A stretch of 40,952 bases of DNA, from IMG/VR virus record IMGVR_UViG_3300000557_000007, positions 1-40,952 of that record; one strand, written 5' to 3'. The translations under genes were made by a program, and so were the position numbers. This document shows positions 1 to 40,952 of this stretch, one piece after another (position 1 is the stretch's first letter; each line of letters starts with the position of its first letter). The DNA is from a virus. A model generated the notes under the pieces. The model was not told the origin of the DNA. It saw only the letters and a program-made list of their open reading frames with translations, and did no database searches.

Positions 1-309
1 TATTTAGAAGAGGAAAATGAGGATTTTTTAGGCGAGGTATTATTTCCTTTAATAATTGAGATTTATGATAGATATGTAGAAGAAGGTGTTTATAGTGTTA
101 CTACAAAAGATCGTATAGAAGTGTTTGAAAGAACGAGTGAGTATGGGAGGAAAATAAACGATTACTTCTGGCAGTTACATGATCTTGAACCTGTGGAACA
201 TGGTGCGATAGAAGCTGAAGGGATTTTACACGATGCACAGCGTATGGTGACTGAGGCTATTGTTGATTATATATACGACTGGGAAACGTTGATGAAAAGA
301 CTTAAGTGA
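1..309 (+). CDS. Hypothetical protein, C-terminal part (5' truncated by window)
   Basis: The frame is open from base 1 to a TGA at 307-309, so this is the last 102 codons of a gene that begins outside the window. The first GTG inside it (121) has no ribosome binding site and sits in continuous coding sequence, so it is unlikely to be the start. The visible part is acidic and looks helical (for example FPLIIEIYDRYVEEG), with no recognisable domain. Its stop overlaps the ATG of the next gene (TGATG), which implies translational coupling. Position in the head-region cluster suggests a phage protein; the function is unknown. Confidence 0.7.
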   Translation, partial: YLEEENEDFLGEVLFPLIIEIYDRYVEEGVYSVTTKDRIEVFERTSEYGRKINDYFWQLHDLEPVEHGAIEAEGILHDAQRMVTEAIVDYIYDWETLMKRLK

Positions 310-1334
310 TGAAGGGTTTAGAAGAGTTTACTCACGTATTAAATGATTGCGGGTTATTCTGGTTTTTGGGTTGTGGTTGCTTATTAGGGATATATCGGGA
401 TGGTAAACCTATACCATGGGATAGTGATGTTGATGTAGAGACTACTGTGGATGAATTTAAGAAGGCGCAGAAGAAGTTAATGAGAGATTTATCGAAAGGG
501 AGTTTTAATTGTCAGATACTAAAGTTTAATGATATACCTGTGAAGTTGGTAGCTAGGAAGTTTGGTGTTAAATTTGTATTAAGATTCTGGAATAGGAATT
601 CTAAATCAAAAGGCTGGATATTAAAGTACCCTCGAAGTTATTTACCTAATTATTTATTTGACAATAAAGGGTACGTGGAATTAAGAGGCAGGAAGTATCC
701 TTGCCCATATAATATAGAAAGTTACTTAGAACATTTATATGGTACTGATTGGACGGTAGTAAGAAAAGGAATATCGTATAAAGATTACTCTACTAGCAAC
801 TATATTGCTGGTGGTAAGATTACGAATGGAGGTGCAGTGATGTATAAGATAAGATTGACTAACCTATCTGGAAATGAGAAGAGTGTGAAGCTTTATAGAT
901 CGTATTCGGTGAGAGTAATTAAGCCAGGTAGGGCAGAAGTATTTGAAGTTGGTAGTGATTCTGAATTTAACTATTACAAGTATGTAGCAAAGATATTATC
1001 ACTAAAGATGGATTATAAGGCAGAAGGTGCTTCTAAAAGGGATAGTTTATCGGAAGATGTAGAAAAAGGTAGTAAGGGCGTAGATGAAGGTCAGGGTGTT
1101 ACTAGTGGAAGCACGGATGATGGCGTTACTGATGATGGTAGTGTTACTTCTGAAAGGGAATCTTTTCATAGGAAATTTGGTAGTGAAGAAGATTTAGAGC
1201 GGTATATTGAACAGATGACGGAAGAGGAACTTCGGAATTTTATGGAGTATCATTCATTGAAAGCTCATCCTAACTATCGTGAGAAGGGTTTAAGGAAACA
1301 AATTATGAAGAACGCTGATGCGTTAGTGGGGTGA
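309..1334 (+). CDS. LicD-like nucleotidyltransferase domain fused to a small phage structural-type protein
   Basis: Residues 1-175 resemble the LicD/fukutin family, which transfers phosphocholine or similar groups to surface polymers. A GxLLG-like segment (24-28) is followed by IPWDSDVDVE (35-44), the acidic metal-binding signature, and near 138-150 comes the late LicD-type YLEHLYGTDW. From residue 178 the protein changes character: a beta-rich segment (MYKIRLTNLSG), then a Ser/Gly/Asp-rich linker, then a small helical C-terminus (about 295-341) resembling HeH/SAP-type domains often seen in small virion-associated proteins. A perfect internal ribosome binding site and ATG sit exactly at the junction (840), so this may be a gene fusion or two nested genes. 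The start is ATG 309; GTG 306 is also in frame. There is no good upstream Shine-Dalgarno, so coupling to the previous gene is likely. The LicD call is fairly good; the role in the phage (surface modification or virion glycan chemistry) is inference. Confidence 0.65.
   Translation: MKGLEEFTHVLNDCGLFWFLGCGCLLGIYRDGKPIPWDSDVDVETTVDEFKKAQKKLMRDLSKGSFNCQILKFNDIPVKLVARKFGVKFVLRFWNRNSKSKGWILKYPRSYLPNYLFDNKGYVELRGRKYPCPYNIESYLEHLYGTDWTVVRKGISYKDYSTSNYIAGGKITNGGAVMYKIRLTNLSGNEKSVKLYRSYSVRVIKPGRAEVFEVGSDSEFNYYKYVAKILSLKMDYKAEGASKRDSLSEDVEKGSKGVDEGQGVTSGSTDDGVTDDGSVTSERESFHRKFGSEEDLERYIEQMTEEELRNFMEYHSLKAHPNYREKGLRKQIMKNADALVG
829..842 (+). promoter_or_regulatory. Internal ribosome binding site and ATG inside the LicD fusion gene
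   Basis: GGAGGTG at 829-834/835 stands 5-6 bases before an in-frame ATG at 840. Translation from here would give a 164-residue protein (840-1334) that starts exactly where the LicD-like domain ends and the structural-type domain begins. The site matches the ribosome binding sites of the main genes in this window. Confidence 0.55.
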
Positions 1335-1477
1335 TTAAAGAGTGCGGAACTGATAGTGTAATCTATGGATAATGTTACTTAGATAGGTATGTATATTAAA
1401 GATTGTAGTTGTAAGATGTTAGTCATAGTCGGTATATCTTGAAGATATGCTAAATTAAAAATTGGGGGGTATGAGCT

Positions 1478-2611
1478 ATGAGTAAGGAAATGAAGATTTT
1501 AGAGACTATAGAAAGTAAGCGAGGCGGTAAGCTGACAGAACAGCATGGTAATACTATCGATCCTGGCTATAGGCAACCTACTCAAGCAGGTGATGCAGGG
1601 CTGAAGATGTATGGCACTCATGCAGATGCTAGTATGAGTAGTGATTTAAGTCCTGTGGCTTCTCCTGCTGCTGGGTATGTTTATACTGTGCCTAGTGGTG
1701 CTGAGATCGTATTACCACGTGAACTTGATGCTGGTGAGACTATTAAAGATCCTCAAACTGGTGATGAGGTAGTACCTACGTTTTCTAGGATGGTAGGTGA
1801 CGATGAAAGAGACTATTCTGCAAGAACTATTAGTACTGCTGTGAGTGATAAGGAAGAAGTGGATGATGTATCAGGCAAGGTGGGCGAGATTACTAGGGAA
1901 TTTATCGAAAAGTCTACTGGTATTTTCCAGGAGTACTTACAGAATGCTGGTGCGGATTTGAAGGAGTTTGACTATGAGGTAGGCGATAGGATACTTAATA
2001 TGGAAGCTTGTATAGGTACTGATACTGCTTCTGAGATTAATGCAACGGAATTGGGTAATGCTTTGCATGAGAATCTTGGAGCTAGAGTTATAATTCCTGA
2101 AGTAAAACAATTAGAAAAGGAGGGATCTGTAGTTATGAATGTTGTAGTTGGTGACAACAGAAAGATTAATGAGACTTTCGGAGGTGGATCAAGAAGGGGG
2201 TCTGGTCGTAGATCTCGTAAATTATCTGAAAGGAGGGAGCCTCGTAGGATGGAAGAAAGGAGTTTGCGTAGAAGCAGACGTAGCAGACGTGGTGAAAGAA
2301 GCTTGAGTGAAGAGCGTGAGCGTGGCGGTATCAGAGGTTATAGGAGACCTGAACGTGGTATAGAGCGTAGAGGCAGAAGTTTGGGTGAGAGATCAAGCAG
2401 AAGGTATAGTGAAAGAAGGGAAAGAAGAAGTTTAAGGGAAGAGCCCGCTAGAAGAACTTCTGATAGAACACGTAGAGTAAGATTTTCGGAAGGTAGAAAA
2501 CCTATGAGGGAAAGAAGATATGATAGAAAGGCAAAAAGACCTGCAAGAAGGAGAACAGAGTCTACTGACTATCGTAGAAGCGTGAGCAGTAGAAGTAGAA
2601 GGTTAGGATAA
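1478..2611 (+). CDS. Two-part protein with an Arg/Ser-rich (RS-like) C-terminal tail
   Basis: The ATG at 1478 follows GGGGGG-type ribosome binding sequence. Residues 1-218 are an acidic, mixed alpha/beta region with no family I recognise; it has a short AGYVYTVPSGAEIVLP stretch. From about residue 238 the protein becomes extremely basic: the last 140 residues contain about 54 arginines, mixed with Ser and Glu in RRSRRSRR, ERRERRS and SSRSRR patterns. This resembles eukaryotic SR domains or protamine-like nucleic-acid-binding tails. An internal Shine-Dalgarno and ATG at 2135 would make the basic part alone. Basic low-complexity phage proteins often bind packaged DNA, so an internal head or DNA-condensing role is plausible but unproven. 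Arg/Ser-rich coding continues in frame past the stop (see 2612-2662). Confidence 0.7.
   Translation: MSKEMKILETIESKRGGKLTEQHGNTIDPGYRQPTQAGDAGLKMYGTHADASMSSDLSPVASPAAGYVYTVPSGAEIVLPRELDAGETIKDPQTGDEVVPTFSRMVGDDERDYSARTISTAVSDKEEVDDVSGKVGEITREFIEKSTGIFQEYLQNAGADLKEFDYEVGDRILNMEACIGTDTASEINATELGNALHENLGARVIIPEVKQLEKEGSVVMNVVVGDNRKINETFGGGSRRGSGRRSRKLSERREPRRMEERSLRRSRRSRRGERSLSEERERGGIRGYRRPERGIERRGRSLGERSSRRYSERRERRSLREEPARRTSDRTRRVRFSEGRKPMRERRYDRKAKRPARRRTESTDYRRSVSSRSRRLG
2115..2137 (+). promoter_or_regulatory. Internal ribosome binding site and ATG before the Arg/Ser-rich tail
   Basis: AAAAGGAGGG (2115-2124) precedes an in-frame ATG at 2135 by 10 bases. The product would be 158 residues, starting MNVVVGDNRKINE and running straight into the Arg/Ser-rich region. 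Purine-rich stretches are common in this sequence, but a ten-base match at usable spacing and at a domain boundary is less likely to be chance. Confidence 0.5.
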
Positions 2612-2662
2612 AGATCTCGCATGAAAGAAAGGGATGCAGGTAGGCGTAGATATAGGAGATAA
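2612..2662 (+). other. In-frame Arg-rich extension after the stop codon of the Arg/Ser-rich gene
   Basis: After the TAA at 2609-2611 the same frame stays open for 16 codons, reading RSRMKERDAGRRRYRR, and closes at a second TAA (2660-2662). Its composition matches the preceding tail, so the stop is either a recent truncation or a site of occasional readthrough. The interval 2663-2847 that follows holds no gene I can support. Confidence 0.5.
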
Positions 2663-2847
2663 TTGATAGTATGGTTAATGGTTAGTCGAAAGTTTTAGTC
2701 TATATATAAGTGAGGAGCTTTTAGGGGACAAAGAGTTATGTGATATTTTTTCTTTGGATGAACCTTTATGCTTCTACTTATGTAGTAGTAATGGGTTGAA
2801 ACTATTTAAACAATACCTTTGAGGATTTGAGGAGGTGTCGGTTAAGG

Positions 2848-3423
2848 TTGTATTTATATGAATATACTGTTAAAGAGTTACTTGATATGGCTAAGAGGGA
2901 TACTGAACGTAGATTTGAGAAGCGTTTACAATATACTATAGATGATTATGGCGGTATTGACTTTGGCGAATTGGAGAGGGGACACCTCCAGATATATTTT
3001 TTAGTGAAAGGTACTCAAGATTATCGTATTACTGTTAAGTTTGAGAATTTTGTACCCTTGTTGAAATCTGATCGGTTTATTTATAGAAGGGATGTTCAGA
3101 TGAAGGGAATTTCTTATTCACATGTTATAAAAATATGTTTACAGGAAGTAGTGGATACTTTTGATGTAAAAGTTGCGTGTGAATGCCCTGACTTTCATTA
3201 TAGGTTTGCGTATATTGCTACTCAGCAGAATATAAAGGTGACAGAGCCTGAACATCGTCCTCCTGATATAACTAATCCTGAACGTGTAGGGTATGTGTGT
3301 AAACATTTGTTTATGATTTTAAGCAAACCTTCTAAATGGATACCTAGGATATCTCCTATGATCAAGAAGGCAACGTTAGGTTTAGGCATTGTAGATCGTG
3401 ATGATGTGTATACTAGGGAGTAG
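2848..3423 (+). CDS. SWIM-type zinc-finger protein
   Basis: The C-terminal half carries the SWIM zinc-binding pattern: C111-x-C113 in ACECPDF, then after 37 residues C151-x-H153 in YVCKHL, the CxC...CxH arrangement of the family. SWIM domains bind zinc and mediate DNA or protein contacts. The rest is a mixed alpha/beta domain with no clear relative. I chose the TTG at 2848 because AGGAGGTG (2830-2837) lies at correct spacing from it; the in-frame TTG at 2827 lies upstream of that ribosome binding site. The gene lies among head-region genes, so it may be a virion or head-assembly component. Family call is good, role unknown. Confidence 0.7.
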   Translation: MYLYEYTVKELLDMAKRDTERRFEKRLQYTIDDYGGIDFGELERGHLQIYFLVKGTQDYRITVKFENFVPLLKSDRFIYRRDVQMKGISYSHVIKICLQEVVDTFDVKVACECPDFHYRFAYIATQQNIKVTEPEHRPPDITNPERVGYVCKHLFMILSKPSKWIPRISPMIKKATLGLGIVDRDDVYTRE

Positions 3424-3457
3424 TAACGACTTCGTTAATGTTTGGAGGTAGTATGCT

Positions 3458-4075
3458 GTGGTAGCTTTGATTCCTTCATTAGCAATTACGGTACTGTTAG
3501 TATTATATTTTTATTATATTGATCCTAATAGGGAACCTATCGGTAAGATCATAGAAGCTTTGTTATTAGGGTTCTTGATAGCTTATCCAGCTAGCCAGTT
3601 GCAAGGATTTATACCTAGTGTTGAACATTATTTCTATAAATCGTTTATATCGGCAGGGTTGATAGAAGAATTCTTTAAATTACTGGCGTTATTTATCATA
3701 TTGTATGGTAGTAAGCATTATAATGAAAAAATAGATGGTATTACTTATGGTGTGATGGTAGCTTTAGGATTTTCAGTAGCTGAGAATCTGTTGCTTATAC
3801 AGGACGTGCAGGTAGGATTAGTAAGGGCGTTTACCGCTACTCCTGCACATGCGTTATATGGTATAAGCATGGGCTACTATTTTAGTAAGTTTATACATAG
3901 GGAGCAAGTTAGGTATCTACTACCAGCATTGTTTATTCCTGTAGTTTTGCATGGAGTATATAACGTGATAATAATGTCGGGATATATATTCTCTTTATTA
4001 TTGTTTATACCGTTTATGGTATATATGTGGGTATTATCTATGAGGAAGCATGATAGATATAGCGATAAAGTTTGA
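3458..4075 (+). CDS. PrsW-like intramembrane protease
   Basis: A 205-residue, strongly hydrophobic protein with about six to eight membrane segments and the PrsW-family signatures: E70-E71-x-x-K74 in IEEFFKLL, DGITYGVMVALGF with E109-N110, H131 in PAHALYG, and H165 in LHGVYN. In Bacillus, PrsW makes the first cut in the anti-sigma factor RsiW and so switches on an envelope-stress sigma factor. The GTG start at 3458 is set by GGAGGT (3444-3449); the nearby ATG at 3453 hits a stop at once. Such a protease is unexpected among phage structural genes. It could activate a host stress regulon, process a phage membrane protein, or remodel host surface proteins; these roles are inference. Confidence 0.85.
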   Translation: MVALIPSLAITVLLVLYFYYIDPNREPIGKIIEALLLGFLIAYPASQLQGFIPSVEHYFYKSFISAGLIEEFFKLLALFIILYGSKHYNEKIDGITYGVMVALGFSVAENLLLIQDVQVGLVRAFTATPAHALYGISMGYYFSKFIHREQVRYLLPALFIPVVLHGVYNVIIMSGYIFSLLLFIPFMVYMWVLSMRKHDRYSDKV

Positions 4076-4092
4076 AAGGATGGTGATTAGTA

Positions 4093-4251
4093 GTGAGAGA
4101 GTGGATCAAGAATCATAAGGTAGTATCTGTGATAATAGTTGCAGCTATAGTAGTGGTGTTGTTACTAGGTATAGATTTTGGCATTACTCATATGGGTGGA
4201 GATATCGGTGAAGGTGAAGAGATAGTGCCTTGCTTGGAAGTAGAAGAGTAG
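4093..4251 (+). CDS. Small single-span membrane protein, 52 aa
   Basis: The GTG start at 4093 follows AAAGGATGGTG. The protein has a short basic N-terminus (REWIKNHK), one long hydrophobic segment (about residues 10-26, VVSVIIVAAIVVVLLLG) and an acidic tail with one Cys (IVPCLEVEE). The N-terminus resembles that of the endolysin two genes downstream (FDWIRKNPVPSILLIALVI), both a W-I-[KR] basic cluster followed at once by the membrane span. It may be a paralogous anchor, a holin-like or antiholin-like peptide, or a partner of the endolysin. Coding is supported by the ribosome binding site and tight spacing to both neighbours. Confidence 0.6.
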   Translation: MREWIKNHKVVSVIIVAAIVVVLLLGIDFGITHMGGDIGEGEEIVPCLEVEE

Positions 4252-4264
4252 GAGGTGAATATCT

Positions 4265-4630
4265 GTGGGAGTCCGTAGAACGAGGTATAATCGTAAGAAG
4301 TTATATGAAAGTTATACTATTGATGATATAGCTGATGAATTAGAGAAGGCAAGGATAGAAATAGATGATATAAGTTCAAGTAGGGTAACAGTTAATCTTC
4401 GAGGAGTTTCGTTAGATATTGAATACGACGATCGTAGAGGTATCGTAGTAAAGCATCCTATAACAGGTGAAACAATTACTGTTAAACGTGATATGGATGA
4501 ATTGATGGATTATTTGAAACGTCAGGAAGATCAACCTCACAAATTGATCGCTGAGATGATTGATATGTTGGAGGAAATACGATTGAATGAATCTATTAGG
4601 TATAGAAGAAGTAAAGGGAGGAGGTTTTAG
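4265..4630 (+). CDS. Hypothetical protein, 121 aa
   Basis: The GTG start at 4265 has GGAGGTGA (4251-4258) overlapping the stop of the small membrane protein, so the two are coupled. The protein is highly charged: a basic N-terminus (RRTRYNRKKLY), a small beta-rich core (VTVNLRGVSLDIEYDD), two acidic helices and a basic end (RYRRSKGRRF). No known family is recognisable. It sits immediately before the endolysin gene with a two-base gap. Charged termini would suit nucleic acid or virion binding, but nothing more specific can be said. Confidence 0.65.
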   Translation: MGVRRTRYNRKKLYESYTIDDIADELEKARIEIDDISSSRVTVNLRGVSLDIEYDDRRGIVVKHPITGETITVKRDMDELMDYLKRQEDQPHKLIAEMIDMLEEIRLNESIRYRRSKGRRF

Positions 4631-4632
4631 TA

Positions 4633-5709
4633 ATGTTCGACTGGATTAGGAAGAATCCTGTACCTTCAATATTATTGATAGCTTTAGTAATAGTAGCTGT
4701 AGCTTTTGGTATATGGTCTGGAGCAACGTATCTTCAAGACGAATTTAATTACTTTGATATTGAGCCAGTAAGAGGGTATATAGAAAGAGATACTACTGAG
4801 GGAGTAGTTTATCATCATACTGCTAGTGGTGATGTACCTATCACAAATCATCATAGGTTTCATTTGAGCAGAGGATGGACAGCAGTAGGTTATCATTATC
4901 ACATTAGAAGAGATGGAGACATTGAAGTAGGGAGACCTCATGAAGTATGGGGTGCCCATGTAGCAAGTGCGAATTCGACTCATATAGGGATAGCATTTAG
5001 TGGTAATATGCAGGATTACCCTCCTACGGATGAGCAGTATGAAAGTGCTGCAGAATTGCATGTATGGTTAGAGCATGAAGATGGTGCAGGCTACGGTGAC
5101 TTATCTGTATCAGGACATAGTGATTGGGCATCTACTGCATGTCCTGGAAGGTATACTGATTTGAGTAGGCTTGAAGCTGAGATAGCTCAGGTGATAATAG
5201 ATATGGAAGAAGAAGAAGATGAAGAATTAGGTGCAAATACAGTTATCATTATTAACAGTTATGCGGATTTTCCAGCAGTAGAACCTTTGATGTATTCATT
5301 GAATGCTCCTATATATTTGAGAGGAGTAGATGACGAATTTGATACAGCAGTAGTGGCAGGCGGAGGTATGGATGGTATAGAAGCTGATGCGGTTATAGAT
5401 TTATCTGGTGAATCACGTTATGAAACTATGTATAATATATGGGAGTTTGACGAAGTTGGCATTAAGAATGAGCATATAAAGGAAGATATAGGTATAGTAA
5501 TTAACAGTTATGCGGATTTTCCAGCAATAGAACCTATGGCTTTCAGGGAAGATAAACCTATCTACTTACGTGGTATGGATGTGAGTTATGAAGAAGCAGT
5601 AGTAGCTGGTGGAGGTACAGAAGGTATAGAAGCTGATACGTTTGTAGATTTATCTGGTGAGTCACGTTATGAAACTATGTATAATATATGGCAATTGCTT
5701 AAGAATTAG
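4633..5709 (+). CDS. Endolysin: membrane-anchored N-acetylmuramoyl-L-alanine amidase with CWB2 repeats
   Basis: Residues 9-30 form a membrane span after a short basic end, so the protein is probably exported or anchored by a signal-anchor. Residues 45-190 are an Amidase_2/PGRP-type domain that cuts the MurNAc-L-Ala bond: zinc ligands H61/H62 (VYHHTASG) and H162 with C170 (SGHSDWASTACPGR). Two repeats from about residues 207 and 290 resemble CWB2 modules, which bind wall polymers in Clostridia and relatives (NSYADFP, AVVAGGG, LSGESRYETMYNIW). The repeats are near identical at DNA level, spaced 249 bases. Lysis of a Gram-positive wall is the likely role; the span recalls signal-anchor-release endolysins. 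The ribosome binding site is GGGAGGAGG just before the start. Confidence 0.85.
   Translation: MFDWIRKNPVPSILLIALVIVAVAFGIWSGATYLQDEFNYFDIEPVRGYIERDTTEGVVYHHTASGDVPITNHHRFHLSRGWTAVGYHYHIRRDGDIEVGRPHEVWGAHVASANSTHIGIAFSGNMQDYPPTDEQYESAAELHVWLEHEDGAGYGDLSVSGHSDWASTACPGRYTDLSRLEAEIAQVIIDMEEEEDEELGANTVIIINSYADFPAVEPLMYSLNAPIYLRGVDDEFDTAVVAGGGMDGIEADAVIDLSGESRYETMYNIWEFDEVGIKNEHIKEDIGIVINSYADFPAIEPMAFREDKPIYLRGMDVSYEEAVVAGGGTEGIEADTFVDLSGESRYETMYNIWQLLKN
5251..5697 (+). repeat. Two 249-base tandem repeats coding CWB2 modules
   Basis: The DNA beginning ATTAACAGTTATGCGG at 5251 recurs at 5500, and both copies end in a nearly identical stretch coding LSGESRYETMYNIW. The middle parts diverge more. This looks like a fairly recent in-frame duplication of an 83-residue wall-binding unit within the endolysin. 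Confidence 0.8.
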
Positions 5710-5760
5710 GTTTGTGTAGTAGGTTTGTGTAGTTTGTTAGTTACTAGGGGGTGGTATAAC

Positions 5761-6075
5761 TTGAAGCTTTATGATTCTTACCTTAATGAGGGAATTGATA
5801 GAAGTGTGTTGGAAGAAGTTAATGAAAAGAGTAAATTGGATTGGATAATGGCTCGTGCGGGCGATTTAGGTTTGATAGGTATAGATGACATCCAAGTGGT
5901 TATATACTATATTAGCGATAGAAGCGATATGGTTTATGTGATTGCGGATGGTAATATAGCAGAGTATAGTGTGGGTGTATATTTACCTGATGGTGGATTG
6001 GTAAAGGAAGTAGATGCTGATACTATTAAAGGAGCTTTAGAAGGTTTTAGTCGGTTGATGAAGCAGTACAAGTAA
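5761..6075 (+). CDS. Hypothetical protein, 104 aa
   Basis: The TTG at 5761 is chosen because AGGGGGTGG (5745-5753) stands 7 bases upstream; the frame is open further upstream but that part has no initiation signal. The protein is acidic and begins MKLYDSYLNEG, with a likely beta core (IQVVIYYIS, MVYVIADGN) and a C-terminal helix. It has no recognisable motif. Its place between the endolysin and the neck genes suggests a small head-completion or connector protein, but this rests on position only. Confidence 0.6.
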   Translation: MKLYDSYLNEGIDRSVLEEVNEKSKLDWIMARAGDLGLIGIDDIQVVIYYISDRSDMVYVIADGNIAEYSVGVYLPDGGLVKEVDADTIKGALEGFSRLMKQYK

Positions 6076-6101
6076 TTGAACTAGGGGAGGTGCTATGTTC
6101 G

Positions 6102-7076
6102 ATGCCTCAATTTGGTAGATTATCTCCTACTCAGAAGGAGAAAGAAGAATATATAAGATTTATGAATGAGGCAGCATTCTTGAAGGGTGTAATCTGTGAG
6201 ATACATCAGGTGAATACGTTTGAAACCGATATGTACCAAGATAGGGAAAAAGAATATTTGCCTTCTCTAGTTACGTATATACATCTTGATAGGTATCCAT
6301 CTCCTAGGATATTAAGGAACTTAGGGTGGTTTACAGAAGATCATAGGGAATTGTTGCCTATTATAGCTTATATACCGATTAAGGTGTATAAGCTGTGTGA
6401 TACCCTTGAAGAATTGATAGAATATGAGGCAGAATACCCTAATTATAGTAGGGAAGGGTTGAAGGGAAGGTTAGTACCTATTACGATTCAGAGGGGTATG
6501 ATAATAAGGATGGAAGCGGAAACTATGTTACAGCCTAATACTAGATATTTTCGTGTTGTAGATACTGTGGAGGATGAGTTACAGGGTGTATTTATAACGT
6601 GTAATTTAGCTCCTGTTAGGGATCCTTTTAGGGCGGAGCATCAATACGAAGGCAAGGTAGCAACTGTGGAAGTAGGTATAGAGTCTAAGATTATAGTAGG
6701 TAGGTTTCGAAAATCTGATTATCGTGGTAAGGTAGTGGTAGATTCGGAAGGTCAAGAGGAAAGAGATTTAGAAGTAAGCTACGATTCTAGCGAAGAAAAA
6801 CTTTTAATAAAGCTTGCGTTAGAGTATAATGAAGAAGAGGAAGAATATACTGCTGATATTGATAAGAATAGTTTAGCATCTATAGTAGGTGAAGTAGATG
6901 TTTTGACGTATTTTAAGGCAAAGATACATAAAGATTATACTTCAGAAGATATTATGACTTCGAAGGATGCGGGGGTATATAGTTTTGATGGAGGTATAGA
7001 CCCTGCTGATACTCACGATCCTAATTACCAGATTATTAAAAAACAGAGAGATTATCCTGCTTGGCGAGCTTACTAG
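6102..7076 (+). CDS. Probable head-completion/neck protein
   Basis: The ATG at 6102 is set by GGGGAGGTG (6084-6092); an in-frame GTG at 6090 overlaps that site. The 324-residue acidic protein has a globular N-terminal two thirds with conserved-looking aromatic clusters (YLPSLVTYIHLDRYPSPR, ILRNLGWFTEDHRE), then a beta segment beginning near residue 190 and an acidic C-terminus. I do not recognise the family by sequence. Gene order is the clue: it is followed by an HK97-gp10-like protein, a tail-terminator-like protein, sheath and tube, the slots where neck and head-closure proteins are encoded in contractile phages. Confidence 0.55.
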   Translation: MPQFGRLSPTQKEKEEYIRFMNEAAFLKGVICEIHQVNTFETDMYQDREKEYLPSLVTYIHLDRYPSPRILRNLGWFTEDHRELLPIIAYIPIKVYKLCDTLEELIEYEAEYPNYSREGLKGRLVPITIQRGMIIRMEAETMLQPNTRYFRVVDTVEDELQGVFITCNLAPVRDPFRAEHQYEGKVATVEVGIESKIIVGRFRKSDYRGKVVVDSEGQEERDLEVSYDSSEEKLLIKLALEYNEEEEEYTADIDKNSLASIVGEVDVLTYFKAKIHKDYTSEDIMTSKDAGVYSFDGGIDPADTHDPNYQIIKKQRDYPAWRAY

Positions 7077-7101
7077 CAAGTAGTAAAAGGAAGGGATAAT
7101 A

Positions 7102-7623
7102 GTGCCATACGATAGGCGTAAATTAAGGGGTATGTATATTTATATACAACCTCTTGGCAAGGAGTGGAGACCTGGCAGTAGGATAATTCCTATGGAACTG
7201 CCTGATCAAGCTAGGTTTCATCTACGGAGGTTTTCGGAGTTTATGGCGGTAGAGATGGCTAGTTTACTCCAAGAAGCTATAGATAGGCAGAGGTATGCTT
7301 ATATATGGGAACCTTTAAGTATAGAGTATTACGAATATAAAAAAAGGAATTATTTGAGCTTAAATATATGGGAAGCTACGGGTGTGTTGAAAGATAATAT
7401 TGCTGCCTTTAGGCGTGGTAATACTTATATGGTAGGCATCCATCCAGAAAGGATGTATCCTGGCACTTTAGTGCCTGTGCATAGGGTAGCAAGGTGGATG
7501 GAGTATGGCACTAAGAAGATGCCTGCTAGACCTTTGTTTAGACCTATAACTTATTTTATGGGCAAGCATATTAGATACTATTGGGATATGTATGCTATAG
7601 AGACGGGTGCAGGTTTTGTGTAA
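7102..7623 (+). CDS. HK97-gp10/Mu-gpG-like minor tail or neck protein
   Basis: The GTG start at 7102 follows AAAGGAAGGGA. The C-terminal third carries the pattern typical of this minor tail/head-tail joining group: a WEATGVLKDNI strand-helix, GIHPERMYPG, then ARWMEYGTKKMPARPLFRP, close to the usual A-x-x-x-E-[FY]-G-T-x-x-x-P-A-R-P-[FL] signature. Length (173 residues) is normal. These proteins form rings between head and tail. Position between the head-completion candidate and the tail terminator agrees. Confidence 0.7.
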   Translation: MPYDRRKLRGMYIYIQPLGKEWRPGSRIIPMELPDQARFHLRRFSEFMAVEMASLLQEAIDRQRYAYIWEPLSIEYYEYKKRNYLSLNIWEATGVLKDNIAAFRRGNTYMVGIHPERMYPGTLVPVHRVARWMEYGTKKMPARPLFRPITYFMGKHIRYYWDMYAIETGAGFV

Positions 7624-7647
7624 TGTTAACAAAGAAGGTGATTAGAA

Positions 7648-8256
7648 TTGAGTATAGAATTGTATGATAATGCTGTTCTTAATAAGTTCCAGGAAGTATA
7701 CCCTAATACAGTTTATGCTCCTACTGATAGAGCATTGGAGTATGCTTCTGAGGTAAGTGAGACTAAACAACCTAAATTTCCGTTGATCTCATTATACAGA
7801 CAACCTTTCAGTATAATGATTGAGAATGTGCATATGAAGGAGTATAAGCAGGGTAGGAAGTCAAGGCAGACAGAAGAAAAAGATGTAGTGGAGTACTTAA
7901 GGACGCTACCAGTAGAGATACCTTGGCAGATCGATTTATGGTGTGAGACTGATAAACAGATGTCTCAATTAATTCAAGAATTAGTGTTTTGGTTATTGGA
8001 TGAACCTGTAGCGATTGTGAAAGAACCTAATACTGGTCAGGAATTCCATTTTAATCTATTCTTCAGTAGAGGTGAGATTACTGATGATACTGATGTGCAA
8101 GCTTTTACTGAATTAGGTAGATTACATAGGGCTTCGACTGAGATATATACTGATGAAGCTAGAGTATTTATGCCTTATGGTAAGTTTACGATATTAGAGA
8201 TAGACTGGACTGTAGTACCTGTAGAAGAGATTAAGAAGGAGAATTGGAGTGAGTAA
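7648..8256 (+). CDS. Probable tail terminator / tail-completion protein
   Basis: The TTG start at 7648 follows GAAGGTGA. The 202-residue protein has a short helical N-terminus (LNKFQEVYPNTVYAPTDRAL), then an alpha/beta core with DLWCETDKQMSQLIQELVF, a helix pattern common in tail-terminator folds (strand, helix with repeated polar contacts, strands). It lies two genes before the sheath and just after the gp10-like gene, where T4 gp15-type terminators belong. The C-terminal 115 residues are duplicated immediately downstream in the same frame. Confidence 0.55.
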   Translation: MSIELYDNAVLNKFQEVYPNTVYAPTDRALEYASEVSETKQPKFPLISLYRQPFSIMIENVHMKEYKQGRKSRQTEEKDVVEYLRTLPVEIPWQIDLWCETDKQMSQLIQELVFWLLDEPVAIVKEPNTGQEFHFNLFFSRGEITDDTDVQAFTELGRLHRASTEIYTDEARVFMPYGKFTILEIDWTVVPVEEIKKENWSE

Positions 8257-8622
8257 TAGGCGAGGAGGGTTCCAGTAGAAATACCTTGGCAAGTGGACTT
8301 GTGGTGTACTTCTGATCAACAAATGACGCAGCTAATTCAGGAGTTAGTATTTTGGTTGATGGATGAGCCTACGTTTTTAGTACAGGAACCTACGACAGGT
8401 CAGCAGTATCATTTTAATATATTCTTTAGTAGAGGAGATATTACCGATAATACGGATGTTCAAGGATTTACGGAACTCGGTAGATTGCATAGATCTACAT
8501 TAGAAATTATGACCGACGAGGCTAGAATATTCATGCCTTACGGAAAATACACTATCCTTCATATCGACTGGGAAGTTGAAGTGGTGGATAAGATTAATAA
8601 AGAAGATTGGGATAAACTTTAA
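8257..8622 (+). pseudogene. Partial tandem duplicate of the tail-terminator-like gene
   Basis: Codons from 8272 repeat the second half of the preceding gene (from 7909 there) with most residues kept: PVEIPWQ-x-DLWC, QLIQELVFWL, FTELGRLHR, DEARIFMPYGK. The copies are exactly 121 codons apart in the same frame, separated by TAA TAG. AGGAGGG (8263-8269) is present but no ATG, GTG or TTG lies at proper spacing; the first in-frame start is a GTG at 8293, inside the homologous part and about 24 bases from that site. This is best read as a remnant of a duplicated gene, although the frame is intact to its TAA and a 109-residue product is possible. The many silent and conservative differences mean the duplication is not recent. 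Confidence 0.6.
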
Positions 8623-8647
8623 TAATTAGGATATAGGAAGGTGAACT

Positions 8648-9523
8648 ATGATGGTTGACGACGATAAAACGGTAACGATCATAATGGAAGAAATGGAAGG
8701 TTATGATGTGCAGTTTATTGTTATGAATCAGGATGAGGAGTATTTAGAGGATGCTCAGGTTGTATTTGATGATGAATTAGGAGATACTAATGCATTAGGT
8801 AGAGAATCCTTTAGAGTACCACTTCCAGGAGGAGTATACTCCTATCAGGTAAGTAAGGAAGGATATTATGCGGTAACTGGAAGTGCAGAAGTTTTTGAGG
8901 ATAAAGTAATAGAAGTCATATTAGGAAGAGTTCCTGACGTATCAAGAGTACGGTACCAGAGATGTACGGATATCAGGATTACTTGGAGTTATCCTGAAGA
9001 TCTTGCGACTGAGGAGTATGAAGTAGTATTCTTAGATCACGAAGATAATGAGATCGATACTCAAACAGTAACTCATGGAGGTAAGGCAAGTGAGCCTACT
9101 CCTCCAGATCCAGAAGGAATGACTTTTATTGGATGGGATAAAAGCCTCGTAAATATTACTGAAGATACAGTAATAAGAGCTCAGTATGAGATCAAAACTT
9201 ATACAGTTATATTCCAATCCATTATAGAAGGTGATCAGTATGTTATCAGTGAACAACAGGTAGATCATGGAGGATCAGCAGATGAACCTGATGAAGGAGA
9301 TGTTCCTGAGAAGGATGGTTACGAATTTGTAGGATGGGACCACGACTATGAAGATTGGAACTATGTAACAGAAGATATGACAATCACTGCTGAGTATGAG
9401 CCTGTAGAAGAGCCGATATTTGAACGTCTAACAGACACAGATGAGGACTGGAACCGCGAGGGCACAGTACTCCGTAATGCTAAAACACACAACGATAAAC
9501 TGGAGATGGACGAAACCTACTAA
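8648..9523 (+). CDS. Modular display protein with InlB B-type repeats
   Basis: ATG 8648 or 8651 follows AAGGTG. Residues 15-95 look like a carboxypeptidase-regulatory/PEGA-type beta sandwich (EDAQVVFDDELGDTNALG, KEGYYAVTG). Residues 97-118 (RYQRCTDIRITWSY) match the first strands of an FN3-like domain and closely resemble a segment in the sheath gene. Two InlB B-type repeats follow (about 125-182 and 184-253), each with HGG-x-A, GWD and ITEDT...A-x-YE marks. The last 35 residues use a different, more GC-rich codon set and look foreign. The protein is probably virion-attached (tail or neck decoration) and may bind the host surface. Position directly before the sheath suggests related function or a split-off part of it. 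Confidence 0.6.
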   Translation: MMVDDDKTVTIIMEEMEGYDVQFIVMNQDEEYLEDAQVVFDDELGDTNALGRESFRVPLPGGVYSYQVSKEGYYAVTGSAEVFEDKVIEVILGRVPDVSRVRYQRCTDIRITWSYPEDLATEEYEVVFLDHEDNEIDTQTVTHGGKASEPTPPDPEGMTFIGWDKSLVNITEDTVIRAQYEIKTYTVIFQSIIEGDQYVISEQQVDHGGSADEPDEGDVPEKDGYEFVGWDHDYEDWNYVTEDMTITAEYEPVEEPIFERLTDTDEDWNREGTVLRNAKTHNDKLEMDETY

Positions 9524-9529
9524 ACTAAC

Positions 9530-9565
9530 CGAACCTGAAGTCTGCTTTGTCGGGCTTCAGGTTCG
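9530..9565 (+). terminator. Hairpin between the display gene and the sheath gene
   Basis: A perfect 11-bp inverted repeat (CGAACCTGAAG at 9530-9540 and its complement at 9555-9565) encloses a 14-base loop. It is followed by TTAAAATAA and not by a clean T-run, so termination may be partial. It lies inside the compositionally odd block and may have arrived with it. Confidence 0.55.
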
Positions 9566-9594
9566 TTAAAATAACTTAAAATGAGGTGATTAAA

Positions 9595-12500
9595 GTGTCA
9601 ATAACTTTTGGCGAGGAAATCAGAATCTGGAAATACACCGAACACTCTGACATTGTTTATGCCGTAGCAGTCGACTCCGATGGCTACATCTATAGTGCAT
9701 GTTGGGATAACGAAGTCCACAAAATCGACCCCGACGGCAACAACGTCTGGAAATACACCGAATACTCTGGCAGTGTTTATGCCGTAGCACTCGACTCCGA
9801 TGGCTACGTCTATAGCGGATCCGTCTCCTATGATGGAGTCCACAAAATCGATCCAGACGGCTCTAACGTCTGGAAATACACCGAACACACTGGCACTGTT
9901 CGTGCCGTAGCAGTCGACTCCGATGGCTACATCTATAGCGGATCCGTCGATAATGAAGTCCACAAAATCGATCCAGACGGCAACAACGTCTGGAAATACA
10001 CCGAACACTCTGACATTGTTCGTGCCGTAGCAGTCGACTCTGACGGCTACGTCTATACCGCATCCCAAGATAATGAAGTCCACAAAATCGATCCAGACGG
10101 TAACAACGTCTGGAAATACACCGAACACTCTGGCGGTGTTTATGCCGTAGCACTCGACTCCGACGGCTACGTCTATAGCGGATCCACCGCAAATGAAGTC
10201 CACAAAATCGACCCCGATGGCAACAACGTCTGGAAATACACCGAACACACTGGCGATGTTTATGCCGTAGCAGTCGACTCTGACGGCTACGTCTATACCG
10301 CATCCCAAGATGATGAAGTCCACAAAATCGACCCCGACGGCAACAACGTCTGGAAATACACTGGACACACTGGCAATGTTTTTGCCGTAGCACTCGACTC
10401 CGATGGCTACATCTATACCGCATCCCTCGATGAAGAAGTCCACAAAATTCAAGACAATTATAAAATCACATCAGCTTATCCTTCAATAGTTAAGGTAAGG
10501 TACGTTAGATGTAATGATGTTGAAGTTACTTGGGATTATTACTTAGCTGCAATTGCAATAGAGATTTCAACTAAAGAAGAATTACAAAAGATAGGTGTGC
10601 ATGAAAGTTTTCCGATGGATGCTCATTATAAGTTAATGAATGATATAGATTTAGAAGGTGAAAATATAAAACCTATTGGTGGATTACATGAAACTACTCT
10701 TCCTGAAGAAGATAGGTTTAAAGGCATACTTGATGGTAATGGCTATAAAATTCATAATGGCGAAATTAAACATGAAGGTAAGCGTTACATTGCACTGATT
10801 GCTCACGGCGATGGTTGTAAGATTAAAAATTTAGGAATTGAAAATGTTGATGTCAAAGGATCTGACGATGTAGTAGGATGTTTAGTGGGTTTAACTGACT
10901 ATGATTATACTGAGATTGAGAATTGTTATTCAACAGGAAATGTCGAGGGAGATCAGTTTGTAGGTGGTTTAGTAGGGTATAATTGTGGAGTAATAAAACA
11001 AAGTTATGCAGTAGGGGATGTAGAAGGTAGGAAGCATGTGGGTGGACTGTCGGGTATTAATGAAGGCGACGGCGAAATTTTAAATTGTTATGCAAAAGGT
11101 AGCGTTATAGTTTCAGAAGGTTGGGCAGGAGGTTTAGTAGGTGGTTCTTCTTGGTCTTTGGGATCTATTGAGAATTGTTATTCTACAGGATCCGTATCTT
11201 CTGTAAGTAATTCAGGAGGACTTTTAGGGGAATCTCCTCCAGCAGAGAGTGTTCATAATTGTTATTGGGATACTGAAACTTCAGGAACGGAGACTGGAAT
11301 TGGGGAAGGCGAAGGAGATGTAGAAGGTAAAACTACTGCCGAAATGCAAGACATAGAAACTTTTGAGCCTGAATGGGATATAGCAACTAAAGAAGATTAC
11401 GATGATGAAGTTTGGTATATAGATGATGGAAATGATTATCCTCGCTTATACTGGGAACTTCAACCTGAAAAACCTGAGCCTGAGGTAGAAGATATAAAGT
11501 TTTCTATAGAACGTAGTATAGATGGAGGTCGATGGACTCATATAGGAGATAAGGAAGGTGATCCTGATTATATAATGTATTCTTATTTGGATGTAGGTGT
11601 AATAGATAAGGTTTATGGTGTAGGTAATGTATCTTATAGAGTAAGAACTATTGAGCCTGGAATTAGTAGGTTTTCTGATCCTGGTAGTATAGAAATTATG
11701 GGATCAAGAGCAGAAATTGCTAAAGGGAGGAGATTGATTATGCCTAAAGGTGTAAGTCCGAGAATTATTACTAAAGAGACAGATTATACAGGTTACATGG
11801 AAGGTTCTCCGATAGGTGTACCTTATGGAACTATAGGAGGTGCTACGAAAGGTGAGTTTGGTAAGATATACGATATTTACTCACCTGAGGACTTTATTAG
11901 ACAATTAGGATTTCCTATGACGGAGAGTTATTCAAACTTAGGAGCGTTTATGTACTTGAAACATGGGAACTTACTTAGATATATGAGAATAGGAGACGAG
12001 GAAAAGGCAGAACTATCGGAAGTGATTATCGAAGCTAAAGATGATGAAGATCCTCCTAACAAAAGAGATATTGTTAGGATTACAGGTGATACTAAAGGCA
12101 CATATTTTGATAAAGTATCGGTAGAAGTATCTTTAGTGGATGATCTTACTAGCGAGGAGGAAGGTGAGTACAAGCAGAATCAATTTAGCTTGACAGTTTA
12201 TTATGACGGTAGAACTGTTGAAAGTTACCCAGAGGTATCTTTAGTTAAGGATGATCACCACTTTATTGTAGCGGAATTAGAAGGATCAAGATTCATCAAA
12301 GCAGAAGCATTAGAAGATTTAGCTGATGAAGGATTAGAAGAAGATGAGGAAGTTGTAACTGGGATGTATTATCTGGATGGTGGTGATGATGGCTACGAAG
12401 ATCTTGAATCTAGTGATTATATAGATGCAATAGAAGGGTTTAAGCACGAAGAGATAGTAGATATAAGAACCTTCTCTATTCCTGATTGTATGGGTAGGCA

Positions 12501-13296
12501 TAAGGATGTAATAAGAGCTATGGAAGATTTAGCAGAATTTCGTCAGGATGTAGCTATTTTTATAGATACTCCAGAAGAATACATGGATAGCTTAAGATTA
12601 ACTTCTAGATGGCATAATGGTTATTTAGGTGATTCTACGGATCCAGAGAATGTTGATCCTACTGAGCCTATTGATCATAGCTACTTAGGCATTTATTATC
12701 CATGGGTGATTGTTAATATCAATTACCTTAGGGATCATCAAGTGATCCCTCCGTCTTCAGTGGTTGCAGGAGCTTATGCGAGATCTTATGAGATGAGTCA
12801 ACCGTGGTTTGCTCATGCAGGAGTATCCAGAGGACTTATTGATGTAGTGGATGTCGTACGTAACTTAAATAAAGAAGAAAGGCATCAATTGTACACTGGT
12901 GATAATAGAATTAATTCTATAATAGCTATAAAGAACTTAGGAGTTATGATTTATGGTAATAGAACTGCTCAGAGCTTTCCTACTGTTAGGGATCGGATGA
13001 ACGTAAGAATGTTATTATTGGAAACTCAGTCGGTAGTAAAGAGGGTATCTAGAGAGATTAAATTTGAACCTCATGATGAAGATAGTTGGGAAAATTGGAC
13101 TAGCAGAGTGGAAGATTACATGGATAAGGTTAAAGAAAATAGAGGTGTATATTGGTATGATGTACGATTAAATATAACAGAAGAAGATATTAAATTAGGT
13201 AGATTACCAGCGAAGATATTTATATCACCTACTCGGACGATTGAAGAGATAACTATTGAATTTGTATTAACCGATGAGGATGTAGAATTTAGTTAA
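9595..13296 (+). CDS. Tail sheath protein with large N-terminal display region (propeller, FN3, GLUG)
   Basis: GTG 9595 follows GAGGTGA (9584-9590). The gene codes 1233 residues. Residues 5-287 are seven 40-residue repeats (AVAVDSDGYVY, EVHKIDPDGNNVWKY), enough for a closed seven-bladed propeller. Residues 293-318 (VRYVRCNDVEVTWDY) and 630-705 (IKFSIERSIDGGRWTHIG, YRVRTIEPGISRFSDP) read as two parts of one FN3-like domain. Between them, about 325-620, is a GLUG-type region with repeated GGLVG and NCYSTG motifs. From residue 716 (MPKGVSPRIITKETDYTGY) to the end is a normal contractile-tail sheath, including YYPWVIVNINYLRDHQ and RTAQ near the C-terminal core. An internal ribosome binding site and ATG at 11740 would produce the bare 518-residue sheath. 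The sheath call is strong; the display role is inference. Confidence 0.9.
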   Translation: MSITFGEEIRIWKYTEHSDIVYAVAVDSDGYIYSACWDNEVHKIDPDGNNVWKYTEYSGSVYAVALDSDGYVYSGSVSYDGVHKIDPDGSNVWKYTEHTGTVRAVAVDSDGYIYSGSVDNEVHKIDPDGNNVWKYTEHSDIVRAVAVDSDGYVYTASQDNEVHKIDPDGNNVWKYTEHSGGVYAVALDSDGYVYSGSTANEVHKIDPDGNNVWKYTEHTGDVYAVAVDSDGYVYTASQDDEVHKIDPDGNNVWKYTGHTGNVFAVALDSDGYIYTASLDEEVHKIQDNYKITSAYPSIVKVRYVRCNDVEVTWDYYLAAIAIEISTKEELQKIGVHESFPMDAHYKLMNDIDLEGENIKPIGGLHETTLPEEDRFKGILDGNGYKIHNGEIKHEGKRYIALIAHGDGCKIKNLGIENVDVKGSDDVVGCLVGLTDYDYTEIENCYSTGNVEGDQFVGGLVGYNCGVIKQSYAVGDVEGRKHVGGLSGINEGDGEILNCYAKGSVIVSEGWAGGLVGGSSWSLGSIENCYSTGSVSSVSNSGGLLGESPPAESVHNCYWDTETSGTETGIGEGEGDVEGKTTAEMQDIETFEPEWDIATKEDYDDEVWYIDDGNDYPRLYWELQPEKPEPEVEDIKFSIERSIDGGRWTHIGDKEGDPDYIMYSYLDVGVIDKVYGVGNVSYRVRTIEPGISRFSDPGSIEIMGSRAEIAKGRRLIMPKGVSPRIITKETDYTGYMEGSPIGVPYGTIGGATKGEFGKIYDIYSPEDFIRQLGFPMTESYSNLGAFMYLKHGNLLRYMRIGDEEKAELSEVIIEAKDDEDPPNKRDIVRITGDTKGTYFDKVSVEVSLVDDLTSEEEGEYKQNQFSLTVYYDGRTVESYPEVSLVKDDHHFIVAELEGSRFIKAEALEDLADEGLEEDEEVVTGMYYLDGGDDGYEDLESSDYIDAIEGFKHEEIVDIRTFSIPDCMGRHKDVIRAMEDLAEFRQDVAIFIDTPEEYMDSLRLTSRWHNGYLGDSTDPENVDPTEPIDHSYLGIYYPWVIVNINYLRDHQVIPPSSVVAGAYARSYEMSQPWFAHAGVSRGLIDVVDVVRNLNKEERHQLYTGDNRINSIIAIKNLGVMIYGNRTAQSFPTVRDRMNVRMLLLETQSVVKRVSREIKFEPHDEDSWENWTSRVEDYMDKVKENRGVYWYDVRLNITEEDIKLGRLPAKIFISPTRTIEEITIEFVLTDEDVEFS
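9598..10455 (+). repeat. Seven ~120-base repeats coding propeller blades
   Basis: CACAAAATCGA recurs at 9841, 9961, 10081, 10201 and 10321 with an exact 120-base period; the earlier copy at 9718 is 123 bases away because of one extra codon, and a variant copy closes the array at 10441. Each unit codes one 40-residue blade. Units differ mainly around the loop positions (for example SGSV, TASQ, SACW). Confidence 0.9.
11722..11742 (+). promoter_or_regulatory. Internal ribosome binding site and ATG at the display/sheath boundary
   Basis: AAAGGGAGGAG (11722-11732) stands 9 bases (from GGGAGG) before an in-frame ATG at 11740. Initiation here gives MPKGVSPRIITKETDYTGY..., which looks like a native sheath N-terminus, and a 518-residue protein of ordinary sheath length. 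The signal is as strong as those of the free-standing genes of the operon. Confidence 0.75.
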
Positions 13297-13329
13297 AATT
13301 AAATCCTTATTGTAAAGGAGGTCAAGTAT

Positions 13330-13869
13330 ATGAGGAAGTGGGATGCTAGGCATCTATCGGATCAGAGAGATTATGAACTGCAACGTCAAAACCACTTTGA
13401 AGTTAAATTTATCAGTAATGACTATATAACATTCCCTGACGATTTTAAGTTAGCAGTACAGAGTTTTCCAGCACCTAATGAAGAGCAAGAAGCAGTTGAG
13501 GTGGAGTATGGTAATACTAGTGTAAATTATGCTGGTACCGTATCATGGGGCGATGGTACAATAACTTTGAGAGATTTTGTAGGTAAGAGGATTAAGGATA
13601 CGGTTAGAAAATGGCGTAAGTTAGCTTTTGATTATGAAACAGGTATGATAGGTCATGCTGAGACTTATAAATGTAAAGGCATAGTAACAGAGTACTCTCC
13701 AGACGGTACTGTTACAGCTAAATGGGATCTTATAGGGTGCTGGGCACAGAGTGTGGACTTTGGCACGTTGGAACATGGTTCGGCAGATAACTTAGATATA
13801 GAAGTTACTGTGCAGTATGATATGGCGATTCCTAAAGATCCTGAGAGATATTGGAGGAGCTACGGATAA
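13330..13869 (+). CDS. Tail tube protein (gp19-like)
   Basis: The ATG at 13330 follows AAAGGAGGTC. The 179-residue protein comes directly after the sheath gene, the invariant order in contractile phages. It shows the tube-protein pattern: FEVKFISNDYITFPDDFKLAVQSFPAP at the N-terminus, a central GTVSWGDGTITLRDFVG strand-turn, a RKWRKLAFDYETG helix and a late GCWAQSVDFGTLEHGS strand pair before a final beta strand. Tubes are stacked hexameric rings through which DNA passes. No oddities. Confidence 0.85.
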   Translation: MRKWDARHLSDQRDYELQRQNHFEVKFISNDYITFPDDFKLAVQSFPAPNEEQEAVEVEYGNTSVNYAGTVSWGDGTITLRDFVGKRIKDTVRKWRKLAFDYETGMIGHAETYKCKGIVTEYSPDGTVTAKWDLIGCWAQSVDFGTLEHGSADNLDIEVTVQYDMAIPKDPERYWRSYG

Positions 13870-13909
13870 TATTTTAAGATAATAATACAATAGGAAGGAG
13901 AGATTGATA

Positions 13910-14689
13910 GTGAGGATTTCAGGATTTATTGATCATTCGGAGGAGTTTATACTACCTAGTAAAGGACATGCAGAACTATATGGTGATATGATACCTGGAG
14001 GTAGAGGTACTATTAGACCGTTGACTACTAAGGAAGAGAAGGTACTTTATGGTGGATTTAGTCAAGAGAATTTGAATCGGATATTGAATGAGATCGTTAG
14101 TGAGCCAGAAGGTTTTGATGCTGACAAGCTCATTCCTGCCGATCAGGTTTACTTGAATTATAAGATGAGGATTGTAACTTATGGTTCATCCTATAAAGTG
14201 GATTTACAATGTCAGTCTTGTGGTATCTTGAATAAAGAAGTGATAGTTGACTTAGATAGTTTAGAGGTTACATATCTAGACGAGAATTTTAAACAACCTA
14301 TAGAGATTACACTGCCTCGATCTCAGGATAAACTTCACATTAATCCTTTATTGACTGCGGAGAGGTTAGACCTGATAAGGAGTAGGTCTGAAAAGTTATC
14401 AGGTGATTTAAAAGTGCCTCGTCATGAGAATGAGTATATACTAAGATTGTGTTATTACATCGTAAAGGTTAATGACGAAGTAGTGGAAGATCCAGAGGAG
14501 AATCGGCAGTATGTAGAAAGTATGCAGGGTATGGATTCTACGTATATACTGAATGAGGTAAGAAAATGGATGGACTTTGGATTAGAAGATATTACTACAC
14601 TGAATTGTGCTAATTGCAATCAATCCATGCAAGTGGTGATACCTATAACTTTAGAATTTTTTCGTCCCACCTACTTTGGAGGAGTATAG
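13910..14689 (+). CDS. T4 gp26-like baseplate/tail assembly protein with two CxxC pairs
   Basis: I chose GTG 13910 because GGAAGGAG (13893-13900) is best spaced for it; TTG 13904 is also in frame but too close. The 259-residue protein has zinc-ligand pairs QCQSCG near residue 102 and NCANCN near 241, an RPLTTKEEKVLYGG segment, and a C-terminal EFFRPTYFGG. These features recall the T4_baseplate (gp26) family, which helps assemble the baseplate hub. Its position between tube and tape measure is also that of the tail-assembly chaperone pair. The next frame overlaps its 3' end without a good start, so it may also be made as a frameshift fusion. Confidence 0.65.
   Translation: MRISGFIDHSEEFILPSKGHAELYGDMIPGGRGTIRPLTTKEEKVLYGGFSQENLNRILNEIVSEPEGFDADKLIPADQVYLNYKMRIVTYGSSYKVDLQCQSCGILNKEVIVDLDSLEVTYLDENFKQPIEITLPRSQDKLHINPLLTAERLDLIRSRSEKLSGDLKVPRHENEYILRLCYYIVKVNDEVVEDPEENRQYVESMQGMDSTYILNEVRKWMDFGLEDITTLNCANCNQSMQVVIPITLEFFRPTYFGGV
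14655..14689 (+). promoter_or_regulatory. Candidate programmed frameshift window
   Basis: The downstream frame is open from 14655 while the upstream frame stops at 14687-14689, leaving a 35-base overlap. It contains a run of six T (14657-14662) and a CCC A site at 14666. A -2 or +1 shift here would join the two frames. The position just before the tape measure is where many tailed phages use frameshifting to make two tail-chaperone forms. Confidence 0.45.
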
Positions 14690-14969
14690 AATATACAATG
14701 AGCTGACAGAAGGTAGGGAAGCGGAGTATAAGGAGGCAGCGTCTAAGAAGTACTATAATGTATTGAGAGATATACCTCAATTAACTAGGTATGGTAAGTT
14801 TATAGGTGAGGATGTAGAACGTATGTATGCTTTTGAACGAGCTGAGTACGTAGATATTATTAACGATCTAATAAAGGCAGAAGGTAAGGCTAAGGAAGAA
14901 GCTCAGAAGGAAGCTCAGAGTAAGGCAAAGAAGGGAAGTAAAGGTAAGAAGGGTAAGAAGAAAAGGTAA
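14676..14969 (+). CDS. Small Lys-rich tail assembly protein, probable frameshift product tail
   Basis: The frame overlaps the preceding gene and continues to a TAA just before the tape measure. The first in-frame TTG (14676) has no ribosome binding site ahead of it, and GGAGGAG (14678-14683) is not followed by ATG, GTG or TTG at usable spacing in this frame, only ATA or CTG. This favours expression as a fusion with the upstream protein by ribosomal frameshifting. The protein is helical (YKEAASKKYYNVLRD, RMYAFERAEYVDIINDLI) and ends in a Lys/Gly-rich tail (KAKKGSKGKKGKKKR). It resembles in size and place the T part of G/T tail chaperones. Confidence 0.6.
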   Translation: MEEYRIYNELTEGREAEYKEAASKKYYNVLRDIPQLTRYGKFIGEDVERMYAFERAEYVDIINDLIKAEGKAKEEAQKEAQSKAKKGSKGKKGKKKR

Positions 14970-14989
14970 TTTGAAGGAGGTGAGATGTA

Positions 14990-17398
14990 ATGCCTGAAGA
15001 TAATAGACGTAATAATGAAGAAAGAAGGGATGAATTACGTAATGTAGAACGCCATTATGATCGTCTGAATCGTATTAGAAGGGATGCATTAGAAGAATCT
15101 CAATTACATCATAGAAATTTTACTGATCAGGTTATATCTCACCAGGAGGAGATAGAAGACTCAGTAGAAGAATCTTATGATTCTTATAAGAAAGGTGCCA
15201 AGAAAGCCAGTAAAGAAGGTAGTAAAAGTTTTATGGATATGGCTGGTAGCGTTGGAGGATCTGTTGATTCGATAAAATCGTCTGTAGATGGATTAGTTAA
15301 GACATCTCAGAAAGGTTTTAGAACATTAGCTAGAGAGACAAGGCTTACTTTTGATGAAGTAGTTGATCAGACTAAAGCAGTGAGGCTTGAGGCTTTCAGG
15401 CTGAATAAAGAGTTTGGTATGTTATATGATACTGGCGAAATCGAAGCGTTTACTCAGCAATTTAGGGAACTAGGAGTAAGATCTACAGGATATCTAGAAG
15501 GTATGACTCAGTCTATGATGAGACTTGAAGCATTATTTCCAGGAGCTTCTGGTCAACTATCTCAGATGACTGCTGACTTTCATTACTTACATGATGAAGC
15601 GAATGAAGCTATTGCTGGTGTAACTGATACTATGGTTGGATTGACTGATGAAACTTTACATGTAAGAAGTGATAAGGTACTAGGTGAGTTAGATAGACAT
15701 TTTAGAAGGACGATGGCAGCAGTTCAAGGTGATACAGAAGCTGCGGGTGACCAACTAGAAAGTATGGCAGAAGCTGTAGGTACTGTGGAACATGCATTTG
15801 CAGGATTAGGCGGAGTGTCTGAAATGGTTCTTGATGATATGCATGCGATAGGCACTAGAGCGATAGGAGATATAGCTCAGGATACAGAGTTACTTATGAG
15901 ACAGACTATGATGATGGGTCAGGACGTATTTGACCTTCATGAACAGATGTTGAGTCCTGACTTTGATGCAAGAGATATGACTGATGAATGGATAACAGGT
16001 ATTACTGACTTCATGCGGAGATCAGCAGATATGCCTCAAGTATTTCAGCGTCAGTTACTATCGGAGATGATACCTGATGACGAATTGGCTATAGAATTGA
16101 TGGGTATGGATCCTGATCAAGCAGAGAAGAGAATGCATGAAGCTCGAAAGTCACAAGATGAACGTCAGGAAAATTTAGCACAAAGGATCGAGGAGGCTAA
16201 TCTGACTGCTGATGTTGATTACTGGAAAAGACAGTTAGAACAGAATGAGGCAATAGCGAGTTTCAGTATAGAAATGAGTGCTAAACTTGAGGATTGGTTT
16301 GGTGAAGGTGGAAGTCTTAAACAGATGGTAGGTAATATAGAAAGTTTAATGGGTTGGCAGGTGAAGTTACAAGGTATTACTGCTACTAAGTCAGCCGTAT
16401 CTGCTGCAGGAGGTAGTATGAAGAATTGGGTAGCTAGTGTAGGAGGGCTTAAAAAGGCAGGAGCGATTGTAAGTCCAGGAATAATGGCAGCCTTACCTGG
16501 AGCTCTTATAGGAGCTGGTTTATTCGAAATAGGTAGGCGTGCCCTTAATGCATTAGAGGCAGAAGCTGATGCTCAACAGAGATTAACAGATGAGATGGGA
16601 CAACAACAAAAATTATTTGAAAAGAATTTAATTACTCAAGAAGAATTTTCTCATAACATAGAAGAACTTCGTAAAGCTCAGGATTATCATGACAGAGGGA
16701 TACTAGAAATGACTGCTGATGGATTTAGGCAGGCATTTTTAGGAGAAGATACTCGTTACGTACCTGAGCTAAAAGGGATGCCAGGTAGTCAAGGTGGAGG
16801 TATAAGTTCTCCGTTTGGATTTAGAACGGCAGGAGGTAGAACTGAATTTCATGAGGGTATAGATATTCCTGGAGCATTTTCGATACCTGCAATAGGTTCA
16901 GGTAGAATAACAAGAACTGGTAGAGGTTATAATCAAGGTAGGGGTAATTTTATTAATCAAAGAATAGGCGGTGGAGCAGAAGCTCATTACTGGCATTTAA
17001 ATAAGTTAGGAGTTCGTGCAGGACAAAGTGTTAGAGCAGGTCAGTTTTTAGGTAAGTCAGGTAATACTGGTCGTTCCTTTGGCGATCATCTCCATTTAGG
17101 TATTTATAAAGATGGTAGATATATTGATCCGATAAATTATTTGAAGTCAGGTAAAGTGAATTATATATCTGATCCTGTAGGATTTGGTGGAGGTATAGCG
17201 TATTCTAGACCTTCAGGCTCTTACGGTGCAGGAGTGGAGATAGATATAGGATCAGTCGTTAGTGCGGTAGGAACGATGAATGAGAATTTAGGTAATAAAT
17301 TAGATAGGATCGATAGAAGATTGGAATATCTTTTAGAAAGACAGCGAGGTAGAAGTAGAGGATGGACTCCATCAGAGAAAGCTATGGCAGGTATTTAA
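14990..17398 (+). CDS. Tape measure protein with M23 (LytM-like) peptidase domain
   Basis: The ATG at 14990 follows GAAGGAGGTGA. The 802-residue protein has a charged, mostly helical N-terminal 450 residues, a hydrophobic Gly/Ala stretch near 490-515 (GIMAALPGALIGAGLF), then an M23 zinc endopeptidase domain at about 600-730: H621-x-x-x-D625 (FHEGIDIP), H666 and H669 (AHYWHLNK) and H700-x-H702 (DHLHLG). All ligands are present. Tape measures set tail length and are ejected at infection; the peptidase probably cuts peptidoglycan cross-links during DNA entry. The size would suit a tail of roughly 100 nm or slightly more, by the usual rule of thumb. It is directly downstream of the tail chaperone genes. 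Confidence 0.9.
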   Translation: MPEDNRRNNEERRDELRNVERHYDRLNRIRRDALEESQLHHRNFTDQVISHQEEIEDSVEESYDSYKKGAKKASKEGSKSFMDMAGSVGGSVDSIKSSVDGLVKTSQKGFRTLARETRLTFDEVVDQTKAVRLEAFRLNKEFGMLYDTGEIEAFTQQFRELGVRSTGYLEGMTQSMMRLEALFPGASGQLSQMTADFHYLHDEANEAIAGVTDTMVGLTDETLHVRSDKVLGELDRHFRRTMAAVQGDTEAAGDQLESMAEAVGTVEHAFAGLGGVSEMVLDDMHAIGTRAIGDIAQDTELLMRQTMMMGQDVFDLHEQMLSPDFDARDMTDEWITGITDFMRRSADMPQVFQRQLLSEMIPDDELAIELMGMDPDQAEKRMHEARKSQDERQENLAQRIEEANLTADVDYWKRQLEQNEAIASFSIEMSAKLEDWFGEGGSLKQMVGNIESLMGWQVKLQGITATKSAVSAAGGSMKNWVASVGGLKKAGAIVSPGIMAALPGALIGAGLFEIGRRALNALEAEADAQQRLTDEMGQQQKLFEKNLITQEEFSHNIEELRKAQDYHDRGILEMTADGFRQAFLGEDTRYVPELKGMPGSQGGGISSPFGFRTAGGRTEFHEGIDIPGAFSIPAIGSGRITRTGRGYNQGRGNFINQRIGGGAEAHYWHLNKLGVRAGQSVRAGQFLGKSGNTGRSFGDHLHLGIYKDGRYIDPINYLKSGKVNYISDPVGFGGGIAYSRPSGSYGAGVEIDIGSVVSAVGTMNENLGNKLDRIDRRLEYLLERQRGRSRGWTPSEKAMAGI

Positions 17399-17420
17399 TG
17401 ATTGATGGGAGGTTAGTATT

Positions 17421-17966
17421 ATGACACAAGGTATACCTTTTAGGTACTTTACATATTTATATATAGAATGTTTGAATACCGATGAATCCATCAGATTATC
17501 ATCTATACCAGAAGACTTTCAAAGGCAGAATCAGGCTAGTTATGAAGAGATACAGCCTCATTTGAGAAGTGGTCCTTTCATGGCTTTTCAGAATACTCAG
17601 GCAAGTCAGGTGAGTTTATCGATTAGGTTACAAAAAGATATGATAGAAGAAAATAAGTATATAGATAAAGATTTTATGGAAGTGGTTCATTTCTTTGAAT
17701 CGTTACCGTTCCCGAAGTATGCTAATAGTGTAGTAAGAACTCCTAAGATATTTGTATGTATAGGAGGTAAGCCAGGTGACTCTGCTACAACGAGGGATTC
17801 TATAAGAATGAGGGCAGTACCGAATAGTGCTGATGCGAGGTTTCAGAAGCCTCTTATCGATGGGATATACTCGGTGGTAGAGATAGCTTTTACGTTTACA
17901 GAGATAAAAGATGAACCGTGGACTAAGAGCATGATACGAAATAGATTGAGTCATGTGAGAAGGTAG
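17421..17966 (+). CDS. Probable baseplate/tail-tube-end protein, 181 aa
   Basis: The ATG at 17421 follows GGGAGGT. The protein begins with a beta-rich part (GIPFRYFTYLYIECLNTDE) and has alternating strand patterns through to FTFTEIKDEPW, with no membrane segment. I cannot assign a family with certainty. Position after the tape measure and before the gp53-like and hub genes is where contractile phages code the tube-baseplate junction protein (T4 gp48/54 or its analogues). The next gene's ribosome binding site overlaps its stop, so translation is coupled. Confidence 0.55.
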   Translation: MTQGIPFRYFTYLYIECLNTDESIRLSSIPEDFQRQNQASYEEIQPHLRSGPFMAFQNTQASQVSLSIRLQKDMIEENKYIDKDFMEVVHFFESLPFPKYANSVVRTPKIFVCIGGKPGDSATTRDSIRMRAVPNSADARFQKPLIDGIYSVVEIAFTFTEIKDEPWTKSMIRNRLSHVRR

Positions 17967-17975
17967 GTGGTTTTA

Positions 17976-18347
17976 GTGTCTCGTAAATTCCCGCAACGTC
18001 ATAAGAGCGATTGGGATTATTATAGAACTTCAAGAAGGTATAATCCTATTTCACGGTATCATCATTTAAGGAAGTTTACCGATGAGAAAGGTAGGCAATT
18101 TAGAGAGACTCAGGACGAAATTAGGATACCTGAGACTGATGAAGATATTGATTATGTAGTTCCTGCAAAGTATGAGCATCGTATAGATTTAGTAGCTGCA
18201 GAATTTTACCCTAGTCATAAATATTACTGGATAATAGCAGTAGCTAATAATATTCATTTTCCATTTGTGTTACCTACGGGTACAGTATTAAGGATTCCAC
18301 CATTTTCAGTAGTTTATGATAGAGGAGGGTTGTTACGAATAAACTGA
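17976..18347 (+). CDS. gp53/LysM-like baseplate wedge protein
   Basis: GTG 17976 is chosen because AGGTAGGTGG (17961-17970) is best spaced for it; GTG 17967 lies within that signal. The C-terminal half shows the pattern of T4 gp53 and LysM-like baseplate proteins: YVVPAKYEHRIDLVAAEFY, then YYWIIAVANNIHFPF and PTGTVLRIPP. The first 50 residues are basic and rich in aromatic residues (SRRYNPISRYHH). The protein should clamp adjacent wedges in the baseplate. The next gene starts two bases after the stop. Confidence 0.7.
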   Translation: MSRKFPQRHKSDWDYYRTSRRYNPISRYHHLRKFTDEKGRQFRETQDEIRIPETDEDIDYVVPAKYEHRIDLVAAEFYPSHKYYWIIAVANNIHFPFVLPTGTVLRIPPFSVVYDRGGLLRIN

Positions 18348-18348
18348 T

Positions 18349-21294
18349 ATGTATTATGATATGAAAGAACGTCTCAGAAGATTTACTAAGAATTATCGTC
18401 AAGGAATGATTCCGAAGGTAGATTTGGAGATAGGAACTCCTAATGATTATATAGGTTTAGGTACTCTTACTCGTGACAACATGTTAAGTTTTAATTATAA
18501 TAAATTGCCTGGAGGGGTATCTAATCAAGTAGAGATTACATTTTATACAGAAGATATTATGATGGAAGATTATATGGATGTAGAAAATGGTGATAAGACT
18601 ATAGAAGATTATATAGTTGATCATATGCTAGAAGAAGATTCAATAAGATTTAGGTATGGCTATATAGAACCTGAAGGTTATCCTCCTGAAGATGCACCTT
18701 ATTTAATGTCTCCTTGGCATTCAGGTTTAATAATGAGTTATGATATGAATTTTAGAGGAGAGGGTATTGAGTTTACTATAAGGTGTATATCTAACACTAA
18801 TATTGAAGATGATGAGAATCTGATTGCGTTGTATAGATTGTCGGGTGTGAAAAGTCCTATGGAGTTACTTCAAATGGGTGATCAACCTTTTGGGACTAAT
18901 CCATCGCCAGGTGATCCTGGAGCAGGAGTGCCTCCTACGCAGGATTATATTAAGAATGGTGATTACTTGTTAGGAGAACCTGCGGTAAGTCCAAGCGATA
19001 TGAAAGATTATTTACAGAATGGAGTGGCACAAGATAAAGGTGGTGCGACATCATTCCTAGTAGATGCGGTAGATATGTATTATTCACTTACGCAGGAGCA
19101 GAAAGATACTCATGGTTACGAAGATCGTATAAGACCTGATGTGATGATAATTCAGTCAGGTCATGAAACAGCTTGGGGTCATTTCGGTGGAGTGATAGAT
19201 GCGAGTTTTAATAATTATGCAGGTATTAAGGTAGCAAATCCTCCTCCAGGTTCTGATAATATTGCAGGAGCTCATCAAGTATTTGATTCCATGGAAGAAG
19301 GAGTAAGAGCACATCTAAATCATTTTTCTATATATGTTAATTATGAACCTTTAGGAGATGTTCATCCGAGGTATCATACGACAAAGAGTATAATAGATAA
19401 TGATGAAGGTTTTGATAAAGCTAGAACTATAGCTGACTTAGCTCGATGGGCTACAGATGAAAATTATCCAGTAAGATTACAAAATCATTTGAATAATATG
19501 TACGATTATGTAGGCATAGAAATCGAAAGTCAGGAAGTTACAATTCAAGAAAATTTTGAGTTTACGACTCCTGGATTAGGTTTGTTTGGTAATATTTATG
19601 ATGTGATAACTCCTAACAATCCATTTAGTCCTGGTGGATTAGCTTTGTTTAATATAGCTAGATCGATGTTAAGAAGGGCACCACCAGAAGAAGCAGTTAA
19701 ATGGTGTCAGACGGAATTTCGTCCATCTGATGTAGTTAAGGAGATTGCAAAAATTAAAGGGTGGAAGATTGGCAGGATAGAAGAGACTATACCAGTGATT
19801 ATGGAGGATCCTCCTCATTCGTGGTATATGAATCCTATGGTATTTATAAATGAGTATTTAACGGATATATCTATAGCTAGTGAAGCGTTGACTAATAGAG
19901 GGGATTATAGAGTGTATTTAACGGATGAGATAGATGATGACGGAGATCCTACTCCTACGGTAAATTTTCATCCAGCAAATTATGAGGAAGATGCAGAGCA
20001 AGCTCATTTTTATTGGTGGAGAGGTAAACCTTATATGGAGCATGGTGATGAGAGATTCCATAATCTCTTGTTAAATTTTTCACCAGATTTTGAAGGTTTG
20101 TTGATGAAAGATAGTGAGATTACAGGAGGTAGTGTTGATAATGTAGGTTACACAGATGAAACTTCTGGAGAAGTGAATCTAGAAGAACTGGCTGAAGGTG
20201 CGGATGGTATACCTCCTGCTGATAACCCTTCTACTAGGAGCGATAAGAGAGATACACATTTCTGTGAAACTTCTAAAGGAGATTGGGAAGCTAACATAGA
20301 AGCGGAAGTTAGCAAGGATGCAGGAGTATATACAGCTAGTATGGAGATAGTAGGATTTCCTTATGTGCAATTATTGCATCCTATAAGAGTTACTGTATTA
20401 GATAGGTATGGTAATCCACATCATACTTCAGGACTGTATACGGTATTTGAAGTCCAAGAGTCTATCGATATGTCGGGATACACAGTTAGTATATCAAGAG
20501 CGAATAAGTTTTCTTCGTGGTTGCATGATGCACGTATACAGGATATCAAGGAAAGAATAGAACATATGAGAGATTGGGAACCTGGTCAGGAACCTTTTGG
20601 TGAGCGTAGAGGTCGTATAGGAGTAGGAGATATAGCGGGAGCAGAATTTTATGAAGATATCATACCTATTAACAATCAGAATATTACGGGTCGCACATTG
20701 GACTCATTATCTAATATAGTGATTCATAATACAGCAGGTCCTTATGAAGGTAATACTGCTGATAATCATGCTAATGCGATGGCGATACCAGCAGAATGGA
20801 TAGGTAGAACAGCATGGCATTTTACTGTAGATGATTTACATATTATTCAACATGTACCTATAGATGAGAGGGTGATTCATGCTCATAATTGTAATGCCAC
20901 ATCTGTAGGTATTGAGATATGTATGAATAAGCATGGGATGGAGTATTATAACGGTATTGAATATGTGGCTTATAAATTTGTAGGTTATCTGTTAGCATTT
21001 CTTAAGGATGAGATGGGTAAAGAGCCTAATGTAATAAGACATATGGATCATGGACCTACTGCCTGCCCTGTAGTATTAACAATGGGTACGGGTGATCCAA
21101 GTGTTTACGACAATTTATCTTTTAGTGAAAAAGGTGGTCCGATGACTTGGCATTATGCTGGAGACACCTTTGAATATGTAACTAGAGGATGGGACAGGTT
21201 TAAGGCAGCATGTTATGAAGAACGTGATAGGTTAAGACATAAATTAAGAGAGTATGATAGGAACTTAATTATTACAACTCGATCCGAAGTGTGA
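18349..21294 (+). CDS. Baseplate hub with inserted glucosaminidase and C-terminal amidase domains
   Basis: Start ATG 18349 (ATG 18361 also possible). Residues 1-190 and about 400-735 look like a gp27/gpD-type hub (KVDLEIGTPNDYIGLG; later VTVLDRYGNP and FEVQESIDMSGYTVSISRA). Residues 231-390 form a glucosaminidase-type domain, with the likely catalytic Glu E273 in QSGHETAWG and FNNYAGIKV after it. Residues 785-915 form an Amidase_2 domain with H793 (VIHNTAG), H901 and C906 (RHMDHGPTACP). The protein would sit at the centre of the baseplate and open the glycan and the peptide stem as the tube enters. This is a second, virion-borne amidase besides the endolysin. At 981 residues it is much longer than a plain hub (about 400), owing to the two enzyme modules. 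Confidence 0.85.
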   Translation: MYYDMKERLRRFTKNYRQGMIPKVDLEIGTPNDYIGLGTLTRDNMLSFNYNKLPGGVSNQVEITFYTEDIMMEDYMDVENGDKTIEDYIVDHMLEEDSIRFRYGYIEPEGYPPEDAPYLMSPWHSGLIMSYDMNFRGEGIEFTIRCISNTNIEDDENLIALYRLSGVKSPMELLQMGDQPFGTNPSPGDPGAGVPPTQDYIKNGDYLLGEPAVSPSDMKDYLQNGVAQDKGGATSFLVDAVDMYYSLTQEQKDTHGYEDRIRPDVMIIQSGHETAWGHFGGVIDASFNNYAGIKVANPPPGSDNIAGAHQVFDSMEEGVRAHLNHFSIYVNYEPLGDVHPRYHTTKSIIDNDEGFDKARTIADLARWATDENYPVRLQNHLNNMYDYVGIEIESQEVTIQENFEFTTPGLGLFGNIYDVITPNNPFSPGGLALFNIARSMLRRAPPEEAVKWCQTEFRPSDVVKEIAKIKGWKIGRIEETIPVIMEDPPHSWYMNPMVFINEYLTDISIASEALTNRGDYRVYLTDEIDDDGDPTPTVNFHPANYEEDAEQAHFYWWRGKPYMEHGDERFHNLLLNFSPDFEGLLMKDSEITGGSVDNVGYTDETSGEVNLEELAEGADGIPPADNPSTRSDKRDTHFCETSKGDWEANIEAEVSKDAGVYTASMEIVGFPYVQLLHPIRVTVLDRYGNPHHTSGLYTVFEVQESIDMSGYTVSISRANKFSSWLHDARIQDIKERIEHMRDWEPGQEPFGERRGRIGVGDIAGAEFYEDIIPINNQNITGRTLDSLSNIVIHNTAGPYEGNTADNHANAMAIPAEWIGRTAWHFTVDDLHIIQHVPIDERVIHAHNCNATSVGIEICMNKHGMEYYNGIEYVAYKFVGYLLAFLKDEMGKEPNVIRHMDHGPTACPVVLTMGTGDPSVYDNLSFSEKGGPMTWHYAGDTFEYVTRGWDRFKAACYEERDRLRHKLREYDRNLIITTRSEV

Positions 21295-21312
21295 TTGGAA
21301 GGTGGAATAGGT

Positions 21313-22488
21313 ATGGCAAGAGATAGGAGTAAGAAAAGAAAGTATTATGGAGTTTATTTAGCTAGGGTAGAAGAGAATCATGATGTACTGGATCAAGGTA
21401 GAGTAAGGATTAGGATTCCTTTTTTACATGGTATACCTAATGAGCGAGGTGTTAAGTATCTAGATACTGATGATTTACCGTGGGCGAAAGCATGCACATC
21501 TCATGCAGGACATGATGAAGGCAGGAAGGAACCCGTATCAGTGGGTTCTAATGTATGGGTAATGTTTGAAGCTGGTGATCCGAGAAAACCTGTATATATA
21601 GGAGGCTTTCATGGTTCGTTTAATAAAAAATCTAAAACGATGGGTCAGTTATCGAGATCGGTACGTAATAGAGATACAGGTGGATATACTATAGTTCCAG
21701 GAAGTTTAGATACTCCTCGTGAAGCATCTAGTAGGTTAACTGCTTATGAGCCTACAAAAGGTACGGTATTTAAGTCTTGTAAAGGTCATACTTTATGTTA
21801 TGAGGATGCTTCTGAACGGGAGTCAACTTGGTGGATTGATAGGGTAGGTCAAGCTGTAGGTTTGATAGGTCCTACTGATAAGATATTTAATAAGTCAGGT
21901 ACTAATACTTTTAAGAGATTTACTAGAAATGCTGTATGGGGAACTCAATTTGGATTTGGTACGGTATTGGAGAAGGCTGTAGTAGTGGTTAAAGGTTTAG
22001 CAGGTCAGGTATTTAGGATGGTTTCTCAGGAGGGTAAAGAGAAGGTAGAACTATTTACTCAATCAGATCTTAGAAATCCTTATGAGACTAGCAAAAGGGA
22101 GTACGCAGGGGTAGCATTTGAATCTGGTAAATCTGACTCAGAGGATAGTTCTATAGGTTACTATGTTATTGCTCATGATGAGTCTACGGGCAATAAAGTG
22201 TATATAAAAGGAGATGCTAAGAATCTTAAGTTAGAATTAATAGTGGCTTCAGAAGATGAAGTGGTATCTAGGATCACGTTAAATGACGCAGATATTTCTA
22301 TGATGTCAAAAACGTCAATTAGTAGAACTTCACCTAGTATAGAGGATAACGAGGAAGAGCCTGATACGGAAGTAGATGAATTTGAATGGATTGATGCAAG
22401 AGATGAAAGATATATAGAACCTCATTATGAGTATGAAGGGTATGATGAACATGATCCAGCTCTCGTTGAATATAAGAAAGAAATGTAA
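21313..22488 (+). CDS. Baseplate spike protein with gp5/gpV-type OB-fold
   Basis: ATG 21313 follows GGAAGGTGG; the frame extends up to 21295 but the ribosome binding site decides the start. Residues 10-100 are a typical gp5 N-terminal OB domain: YYGVYLARVEENHDVLDQGR, RVRIRIPFLHG, DLPWAKACTSHAG, VGSNVWVMFEAGDPRKPVYIG. The remainder (to 391) is beta-rich and acidic at the end, without an obvious lysozyme domain or a clear spike tip motif. It probably plugs the hub and forms the cell-puncturing centre; the enzymes that T4 carries on gp5 are here found on the hub protein just upstream. Confidence 0.8.
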   Translation: MARDRSKKRKYYGVYLARVEENHDVLDQGRVRIRIPFLHGIPNERGVKYLDTDDLPWAKACTSHAGHDEGRKEPVSVGSNVWVMFEAGDPRKPVYIGGFHGSFNKKSKTMGQLSRSVRNRDTGGYTIVPGSLDTPREASSRLTAYEPTKGTVFKSCKGHTLCYEDASERESTWWIDRVGQAVGLIGPTDKIFNKSGTNTFKRFTRNAVWGTQFGFGTVLEKAVVVVKGLAGQVFRMVSQEGKEKVELFTQSDLRNPYETSKREYAGVAFESGKSDSEDSSIGYYVIAHDESTGNKVYIKGDAKNLKLELIVASEDEVVSRITLNDADISMMSKTSISRTSPSIEDNEEEPDTEVDEFEWIDARDERYIEPHYEYEGYDEHDPALVEYKKEM

Positions 22489-22515
22489 TGTATAATGGCA
22501 AAGGTGGTGTTATAG

Positions 22516-22956
22516 TTGCCTTTAGAAAGAGATAATAGATTAAAAAGAATTATAGGAAGGGGTATGGGTTATCCTGATATATTCTCACCATTTACTGGAG
22601 AAGTGAATGTAACGGAAGGTGGTCATAAAGCTAATCAGCATTTAAGCTTTATAATTGGAACTCCTTTAGGAACTATATTAGGTATGCCAGAATTTGGCTC
22701 ACGGGTAAAGAAATTACAGTTTGAACCGTTTGATGAAGTGTGGATGGATCGTGCTGAATTGTATATACAGGAAGCATTGGAGAGATGGGCACCATGGTGT
22801 AGTATTATTAAGTTTGAATTTGAATATCTTGAGGGTGATAGAGGTAGGTTAAGCGAAGATTTTCATAAAGTTCATATTATTATGTATTACTATGTAGCAG
22901 GATCAGCAGATCAAAGTAGATTAGATTATGAAATGGTTATGGGAGGTGAGGTATAG
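22516..22956 (+). CDS. Baseplate wedge protein, gp25/gpW family
   Basis: TTG 22516 follows AAAGGTGGTG. The 146-residue protein has the family core: NQHLSFIIGTPLGTILGMPE, FGSRVKKLQFEPFDE, and an acidic helix RAELYIQEALERWAPW followed by a strand. gp25 is the most conserved wedge protein and starts sheath assembly on the baseplate. The start of the next gene follows the stop at once (TAGATG), so the two are coupled. Confidence 0.9.
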   Translation: MPLERDNRLKRIIGRGMGYPDIFSPFTGEVNVTEGGHKANQHLSFIIGTPLGTILGMPEFGSRVKKLQFEPFDEVWMDRAELYIQEALERWAPWCSIIKFEFEYLEGDRGRLSEDFHKVHIIMYYYVAGSADQSRLDYEMVMGGEV

Positions 22957-24723
22957 ATGGTAGATCCTAAACGGGTTAGAAGAAGGGATGAACTTGATCC
23001 TTCATATACTAAAAGGGATAAGGAAGAGATAGAAAATTATTTGAGGGAATTAGGTAAGGAGTTATCAGAAGGTAGGTGGACTTCTGATGATGCTGCTGAT
23101 ATTGGTAATGTTTTGGTAAACTTGATGGCTACTATGGGGGATATGATAAACCTGTATATGGATAAACAAGCTCTGGAAGCATTCTTAGTTAGGGCACGTG
23201 AAAGAAAGAATGTTATATCCCATTTGAAGCCTTTAATGGGTAAGATAAGACCTCCAGTACCTCCTAAAGTTACTCAAAGATTTTATGCGGATCATAATAG
23301 ATCGATTATAATACCTAAGTTTTATACAGTTACTAATGAAGGTAAGCTTGACAGATTGATAGAGTATCATACTATAGAAGAAACTTCTATAGAGCCTTCA
23401 GAAGGTGGTTATGTGGATGTAGAAGCTATTGAAGGCAGGAAGGTTGATTTAGGTCGAAAGTATAGAGCTGACATTGATGAATTTAATAGGATATTTCTCA
23501 ATGTGGATGATATCTCTTATAGAGCTACTGATGTAGTGATTGATGGTGAACAATGGTATGAAGTTGATAGTGTCAATTTAGTAATGTTGGAGCATGAAAT
23601 TCCAGGTTATGAGCCAGAAGATCAGCGAGTTTATGCTATAGAAGAAGATAGAGAAGGAGACTTCTTTGTTAGATTGAGACCTTCATGGCAGAGCTATGTG
23701 GATGATCCTGATAACGTAAATATTGATATACGATATATTACTACAACAGGTTCTACGATAGGTGCGGAAGTATTAACTAGATTAACTGAGTCTTTATACG
23801 ATGTACCTGCTACGGAAGAAGAAGAACCTTTGAATGTAATAGATATAGTGACTACTGTGAATCATGCATCATCTCTAGGTTATGAACCTGAGCAGGATTT
23901 AGATACAGCTACTTATACAGCTATAAAGGACGCTTCAAGGATGGGATTGAATGTAACGTTGCAGGATTATAAAGCGTACCTAGATAACTATCCTGGGATT
24001 GCTAAAGGTGCAGCTTATGATTGGACTTCTATGTGGAGGCAGGTTATAGGAGAAGCTTTATATGGCGGATACGATTATGATAAAGAGCCAGTAAGTATGT
24101 ATCTATTAACGCAACCTTTTAAGATATACTTACCGATAGCGATGGAGCATGATGTAGGTGGCGAGTTTGAAGAACCTCCTAAGCCTAGTTCAGAATACTT
24201 GTTCGATTTAGAAGATGAGATGAATCGTTTCAGGGTATCTTATCAGGAGCTACATTTAAGGTATGAACAACGGTTTCTGCTTGATGAGAATGATGAACCT
24301 CGGAGTGACTTATGGCTGAGTTTTTTCAAAGATGAGGAGTATTCATCCGATCCTGATGATTTGATAGTACAGGTAGGTGATCCTTTAGTGATTTATCAGC
24401 CTGTTAATCTCATGATAAGGTTAACAGTACCTTACGATTTTAAGGAAAGTGATAGAGCAGGAGTAAGTTATGCAGTTACTCAGAGGATGTTAGAGTTTTT
24501 TAGACCTATCCATCATGAGTTTGGTAGGCATATACATTTATCTAGTATAAATGCTGCTATATTAGGTGCACATGAGGGTATACTTCATGCTTTTATTAAA
24601 GAACCTGAATGTTTAGAAGAGCATATTCGTATGAAGAGTCCGTTTCATTTTCCATATCTAAAAAGTGTGGATTTTGATTGGGTGAAGGAGGATGAGTATG
24701 CGTACTATAGATATAGGTGGTAG
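22957..24723 (+). CDS. Baseplate wedge protein, gp6/J-like
   Basis: ATG 22957 follows GGGAGGTGAGG. The 588-residue protein has the expected opening for the J-like wedge group: about 60 residues of charged helix, then SDDAADIGNVLVNLMATMGDMINLYMDKQALEAFL, matching the 'aDpg..Ll.l.A...' helix of J proteins, and a beta-rich centre. Near residue 300-350 lies LDTATYTAIKDASRMGLNVTLQDYKAYLDNYPGIAKGAAYDW, typical of J. It forms the wedge ring together with the gp25 and gpI-like products. Its 3' end overlaps the next gene by 26 bases. Confidence 0.8.
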   Translation: MVDPKRVRRRDELDPSYTKRDKEEIENYLRELGKELSEGRWTSDDAADIGNVLVNLMATMGDMINLYMDKQALEAFLVRARERKNVISHLKPLMGKIRPPVPPKVTQRFYADHNRSIIIPKFYTVTNEGKLDRLIEYHTIEETSIEPSEGGYVDVEAIEGRKVDLGRKYRADIDEFNRIFLNVDDISYRATDVVIDGEQWYEVDSVNLVMLEHEIPGYEPEDQRVYAIEEDREGDFFVRLRPSWQSYVDDPDNVNIDIRYITTTGSTIGAEVLTRLTESLYDVPATEEEEPLNVIDIVTTVNHASSLGYEPEQDLDTATYTAIKDASRMGLNVTLQDYKAYLDNYPGIAKGAAYDWTSMWRQVIGEALYGGYDYDKEPVSMYLLTQPFKIYLPIAMEHDVGGEFEEPPKPSSEYLFDLEDEMNRFRVSYQELHLRYEQRFLLDENDEPRSDLWLSFFKDEEYSSDPDDLIVQVGDPLVIYQPVNLMIRLTVPYDFKESDRAGVSYAVTQRMLEFFRPIHHEFGRHIHLSSINAAILGAHEGILHAFIKEPECLEEHIRMKSPFHFPYLKSVDFDWVKEDEYAYYRYRW

Positions 24724-27700
24724 AAAAGATATACTTGAAATCTTAAAGTCCGATGTATCTCCAGAGATGCAGGTTAATGAAGATTTAAATGTACTTTTAG
24801 AAGTGTTAGCATCGGAGATTTATCGGTTATATGATAAAGTGCATAGATTCCCTGAGATTATAGATGTGGATTATAGTCCAGAACCTAGATCTGTAGCAGT
24901 TATAGTTGATAAGAATGATGATGAATTAATCAGAGTGTGGAGAGATAGGGTATCTGATTATGAAGGTTATATCGAAGTGATAGAACAAGGCTCAGGAGAT
25001 AGACCTTTGACAGTCGAGTATGATGAATTGAGGAAGATACTTACTATCGAATTAGCTTTAGAGGATGGTAATGTGTCAGATGAAAATCGGATAGGAATTA
25101 TAGCTGATAAGATTAATGAAATTGATGGATTTATAGCGGTCAGTAAAGGTAGGCTAGATGTTATAGATCAGATAGATGCTGATGGGATGCATGCTGGTAT
25201 TGTTGATCCTAGTAGATATTTTGATAATTGGGATCATGTGTTTTATTACTTTTATTTATGGGAAGAAGAACCTTTGGAAGAAGGTACTAAGATATATATG
25301 ATTCCTGATGATGAGTTGTATGAATTTAGGGATGATACTTGGGTAGGTATCGGAGGAGTACCATTTGAAAGAGATCCTAGAGATGACTTCTTACCGTATA
25401 TTGCTGCATACTTAAACTTTAGGTATAAGGATCATCATGATCCTGACGTACAAAGGAATTATATTAAGTATATTAGATCGTTACAAAGGATTAGGGGGTC
25501 AATATGGTCTCTGAAGGTAGCTATATTATTATATGGTAGTGATGAAAGAGCATTGATAGAGTTGCCAGGATTATCTGAATTGCGATTGAATGAATTGTGG
25601 TATCCTGAGAAATTTGAACCTTATGAAGGTATGGTAAAAACTTGGAGTGAAGAATTTAGGGAAGAGATAGGCGAAGATATACCTTATGGTATTATACTTG
25701 TACAGCATGGTAGGGGATGGCAAAATGTAAGGACTCCTTTTACATACTTGGAGCATGTGAGACCTGGAGGTATTAGGCTTGATTTAATAGAGCAAGAAAA
25801 AGAAGAGAATCAAAATGTAACGTGGGGTAGAAGGTTATGGTATGCTCCTATGAGAATGATAGAAGTAAGTCATATGGCATGGCAGGATCAAAGGTTAATT
25901 ATACATCCTGATGCTGATACGCCTTATTATGAAGAAGGTTATCGGCATTTTCTGGATTGGAGAGATTACGATCCTCCTGAACCTACTGCTCCTACTATTA
26001 CTCAACATCCAGATCATGAAGACATATATCATGGAGATTATGCTCAATTTGATGTAATAGTCAGTGGTACATTTCCGATGGATTATCAATGGCAGTATTC
26101 AGACGATGGAGGGAGTACTTGGAATGATATAGAAGGTGCGGAAGGTTCTGCGTACTCCATTAGTAGTGTAATTTATAGTGAACATAACGGTAATCAGTAT
26201 AGATGTAAGGTATCTAATGAATGGGGAGAAGCAGAATCTGATCCTGCTACTTTGACGGTTTTAGTGGATTCTTTAGAATTTATAAAAGAGCCTGATGACG
26301 TAGAAGCGTCTCATGGTGAAGAAGTTACTTTTGAAGTAGATGCAGAAGGCACTACTCCTATTGAATACCAGTGGCAGTATACCGATGAAAGTGATCCTGA
26401 TGAAGGAGATTGGAATAATATCTCTGGTGAAACAAGTACTAGTTTGAGCATTGAAGCTGACTACAATGTGAATCATGAACGTAAATATAGATGTATGGTA
26501 TTTAACCCTGCGAATATCGAAGGAGTATCTACGAGTATTGCAACGTTGACAGTAGTATCTGAAAACATAGTTGTAGAGAGGATAACAGAAGAAGTAGAAG
26601 TGGTGGAAGGTGGAGATACTACAGTAATTGTAGAGGTATTGTCAGGAACTCCAGTAATAAATTTTCAGTGGCAGAAGTCTGATGATGATGGTAGTACTTG
26701 GGATGATGTTGCAGGAGCAAGTGGTGATGTTACAGAAGTACCTTATATCTTAGAACATGATATAGAAGATGCTGATTACGAGAATGATGGAAGGTTATAT
26801 AGATGTAAATTGGATAATGTAGAAGGTGAAGTAACATCTGAAAACATATTGTATACAGTTAAGCAGTTACCGAGTTTTGTAGATCATCCAGAGGATAAAG
26901 AAGTGGAATCTGGTGATGAAGTTGTATTTAATGCAGAAGTGTCTGGTACTGAACCTATAGAAGTGATCTGGCAGTATGTAGATGATTTAGAAGAATCTGA
27001 ATGGGTCGATTTAACATCCTGGACGGAATTATCAGGTACGGTTACTGATTATACGATAGAGTCTGCAGAATTTGGTGATACAGGTTACTACAGGTGTAGG
27101 GCAAGTAATGATTATGGGATAGTTACTTCTAATGTAGCTTACTTAGAAGTCACAGGTGATGGTCCTACTATTATAGAGGATTTACCTGATGAGAAGGTAG
27201 TGGAAGAAGGCGATAATGTTGAGTTATCCATAGAAGCTGAAGGTAGGGGAGAATTGATATATGCGTGGTATAGATCGGAGGACGATGGTGCAACTTGGGA
27301 TTATGTAGATGCGGGTGAAGTAGCTCCTCCTTATTATACTATAAATGATATTGATACTGATGAACATGGTAATAAGTATAAGTGTAAGGTAACTGATCTT
27401 GACGATAGCGAAGAATCTAACTCGTGCAGGATAGTATTTAATTTCAATATCGAAGCTTCTGCAGTTTCTGAAGAAGGAGGTAGCGTTGAAGGCGATGGTG
27501 AGTATGAATACGGTGATAATGCAGAATTATATGCTAATCCTGAAGAAGGTTATGAGTTTATTAGATGGAAAGAAGATGGTACGGAAGTTAGTACTGATAA
27601 TCCTTATATATTTGAAGTAACAGAAGATAGAACGCTTGAAGCTAAATTTGGATTGAAGGAGTATGAAGTAGAGATCACTATAGAACCTGAGAACGCAGGA

Positions 27701-29239
27701 ACGATAAAAGAAGGAGAGGGTGAATACGATCATGGTGATGAAGTAACTGTGGAGGTTGAGGCTAATACAGGCTATGAATTTGTTAGATGGGAAGAAGGTG
27801 GTACTGAAGTAAGTACTGATAATCCTTGGACATTTACGATAACTGCGAGTAGGGATTTAGTAGCTGTATTTGAATTAAAAGAATATACAGTAACATTTAA
27901 GGATTATGATGATACTGTAATAGATGAGCAGGAAGTAGAACATGGTTCTGATGCAGAATTACCTGACGATCCTGAAAGAGAAGGGTATACTTTTGTAGGT
28001 TGGGATGAAAGTCATGAGAATATAACAGAAGATACTGTAATAACTGCTGAGTACGAGGTAAATACATATACTGTAAGTGTTACTGCTGAACCTGAGGAAG
28101 CTGCAAAGGAGTTAAGTGGTGCAGGCGATTATGATTATGATACAGAGGTGGAGTTGGAAGCTACTCCAGAGGACGCTTACGAATTTGTCAGATGGGAAGA
28201 AGATGGTACTGAAGTAAGTACTGCTAATCCTTGGAAGTTTGATATGGGAAGCGATGATATGAATGTAGTAGCTGTATTTGAGCCTAAGAATACTATCCAA
28301 TTCGAGCAGGATGGATCGGAACAGCAGTTTGAAGTAGAATTGTCAGGAGGTCAAGAAGCTGCATGGGAATTATATGGTGATGGAGATTTGTTGGACGTAT
28401 TAATAGGTAATCAGGTAACTATCCATATAGATGATTATGGTAGTTATACTGATAAGCATTTTAAGTTAGTACTTCCGAGTTGGGAATCCTTAGTAGGAAC
28501 TTTAGATTGGAGCGATAAGGGATTACAGGGAGAACTAACGGAAGATATTAAATATCTAACTCAACTAGAAAGGTTATATTTATCAGAGAATAATTTTTCT
28601 GGTAGTATACCTAATGTATTTGATGATCTGAGTGATAACTTAGAAAGATTATATTTAGATGATAACAATTTTACGGGCGAGTTTCCTAGCACTATTGAGG
28701 ATGCGAGTTCTTTAACACGTGTAGATTTTTCATATAATAGTCTGGATGAGTACAATAGTGGTGTTAGTAATACTACGTTGACGCATTTCCGAGTGAGTCG
28801 TAATGATTTTAGTATAGAAGACATTAAGCTTATGTTAGATCACTTCTATACGTTATACTACAATAATCCTGAACAAGCAACTAAGGAAGTTCGTTTAGAT
28901 TTTAATGCTCTTTTTGATGAGGAAGATTATGAATTTATACATGATATAAGTAGTGCTAGTAGTGATAGTATTACAGTCACTGCCCCAGGTTGGGGCGATG
29001 ATGATTATGCAGGTGATACGATTAGGATATTTAAAACATCTCTTTTAGGTGATGGTCAAGTTAGAATTATAGAGTCTAATACAAGTGATACGTTGTACGT
29101 TACTGAGGATTGGGATCCGATTCCAGAAGGGTGTAATAGATTTGTTGTTTATGAACCTCCTAGTGTAGGAGAACAACCTTGGTGGCATGTGGAGCAGTTA
29201 GAAGATGCTGGATGGTCGTTGTATGTTCAGTGGAGTTAA
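24698..29239 (+). CDS. gpI-like tail protein with five Ig, four InlB-type, LRR and shared C-terminal modules
   Basis: ATG 24698 lies 6 bases after AAGGAGG; ATG 24692 is too close. Residues 1-425 are the baseplate-attached, gpI-like part (TIDIGGRKDILEILKSD, later DDFLPYIAAYLNF and RGSIWSLKVAILLYG). Then five Ig-like domains of about 95-100 residues start near 429, 522, 620, 721 and 819, with repeated YQWQ...YRCKV...TLTV marks. Four InlB B-type repeats start near 914, 987, 1062 and 1124 (EFVRWEEDGTEVST, FVGWDESHENITED). Residues 1198-1400 hold a beta domain and plant-type LRRs (LERLYLSENNFSGSIPN). The end (1434-1513) is a module also found at 33814-36075. The gene looks built by serial addition of display modules to a baseplate protein, probably as a fibre that binds host surface. 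Confidence 0.8.
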   Translation: MRTIDIGGRKDILEILKSDVSPEMQVNEDLNVLLEVLASEIYRLYDKVHRFPEIIDVDYSPEPRSVAVIVDKNDDELIRVWRDRVSDYEGYIEVIEQGSGDRPLTVEYDELRKILTIELALEDGNVSDENRIGIIADKINEIDGFIAVSKGRLDVIDQIDADGMHAGIVDPSRYFDNWDHVFYYFYLWEEEPLEEGTKIYMIPDDELYEFRDDTWVGIGGVPFERDPRDDFLPYIAAYLNFRYKDHHDPDVQRNYIKYIRSLQRIRGSIWSLKVAILLYGSDERALIELPGLSELRLNELWYPEKFEPYEGMVKTWSEEFREEIGEDIPYGIILVQHGRGWQNVRTPFTYLEHVRPGGIRLDLIEQEKEENQNVTWGRRLWYAPMRMIEVSHMAWQDQRLIIHPDADTPYYEEGYRHFLDWRDYDPPEPTAPTITQHPDHEDIYHGDYAQFDVIVSGTFPMDYQWQYSDDGGSTWNDIEGAEGSAYSISSVIYSEHNGNQYRCKVSNEWGEAESDPATLTVLVDSLEFIKEPDDVEASHGEEVTFEVDAEGTTPIEYQWQYTDESDPDEGDWNNISGETSTSLSIEADYNVNHERKYRCMVFNPANIEGVSTSIATLTVVSENIVVERITEEVEVVEGGDTTVIVEVLSGTPVINFQWQKSDDDGSTWDDVAGASGDVTEVPYILEHDIEDADYENDGRLYRCKLDNVEGEVTSENILYTVKQLPSFVDHPEDKEVESGDEVVFNAEVSGTEPIEVIWQYVDDLEESEWVDLTSWTELSGTVTDYTIESAEFGDTGYYRCRASNDYGIVTSNVAYLEVTGDGPTIIEDLPDEKVVEEGDNVELSIEAEGRGELIYAWYRSEDDGATWDYVDAGEVAPPYYTINDIDTDEHGNKYKCKVTDLDDSEESNSCRIVFNFNIEASAVSEEGGSVEGDGEYEYGDNAELYANPEEGYEFIRWKEDGTEVSTDNPYIFEVTEDRTLEAKFGLKEYEVEITIEPENAGTIKEGEGEYDHGDEVTVEVEANTGYEFVRWEEGGTEVSTDNPWTFTITASRDLVAVFELKEYTVTFKDYDDTVIDEQEVEHGSDAELPDDPEREGYTFVGWDESHENITEDTVITAEYEVNTYTVSVTAEPEEAAKELSGAGDYDYDTEVELEATPEDAYEFVRWEEDGTEVSTANPWKFDMGSDDMNVVAVFEPKNTIQFEQDGSEQQFEVELSGGQEAAWELYGDGDLLDVLIGNQVTIHIDDYGSYTDKHFKLVLPSWESLVGTLDWSDKGLQGELTEDIKYLTQLERLYLSENNFSGSIPNVFDDLSDNLERLYLDDNNFTGEFPSTIEDASSLTRVDFSYNSLDEYNSGVSNTTLTHFRVSRNDFSIEDIKLMLDHFYTLYYNNPEQATKEVRLDFNALFDEEDYEFIHDISSASSDSITVTAPGWGDDDYAGDTIRIFKTSLLGDGQVRIIESNTSDTLYVTEDWDPIPEGCNRFVVYEPPSVGEQPWWHVEQLEDAGWSLYVQWS

Positions 29240-29264
29240 GTAATAGTTAGGAGGTATGTATAGT

Positions 29265-29840
29265 ATGCCTACAGCTACGGTATTAAGAGGTAGTGCAGCG
29301 AGAGCACGTAGATTTTGGGAGTATGAAAAGGATAGATTGTATGTAGGTATAGGTAAAACGTCAGAATGGGAAGGACAGACTTATAGTGGTCCCCATCCGA
29401 TTAATGATGATCGACCTCCTATACCTCATACAACTGAGACGAATATTATTGAAGCTATAGGGTATAAGAGAGTATTATCTCAGAATGTGTATTTATGTAA
29501 GAGGGATGAAGATATTGATATTGAAGAAGGTAATGCTATATTCCATGGAGGTAAGAAGTACAGGATAATACCTTATGACGATGCTGTAGATAAGGTAGCA
29601 AGATGGTTGTACTTATTTGTATGGCTTGATCCAGGTGATTTTAATGGTTATGAAGGTGAATATAGGCAAGCAGGACTATTTTCGAGGTTAGAGAAGATGG
29701 AAGATATACCTGAAGATAAACACGATTTGATACCAGAAGAAGTAAAAGATGTAGGTATATTGGAGGTATTATCAAATAGAGTGCCTGAACATATTGGAGG
29801 AGAAGTTAGTAGGGCAGTATCTTTTATGATAGAATTTTAA
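29265..29840 (+). CDS. Probable baseplate wedge/adaptor protein, gp8-like
   Basis: ATG 29265 is chosen by spacing to AGGAGGT (29249-29255); the ATG at 29256 abuts that signal. The 191-residue protein has a motif resembling T4 gp8-type proteins and related appendage adaptors: YVGIGKTSEWEG, then a Pro/Asp-rich stretch (NDDRPPIPHTTE) and EAIGYKRVL. A CKRDEDIDIEEGN segment and a helical C-terminus follow. Position between the gpI-like gene and the appendage genes is as expected for a wedge or fibre connector. The family assignment is by short motifs and position only. Confidence 0.5.
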   Translation: MPTATVLRGSAARARRFWEYEKDRLYVGIGKTSEWEGQTYSGPHPINDDRPPIPHTTETNIIEAIGYKRVLSQNVYLCKRDEDIDIEEGNAIFHGGKKYRIIPYDDAVDKVARWLYLFVWLDPGDFNGYEGEYRQAGLFSRLEKMEDIPEDKHDLIPEEVKDVGILEVLSNRVPEHIGGEVSRAVSFMIEF

Positions 29841-29862
29841 TTGAAGGGTTGGAGGTGTACTT

Positions 29863-30765
29863 ATGGGAGGAGTATTTTTTAGCGTATATGACTTGGATAC
29901 TAGTAGTCCGTTAGAAGACGTAAGGGTATCTTTATCAGGTGTAGTAAAGTATACGGATATTCATAATCAAGAAGTTACTTCTGATGATGGTGGAGTAGGT
30001 TATACTGATGATCTCGGAGGAGTTCACTTTGACGAGCTTGAAGAAGGTAGAAGGATGTTTACTGCTTATAAGATGGGTTATTTTGAGTATAGTGGGACTA
30101 TAAATGTAGGAGACCCTGAGGATTTATATGTTGATGTGTATATGGAGGAGGGTCAGATAGGAGGAGTATCTGATCCAGGTGAGGTCAGCGAGTCAATGCA
30201 ACCTTATTTTACACCTGGTTATAGTGTGTTATATTACCCTCATTCTAATATAGTTGATCCGTGGAATGCTATAGATACTGCTAGGCAGAAGTATAATTCC
30301 AATGTGATAATGACGATTATAAATTATAATTGGTACTGGTACTTTATTTATGATTGGTTTAATGTTGATCATTGGGGTGATAAGTACACAGGTGCTATTA
30401 CTCCACCTGCATTTGGGATAGATATAGATCCTCCTAATCCTCCTAATTTAGATGTAACTCATAGTGATCATGGTGCTGCAAGAAATTTACCTAATTTCTA
30501 TAGATGGATAAGAGATAACTTACAGAAGATATGGGATTTCTTAGGAGATATGGAAGCTATTTATACTACCATGATTGCTAATATATCAACTATGATTGGA
30601 GATTTAGAGAGCGATAGGGTAAGGCGTACAGATTCACCTACGTTTAGTCCAAATACTGAAGAAGGTAGTAAAGTGCCTTATCAATGGTTTATTCAAGATG
30701 AACAACCTGATTCTAATATTGCTTATAAAGGTGATGTGTGGATTGATACAAGTGAAGAAATTTAA
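29863..30765 (+). CDS. Appendage protein with carboxypeptidase-regulatory-like N-terminal domain
   Basis: ATG 29863 follows GGAGGTG. Residues 1-95 form a carboxypeptidase-regulatory/PEGA-like sandwich (VFFSVYDLDTSSPLEDVRVSL, GGVHFDELEEGRR, AYKMGYFEYSGT). The middle is rich in aromatic residues (NWYWYFIYDWFN), Pro and Asn, then a helical/coiled segment near 210-255 (WDFLGDMEAIYTTM). The end (YKGDVWIDTSEEI) is a common closing motif of phage tail appendages. It probably forms part of a tail fibre or its base. The N-terminal domain resembles one in the 8648 gene and in the 33814 gene, so a module family is shared across appendage proteins of this phage. Confidence 0.5.
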   Translation: MGGVFFSVYDLDTSSPLEDVRVSLSGVVKYTDIHNQEVTSDDGGVGYTDDLGGVHFDELEEGRRMFTAYKMGYFEYSGTINVGDPEDLYVDVYMEEGQIGGVSDPGEVSESMQPYFTPGYSVLYYPHSNIVDPWNAIDTARQKYNSNVIMTIINYNWYWYFIYDWFNVDHWGDKYTGAITPPAFGIDIDPPNPPNLDVTHSDHGAARNLPNFYRWIRDNLQKIWDFLGDMEAIYTTMIANISTMIGDLESDRVRRTDSPTFSPNTEEGSKVPYQWFIQDEQPDSNIAYKGDVWIDTSEEI

Positions 30766-30791
30766 GATATCTATGGAGGGGATGGTATAAG

Positions 30792-32024
30792 ATGCCTAAT
30801 GAAGATCGGGAAAATATCGTAGGTAGTTTGAAGGAAGTAAGAGATTATAAAAACAAGAAGTTAGGTACTCAACAGTCTAGCGGTATTATAGATGAAGAAG
30901 TAACTTGTGGTGATATAGATTGGGGATTTGTGAAAGATAAGTTAGATGACGCAGTACCTGTTAAGTGGGATGAAGAGAATGAGGAATACGTTGAAGATGA
31001 ACGTGAAGGTAGTGATCCTATTAGAGATGACTATGGTTGTGTGAATTTAGGATTTGATGGTAATTATTATGAAATACGGTTAGTAGGTGAGCAATTTTCT
31101 ACTCATCCTGATAATGAAGGATGGGAAGGTAGGTTAGCTCGTAATAGAAGAATGCGTGATGGTTATCAGTATGCAGCACCAGGAGAAGATTTGCCTTACG
31201 AAGAAGAATTGAACGATGCGGTATTTGAATTGGAGGAATTGGAAAACTACGATAACTATGATGATCCTGAACCTATATGGACGTTACCTGCTGATGAAGA
31301 AGCTGTAGTGGACTTAGTAGACAGATATACTTTCAGGAGAGAAGTGACAGGATCTTATGGGAGGCAGGTAGTGATCGGATTTCCACCTAATCGGAAAGTG
31401 AGAACTTTCAACTATCACATAGAAGATGATGGTGAAGGTGGCGATAAAGAACAGATTAGATTTGGTTCAGTAACTTATAGCACTTCTAATATTCCTATAG
31501 TCGAGGCGTATGCTCCTCATCATAATAGTTTTGCTATTAAGTTGCATCGGGAAGGTAATCCATCACATACTCGGTATAGATTATTTGTGAGGAAGTATGA
31601 TACACAGGACTGGTATGGAGTTTTAGGGACTTCTAACTGGATGCATATTATTAGTGGTGAGGAGTATAGTGTATCTGGAGGCGATATGAGTTGGGATGAA
31701 ATAGTAGATTGGGGTTATTCTAGACAATTTGAAGCTGGCGAGGTAGTATTTTTAATGGCTGAGTTGTTTTATGTTGAAGGTGAGGATAATCCATTAGAAC
31801 CTGGCACTACTTATGAAGTGAGGGCTTATACTTTAAATGAGGATGATGATGAATCTCCTAAAGTACATGACACGGTTACTACTCTTGCACATGTGGGAAT
31901 TAATGTTAATTTTGGCATTAATGATTGGAGAAGGTGTCCTGTGAAAGTTTGTCATGGAGAAGATGATTGGAGGAAGCATCCAGTTTATGTATTTGATGGA
32001 GAAGATTGGAATAGGCATGGATGA
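30792..32024 (+). CDS. Appendage protein with FN3-like domain
   Basis: Start ATG 30792 follows GGAGGGGATGG. The first 200 residues are very acidic without a clear domain. About residues 235-360 read as an FN3-like domain (VEAYAPHHNSFAIKLHREG, then TRYRLFVRKYD, and LEPGTTYEVRAYTLNED). The C-terminus holds two copies of a Trp-anchored motif, NDWRRCPVKVCHGEDDW and RKHPVYVFDGEDW, which are typical of phage virion appendages. Two Cys occur in the first of these. Likely a fibre or decoration protein; no enzyme motif is seen. Confidence 0.5.
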   Translation: MPNEDRENIVGSLKEVRDYKNKKLGTQQSSGIIDEEVTCGDIDWGFVKDKLDDAVPVKWDEENEEYVEDEREGSDPIRDDYGCVNLGFDGNYYEIRLVGEQFSTHPDNEGWEGRLARNRRMRDGYQYAAPGEDLPYEEELNDAVFELEELENYDNYDDPEPIWTLPADEEAVVDLVDRYTFRREVTGSYGRQVVIGFPPNRKVRTFNYHIEDDGEGGDKEQIRFGSVTYSTSNIPIVEAYAPHHNSFAIKLHREGNPSHTRYRLFVRKYDTQDWYGVLGTSNWMHIISGEEYSVSGGDMSWDEIVDWGYSRQFEAGEVVFLMAELFYVEGEDNPLEPGTTYEVRAYTLNEDDDESPKVHDTVTTLAHVGINVNFGINDWRRCPVKVCHGEDDWRKHPVYVFDGEDWNRHG

Positions 32025-32081
32025 TTAAATTATTGGAAGAAGGTGATAAATTTATATTAGTCTTATAGGGGGGTAATAGAT

Positions 32082-32429
32082 TTGCAAGATTATAATTCAG
32101 ATCAAGGTAAAGGTAATGCACCTAGAAACTCCGATGGTACATTCAGAGTAGATTACTCTAATAAAGAGATTTTAAATAAAATCCACGAGTTGGGTGATAA
32201 TTTATTGGAAACTATATCCTTAATTAAGGAGTATAATGGTTTATGGGAAGATATTAGTGAAGTGAAGGAGAGTATTGATTGTCTGGAAGATAGGACAGGC
32301 TCAGTGGAAACTAAATTATTAGAGAAGAATATTGTTAAAGATGTTAGGGCTGAGATTTTTGATAATGTTCTCAAGTGGGGAGGATGGTTGTTAGCTTTAG
32401 GAACTATGCTCCTTAAATACTACGGTTAG
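32082..32429 (+). CDS. XhlA-like holin-associated protein
   Basis: TTG 32082 lies after TAGGGGGGTAA. The 115-residue protein has a coiled-coil-forming middle (ETISLIKEYN, EVKESIDCLEDRTGSVETKLLEKN) and a C-terminal amphipathic/membrane helix (LKWGGWLLALGTMLLKYYG). This plan matches haemolysin XhlA-type proteins coded near phage holins, which assist export or membrane damage. It lies among appendage genes and not next to the endolysin, so a structural role in the tail is an alternative. Confidence 0.5.
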   Translation: MQDYNSDQGKGNAPRNSDGTFRVDYSNKEILNKIHELGDNLLETISLIKEYNGLWEDISEVKESIDCLEDRTGSVETKLLEKNIVKDVRAEIFDNVLKWGGWLLALGTMLLKYYG

Positions 32430-32441
32430 GGGTGGTGAAAT

Positions 32442-32738
32442 ATGTCAGAGTTAGTGAAATCTTTTAATTACGAATTTACGGAAGAAGATGAAGTGAAAGT
32501 ATTTACATTTCCTTATAGGATTAATTCATTTGTGATTATGAATTTTGGTGAGAATTCAGTATATTTTACTATAGATAAAGATAATGATATAGAAGTTCAA
32601 GGGGATGATACTGTGATTGTTCCTGGTGGATTAGGATGTATAGCTGAAATGAGAACCCATCATGTTAAGATGATTTCTGAGGGAGATACACAAGTTTATA
32701 TACATGGTACTGATGGAGAATATGAATTTGCGAGATAA
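32442..32738 (+). CDS. Small beta-rich protein, 98 aa
   Basis: ATG 32442 follows AGGGGTGGTG. The protein is short and predicted to be mostly strands (VKVFTFPYRINSFVIMNFG, ENSVYFTIDKDND, VIVPGGLGCIAEM, TQVYIHGTDG). No family is recognised. Proteins of this size and pattern in appendage clusters are often fibre-tip or decoration subunits. Spacing to the flanking genes (12 and 31 bases) indicates the same operon. Confidence 0.5.
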   Translation: MSELVKSFNYEFTEEDEVKVFTFPYRINSFVIMNFGENSVYFTIDKDNDIEVQGDDTVIVPGGLGCIAEMRTHHVKMISEGDTQVYIHGTDGEYEFAR

Positions 32739-32769
32739 TTACTGATAAACTTTAAAAAGGAGGGCTACC

Positions 32770-33810
32770 ATGGGTGTTATATATTTTCGTATATCGGATA
32801 AAACTTATATCGAAGGAGAACCCACTATTGAGCAGGACTTACAAAAGTGGGGAGGTACTAGTCTAAAAGGTAGAGATATTACACAAGATATTAAGAAGCT
32901 AGAAAGTTTGGATAATCTGGATCAAGCTTTATCATCGTTGAAGCAGGATATAGAGAATTCTATTGATGACTTGAAGAATAAAGTAGTCAATGAAGCAAAT
33001 CCAGCAGATTTAAGGGATCTTTATAATAAACTTGAGAATTTAAGAACTACTTTAATGAATGAAACAGATCCTAAAGATTTATTGGATTTATATAATCAAT
33101 TAGTGAGCATAGATGGTAAGGTAGCAACAGATGATACTTTAGATGATATTAAGAAGTTTACTGATCAGATGAGTAATGCTGCAGTTATAGTGGAAGGTAA
33201 TGTAAGTGAGGCTTCTAACGATCCTCCATCTCTAACAGCAGAACAGATAAATGGAGAAGACCCTTTTGTAGAAGATACGCTGACTGGTGAAGCTGTAGCT
33301 ATAGTTAGAGGTTCTGGTTCAGGTCAGGTAAGATTTATAACAGGTAATACAGGCACTCAATTATTTGTTAGTAATAGCTGGACAGTTATTCCTTCAGGTA
33401 GCTCTGTGTACTTAGTTATAAGAGCAGTGGATGCTAAAGTTGGAGAAGTAAAAGAAGTTCCAGATAGTCCTTATACAATGTTAGGCAGGCTGAAATCCGT
33501 TGAAGATAAGTTAGAGAGTGTTGAGAGTAAGTTAGAAAATGTTGAAGCAAGAATTAAGGAGCAAGGAGTGGCTGAAGTAAAAACGGAAGCTGATGCAGAA
33601 GGAGATCCTCCTACTACATTGATTTTTGATGAACCTATTAAGGCGGTAGAAATTTCGCATGACGAAGATACTAGACAGAACTTTGTGGTGAATGGTATTA
33701 CTATCCCGTTAGCTCCTAGTCCTGGATGGAGGAGTAGTATAGAGGGCGATGAGTCAAATGAAGTTACTATTCCTGAAGGTATAAGTTGTGTTGTAAAAAG
33801 GTTGGTGTAA
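32770..33810 (+). CDS. Coiled-coil tail fibre protein with shared GQVR/W-IP module
   Basis: ATG 32770 follows AAAAAGGAGGGC. Residues 1-130 are mostly coiled coil, including a near-duplicate pair (NEANPADLRDLYNKLENL and NETDPKDLLDLYNQLVSI). Residues 175-220 are a module (GSGSGQVRFITGNTGTQLFV, SWTVIPSGSSVYLVIR) that also occurs at the ends of the 24698 and 33814 gene products. A second coiled-coil stretch (VEDKLESVESKLENVEARIKE) precedes a beta-rich C-terminus (VVNGITIPLAPSPG). This is a typical trimeric fibre or fibre-attachment layout. The next gene begins four bases after the stop. Confidence 0.6.
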   Translation: MGVIYFRISDKTYIEGEPTIEQDLQKWGGTSLKGRDITQDIKKLESLDNLDQALSSLKQDIENSIDDLKNKVVNEANPADLRDLYNKLENLRTTLMNETDPKDLLDLYNQLVSIDGKVATDDTLDDIKKFTDQMSNAAVIVEGNVSEASNDPPSLTAEQINGEDPFVEDTLTGEAVAIVRGSGSGQVRFITGNTGTQLFVSNSWTVIPSGSSVYLVIRAVDAKVGEVKEVPDSPYTMLGRLKSVEDKLESVESKLENVEARIKEQGVAEVKTEADAEGDPPTTLIFDEPIKAVEISHDEDTRQNFVVNGITIPLAPSPGWRSSIEGDESNEVTIPEGISCVVKRLV

Positions 33811-33813
33811 TCT

Positions 33814-36075
33814 ATGGCATATGAAGAATATTTTGATTTTGATGAAGAAAACCAGACTATAACGGACTATAACCCTGAACATCCTAAACATCCAGGTAGT
33901 GAGGAAAATCCTATAGAAATTCCGAGTGAGATAAACGGGATTGAAGTTCTTAAGATCGGTGATTATGCATTTATAGATGGAGGTTTTGGTGATCCTCCTT
34001 ATGATGTTAAGTGGGTTACTATCCCTGATACTGTAACAGATATAGGAGTGAGAGCCTTTAATGAGAATTCCCTCGTAGAAGTAGTTATTCCAGATAGTGT
34101 AGTGAGCATAGGAATGCGGGCTTTCTACGGAAACGATATAGTAGATTTGCATATTGGTAGTGAGGTAGAATTTATAGATTGGGGTGCTTTTGGAAATAAT
34201 AAAATTGAAAATTTAGTTATTCCTAATAGTGTAGAGGATTTAGGGACTTCTGCATTTAGGGACAATAAAATTAGTAAAGTGGATATATCTGATAATCTTA
34301 GCGAGATACCGTCAAGAACATTTGAACGGAATGAGTTGGAGGAGGTAACTGTACCCGAGATAGTGACATATATAGGCGAAAATGCTTTTGCTTATAATTC
34401 TGATTTGAAGAAAATAAGGATTCCAGGAGATGTTGAACTAGATGGCGGAGGTCACACAGGGATTCCAGGACCTACGGGAGCTTTTAATGATGCCTACAAT
34501 GATACCGATCAAGAAGCAGGAACTTACGTATTTATCGATAGTGATAATGGATGGGTGAGAGCTGGCGATTATCATTCAGGTACAATTACGGGTGCAGTTA
34601 CAGATTATGACACAGGCGATGTTATTGATGATGCGATAGTAAGGACGGTAGATGAAGTGTATGGAGAAGTTCAGATAGTAGAAGTAGATAGTGAAGGGAA
34701 GTATACTTATGAGTACTTTCCTTTAGGTACACATGATTTGCAGGTGATATCTCCAGGTTATGATAGAATGACTAAAACATCTCCTGAGATAGTTGAAAAT
34801 GATCAGGAAGTTCAATTAGATTTTGAACTTGAAGCTATACCACGTCCAGATTATCTTAAGATAATGGTAAGTGGAGGCGGAGGTGGAGTAAAGTCAGGTC
34901 ATAGTTCATTGTTTGGACATCGGGGTGGAGGCACTACTGGTAAAACGATTACATTCGGTCAGAATGGGGGTGAACAAACTTTAGAATTACCTGGTGACGA
35001 AGAGGATTTGTCTGAGGTGTATTGGTATGTAGATGGTAGTATGTATGGGAAGGGTAGTGAGGTATTATTATTCGAATCGGAGGAATCTCGTACAGTGAGA
35101 TTATTGTTGCCTAGTTGGGATATTGTTGATGGTGAATTAGATTGGAGAGGTAAAGGTATTGAAGGTACGATGAGTCGTACGTGGACTAATTTAGTAAACC
35201 TGACTAAGCTTGATTTGAGTAATAATTCTTTGAGTAAGAATATTCCCCTTGAGATTTCAAAATTGGTTAACTTAGAGGAACTTCGTTTAAGAGCTAATGA
35301 CTTTGAGGGTGAGGCACCTGAACTTTCGGATTTAATTCATCTTAAAGTAATTAATTTTGATTTTAATGATTTAACATATGTTCCTTTAGAAAATTACTCG
35401 CAGTTAAGTAATTTAGAAGAGTTGAGGTTGCGAAGTAATGATTTTTATAGATCTTTACCAGCAGAAATATCAGACTTATCTGAACTTAGAATTCTTGATT
35501 TGCAGTATAATAGTTTCTATGGAAGTATTGGAATTGGAATATCTCAATTGTATAAACTTGAAGAGTTACTTTTGAATAGAAATAATTTTGATGATTATGA
35601 AGAGGGAGCTTTAGCAACTCAGGCGAATTTGTCTAAAGTACATCTTGATGTTAATAATATAGATTCGACATCTACTATCGATGTTATTCTTAAGGATCTT
35701 TACGATAGCTTGGATTTGGAAGATAGGGTGTCCTGTGATGTGAACTTAACATGTAATGCTGCACCTAGTAGTGATACAGTTGGTTATGTTAATTATACTG
35801 ATAGTGTAGAATACTTTTTTTCGGATCATGATGCGGAATGGGAAGAGGATGAGCACGCTGGTAAGAGGGTGTATGCTCATCTTGATGAAGGTGGGTATGG
35901 AATTATGATGGAGATAGAATCAAATACAGAGAGCAGCATATATGTAACAGAAGGTTGGGATATAGGAGATGATAAATTTTCATTTTATATAATATATACA
36001 GAAGGGCAGGGAATGTGGTATTTTGAACAAGTTAATCAAGCGGGTTGGACTATTACTACGGATTTGGGTTTATAA
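33814..36075 (+). CDS. BspA/LRR display protein, probable receptor-binding fibre
   Basis: ATG 33814 begins the frame, coupled to the previous stop. Residues 30-235 are BspA-type LRR_5 repeats (VTIPDTVTDIGVRAF, VVIPDSVVSIGMRAF, NLVIPNSVEDLGTSAF). Residues 255-340 form a carboxypeptidase-regulatory-like domain (GTITGAVTDYDTGDVIDDAI). A Gly-rich hinge (MVSGGGGGVKSGHSS) leads to a beta domain and LRRs (about 442-640). The last 75 residues (from about 680) include SNTESSIYVTEGWD and MWYFEQVNQAGW, which match the end of the gpI-like protein at 24698-29239. BspA repeats bind host surfaces or matrix proteins in bacteria, so a host-recognition role on the virion is likely. Confidence 0.65.
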   Translation: MAYEEYFDFDEENQTITDYNPEHPKHPGSEENPIEIPSEINGIEVLKIGDYAFIDGGFGDPPYDVKWVTIPDTVTDIGVRAFNENSLVEVVIPDSVVSIGMRAFYGNDIVDLHIGSEVEFIDWGAFGNNKIENLVIPNSVEDLGTSAFRDNKISKVDISDNLSEIPSRTFERNELEEVTVPEIVTYIGENAFAYNSDLKKIRIPGDVELDGGGHTGIPGPTGAFNDAYNDTDQEAGTYVFIDSDNGWVRAGDYHSGTITGAVTDYDTGDVIDDAIVRTVDEVYGEVQIVEVDSEGKYTYEYFPLGTHDLQVISPGYDRMTKTSPEIVENDQEVQLDFELEAIPRPDYLKIMVSGGGGGVKSGHSSLFGHRGGGTTGKTITFGQNGGEQTLELPGDEEDLSEVYWYVDGSMYGKGSEVLLFESEESRTVRLLLPSWDIVDGELDWRGKGIEGTMSRTWTNLVNLTKLDLSNNSLSKNIPLEISKLVNLEELRLRANDFEGEAPELSDLIHLKVINFDFNDLTYVPLENYSQLSNLEELRLRSNDFYRSLPAEISDLSELRILDLQYNSFYGSIGIGISQLYKLEELLLNRNNFDDYEEGALATQANLSKVHLDVNNIDSTSTIDVILKDLYDSLDLEDRVSCDVNLTCNAAPSSDTVGYVNYTDSVEYFFSDHDAEWEEDEHAGKRVYAHLDEGGYGIMMEIESNTESSIYVTEGWDIGDDKFSFYIIYTEGQGMWYFEQVNQAGWTITTDLGL

Positions 36076-36098
36076 TATATTAGAGGTGGTGAAGGGTA

Positions 36099-36314
36099 TT
36101 GGCAGATAAAGAATGGAGAATGGTTGAAACGGAGGAGGATATAATATTTTGTGATGAATTTCCAAAAACAAGTTTATTACTTACTAGCCATAAAGTTGTT
36201 AGAAGAGATACAGAAGAAGAAATGGATAAAGTTATAGAGGAACTACCAGAGGAAAAAAGAAATAGAGCTAGAGATTTAAAAGAAAGGAATAAGAGGGTAG
36301 CGGATGAAAGATAA
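36099..36314 (+). CDS. Small hypothetical protein, 71 aa
   Basis: TTG 36099 follows GAGGTGGTGAAGGG. The protein is highly charged and helical, with an acidic centre and a basic end (RNRARDLKERNKRVADER). No motif is recognised. It lies between the last appendage gene and the holin candidates and seems to belong to the same transcript. Confidence 0.45.
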   Translation: MADKEWRMVETEEDIIFCDEFPKTSLLLTSHKVVRRDTEEEMDKVIEELPEEKRNRARDLKERNKRVADER

Positions 36315-36355
36315 GAAGTAGAGGAAGAAGATAGGATGGAAAGGAGGTGATTTAG

Positions 36356-36673
36356 ATGTTAGGAGTACTTCTTATAGTTTTAGCAGTGTTAGTTGAGTAC
36401 GTGGTAGAGATCCTGAAAGATTTGATACCTTATATCGAAGAAAAGGTAGGTCGTATAGAAATAGCAAGAGTTGTAGCATTTGTGGTATCTTTGATTTTAG
36501 TGATCACCTTGGAAGTTGACTTTCTGGAAGAGTTTGGGTTGATCGAGAACGGTAATATATGGGTAGGTTTTATCATTTCTGCATTATTTATTAGTGCAGG
36601 TGCCCATGTGATTTATGATTTCTTGAAGAATTTGAAGGATAAGATCAATGGTGACTGGGGAGTAGGTAGGTAA
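36356..36673 (+). CDS. Holin-like membrane protein, three predicted spans
   Basis: ATG 36356 follows AAAGGAGGTGAT. The 105-residue protein has hydrophobic segments at about 2-20, 36-54 and 69-87 (VVAFVVSLILVITLEV; IWVGFIISALFISAGAHVIY), with charged loops and a basic tail. Small size, membrane spans and location with another holin-type gene at the end of the late operon suit a phage holin, which opens the membrane for the endolysin. Its stop overlaps the next ATG (TAATG). Confidence 0.6.
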   Translation: MLGVLLIVLAVLVEYVVEILKDLIPYIEEKVGRIEIARVVAFVVSLILVITLEVDFLEEFGLIENGNIWVGFIISALFISAGAHVIYDFLKNLKDKINGDWGVGR

Positions 36674-37044
36674 TGGCTAACTTAGTAGTAAGTGCTGTAT
36701 TGGTGATTATAACTCCTTTATTGGTATTGCTTGCTAATAGCATTAAGAAGAAGCTGTATGAGAAATTTGATATAGAAGCTACTGAAAGGAGTGTGAATCG
36801 TCATTACAGGCAGGTGACGATGGCAGAGAAAGAAGTGCGTAGGATAGTGAGATACTTATCTAACTTTAGTAAGGATAGGTATGAACTGCAGGAAATGTCA
36901 AGAAGTAGATTTGAAGCTCGATTGAACGATTTAAATATTCATTTATTTAATGATCAGATTGAAGAGATGGTTAGGAATGCTATTTCGGATGTGTTAGATG
37001 AAGATCAAAATGGTTATAATGATGAGAGGAGGCTACTAGGCTGA
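36673..37044 (+). CDS. LL-H-type holin-like protein, one predicted span
   Basis: ATG 36673 overlaps the preceding stop. Residues 3-24 are hydrophobic (LVVSAVLVIITPLLVLLANS), followed by a charged, coiled helical tail of about 100 residues. This plan resembles holins of the LL-H family, but the tail is longer than usual, and the family motif cannot be confirmed by eye. It may be a partner or antiholin of the three-span protein. A strong terminator follows its stop, closing the late operon. Confidence 0.5.
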   Translation: MANLVVSAVLVIITPLLVLLANSIKKKLYEKFDIEATERSVNRHYRQVTMAEKEVRRIVRYLSNFSKDRYELQEMSRSRFEARLNDLNIHLFNDQIEEMVRNAISDVLDEDQNGYNDERRLLG

Positions 37045-37048
37045 TGTT

Positions 37049-37117
37049 AAAATCCCAGAGTACGTAAGGTTATATATTATATCATATAATGGTTATCCTT
37101 AGTATTCTGGGATTTTT
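37049..37117 (+). terminator. Strong Rho-independent terminator ending the late operon
   Basis: The arms 37049-37069 and 37097-37116 pair over about 20 bases, with one bulge and a G-T wobble, ending in a TTTTT run. The 27-base loop is AT-rich and may fold by itself. It follows the holin gene directly, and no gene crosses it. Confidence 0.85.
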
Positions 37118-37224
37118 ATTATTCTGTTAAGAAATTTTAATAATTTAGAGAGATATTTTGCAGGGTAAAAAGCGTATATACTAGTAGATGGTAATAAAAA
37201 TACGGAGGAGGTATTGTTTTAGGG

Positions 37225-37491
37225 ATGCCAAATGCTAGTGATAGTAGAGGAAAAGATAGGTTAATGACGTTGATGGAAGGTTATTTTTATTTAGTAGGTA
37301 AGTATGAATTCGGACAGTCTGTTGCTGTTTTAGCAGATGAACATGTGAGGTCGTATGAACATGTAGATTGTGTTATAAGGATGATGGAGGAGTACCGTCC
37401 TGACATAGTGGCAAAGCTACAGTATAAGGCGGAGCGAAGGAGGTGGCTTGTAGAACGGGAACAGAATAGACAAAATAATAAAAAAAAATAA
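37225..37491 (+). CDS. Hypothetical protein, 88 aa
   Basis: ATG 37225 lies 13 bases after GGAGGAGGT, a long but usable spacing. The protein is helical: an early MTLMEGYFYLVGKYEFGQS segment, then a possible helix-turn-helix-like stretch (VAVLADEHVRSYEHVDCVIRMM), then a very basic end (AERRRWLVEREQNRQNNKKK). It may be a small DNA-binding regulator, since it precedes a sigma-like factor by 43 bases, but no family was recognised. It is the first gene after the late-operon terminator. Confidence 0.5.
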   Translation: MPNASDSRGKDRLMTLMEGYFYLVGKYEFGQSVAVLADEHVRSYEHVDCVIRMMEEYRPDIVAKLQYKAERRRWLVEREQNRQNNKKK

Positions 37492-37534
37492 ATAACTAAT
37501 GACGATAAATCCTAAATCTTATAGAGGTGGCTAC

Positions 37535-38173
37535 ATGAAGTTTACTGATTATGTAGATTCGGTCATAGCTACTGGAGATGAAGATGGTAAGGTTGTACAT
37601 AAGGATTATGATGGTAATGGTATAGACCCTAGAAAAATTAATTGTGTGATGGATTATATTGATATTATACAAGGGGTATCTCGTAAGTATACTAGTAGAT
37701 GGGTCGATAAAGGCGATTTAGAACAGGAGCTATGGTGTAGGTTGATGTATTTGGTAGAATATTATGGTGATAACCTTAATAAGCATATAGTTGCTAAATC
37801 TATGTTTAATCAAGCGGTAACGGTATACCGTCAGGAGCGTAAGAGTAGAGAAAATCGTAAGATGTTTATAGATGAAATGCATAGGGATGATTATGTTACA
37901 CCTTTTTTTAAGGTAGATACCGTGCAGGAGTTGAAGAAGTTATTTCCTAAAGGATCTGTAGAAAGAAAATATATGTTAACTAAGCTATTGTTGAGCGGTG
38001 ATATAGATGAAAAAGATATTGATATGGAAGATGAAGGTGTTTTTATTCCATCATCTGATAAAGAAATTGCTATAATACGTGAGGTTTTAGGATTTAGTTC
38101 GGATCGTCCTGGAACATTATATTATAAGAAACAAAGTATGAAGCATACAATAGAGGATTTTTTGTTTGCTTAA
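37535..38173 (+). CDS. Sigma-70-like factor (phage transcription switch candidate)
   Basis: ATG 37535 follows GAGGTGG (37524-37530); an in-frame ATG at 37499 lacks a ribosome binding site. Residues 45-110 resemble sigma region 2: IIQGVSRKYTSRWVDKGDLE, QELWCRLMYLVEYYG and a basic helix ending QAVTVYRQERKSREN. The DLEQELW part is close to the usual D-x-x-Q-E core. The C-terminus (IIREVLGFSSDRPGTLYYKK) could act like region 4. At 212 residues it has the size of small phage or ECF-type factors. It probably redirects RNA polymerase to phage promoters; its gene sits between the late operon and the metabolism genes. Confidence 0.65.
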   Translation: MKFTDYVDSVIATGDEDGKVVHKDYDGNGIDPRKINCVMDYIDIIQGVSRKYTSRWVDKGDLEQELWCRLMYLVEYYGDNLNKHIVAKSMFNQAVTVYRQERKSRENRKMFIDEMHRDDYVTPFFKVDTVQELKKLFPKGSVERKYMLTKLLLSGDIDEKDIDMEDEGVFIPSSDKEIAIIREVLGFSSDRPGTLYYKKQSMKHTIEDFLFA

Positions 38174-38212
38174 GTATAAGCATTTGATTAATTGATAAGG
38201 AGGTAATTGTTA

Positions 38213-38695
38213 TTGGATGTAGTAGTTAAAGTGAGTTTAACTGAGGAAGCTGATAATTATTTCGCATCTAGGGGCGATGAGTTAGTAGATTTTTTACCGA
38301 TGAGGGCAACTGAAGGCAGTTCAGCTTCTGATTTGAGGGCGTTTTTAGCAGGTGCAAGTAAAGAAATTCCTGCATTTACAAGGGCGTTGATACCTACTGG
38401 ATTAATTTTGGAGGTACCTGTAGGGTATGAGGGTCAAATCAGACCTCGAAGCGGGTTAGCTGTGAAGCATGGCATAACTATATTGAATTCTCCAGGCACT
38501 ATAGATGCGGATTATCGGGGTGAAGTAAAGGTAGTGCTGTATAATGCTTCTCCTGATACGTTTGTTGTGGAGCATGGTCATAGGATTGCTCAATTGGTAA
38601 TAAGTGAGGTAGTTCCGTCATTATATATGGTGGCAGAAGATGAACTTTCAGAAACTGATAGAGGTGCAGGAGGTTTTGGTCATACGGGAGATTAA
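38213..38695 (+). CDS. dut: dUTP diphosphatase
   Basis: Start TTG 38213 is set by AAGGAGGT (38197-38204); TTG 38207 is also in frame. All five trimeric dUTPase motifs are present in order: 1, [14 protein letters not shown]; 2, [12 protein letters not shown] (as RPRSG); 3, [13 protein letters not shown]; 4, RIAQLVI; 5, [12 protein letters not shown] at the C-terminus. It converts dUTP to dUMP and diphosphate, lowering uracil misincorporation and feeding dTMP synthesis. Length (160 residues) is normal. The gene is alone in nucleotide metabolism in this window; others may lie downstream. Confidence 0.92.
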
Positions 38696-38727
38696 TTTAA
38701 TAATGTAGATAAAGAAAGGAGCAAATT

Positions 38728-38964
38728 ATGGCATCAATGAAATGTAGTTGTAATAAAATACTTAAAATTCCTGCATTATCAGCAGTAGAGTTAACAGCAC
38801 ATACGAATGGTGAGATAGACTGGGGAAGCACTACGTTGGTATTAGGCACAACACAGCCTGAGACGGATTTTTATTGTAAGTATTGTGGAGTGCGATATAA
38901 AATAATATATTCGGGTAAGAGTGCAAAGAAGTTTACTGTGAAGAAGGCGGGTAAGGATGGTTAG
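38728..38964 (+). CDS. Small zinc-ribbon-like protein, 78 aa
   Basis: ATG 38728 follows AAAGAAAGGAG. The protein has a CSCN motif near the N-terminus and YCKYCG near residue 52, enough for one zinc site, with a long beta loop between (TLVLGTTQPETD) and a basic end (KSAKKFTVKKAGKDG). Many phages carry such small nucleic-acid or RNA-polymerase-binding proteins. No specific role can be read. A terminator follows 33 bases after its stop. Confidence 0.6.
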   Translation: MASMKCSCNKILKIPALSAVELTAHTNGEIDWGSTTLVLGTTQPETDFYCKYCGVRYKIIYSGKSAKKFTVKKAGKDG

Positions 38965-38997
38965 AAGGTATGGTTTGGTATAAAATATAAAACAGGG

Positions 38998-39033
38998 ACA
39001 GGGCAGGTATATAAGGTATCTGCCCTGTTTTGT
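38998..39033 (+). terminator. Rho-independent terminator after the zinc-ribbon gene
   Basis: ACAGGGCAG (38998-39006) pairs perfectly with CTGCCCTGT (39020-39028), and three inner pairs (one wobble) extend the stem. A TTTT run continues from the right arm into TGTTAG. It separates the dUTPase transcript from the following promoter. Confidence 0.85.
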
Positions 39034-39077
39034 TAGCTTATAAGGTGTAAAAATGGATATGAAAGAATGAATATAAG

Positions 39078-39106
39078 TTTACAATAAGGTAATTTTGTGT
39101 TATAAT
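39078..39106 (+). promoter_or_regulatory. Vegetative (sigma-A type) promoter
   Basis: TTTACA (39078-39083) and a perfect TATAAT (39101-39106) are spaced by exactly 17 bases, with TG one base before the -10 (extended form). It lies directly upstream of the 39146 gene and after a terminator. This is the only textbook host-type promoter I found in the window. Confidence 0.8.
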
Positions 39107-39145
39107 ATAGTTGAAGCATAATATAAAATTTACTAAGGAGCTATG

Positions 39146-39583
39146 ATGGGTAGGCAGGTGTCTTCCGAAATTAAACAAGTGGAAATAGTAAAGAAAGAGT
39201 TAATAGATTGTGGGCATAGAGTATTTTTGGAGGTACCACTTTTTTCTTCCTCGGTAGATATGGTAGTGTTAAACTCTGAAAATAAATTAACAGCTATTGA
39301 ATTGAAACTAAAAGATTGGAAAAGAGCTTTGAACCAGGTAAAGCTACATACTATTTGTATGGATTATTTATATATTTGTATCTTGGAATTGAAAACTATA
39401 GATGGCAAGAAAAGAGTTGAAAACAGTTGTCTAAAAACAGGCATAGGTCTGTACTACCTGGATGTCAACGGTGAAGCACCCAACCTGAAAGAGGTTGTGA
39501 AACCCAAAATGAATAACTTTGTTTGGAGCAAAATGAAGAATGAACTTTATAATTATTTAATAAATAGGCAAACCGAGGTATAA
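39146..39583 (+). CDS. PD-(D/E)XK nuclease-like protein
   Basis: ATG 39146 follows AAGGAG by five bases; ATG 39143 is too close. Residues D38 (SSVDMVVL), E52 and K54 (TAIELKLKDWKRALNQ) match the D...E-x-K core of PD-(D/E)XK nucleases, with a following helix (ALNQVKLHTICMDYLYI) as in the VRR-Nuc and similar groups. At 145 residues it is a single minimal domain. Being under a host-type promoter suggests expression early in infection; it could attack host DNA or act in recombination or DNA repair. The late part of the gene uses more GC-rich codons, which could mean recent acquisition. Confidence 0.6.
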   Translation: MGRQVSSEIKQVEIVKKELIDCGHRVFLEVPLFSSSVDMVVLNSENKLTAIELKLKDWKRALNQVKLHTICMDYLYICILELKTIDGKKRVENSCLKTGIGLYYLDVNGEAPNLKEVVKPKMNNFVWSKMKNELYNYLINRQTEV

Positions 39584-39585
39584 GC

Positions 39586-39759
39586 ATGGTAGGTAGAAAG
39601 GGTAGAAAGTTGGATAGTTATTTAGCAATGTCTGTTGATGGTATGGTAAAATACATCCATATCGGTAAAGAGCAAGCAGACCGTTTGAAAGGTAAAGGAT
39701 GGTATATTAAACAGGCAATGGTTGTAGATGGAGAAATCAAGTACGTAGATGTAGGTTAA
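39586..39759 (+). CDS. Small hypothetical protein, 57 aa
   Basis: ATG 39586 follows GAGGT at good spacing, two bases after the previous stop. The protein is basic (MVGRKGRKLDSYLAMS) and ends IKYVDVG, with two short strand pairs (VDGMVKYIHIG and VVDGEIKYVDVG) that look like an internal duplication. It is in the same transcript as the nuclease-like gene. Confidence 0.55.
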   Translation: MVGRKGRKLDSYLAMSVDGMVKYIHIGKEQADRLKGKGWYIKQAMVVDGEIKYVDVG

Positions 39760-39787
39760 AAAACTAAAGAGAAAGGAGGTTTTGGCT

Positions 39788-39958
39788 TTGGCATGGGAAG
39801 TTGCTAAAAATGATAATATTTGTCCTTCTTGTAATAGGGTAGTTGAGGTATATGTAGTAGTAAGAGACGGAATAGAATATGTAGAAGCGGAAAGATGTAA
39901 AAGATGTCGTTGGAAAGCTGACTTTTCAGGAGGCGATGTGAGTATTAGTGAATTATAA
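39788..39958 (+). CDS. Small zinc-finger protein, 56 aa
   Basis: TTG 39788 lies 7 bases after AAAGGAGGT (39772-39780). The protein has CPSCN and CKRCR, two CxxC pairs 22 residues apart, enough for one zinc ribbon, and an acidic C-terminus (SGGDVSISEL). Probable regulatory or nucleic-acid-binding role; no family identified. Confidence 0.6.
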   Translation: MAWEVAKNDNICPSCNRVVEVYVVVRDGIEYVEAERCKRCRWKADFSGGDVSISEL

Positions 39959-39973
39959 TAAGTTATAAGTGGG

Positions 39974-40012
39974 ATAAATGGATGGGTGATTTAAAATCAT
40001 CTATCCATTTAT
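39974..40012 (+). terminator. 17-bp hairpin before the 40036 gene
   Basis: 39974-39990 pairs with 39996-40012 over 17 bases with two G-T wobbles, around a five-base loop (TTAAA). A T-run is absent (ATATTATG follows), so this may be a weak terminator, a processing site or a control hairpin close to the AAAGGAG at 40021. Confidence 0.55.
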
Positions 40013-40035
40013 ATATTATGAAAGGAGCGTTTAAG

Positions 40036-40269
40036 ATGGCTTTTGATAAGTATTTATGTATATCTGCTGATATTAGTAAATCTGTAGGGACGATTACTAA
40101 TCTTGAGATAGTGGCGGAATTGAAAGATGAAGGTGAGATTAGTGATTTTTGTCTAACAGATGATCCAATGGAAACTGGGGCGGTAAGGATGAAATGTGAT
40201 AAGTCTATGAGCATTTATGAGAAGGTAGAAGGAGGGGTTTATAAGTTTTGGAAATCCAAGATTATATAA
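40036..40269 (+). CDS. Small hypothetical protein, 77 aa
   Basis: ATG 40036 follows AAAGGAG (40021-40027); the frame is open upstream to 39982, but that part overlaps the hairpin and has no initiation signal. The protein is mixed: MAFDKYLCISADISKSVGT, an acidic middle and a final VEGGVYKFWKSK. It may be a small regulatory or anti-host protein, as its neighbours are. Nothing further can be said. Confidence 0.5.
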   Translation: MAFDKYLCISADISKSVGTITNLEIVAELKDEGEISDFCLTDDPMETGAVRMKCDKSMSIYEKVEGGVYKFWKSKII

Positions 40270-40393
40270 GAATTACAAGAATTATATAAAAATAATTTTA
40301 CGAAGAGGGGAGGGGTGTTTAAACAGGCGGTTTATAGGTATTTGCATGATAGAAGGTATAAATAATATTAAATTAGAAAGGATGGTTATTATT

Positions 40394-40952
40394 ATGATTA
40401 GAGAGTTATTTAAAAAAATTAAGTTGATTTTAGGCAATGGTAATGTGGCGGTAGGTCAAGAGAGGGAAATGATTGATGAAGTGCAATCTAAAAGTGAAAC
40501 AGCATTGAATAAAATAGGTAATAAGGGTAGTAATAAGGGTAGTAGTGGTAAAAGCGGTGGAAGACAGTCGTTTAAGGATACTATTACTCGGTCTGATATT
40601 GATAACATAGTTAGGTGGTATAGAGAAGGTTATAGTTCTGTTAAGATTGCGGAGCATTATGGTGTTGGTGCTCAAACAATAATAAATTTGTTGAGGGCAG
40701 AAGGCGTGGAGATAAGATGCAAAGGTGGGAGCAGGAGTTTTCAGAATCGTGGTAAGCTTGAGCTAAATAATAAAGGAAATGATGTAAAGTGTACTAAGTC
40801 CCCTTCTGGGTATAAGTTAAAGGATTATAGTGTTAATGATTTAAAGAGGATGTATTATTTTTTAGGTAAGTATAGTAAGGTAGCAGCAGTATTAAAAGTT
40901 TCACCTGAGACTATTCGGCAGCGGTTGAAGGATGAGATAGATATTAATAATA
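40394..40952 (+). CDS. HTH DNA-binding protein, 3' truncated by window
   Basis: ATG 40394 follows GAAAGGATGG and the frame is open to the window end (186 codons). After a basic, Gly/Ser/Lys-rich linker (NKGSNKGSSGKSGGR), residues about 70-108 hold a helix-turn-helix like those of resolvases or homeodomain-like proteins (WYREGYSSVKIAEHYG, AQTIINLLRAEG). A second HTH-like pair lies at about 155-182 (KYSKVAAVLKVSPETIRQRL). It could be a transcription regulator or part of a recombinase/endonuclease. The gene is incomplete here. Confidence 0.65.
   Translation, partial: MIRELFKKIKLILGNGNVAVGQEREMIDEVQSKSETALNKIGNKGSNKGSSGKSGGRQSFKDTITRSDIDNIVRWYREGYSSVKIAEHYGVGAQTIINLLRAEGVEIRCKGGSRSFQNRGKLELNNKGNDVKCTKSPSGYKLKDYSVNDLKRMYYFLGKYSKVAAVLKVSPETIRQRLKDEIDINN

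Follow-up and report, generated by a model that had tools for sequence, protein, structure and literature searches.

How does a phage come to carry a complete beta-propeller in front of its tail sheath, written largely in codons that are not its own? We address this question for a 40,952-base metagenomic virus contig from an IMG/VR record (hereafter "the window"), in which a sequence-only reading had pointed out a block of foreign composition. Phage adhesion modules have mostly been studied on fibres and baseplates, whereas here a propeller would sit on the sheath. If the domain arrived intact from DNA of another composition, it would represent module exchange caught before codon adaptation. 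It would also suggest a candidate route to decorate the shaft of a contractile tail without disturbing its assembly.

Several measures agree on the extent of the block (Table 1). The GC content rises from about 0.37 to 0.45–0.51 within it. GC skew is −0.01 to −0.16 in profile windows starting at 9401–10201, and positive in all others along the 41 kb. In 30-codon windows the third-position GC is about 0.45–0.69 inside the block, against 0.23 ± 0.09 outside. A codon-likelihood scan, which sets third-base use learned from the blades against the phage's own codon use, gives the block 288 nats (the propeller share of this score is circular, because the model was trained on the blades), while the runner-up segment anywhere else scores 8.8. 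The codon switch from about 9410 to about 10455 that had been read from the letters is matched by the GC profile, the codon scan and the repeat search, and codon usage is not flat in either the 30-codon windows or the likelihood scan.

Table 1. Features of the propeller-sheath locus, with coordinates in the window.
Feature	Position	Strand	Evidence or remarks
Upstream gene, 291 aa	8648..9523	+	Weak PEGA-like start, Listeria-Bacteroides (Flg_new) repeats, foreign C-terminal tail from ~9422
Foreign-composition block	9422..10467	+	Top segment of codon-likelihood scan; edges uncertain by ~20 bases
Hairpin between both genes, 14–15 pair stem	9529..9569	+	Fold −25.9 kcal/mol, z = −3.9
GAGGTGA ribosome site, with GTG 9595 as probable start of the long frame	9584..9597	+	Anti-SD duplex
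Long open frame of 1,233 aa that joins propeller, GLUG segment and tail sheath	9595..13296	+	Open frame and domain matches
Seven WD40/PQQ-like blades, 40–41 codons each	9628..10458	+	Blade table, AlphaFold, PDB match
Connecting segment of native composition with GLUG repeats	10456..11739	+	Pfam Glug 6.5e-17, 4 stretches; phrog_30905 4.9e-8
Internal ribosome site AAAGGGAGGAG with the canonical sheath start, ATG 11740	11721..11742	+	Anti-SD duplex, alignment
Tail sheath, 518 aa, gp18-like	11740..13296	+	PHROG 23 tail sheath 3.6e-47
Tail tube gene directly after the sheath, as in SP-15	13330..13869	+	PHROG 4542 tail tube 1.5e-23

The block contains, in order, about 34 last codons of the upstream gene, a hairpin, a ribosome site with its start codon, and seven blades; the foreign composition stops where the last blade stops. 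The sequence-only reading had listed the gene end, the hairpin and the blades, and added the start of the sheath. That last item has to be dropped, as the conserved sheath begins at 11740, around 1.3 kb downstream of the block. No inverted repeats were reported at the block edges. A short paralogous motif lies once on each side of the block, at 8945–8986 (VRYQRCTDIRITW) and 10492–10530 (VRYVRCNDVEVTW), and nowhere else in the window.

The seven blades are non-independent evidence for a foreign origin, because they are copies of one unit. The 37-codon end of the upstream gene lies outside the training data and is an independent test of foreign codon usage. It scores 15.0 nats, compared with a maximum of 2.4 in 11,011 other 37-codon stretches.

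Could the shift in codons and GC reflect the amino-acid content of propellers, or selection for expression, rather than a foreign origin? Gly, Val, Ala and Asp are abundant in propellers. As an amino-acid control we used same-family propellers from phages and bacteria, measured identically. In AT-rich loci (L002, L007, L015 and L193) the GC of the propeller is 0.02–0.11 above the remainder, e.g. 0.35 vs 0.28 in L007, 0.37 vs 0.31 in L015 and 0.42 vs 0.31 in L193, and therefore the GC rise in the block could be partly compositional. However, third-position GC is just 0.11–0.16 in the propellers of L002, L004, L007 and L015, and 0.57 here. Since same-family propellers in AT-rich loci keep a low third-position GC, we regard the codon shift as real. 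The shift also takes in the 34–37 codon tail of another gene and ends at the last blade, while other structural genes, presumably highly expressed, show nothing similar. We consider this explanation very improbable.

An assembly chimera is harder still to believe. Here the propeller of another organism would have been joined into the contig via its repeats, which do favour misassembly, and the contig comes without read coverage. However, the flanking genes on both sides fit a single SP-15-like order, and a chimera must exit and re-enter the same phage genome, once inside a gene end and once in frame.

A foreign origin is the simplest reading of the codon shift. The block has what is expected of horizontally acquired DNA, a composition that differs from its neighbours and sharp edges. 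The sequence-only reading had called the insertion recent. From the codons, which have not ameliorated, we infer that this is the best reading. Searches of phages and plasmids gave no DNA-level donor or sister copy, the exact blade pattern had no match in viral contigs, and the closest protein matches to the propeller are 58% identical. The foreign tail of the upstream gene returned no matches as a query. Close relatives of the phage were sought with the sheath, the baseplate protein and the pre-sheath segment alone, and none were found. Soda-lake myxobacterial loci were the best candidate donor by codon likelihood, yet we do not name them as the donor because this comparison samples essentially one 40-codon unit and the third-base use of the upstream tail differs.

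The propeller itself is regular. Tandem Repeats Finder reports an array at 9626–10448 with a period of 120, 6.8 copies and 86% matches; blade 2 has 41 residues, and pairwise DNA identity between blades is 0.78–0.92. AlphaFold, run with a 12-sequence alignment, predicts 28 strands in seven blades with a mean pLDDT of 80–98 per ten residues over residues 11–290. An N-terminal strand (residues 10–14), ahead of the first full blade, joins three strands of the last repeat in a WD40-like closing blade. The top full-length PDB match of this model is the seven-bladed v13WRAP-T (Foldseek; rmsd 1.1, TM 0.95 (target)/0.82). Pfam matches are to PQQ_2 (3e-19, 70 bits, cut-off 27.6) and WD40 (5e-17, 62 bits, cut-off 27), and PHROG 8401, a beta-propeller repeat protein family, matches at an E-value of 3.7e-94. 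The domain is therefore predicted to be a complete seven-bladed WD40/PQQ-like beta-propeller with a closed ring. The count of exactly seven blades, made earlier from the sequence, is borne out by the blade table and by the closed, high-confidence AlphaFold ring. It is plausible that the near-identical units change by recombination; between-blade DNA identity reaches the upper value given above here, and 0.95–1.0 in some propeller relatives.

What might such a ring bind? The top-face positions of WD40 propellers, R1-2, R1 and D-1, have been defined from sequence features (PMC3419727). These correspond to blade columns 9, 11 and 26, which host 6, 3 and 5 distinct residues among the seven blades and rank 1st, 4th and 2nd of 40 columns by number of residues. 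A permutation test gives p ~0.0003, although the test treats columns as exchangeable and the shared ancestry of the blades makes this value a guide rather than a strict probability. The scaffold positions are almost invariant, silent sites included. This pattern of variation is consistent with a putative binding ring that arose by copying of a single blade, followed by diversification of the contact face. A diversity-generating retroelement was considered as the source of the variation and rejected: the codons of column 9 fit NNT, but the other variable columns show no adenine pattern and there is no reverse transcriptase among the listed ORFs. An invariant scaffold combined with top-face positions that vary between blades suggests an adhesin role. 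By family and by variation pattern, an auxiliary adhesin on the tail shaft appears to be the best-supported role.

The gene upstream of the propeller has a Pfam match to Flg_new (9.6e-14), and a PEGA match (0.006) that falls below its cut-off. The hairpin that follows is terminator-like in its stem but is without a clear T run, and a terminator scan did not list it. Of the two GTG codons near the N-terminus of the long frame, the one at 9595 has an anti-SD duplex of −11.9 kcal/mol; the one at 9586 has +0.7 kcal/mol and no ribosome site.

The propeller is joined in frame, via the GLUG segment, to a T4-gp18-like tail sheath. The PHROG 23 match spans residues 30–517 of the sheath, i.e. its conserved core, and the next gene downstream encodes the tail tube; a Pfam match to Phage_sheath_1 was found only below its cut-off. 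AlphaFold gives a pLDDT of 41 for the GLUG and sheath part. Inspection by eye had raised the possibility that the GLUG segment interrupts an FN3 domain. Pfam and PDB sequence searches lent this no support, which is no more than a negative hint, as the spliced 98-residue query includes a few joining residues.

The sheath portion has a start of its own. ATG 11740 is preceded by AAAGGGAGGAGATTGATT and lies exactly where sheath relatives begin in the alignment. Its anti-SD duplex of −13.2 kcal/mol is the best of the 37 in-frame start codons in this open frame. In the whole window an equally good duplex precedes 5 of 612 internal in-frame start codons and 4 of 241 internal ATGs, therefore the chance of finding one at a single pre-specified place is about 1–2%. 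A total of 76 sheath relatives start no more than 10 aa before the core. SP-15, LIS04, L096 and L097 also have a strong SD and an ATG at this position, preceded by one small ORF. Orthologues that all shared the block at equal divergence would have spoken against an insertion; the N-terminal extension is found in 0 of 75 sheath relatives with a complete 5′ end. We read ATG 11740 as the probable native sheath start, which would have been retained when an adhesin lying upstream was joined to the sheath in frame. The presence of this ribosome site and ATG suggests that the gene may have two products.

Is only the long form made, so that each sheath subunit begins with the propeller and the GLUG segment? 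The frame is uninterrupted from 9595 to 13296, the start at 9595 has a good ribosome site and added domains on sheath proteins are known (PMC9230969). However, in the sheaths modelled in that work both termini lie in the conserved core and the added domains are described as located away from the tube. It would be unusual for every subunit to have 715 residues added at its N-terminus, none of the sheath relatives shows this, and the strong ribosome site at the canonical start is left unexplained. We judge the long form on its own to be unlikely.

Nor do we think it likely that the propeller and GLUG segment form a separate adhesin gene, with a sequencing or assembly error hiding a stop or frame change before 11740. 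In its favour, the ribosome site and start codon at 11740 are what a separate sheath gene would have, and the record is a metagenomic virus contig without reads. On the other hand, the junction is read through in an open frame with native codon usage and the sequence gives no hint of a reading error.

The explanation that we favour, and consider reasonably probable, is an acquired propeller fused to the sheath, with plain and propeller-bearing sheath made from two starts and an auxiliary adhesin role for the long form. The phage, a myophage and distant relative of Bacillus phage SP-15, would have acquired the block from DNA in which C-ending codons prevail. The block lies in an accessory region, with the gene that matches SP15_041 on one side and the tail sheath on the other. 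Judging from composition and structure prediction, it brought the end of one gene, a hairpin, a new start and a complete propeller. Plain sheath would then most likely be the main translation product, accompanied by some long sheath. The long sheath may display the propeller on the tail exterior, where as an auxiliary adhesin it could attach to a protein or glycan of the host surface, either ahead of adsorption or in the course of it.

We are more tentative about a further idea: that two starts in one gene build a mixed sheath, and that the propeller is exchanged as a self-contained cassette of gene end, hairpin and start. If cassette exchange is true, the adhesive coat of a tail shaft could be replaced in a single recombination step.

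The rest of the phage places the locus in context. The nearest sheath relatives are ~30–36% identical. Among named phages the nearest sheaths are those of SP-15 and LIS04 (27–29% identical; SP-15 28.8% over 92% of the query). The distance from the preceding conserved gene to the sheath holds one small ORF in SP-15, LIS04, L096 and L097, and is ~3.5 kb here (8257–11739). The 7648–8256 gene, conserved upstream of the SP-15 sheath, has its end partly duplicated in the gene at 8293–8622, and the pre-sheath region looks duplication-prone.

Further adhesive modules are found elsewhere in the window. The genes at 24692–29239 and 33814–36075 encode large tail-region proteins with Ig, InlB-type and leucine-rich repeats. 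A tail protein at 18349–21294 bears glucosaminidase and amidase domains. The lytic enzymes of the phage include a CWB2-binding amidase, which suggests a Gram-positive type of host. The tail-gene region also holds unusual cargo, a LicD-family match at 306–1334 (5.4e-7) and a PrsW intramembrane protease at 3458–4075 (2.5e-31). Among the relatives of the propeller, L020, a 3,173-residue fragment of a soda-lake bacterial surface protein, combines GLUG repeats, InlB-type repeats and propellers, the same set of modules as in the tail genes of this phage.

How does this arrangement compare with known systems? The closest named sheaths, from Bacillus phage SP-15 and Listeria phage LIS04 (Thornevirus), share the gene order around the sheath; however, they are without the N-terminal extension. 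Amplified propellers are known from every domain of life, and from viruses as well (PMC9218822). The repetitive, recently amplified WRAP, WD40 and PQQ propellers (PMC9218822, PMC6805158) have near-identical 40-residue blades and a closed ring, as here, and seven-bladed WRAP designs are the best structural matches to the present model. These two studies mention viruses only in passing, and the present array differs from the propellers they describe in being part of a phage structural gene, with codons foreign to the genome.

Phage propellers of the same family, with 42–58% identity, are found in Salicola phage SCTP-2 (gp247) and in clostridial phages (L007/L018), where they occur in tail-fibre-like proteins. 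The PHROG 8401, SCTP-2 and clostridial propellers either stand alone as proteins or form the C-terminal part of a fibre-like protein, and none is attached to a sheath. Furthermore, unlike the propeller described here, their codon usage fits their own genomes. In a Halanaerobiales contig (L015, 1–3071) the propeller opens a gene and is followed by a Zot-like ATPase, an inovirus-like arrangement.

Multi-domain sheaths provide another comparison. Their extra domains are mostly Ig-like and lie away from the tube, inserted within a core that holds both chain ends (PMC9230969). The type 2 and 3 sheaths combine a gp18-like core with extra domains thought to aid adhesion, and in this respect resemble the present gene; here, however, the propeller and GLUG segment precede the core, which has its own start. 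Phage CBB has whiskers along its contractile tail, but the genes for these are not known (PMC5259590). In our literature search, which was of incomplete coverage, we came across neither a propeller-bearing sheath nor a sheath gene with two starts.

A parallel for the proposed expression is T7 gp10A/10B, where a frameshift puts a domain on a fraction of the subunits of a structural protein. One gene gives a plain and a decorated form, as we propose here. The means would differ, a frameshift in T7 and, putatively, two starts with an N-terminal addition in this phage. Phages are already known to swap adhesive modules onto their tail proteins, and the sheath-fused propeller is a variant of this.

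Follow-up and report, generated by a model that had tools for sequence, protein, structure and literature searches.

The window analysed here is a 40,952-base stretch of DNA, virus record IMGVR_UViG_3300000557_000007, from an uncultured phage. It holds the tail region of a contractile-tailed phage, with neck proteins, sheath, tube, a hub protein of the T4-baseplate type and baseplate proteins; the position of the tape measure is occupied by an M23-peptidase protein. In this region, one uninterrupted open reading frame runs from a GTG at 9595 to a stop at 13294-13296 and encodes 1233 residues: a seven-bladed beta-propeller, then a GLUG beta-helix within an apparently split Fn3-like domain, and finally a complete tail sheath protein (Table 1). 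The tail tube gene follows directly, as expected of contractile tail sheath loci. Elsewhere in the window, 24692-29239 encodes a likewise heavily decorated, structural-type protein of 1515 residues, with Ig domains, InlB-type repeats and leucine-rich repeats.

Table 1. Features at the sheath locus (positions in the window).
Feature	Position	Strand	Basis and remarks
Neighbouring display-type protein	8648..9523	+	PEGA-like; Fn3-like start; two Flg_new repeats
Strong intergenic hairpin (ORF 8648 / propeller)	9526..9568	+	-25.9 kcal/mol against -14.0 for shuffles, z -3.9
Whole open frame, display region plus sheath	9595..13296	+	1233 aa; GTG start; upstream Shine-Dalgarno GAGGTGA, -9.9 kcal/mol
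Seven-blade WD40/PQQ-like beta-propeller	9595..10452	+	Pfam/PHROG matches; repeats of ~120 bp; TRF period 120 x 6.8; foreign base composition
Possible Fn3-like domain, first half (VKVRYVRCNDVEVTWDYY)	10480..10545	+	Sequence reading; BLASTP match to ORF 8648, 44% over 25 aa
GLUG-motif beta-helix-like region	10561..11454	+	PF07581, E 6.6e-17, four stretches; residues ~320-620
Possible Fn3-like domain, second half (IKFSIERSIDGG ... SDPGSIEI)	11476..11700	+	Sequence reading; native codon usage
Linker GSRAEIAKGRRLI with Shine-Dalgarno GGGAGGAG	11701..11739	+	Other two frames: TAA at 11721, TGA at 11735
Tail sheath gene proper	11740..13296	+	518 aa; ATG start; phrog_23, E 6.7e-47; SP-15/LIS04 alignment; Foldseek T4 gp18
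Tail tube protein	13330..13869	+	phrog_4542, E 1.5e-23

The sheath part looks like an ordinary contractile tail sheath, as the sequence-only reading had supposed. The phrog_23 match (contractile tail sheath, T4 gp18-like) covers residues 745-1232, and AlphaFold2 gives the 518-residue core a sheath fold with pLDDT mostly above 80, for which Foldseek finds a T4 gp18 chain as the best PDB match (E 5.6e-26) and the sheath of phage PaBG as the best match in BFVD. Confidence is low in the first ~22 residues of the core and in the linker, as expected of a free arm in a monomer. From residue 1 and over its full length, the core is collinear, at about 30% identity, with the sheaths of Bacillus phage SP-15 and Listeria phage LIS04 (Thornevirus), and the gene order sheath-tube-hub is common to these phages and the window. 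Unlike the frame described here, their sheath genes are separate from small upstream genes and have no display fusion.

The display region adds about 715 residues to this core. The sequence-only reading had assigned display domains to it. The propeller and the GLUG region have Pfam matches. The propeller spans residues 8-290 in seven repeats of about 40 residues each, which AlphaFold2 models with pLDDT mostly 80-96. Pfam returned no Fn3 match in either putative Fn3-like half, and AlphaFold2 gave no confident model of that part; for these two reasons the Fn3-like label is tentative, and so is the placing of the GLUG region inside a split domain. When IMG/VR was searched with the propeller and with the GLUG/Fn3-like region, no relative with the display region was found.

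Codon 716 of the long frame is the ATG at 11740, and the 518 residues that remain start with MPKGVSPRII. This ATG is preceded by a Shine-Dalgarno sequence (SD) in the arrangement GGGAGGAG-N7-ATG, read out as AAAGGGAGGAG-ATTGATT-ATG, so that AAAGGGAGGAGATTGATTATG coincides exactly with the N-terminus of the sheath, as had been claimed from the letters alone: in the alignments with SP-15 and LIS04, M716 falls on residue 1 of their sheaths. The SD forms a duplex of -11.5 kcal/mol with the 3' end of 16S rRNA, ninth among the 36 starts scored in the window, and GAGGTGA at 9595 was scored in the same way. It is predicted to be mostly unpaired (at least 78% per base), in a region without strong structure. 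Only 3 of 199 other in-frame internal ATGs have an SD as strong or stronger, and a GGAGG core at -18 to -5 precedes 11 of 33 gene starts against 6 of the 199 internal ATGs. The strength of the SD alone amounts to only a 1.5% coincidence; what convinces is its position at the start codon of the relatives. For comparison, in a published survey 15% of portal genes, a class with no known internal starts, were predicted to have them (PMC9430671). A consensus scan for a promoter or terminator that would separate the two forms did no better than on shuffled sequence.

Is this start then part of a nested design? To place it, distant relatives from alignment-based searches served as controls: 284 loci yielded 232 sheath ORFs with a visible N-terminus. 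In all but one of these the extension before the core is at most 14 residues (the outlier has 131), and for 95% of 191 distinct sheath starts, the 16 codons upstream include an in-frame stop. In the close relatives L088 and L089 a TAG stands immediately before the ATG, with SDs scoring -13.1. None of the 232 related genes carries an N-terminal display fusion, which is thus unique within this sample. A search of IMG/VR and of GTDB genomes for close relatives of the sheath core gave none. Since the 232 relatives share this start residue, mostly with an upstream stop, the internal ribosome-binding site (RBS) reads as the normal, ancestral sheath RBS rather than a conserved nested site; on this comparison the oddity is the absent upstream stop. 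Giant sheaths do occur, reaching 1152 residues, but their extra domains are internal, inserted after about core residue 90, and likewise internal in a survey of 112 sheath proteins (PMC9230969). L088, L089, L007 and L168 have a large insertion between core residues ~90 and ~210; the core in the window lacks it.

Two sheath genes are present in 20 of 271 loci. Tandem pairs stand on virus contigs L035, L056, L076, L081, L107, L108, L112, L113, L124, L130, L158, L165, L166, L205, L214 and L216; several join a short to a long copy, the shorter of ~620-660 and the longer of ~740-820 residues. From these gene counts, sheaths of two components look more frequent than PaBG by itself implies. In L007, a run of paralogous genes sharing the terminal motif E[IV]APLSDLKxRVKD[IL]L (456-3577) precedes the genes for tail terminator and sheath, and some of these paralogues have many 'VYGNAKVYG'-type repeat units.

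How could a frame without a stop have arisen? The stops in the other two frames fall 19 nt (TAA) and 5 nt (TGA) before the ATG, so the locus is one mutation or one assembly error away from two ordinary adjacent genes. On one account, the display protein normally stops just before the sheath, and the fusion would reflect either an error in consensus or assembly or one mutation that arose very recently in this copy. Such stops resemble normal gene junctions, 10 of the 34 junctions in the window have a gap of at most 12 nt between stop and next start, and no fused relative was seen among the 232. However, the ~37 kb of the window that is coding has no obvious broken gene; an error falling in precisely these 40 nt is therefore improbable a priori, and we regard this account as unlikely.

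The history of the locus is written in its base composition. The stretch ~9400-10452 is foreign: third-position C is 0.53 against 0.06, and the GC skew is reversed, about -0.10 against about +0.35. Codon usage in the GLUG, Fn3-like and sheath parts is that of the phage itself. The stretch that carries the propeller, with its C-ending codons and opposite skew, was probably acquired recently. The final 41 codons of ORF 8648 already belong to it, as does the hairpin at 9526-9568, which has no clear T run and was absent when sought in IMG/VR. Among plasmids, the nearest propellers found are those of Thioalkalivibrio K90mix and Natronorubrum, which would fit a haloalkaline setting. That the assembly is chimeric at the 120-bp repeats is less likely, since each of the two composition boundaries falls within an open frame. 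Further upstream, 8257-8622 is a truncated tandem copy, without an SD of its own, of the C-terminal 118 residues of gene 7648-8256 (70% identical in protein, 72% in DNA). Between neck and sheath, then, there has been more than one rearrangement, so that a fusion in frame by accident is plausible.

We propose that the 518-residue sheath is the main product and the 1233-residue fusion a minor product of the same frame, and give this reading a probability of roughly 0.55; that both starts are used, their ratio and the presence in the virion belong to its inferred part. The ATG at 11740 would be the phage's ordinary sheath start, and the 518-residue sheath would build most or all of the tail. A separate gene for a display protein (Fn3-like/GLUG) would once have stood directly upstream, the foreign propeller being added later by recombination. 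Display and sheath genes would then have become one frame, no stop separating them in this copy, and the good start at 9595 would also give the fusion of display domains and sheath. Two products from one frame are expected from the sequence, because there are usable SDs at both starts and no stop between them. The fusion, if it enters the tail at all, may be sparse or confined to a site that leaves the N-terminal arm free, an end ring for example. Against this explanation, ribosomes arriving from 9595 might interfere with initiation at 11740, one wrong base or a recent mutation could be enough to produce the fusion, and no relative shares it.

Structural knowledge of sheaths bears on where such a fusion could go. 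The N-terminal strand of a sheath subunit takes part in a handshake, paired with the C-terminus of its neighbour (PMC10457771); the 518-residue product starts at this arm and the 1233-residue product does not. By analogy with known sheaths, this N-terminus appears an awkward site for 715 extra residues. A sheath built of the long protein only, with the display region on every subunit and the internal RBS a relic, would agree with the open frame, the plausible upstream start and the existence of other sheaths of 1000-1150 residues. Yet the SD at 11740 is intact, strong and predicted accessible, and 715 residues on the handshake strand of each subunit are sterically doubtful, so that we hold this account to be highly improbable. 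In phage FV3, a sheath lacking up to 25 N-terminal residues still makes polysheaths (PMC6357053), and in the end layers of AlgoCIS the N-termini adopt different conformations (PMC8894135). By analogy, therefore, a tail could conceivably contain N-terminally extended subunits as a minority, perhaps in an end ring; full decoration would be less likely.

Between these extremes stands a mosaic sheath, in which both starts are used at a tuned ratio and the long form sits on a set fraction of subunits along the tail. The good SDs at both starts speak for it, and so do known analogues. In phage SPP1, one gene region yields short (gp17.1) and Fn3-extended (gp17.1*) tail tube subunits, found in the virion at about 3:1 (PMC6316719), and the sheath of PaBG consists of two related polypeptides (PMC7412058). 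In SPP1, however, a +1 frameshift gives a C-terminal extension of the tube, whereas here a putative second start would leave an N-terminal extension on the sheath; in PaBG the two polypeptides come from separate paralogous genes and are about equal in size. Moreover, the arrangement is not conserved among relatives, known sheath decorations are internal insertions and the N-terminal strand is engaged in contacts between subunits. We consider the tuned mosaic quite improbable: of the nested gene put forward by the sequence-only reading, the genuine-looking sheath start and the continuous frame stand, and the evolved design with a set fraction is not supported.

Two further systems help to place the locus. 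Two-polypeptide phage endolysins also pair a full-length with a C-terminal product, made from ORFs that overlap in frame and include an internal RBS (PMC9430671), but they are lysis enzymes rather than structural proteins, and their two products are experimentally confirmed where ours are predicted from sequence. Multi-domain (type 2/3) phage sheaths likewise bear extra surface domains (PMC9230969), with N- and C-terminal parts forming the core and the extra domains between them; in our frame the extra domains precede residue 1. By these analogies a two-form sheath would be a variation on a known principle and not a new category, and the claim that no such phage sheath had been described must be qualified in view of the two-length tubes and two-component sheaths already known; the N-terminal fusion itself is unmatched in the 232 relatives. 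That one gene with two in-frame starts makes a contractile sheath of plain and 715-residue-larger subunits, decorated on the N-terminal handshake arm, is doubtful. If it were true, a sheath N-terminal arm could bear a large domain, which bears on the decoration of contractile machines, and if both forms enter the tail, the sheath would be decorated sub-stoichiometrically via internal initiation. Otherwise, the locus would be a clear case of a display gene fused to a structural gene by stop loss, with the start of the downstream gene retained.
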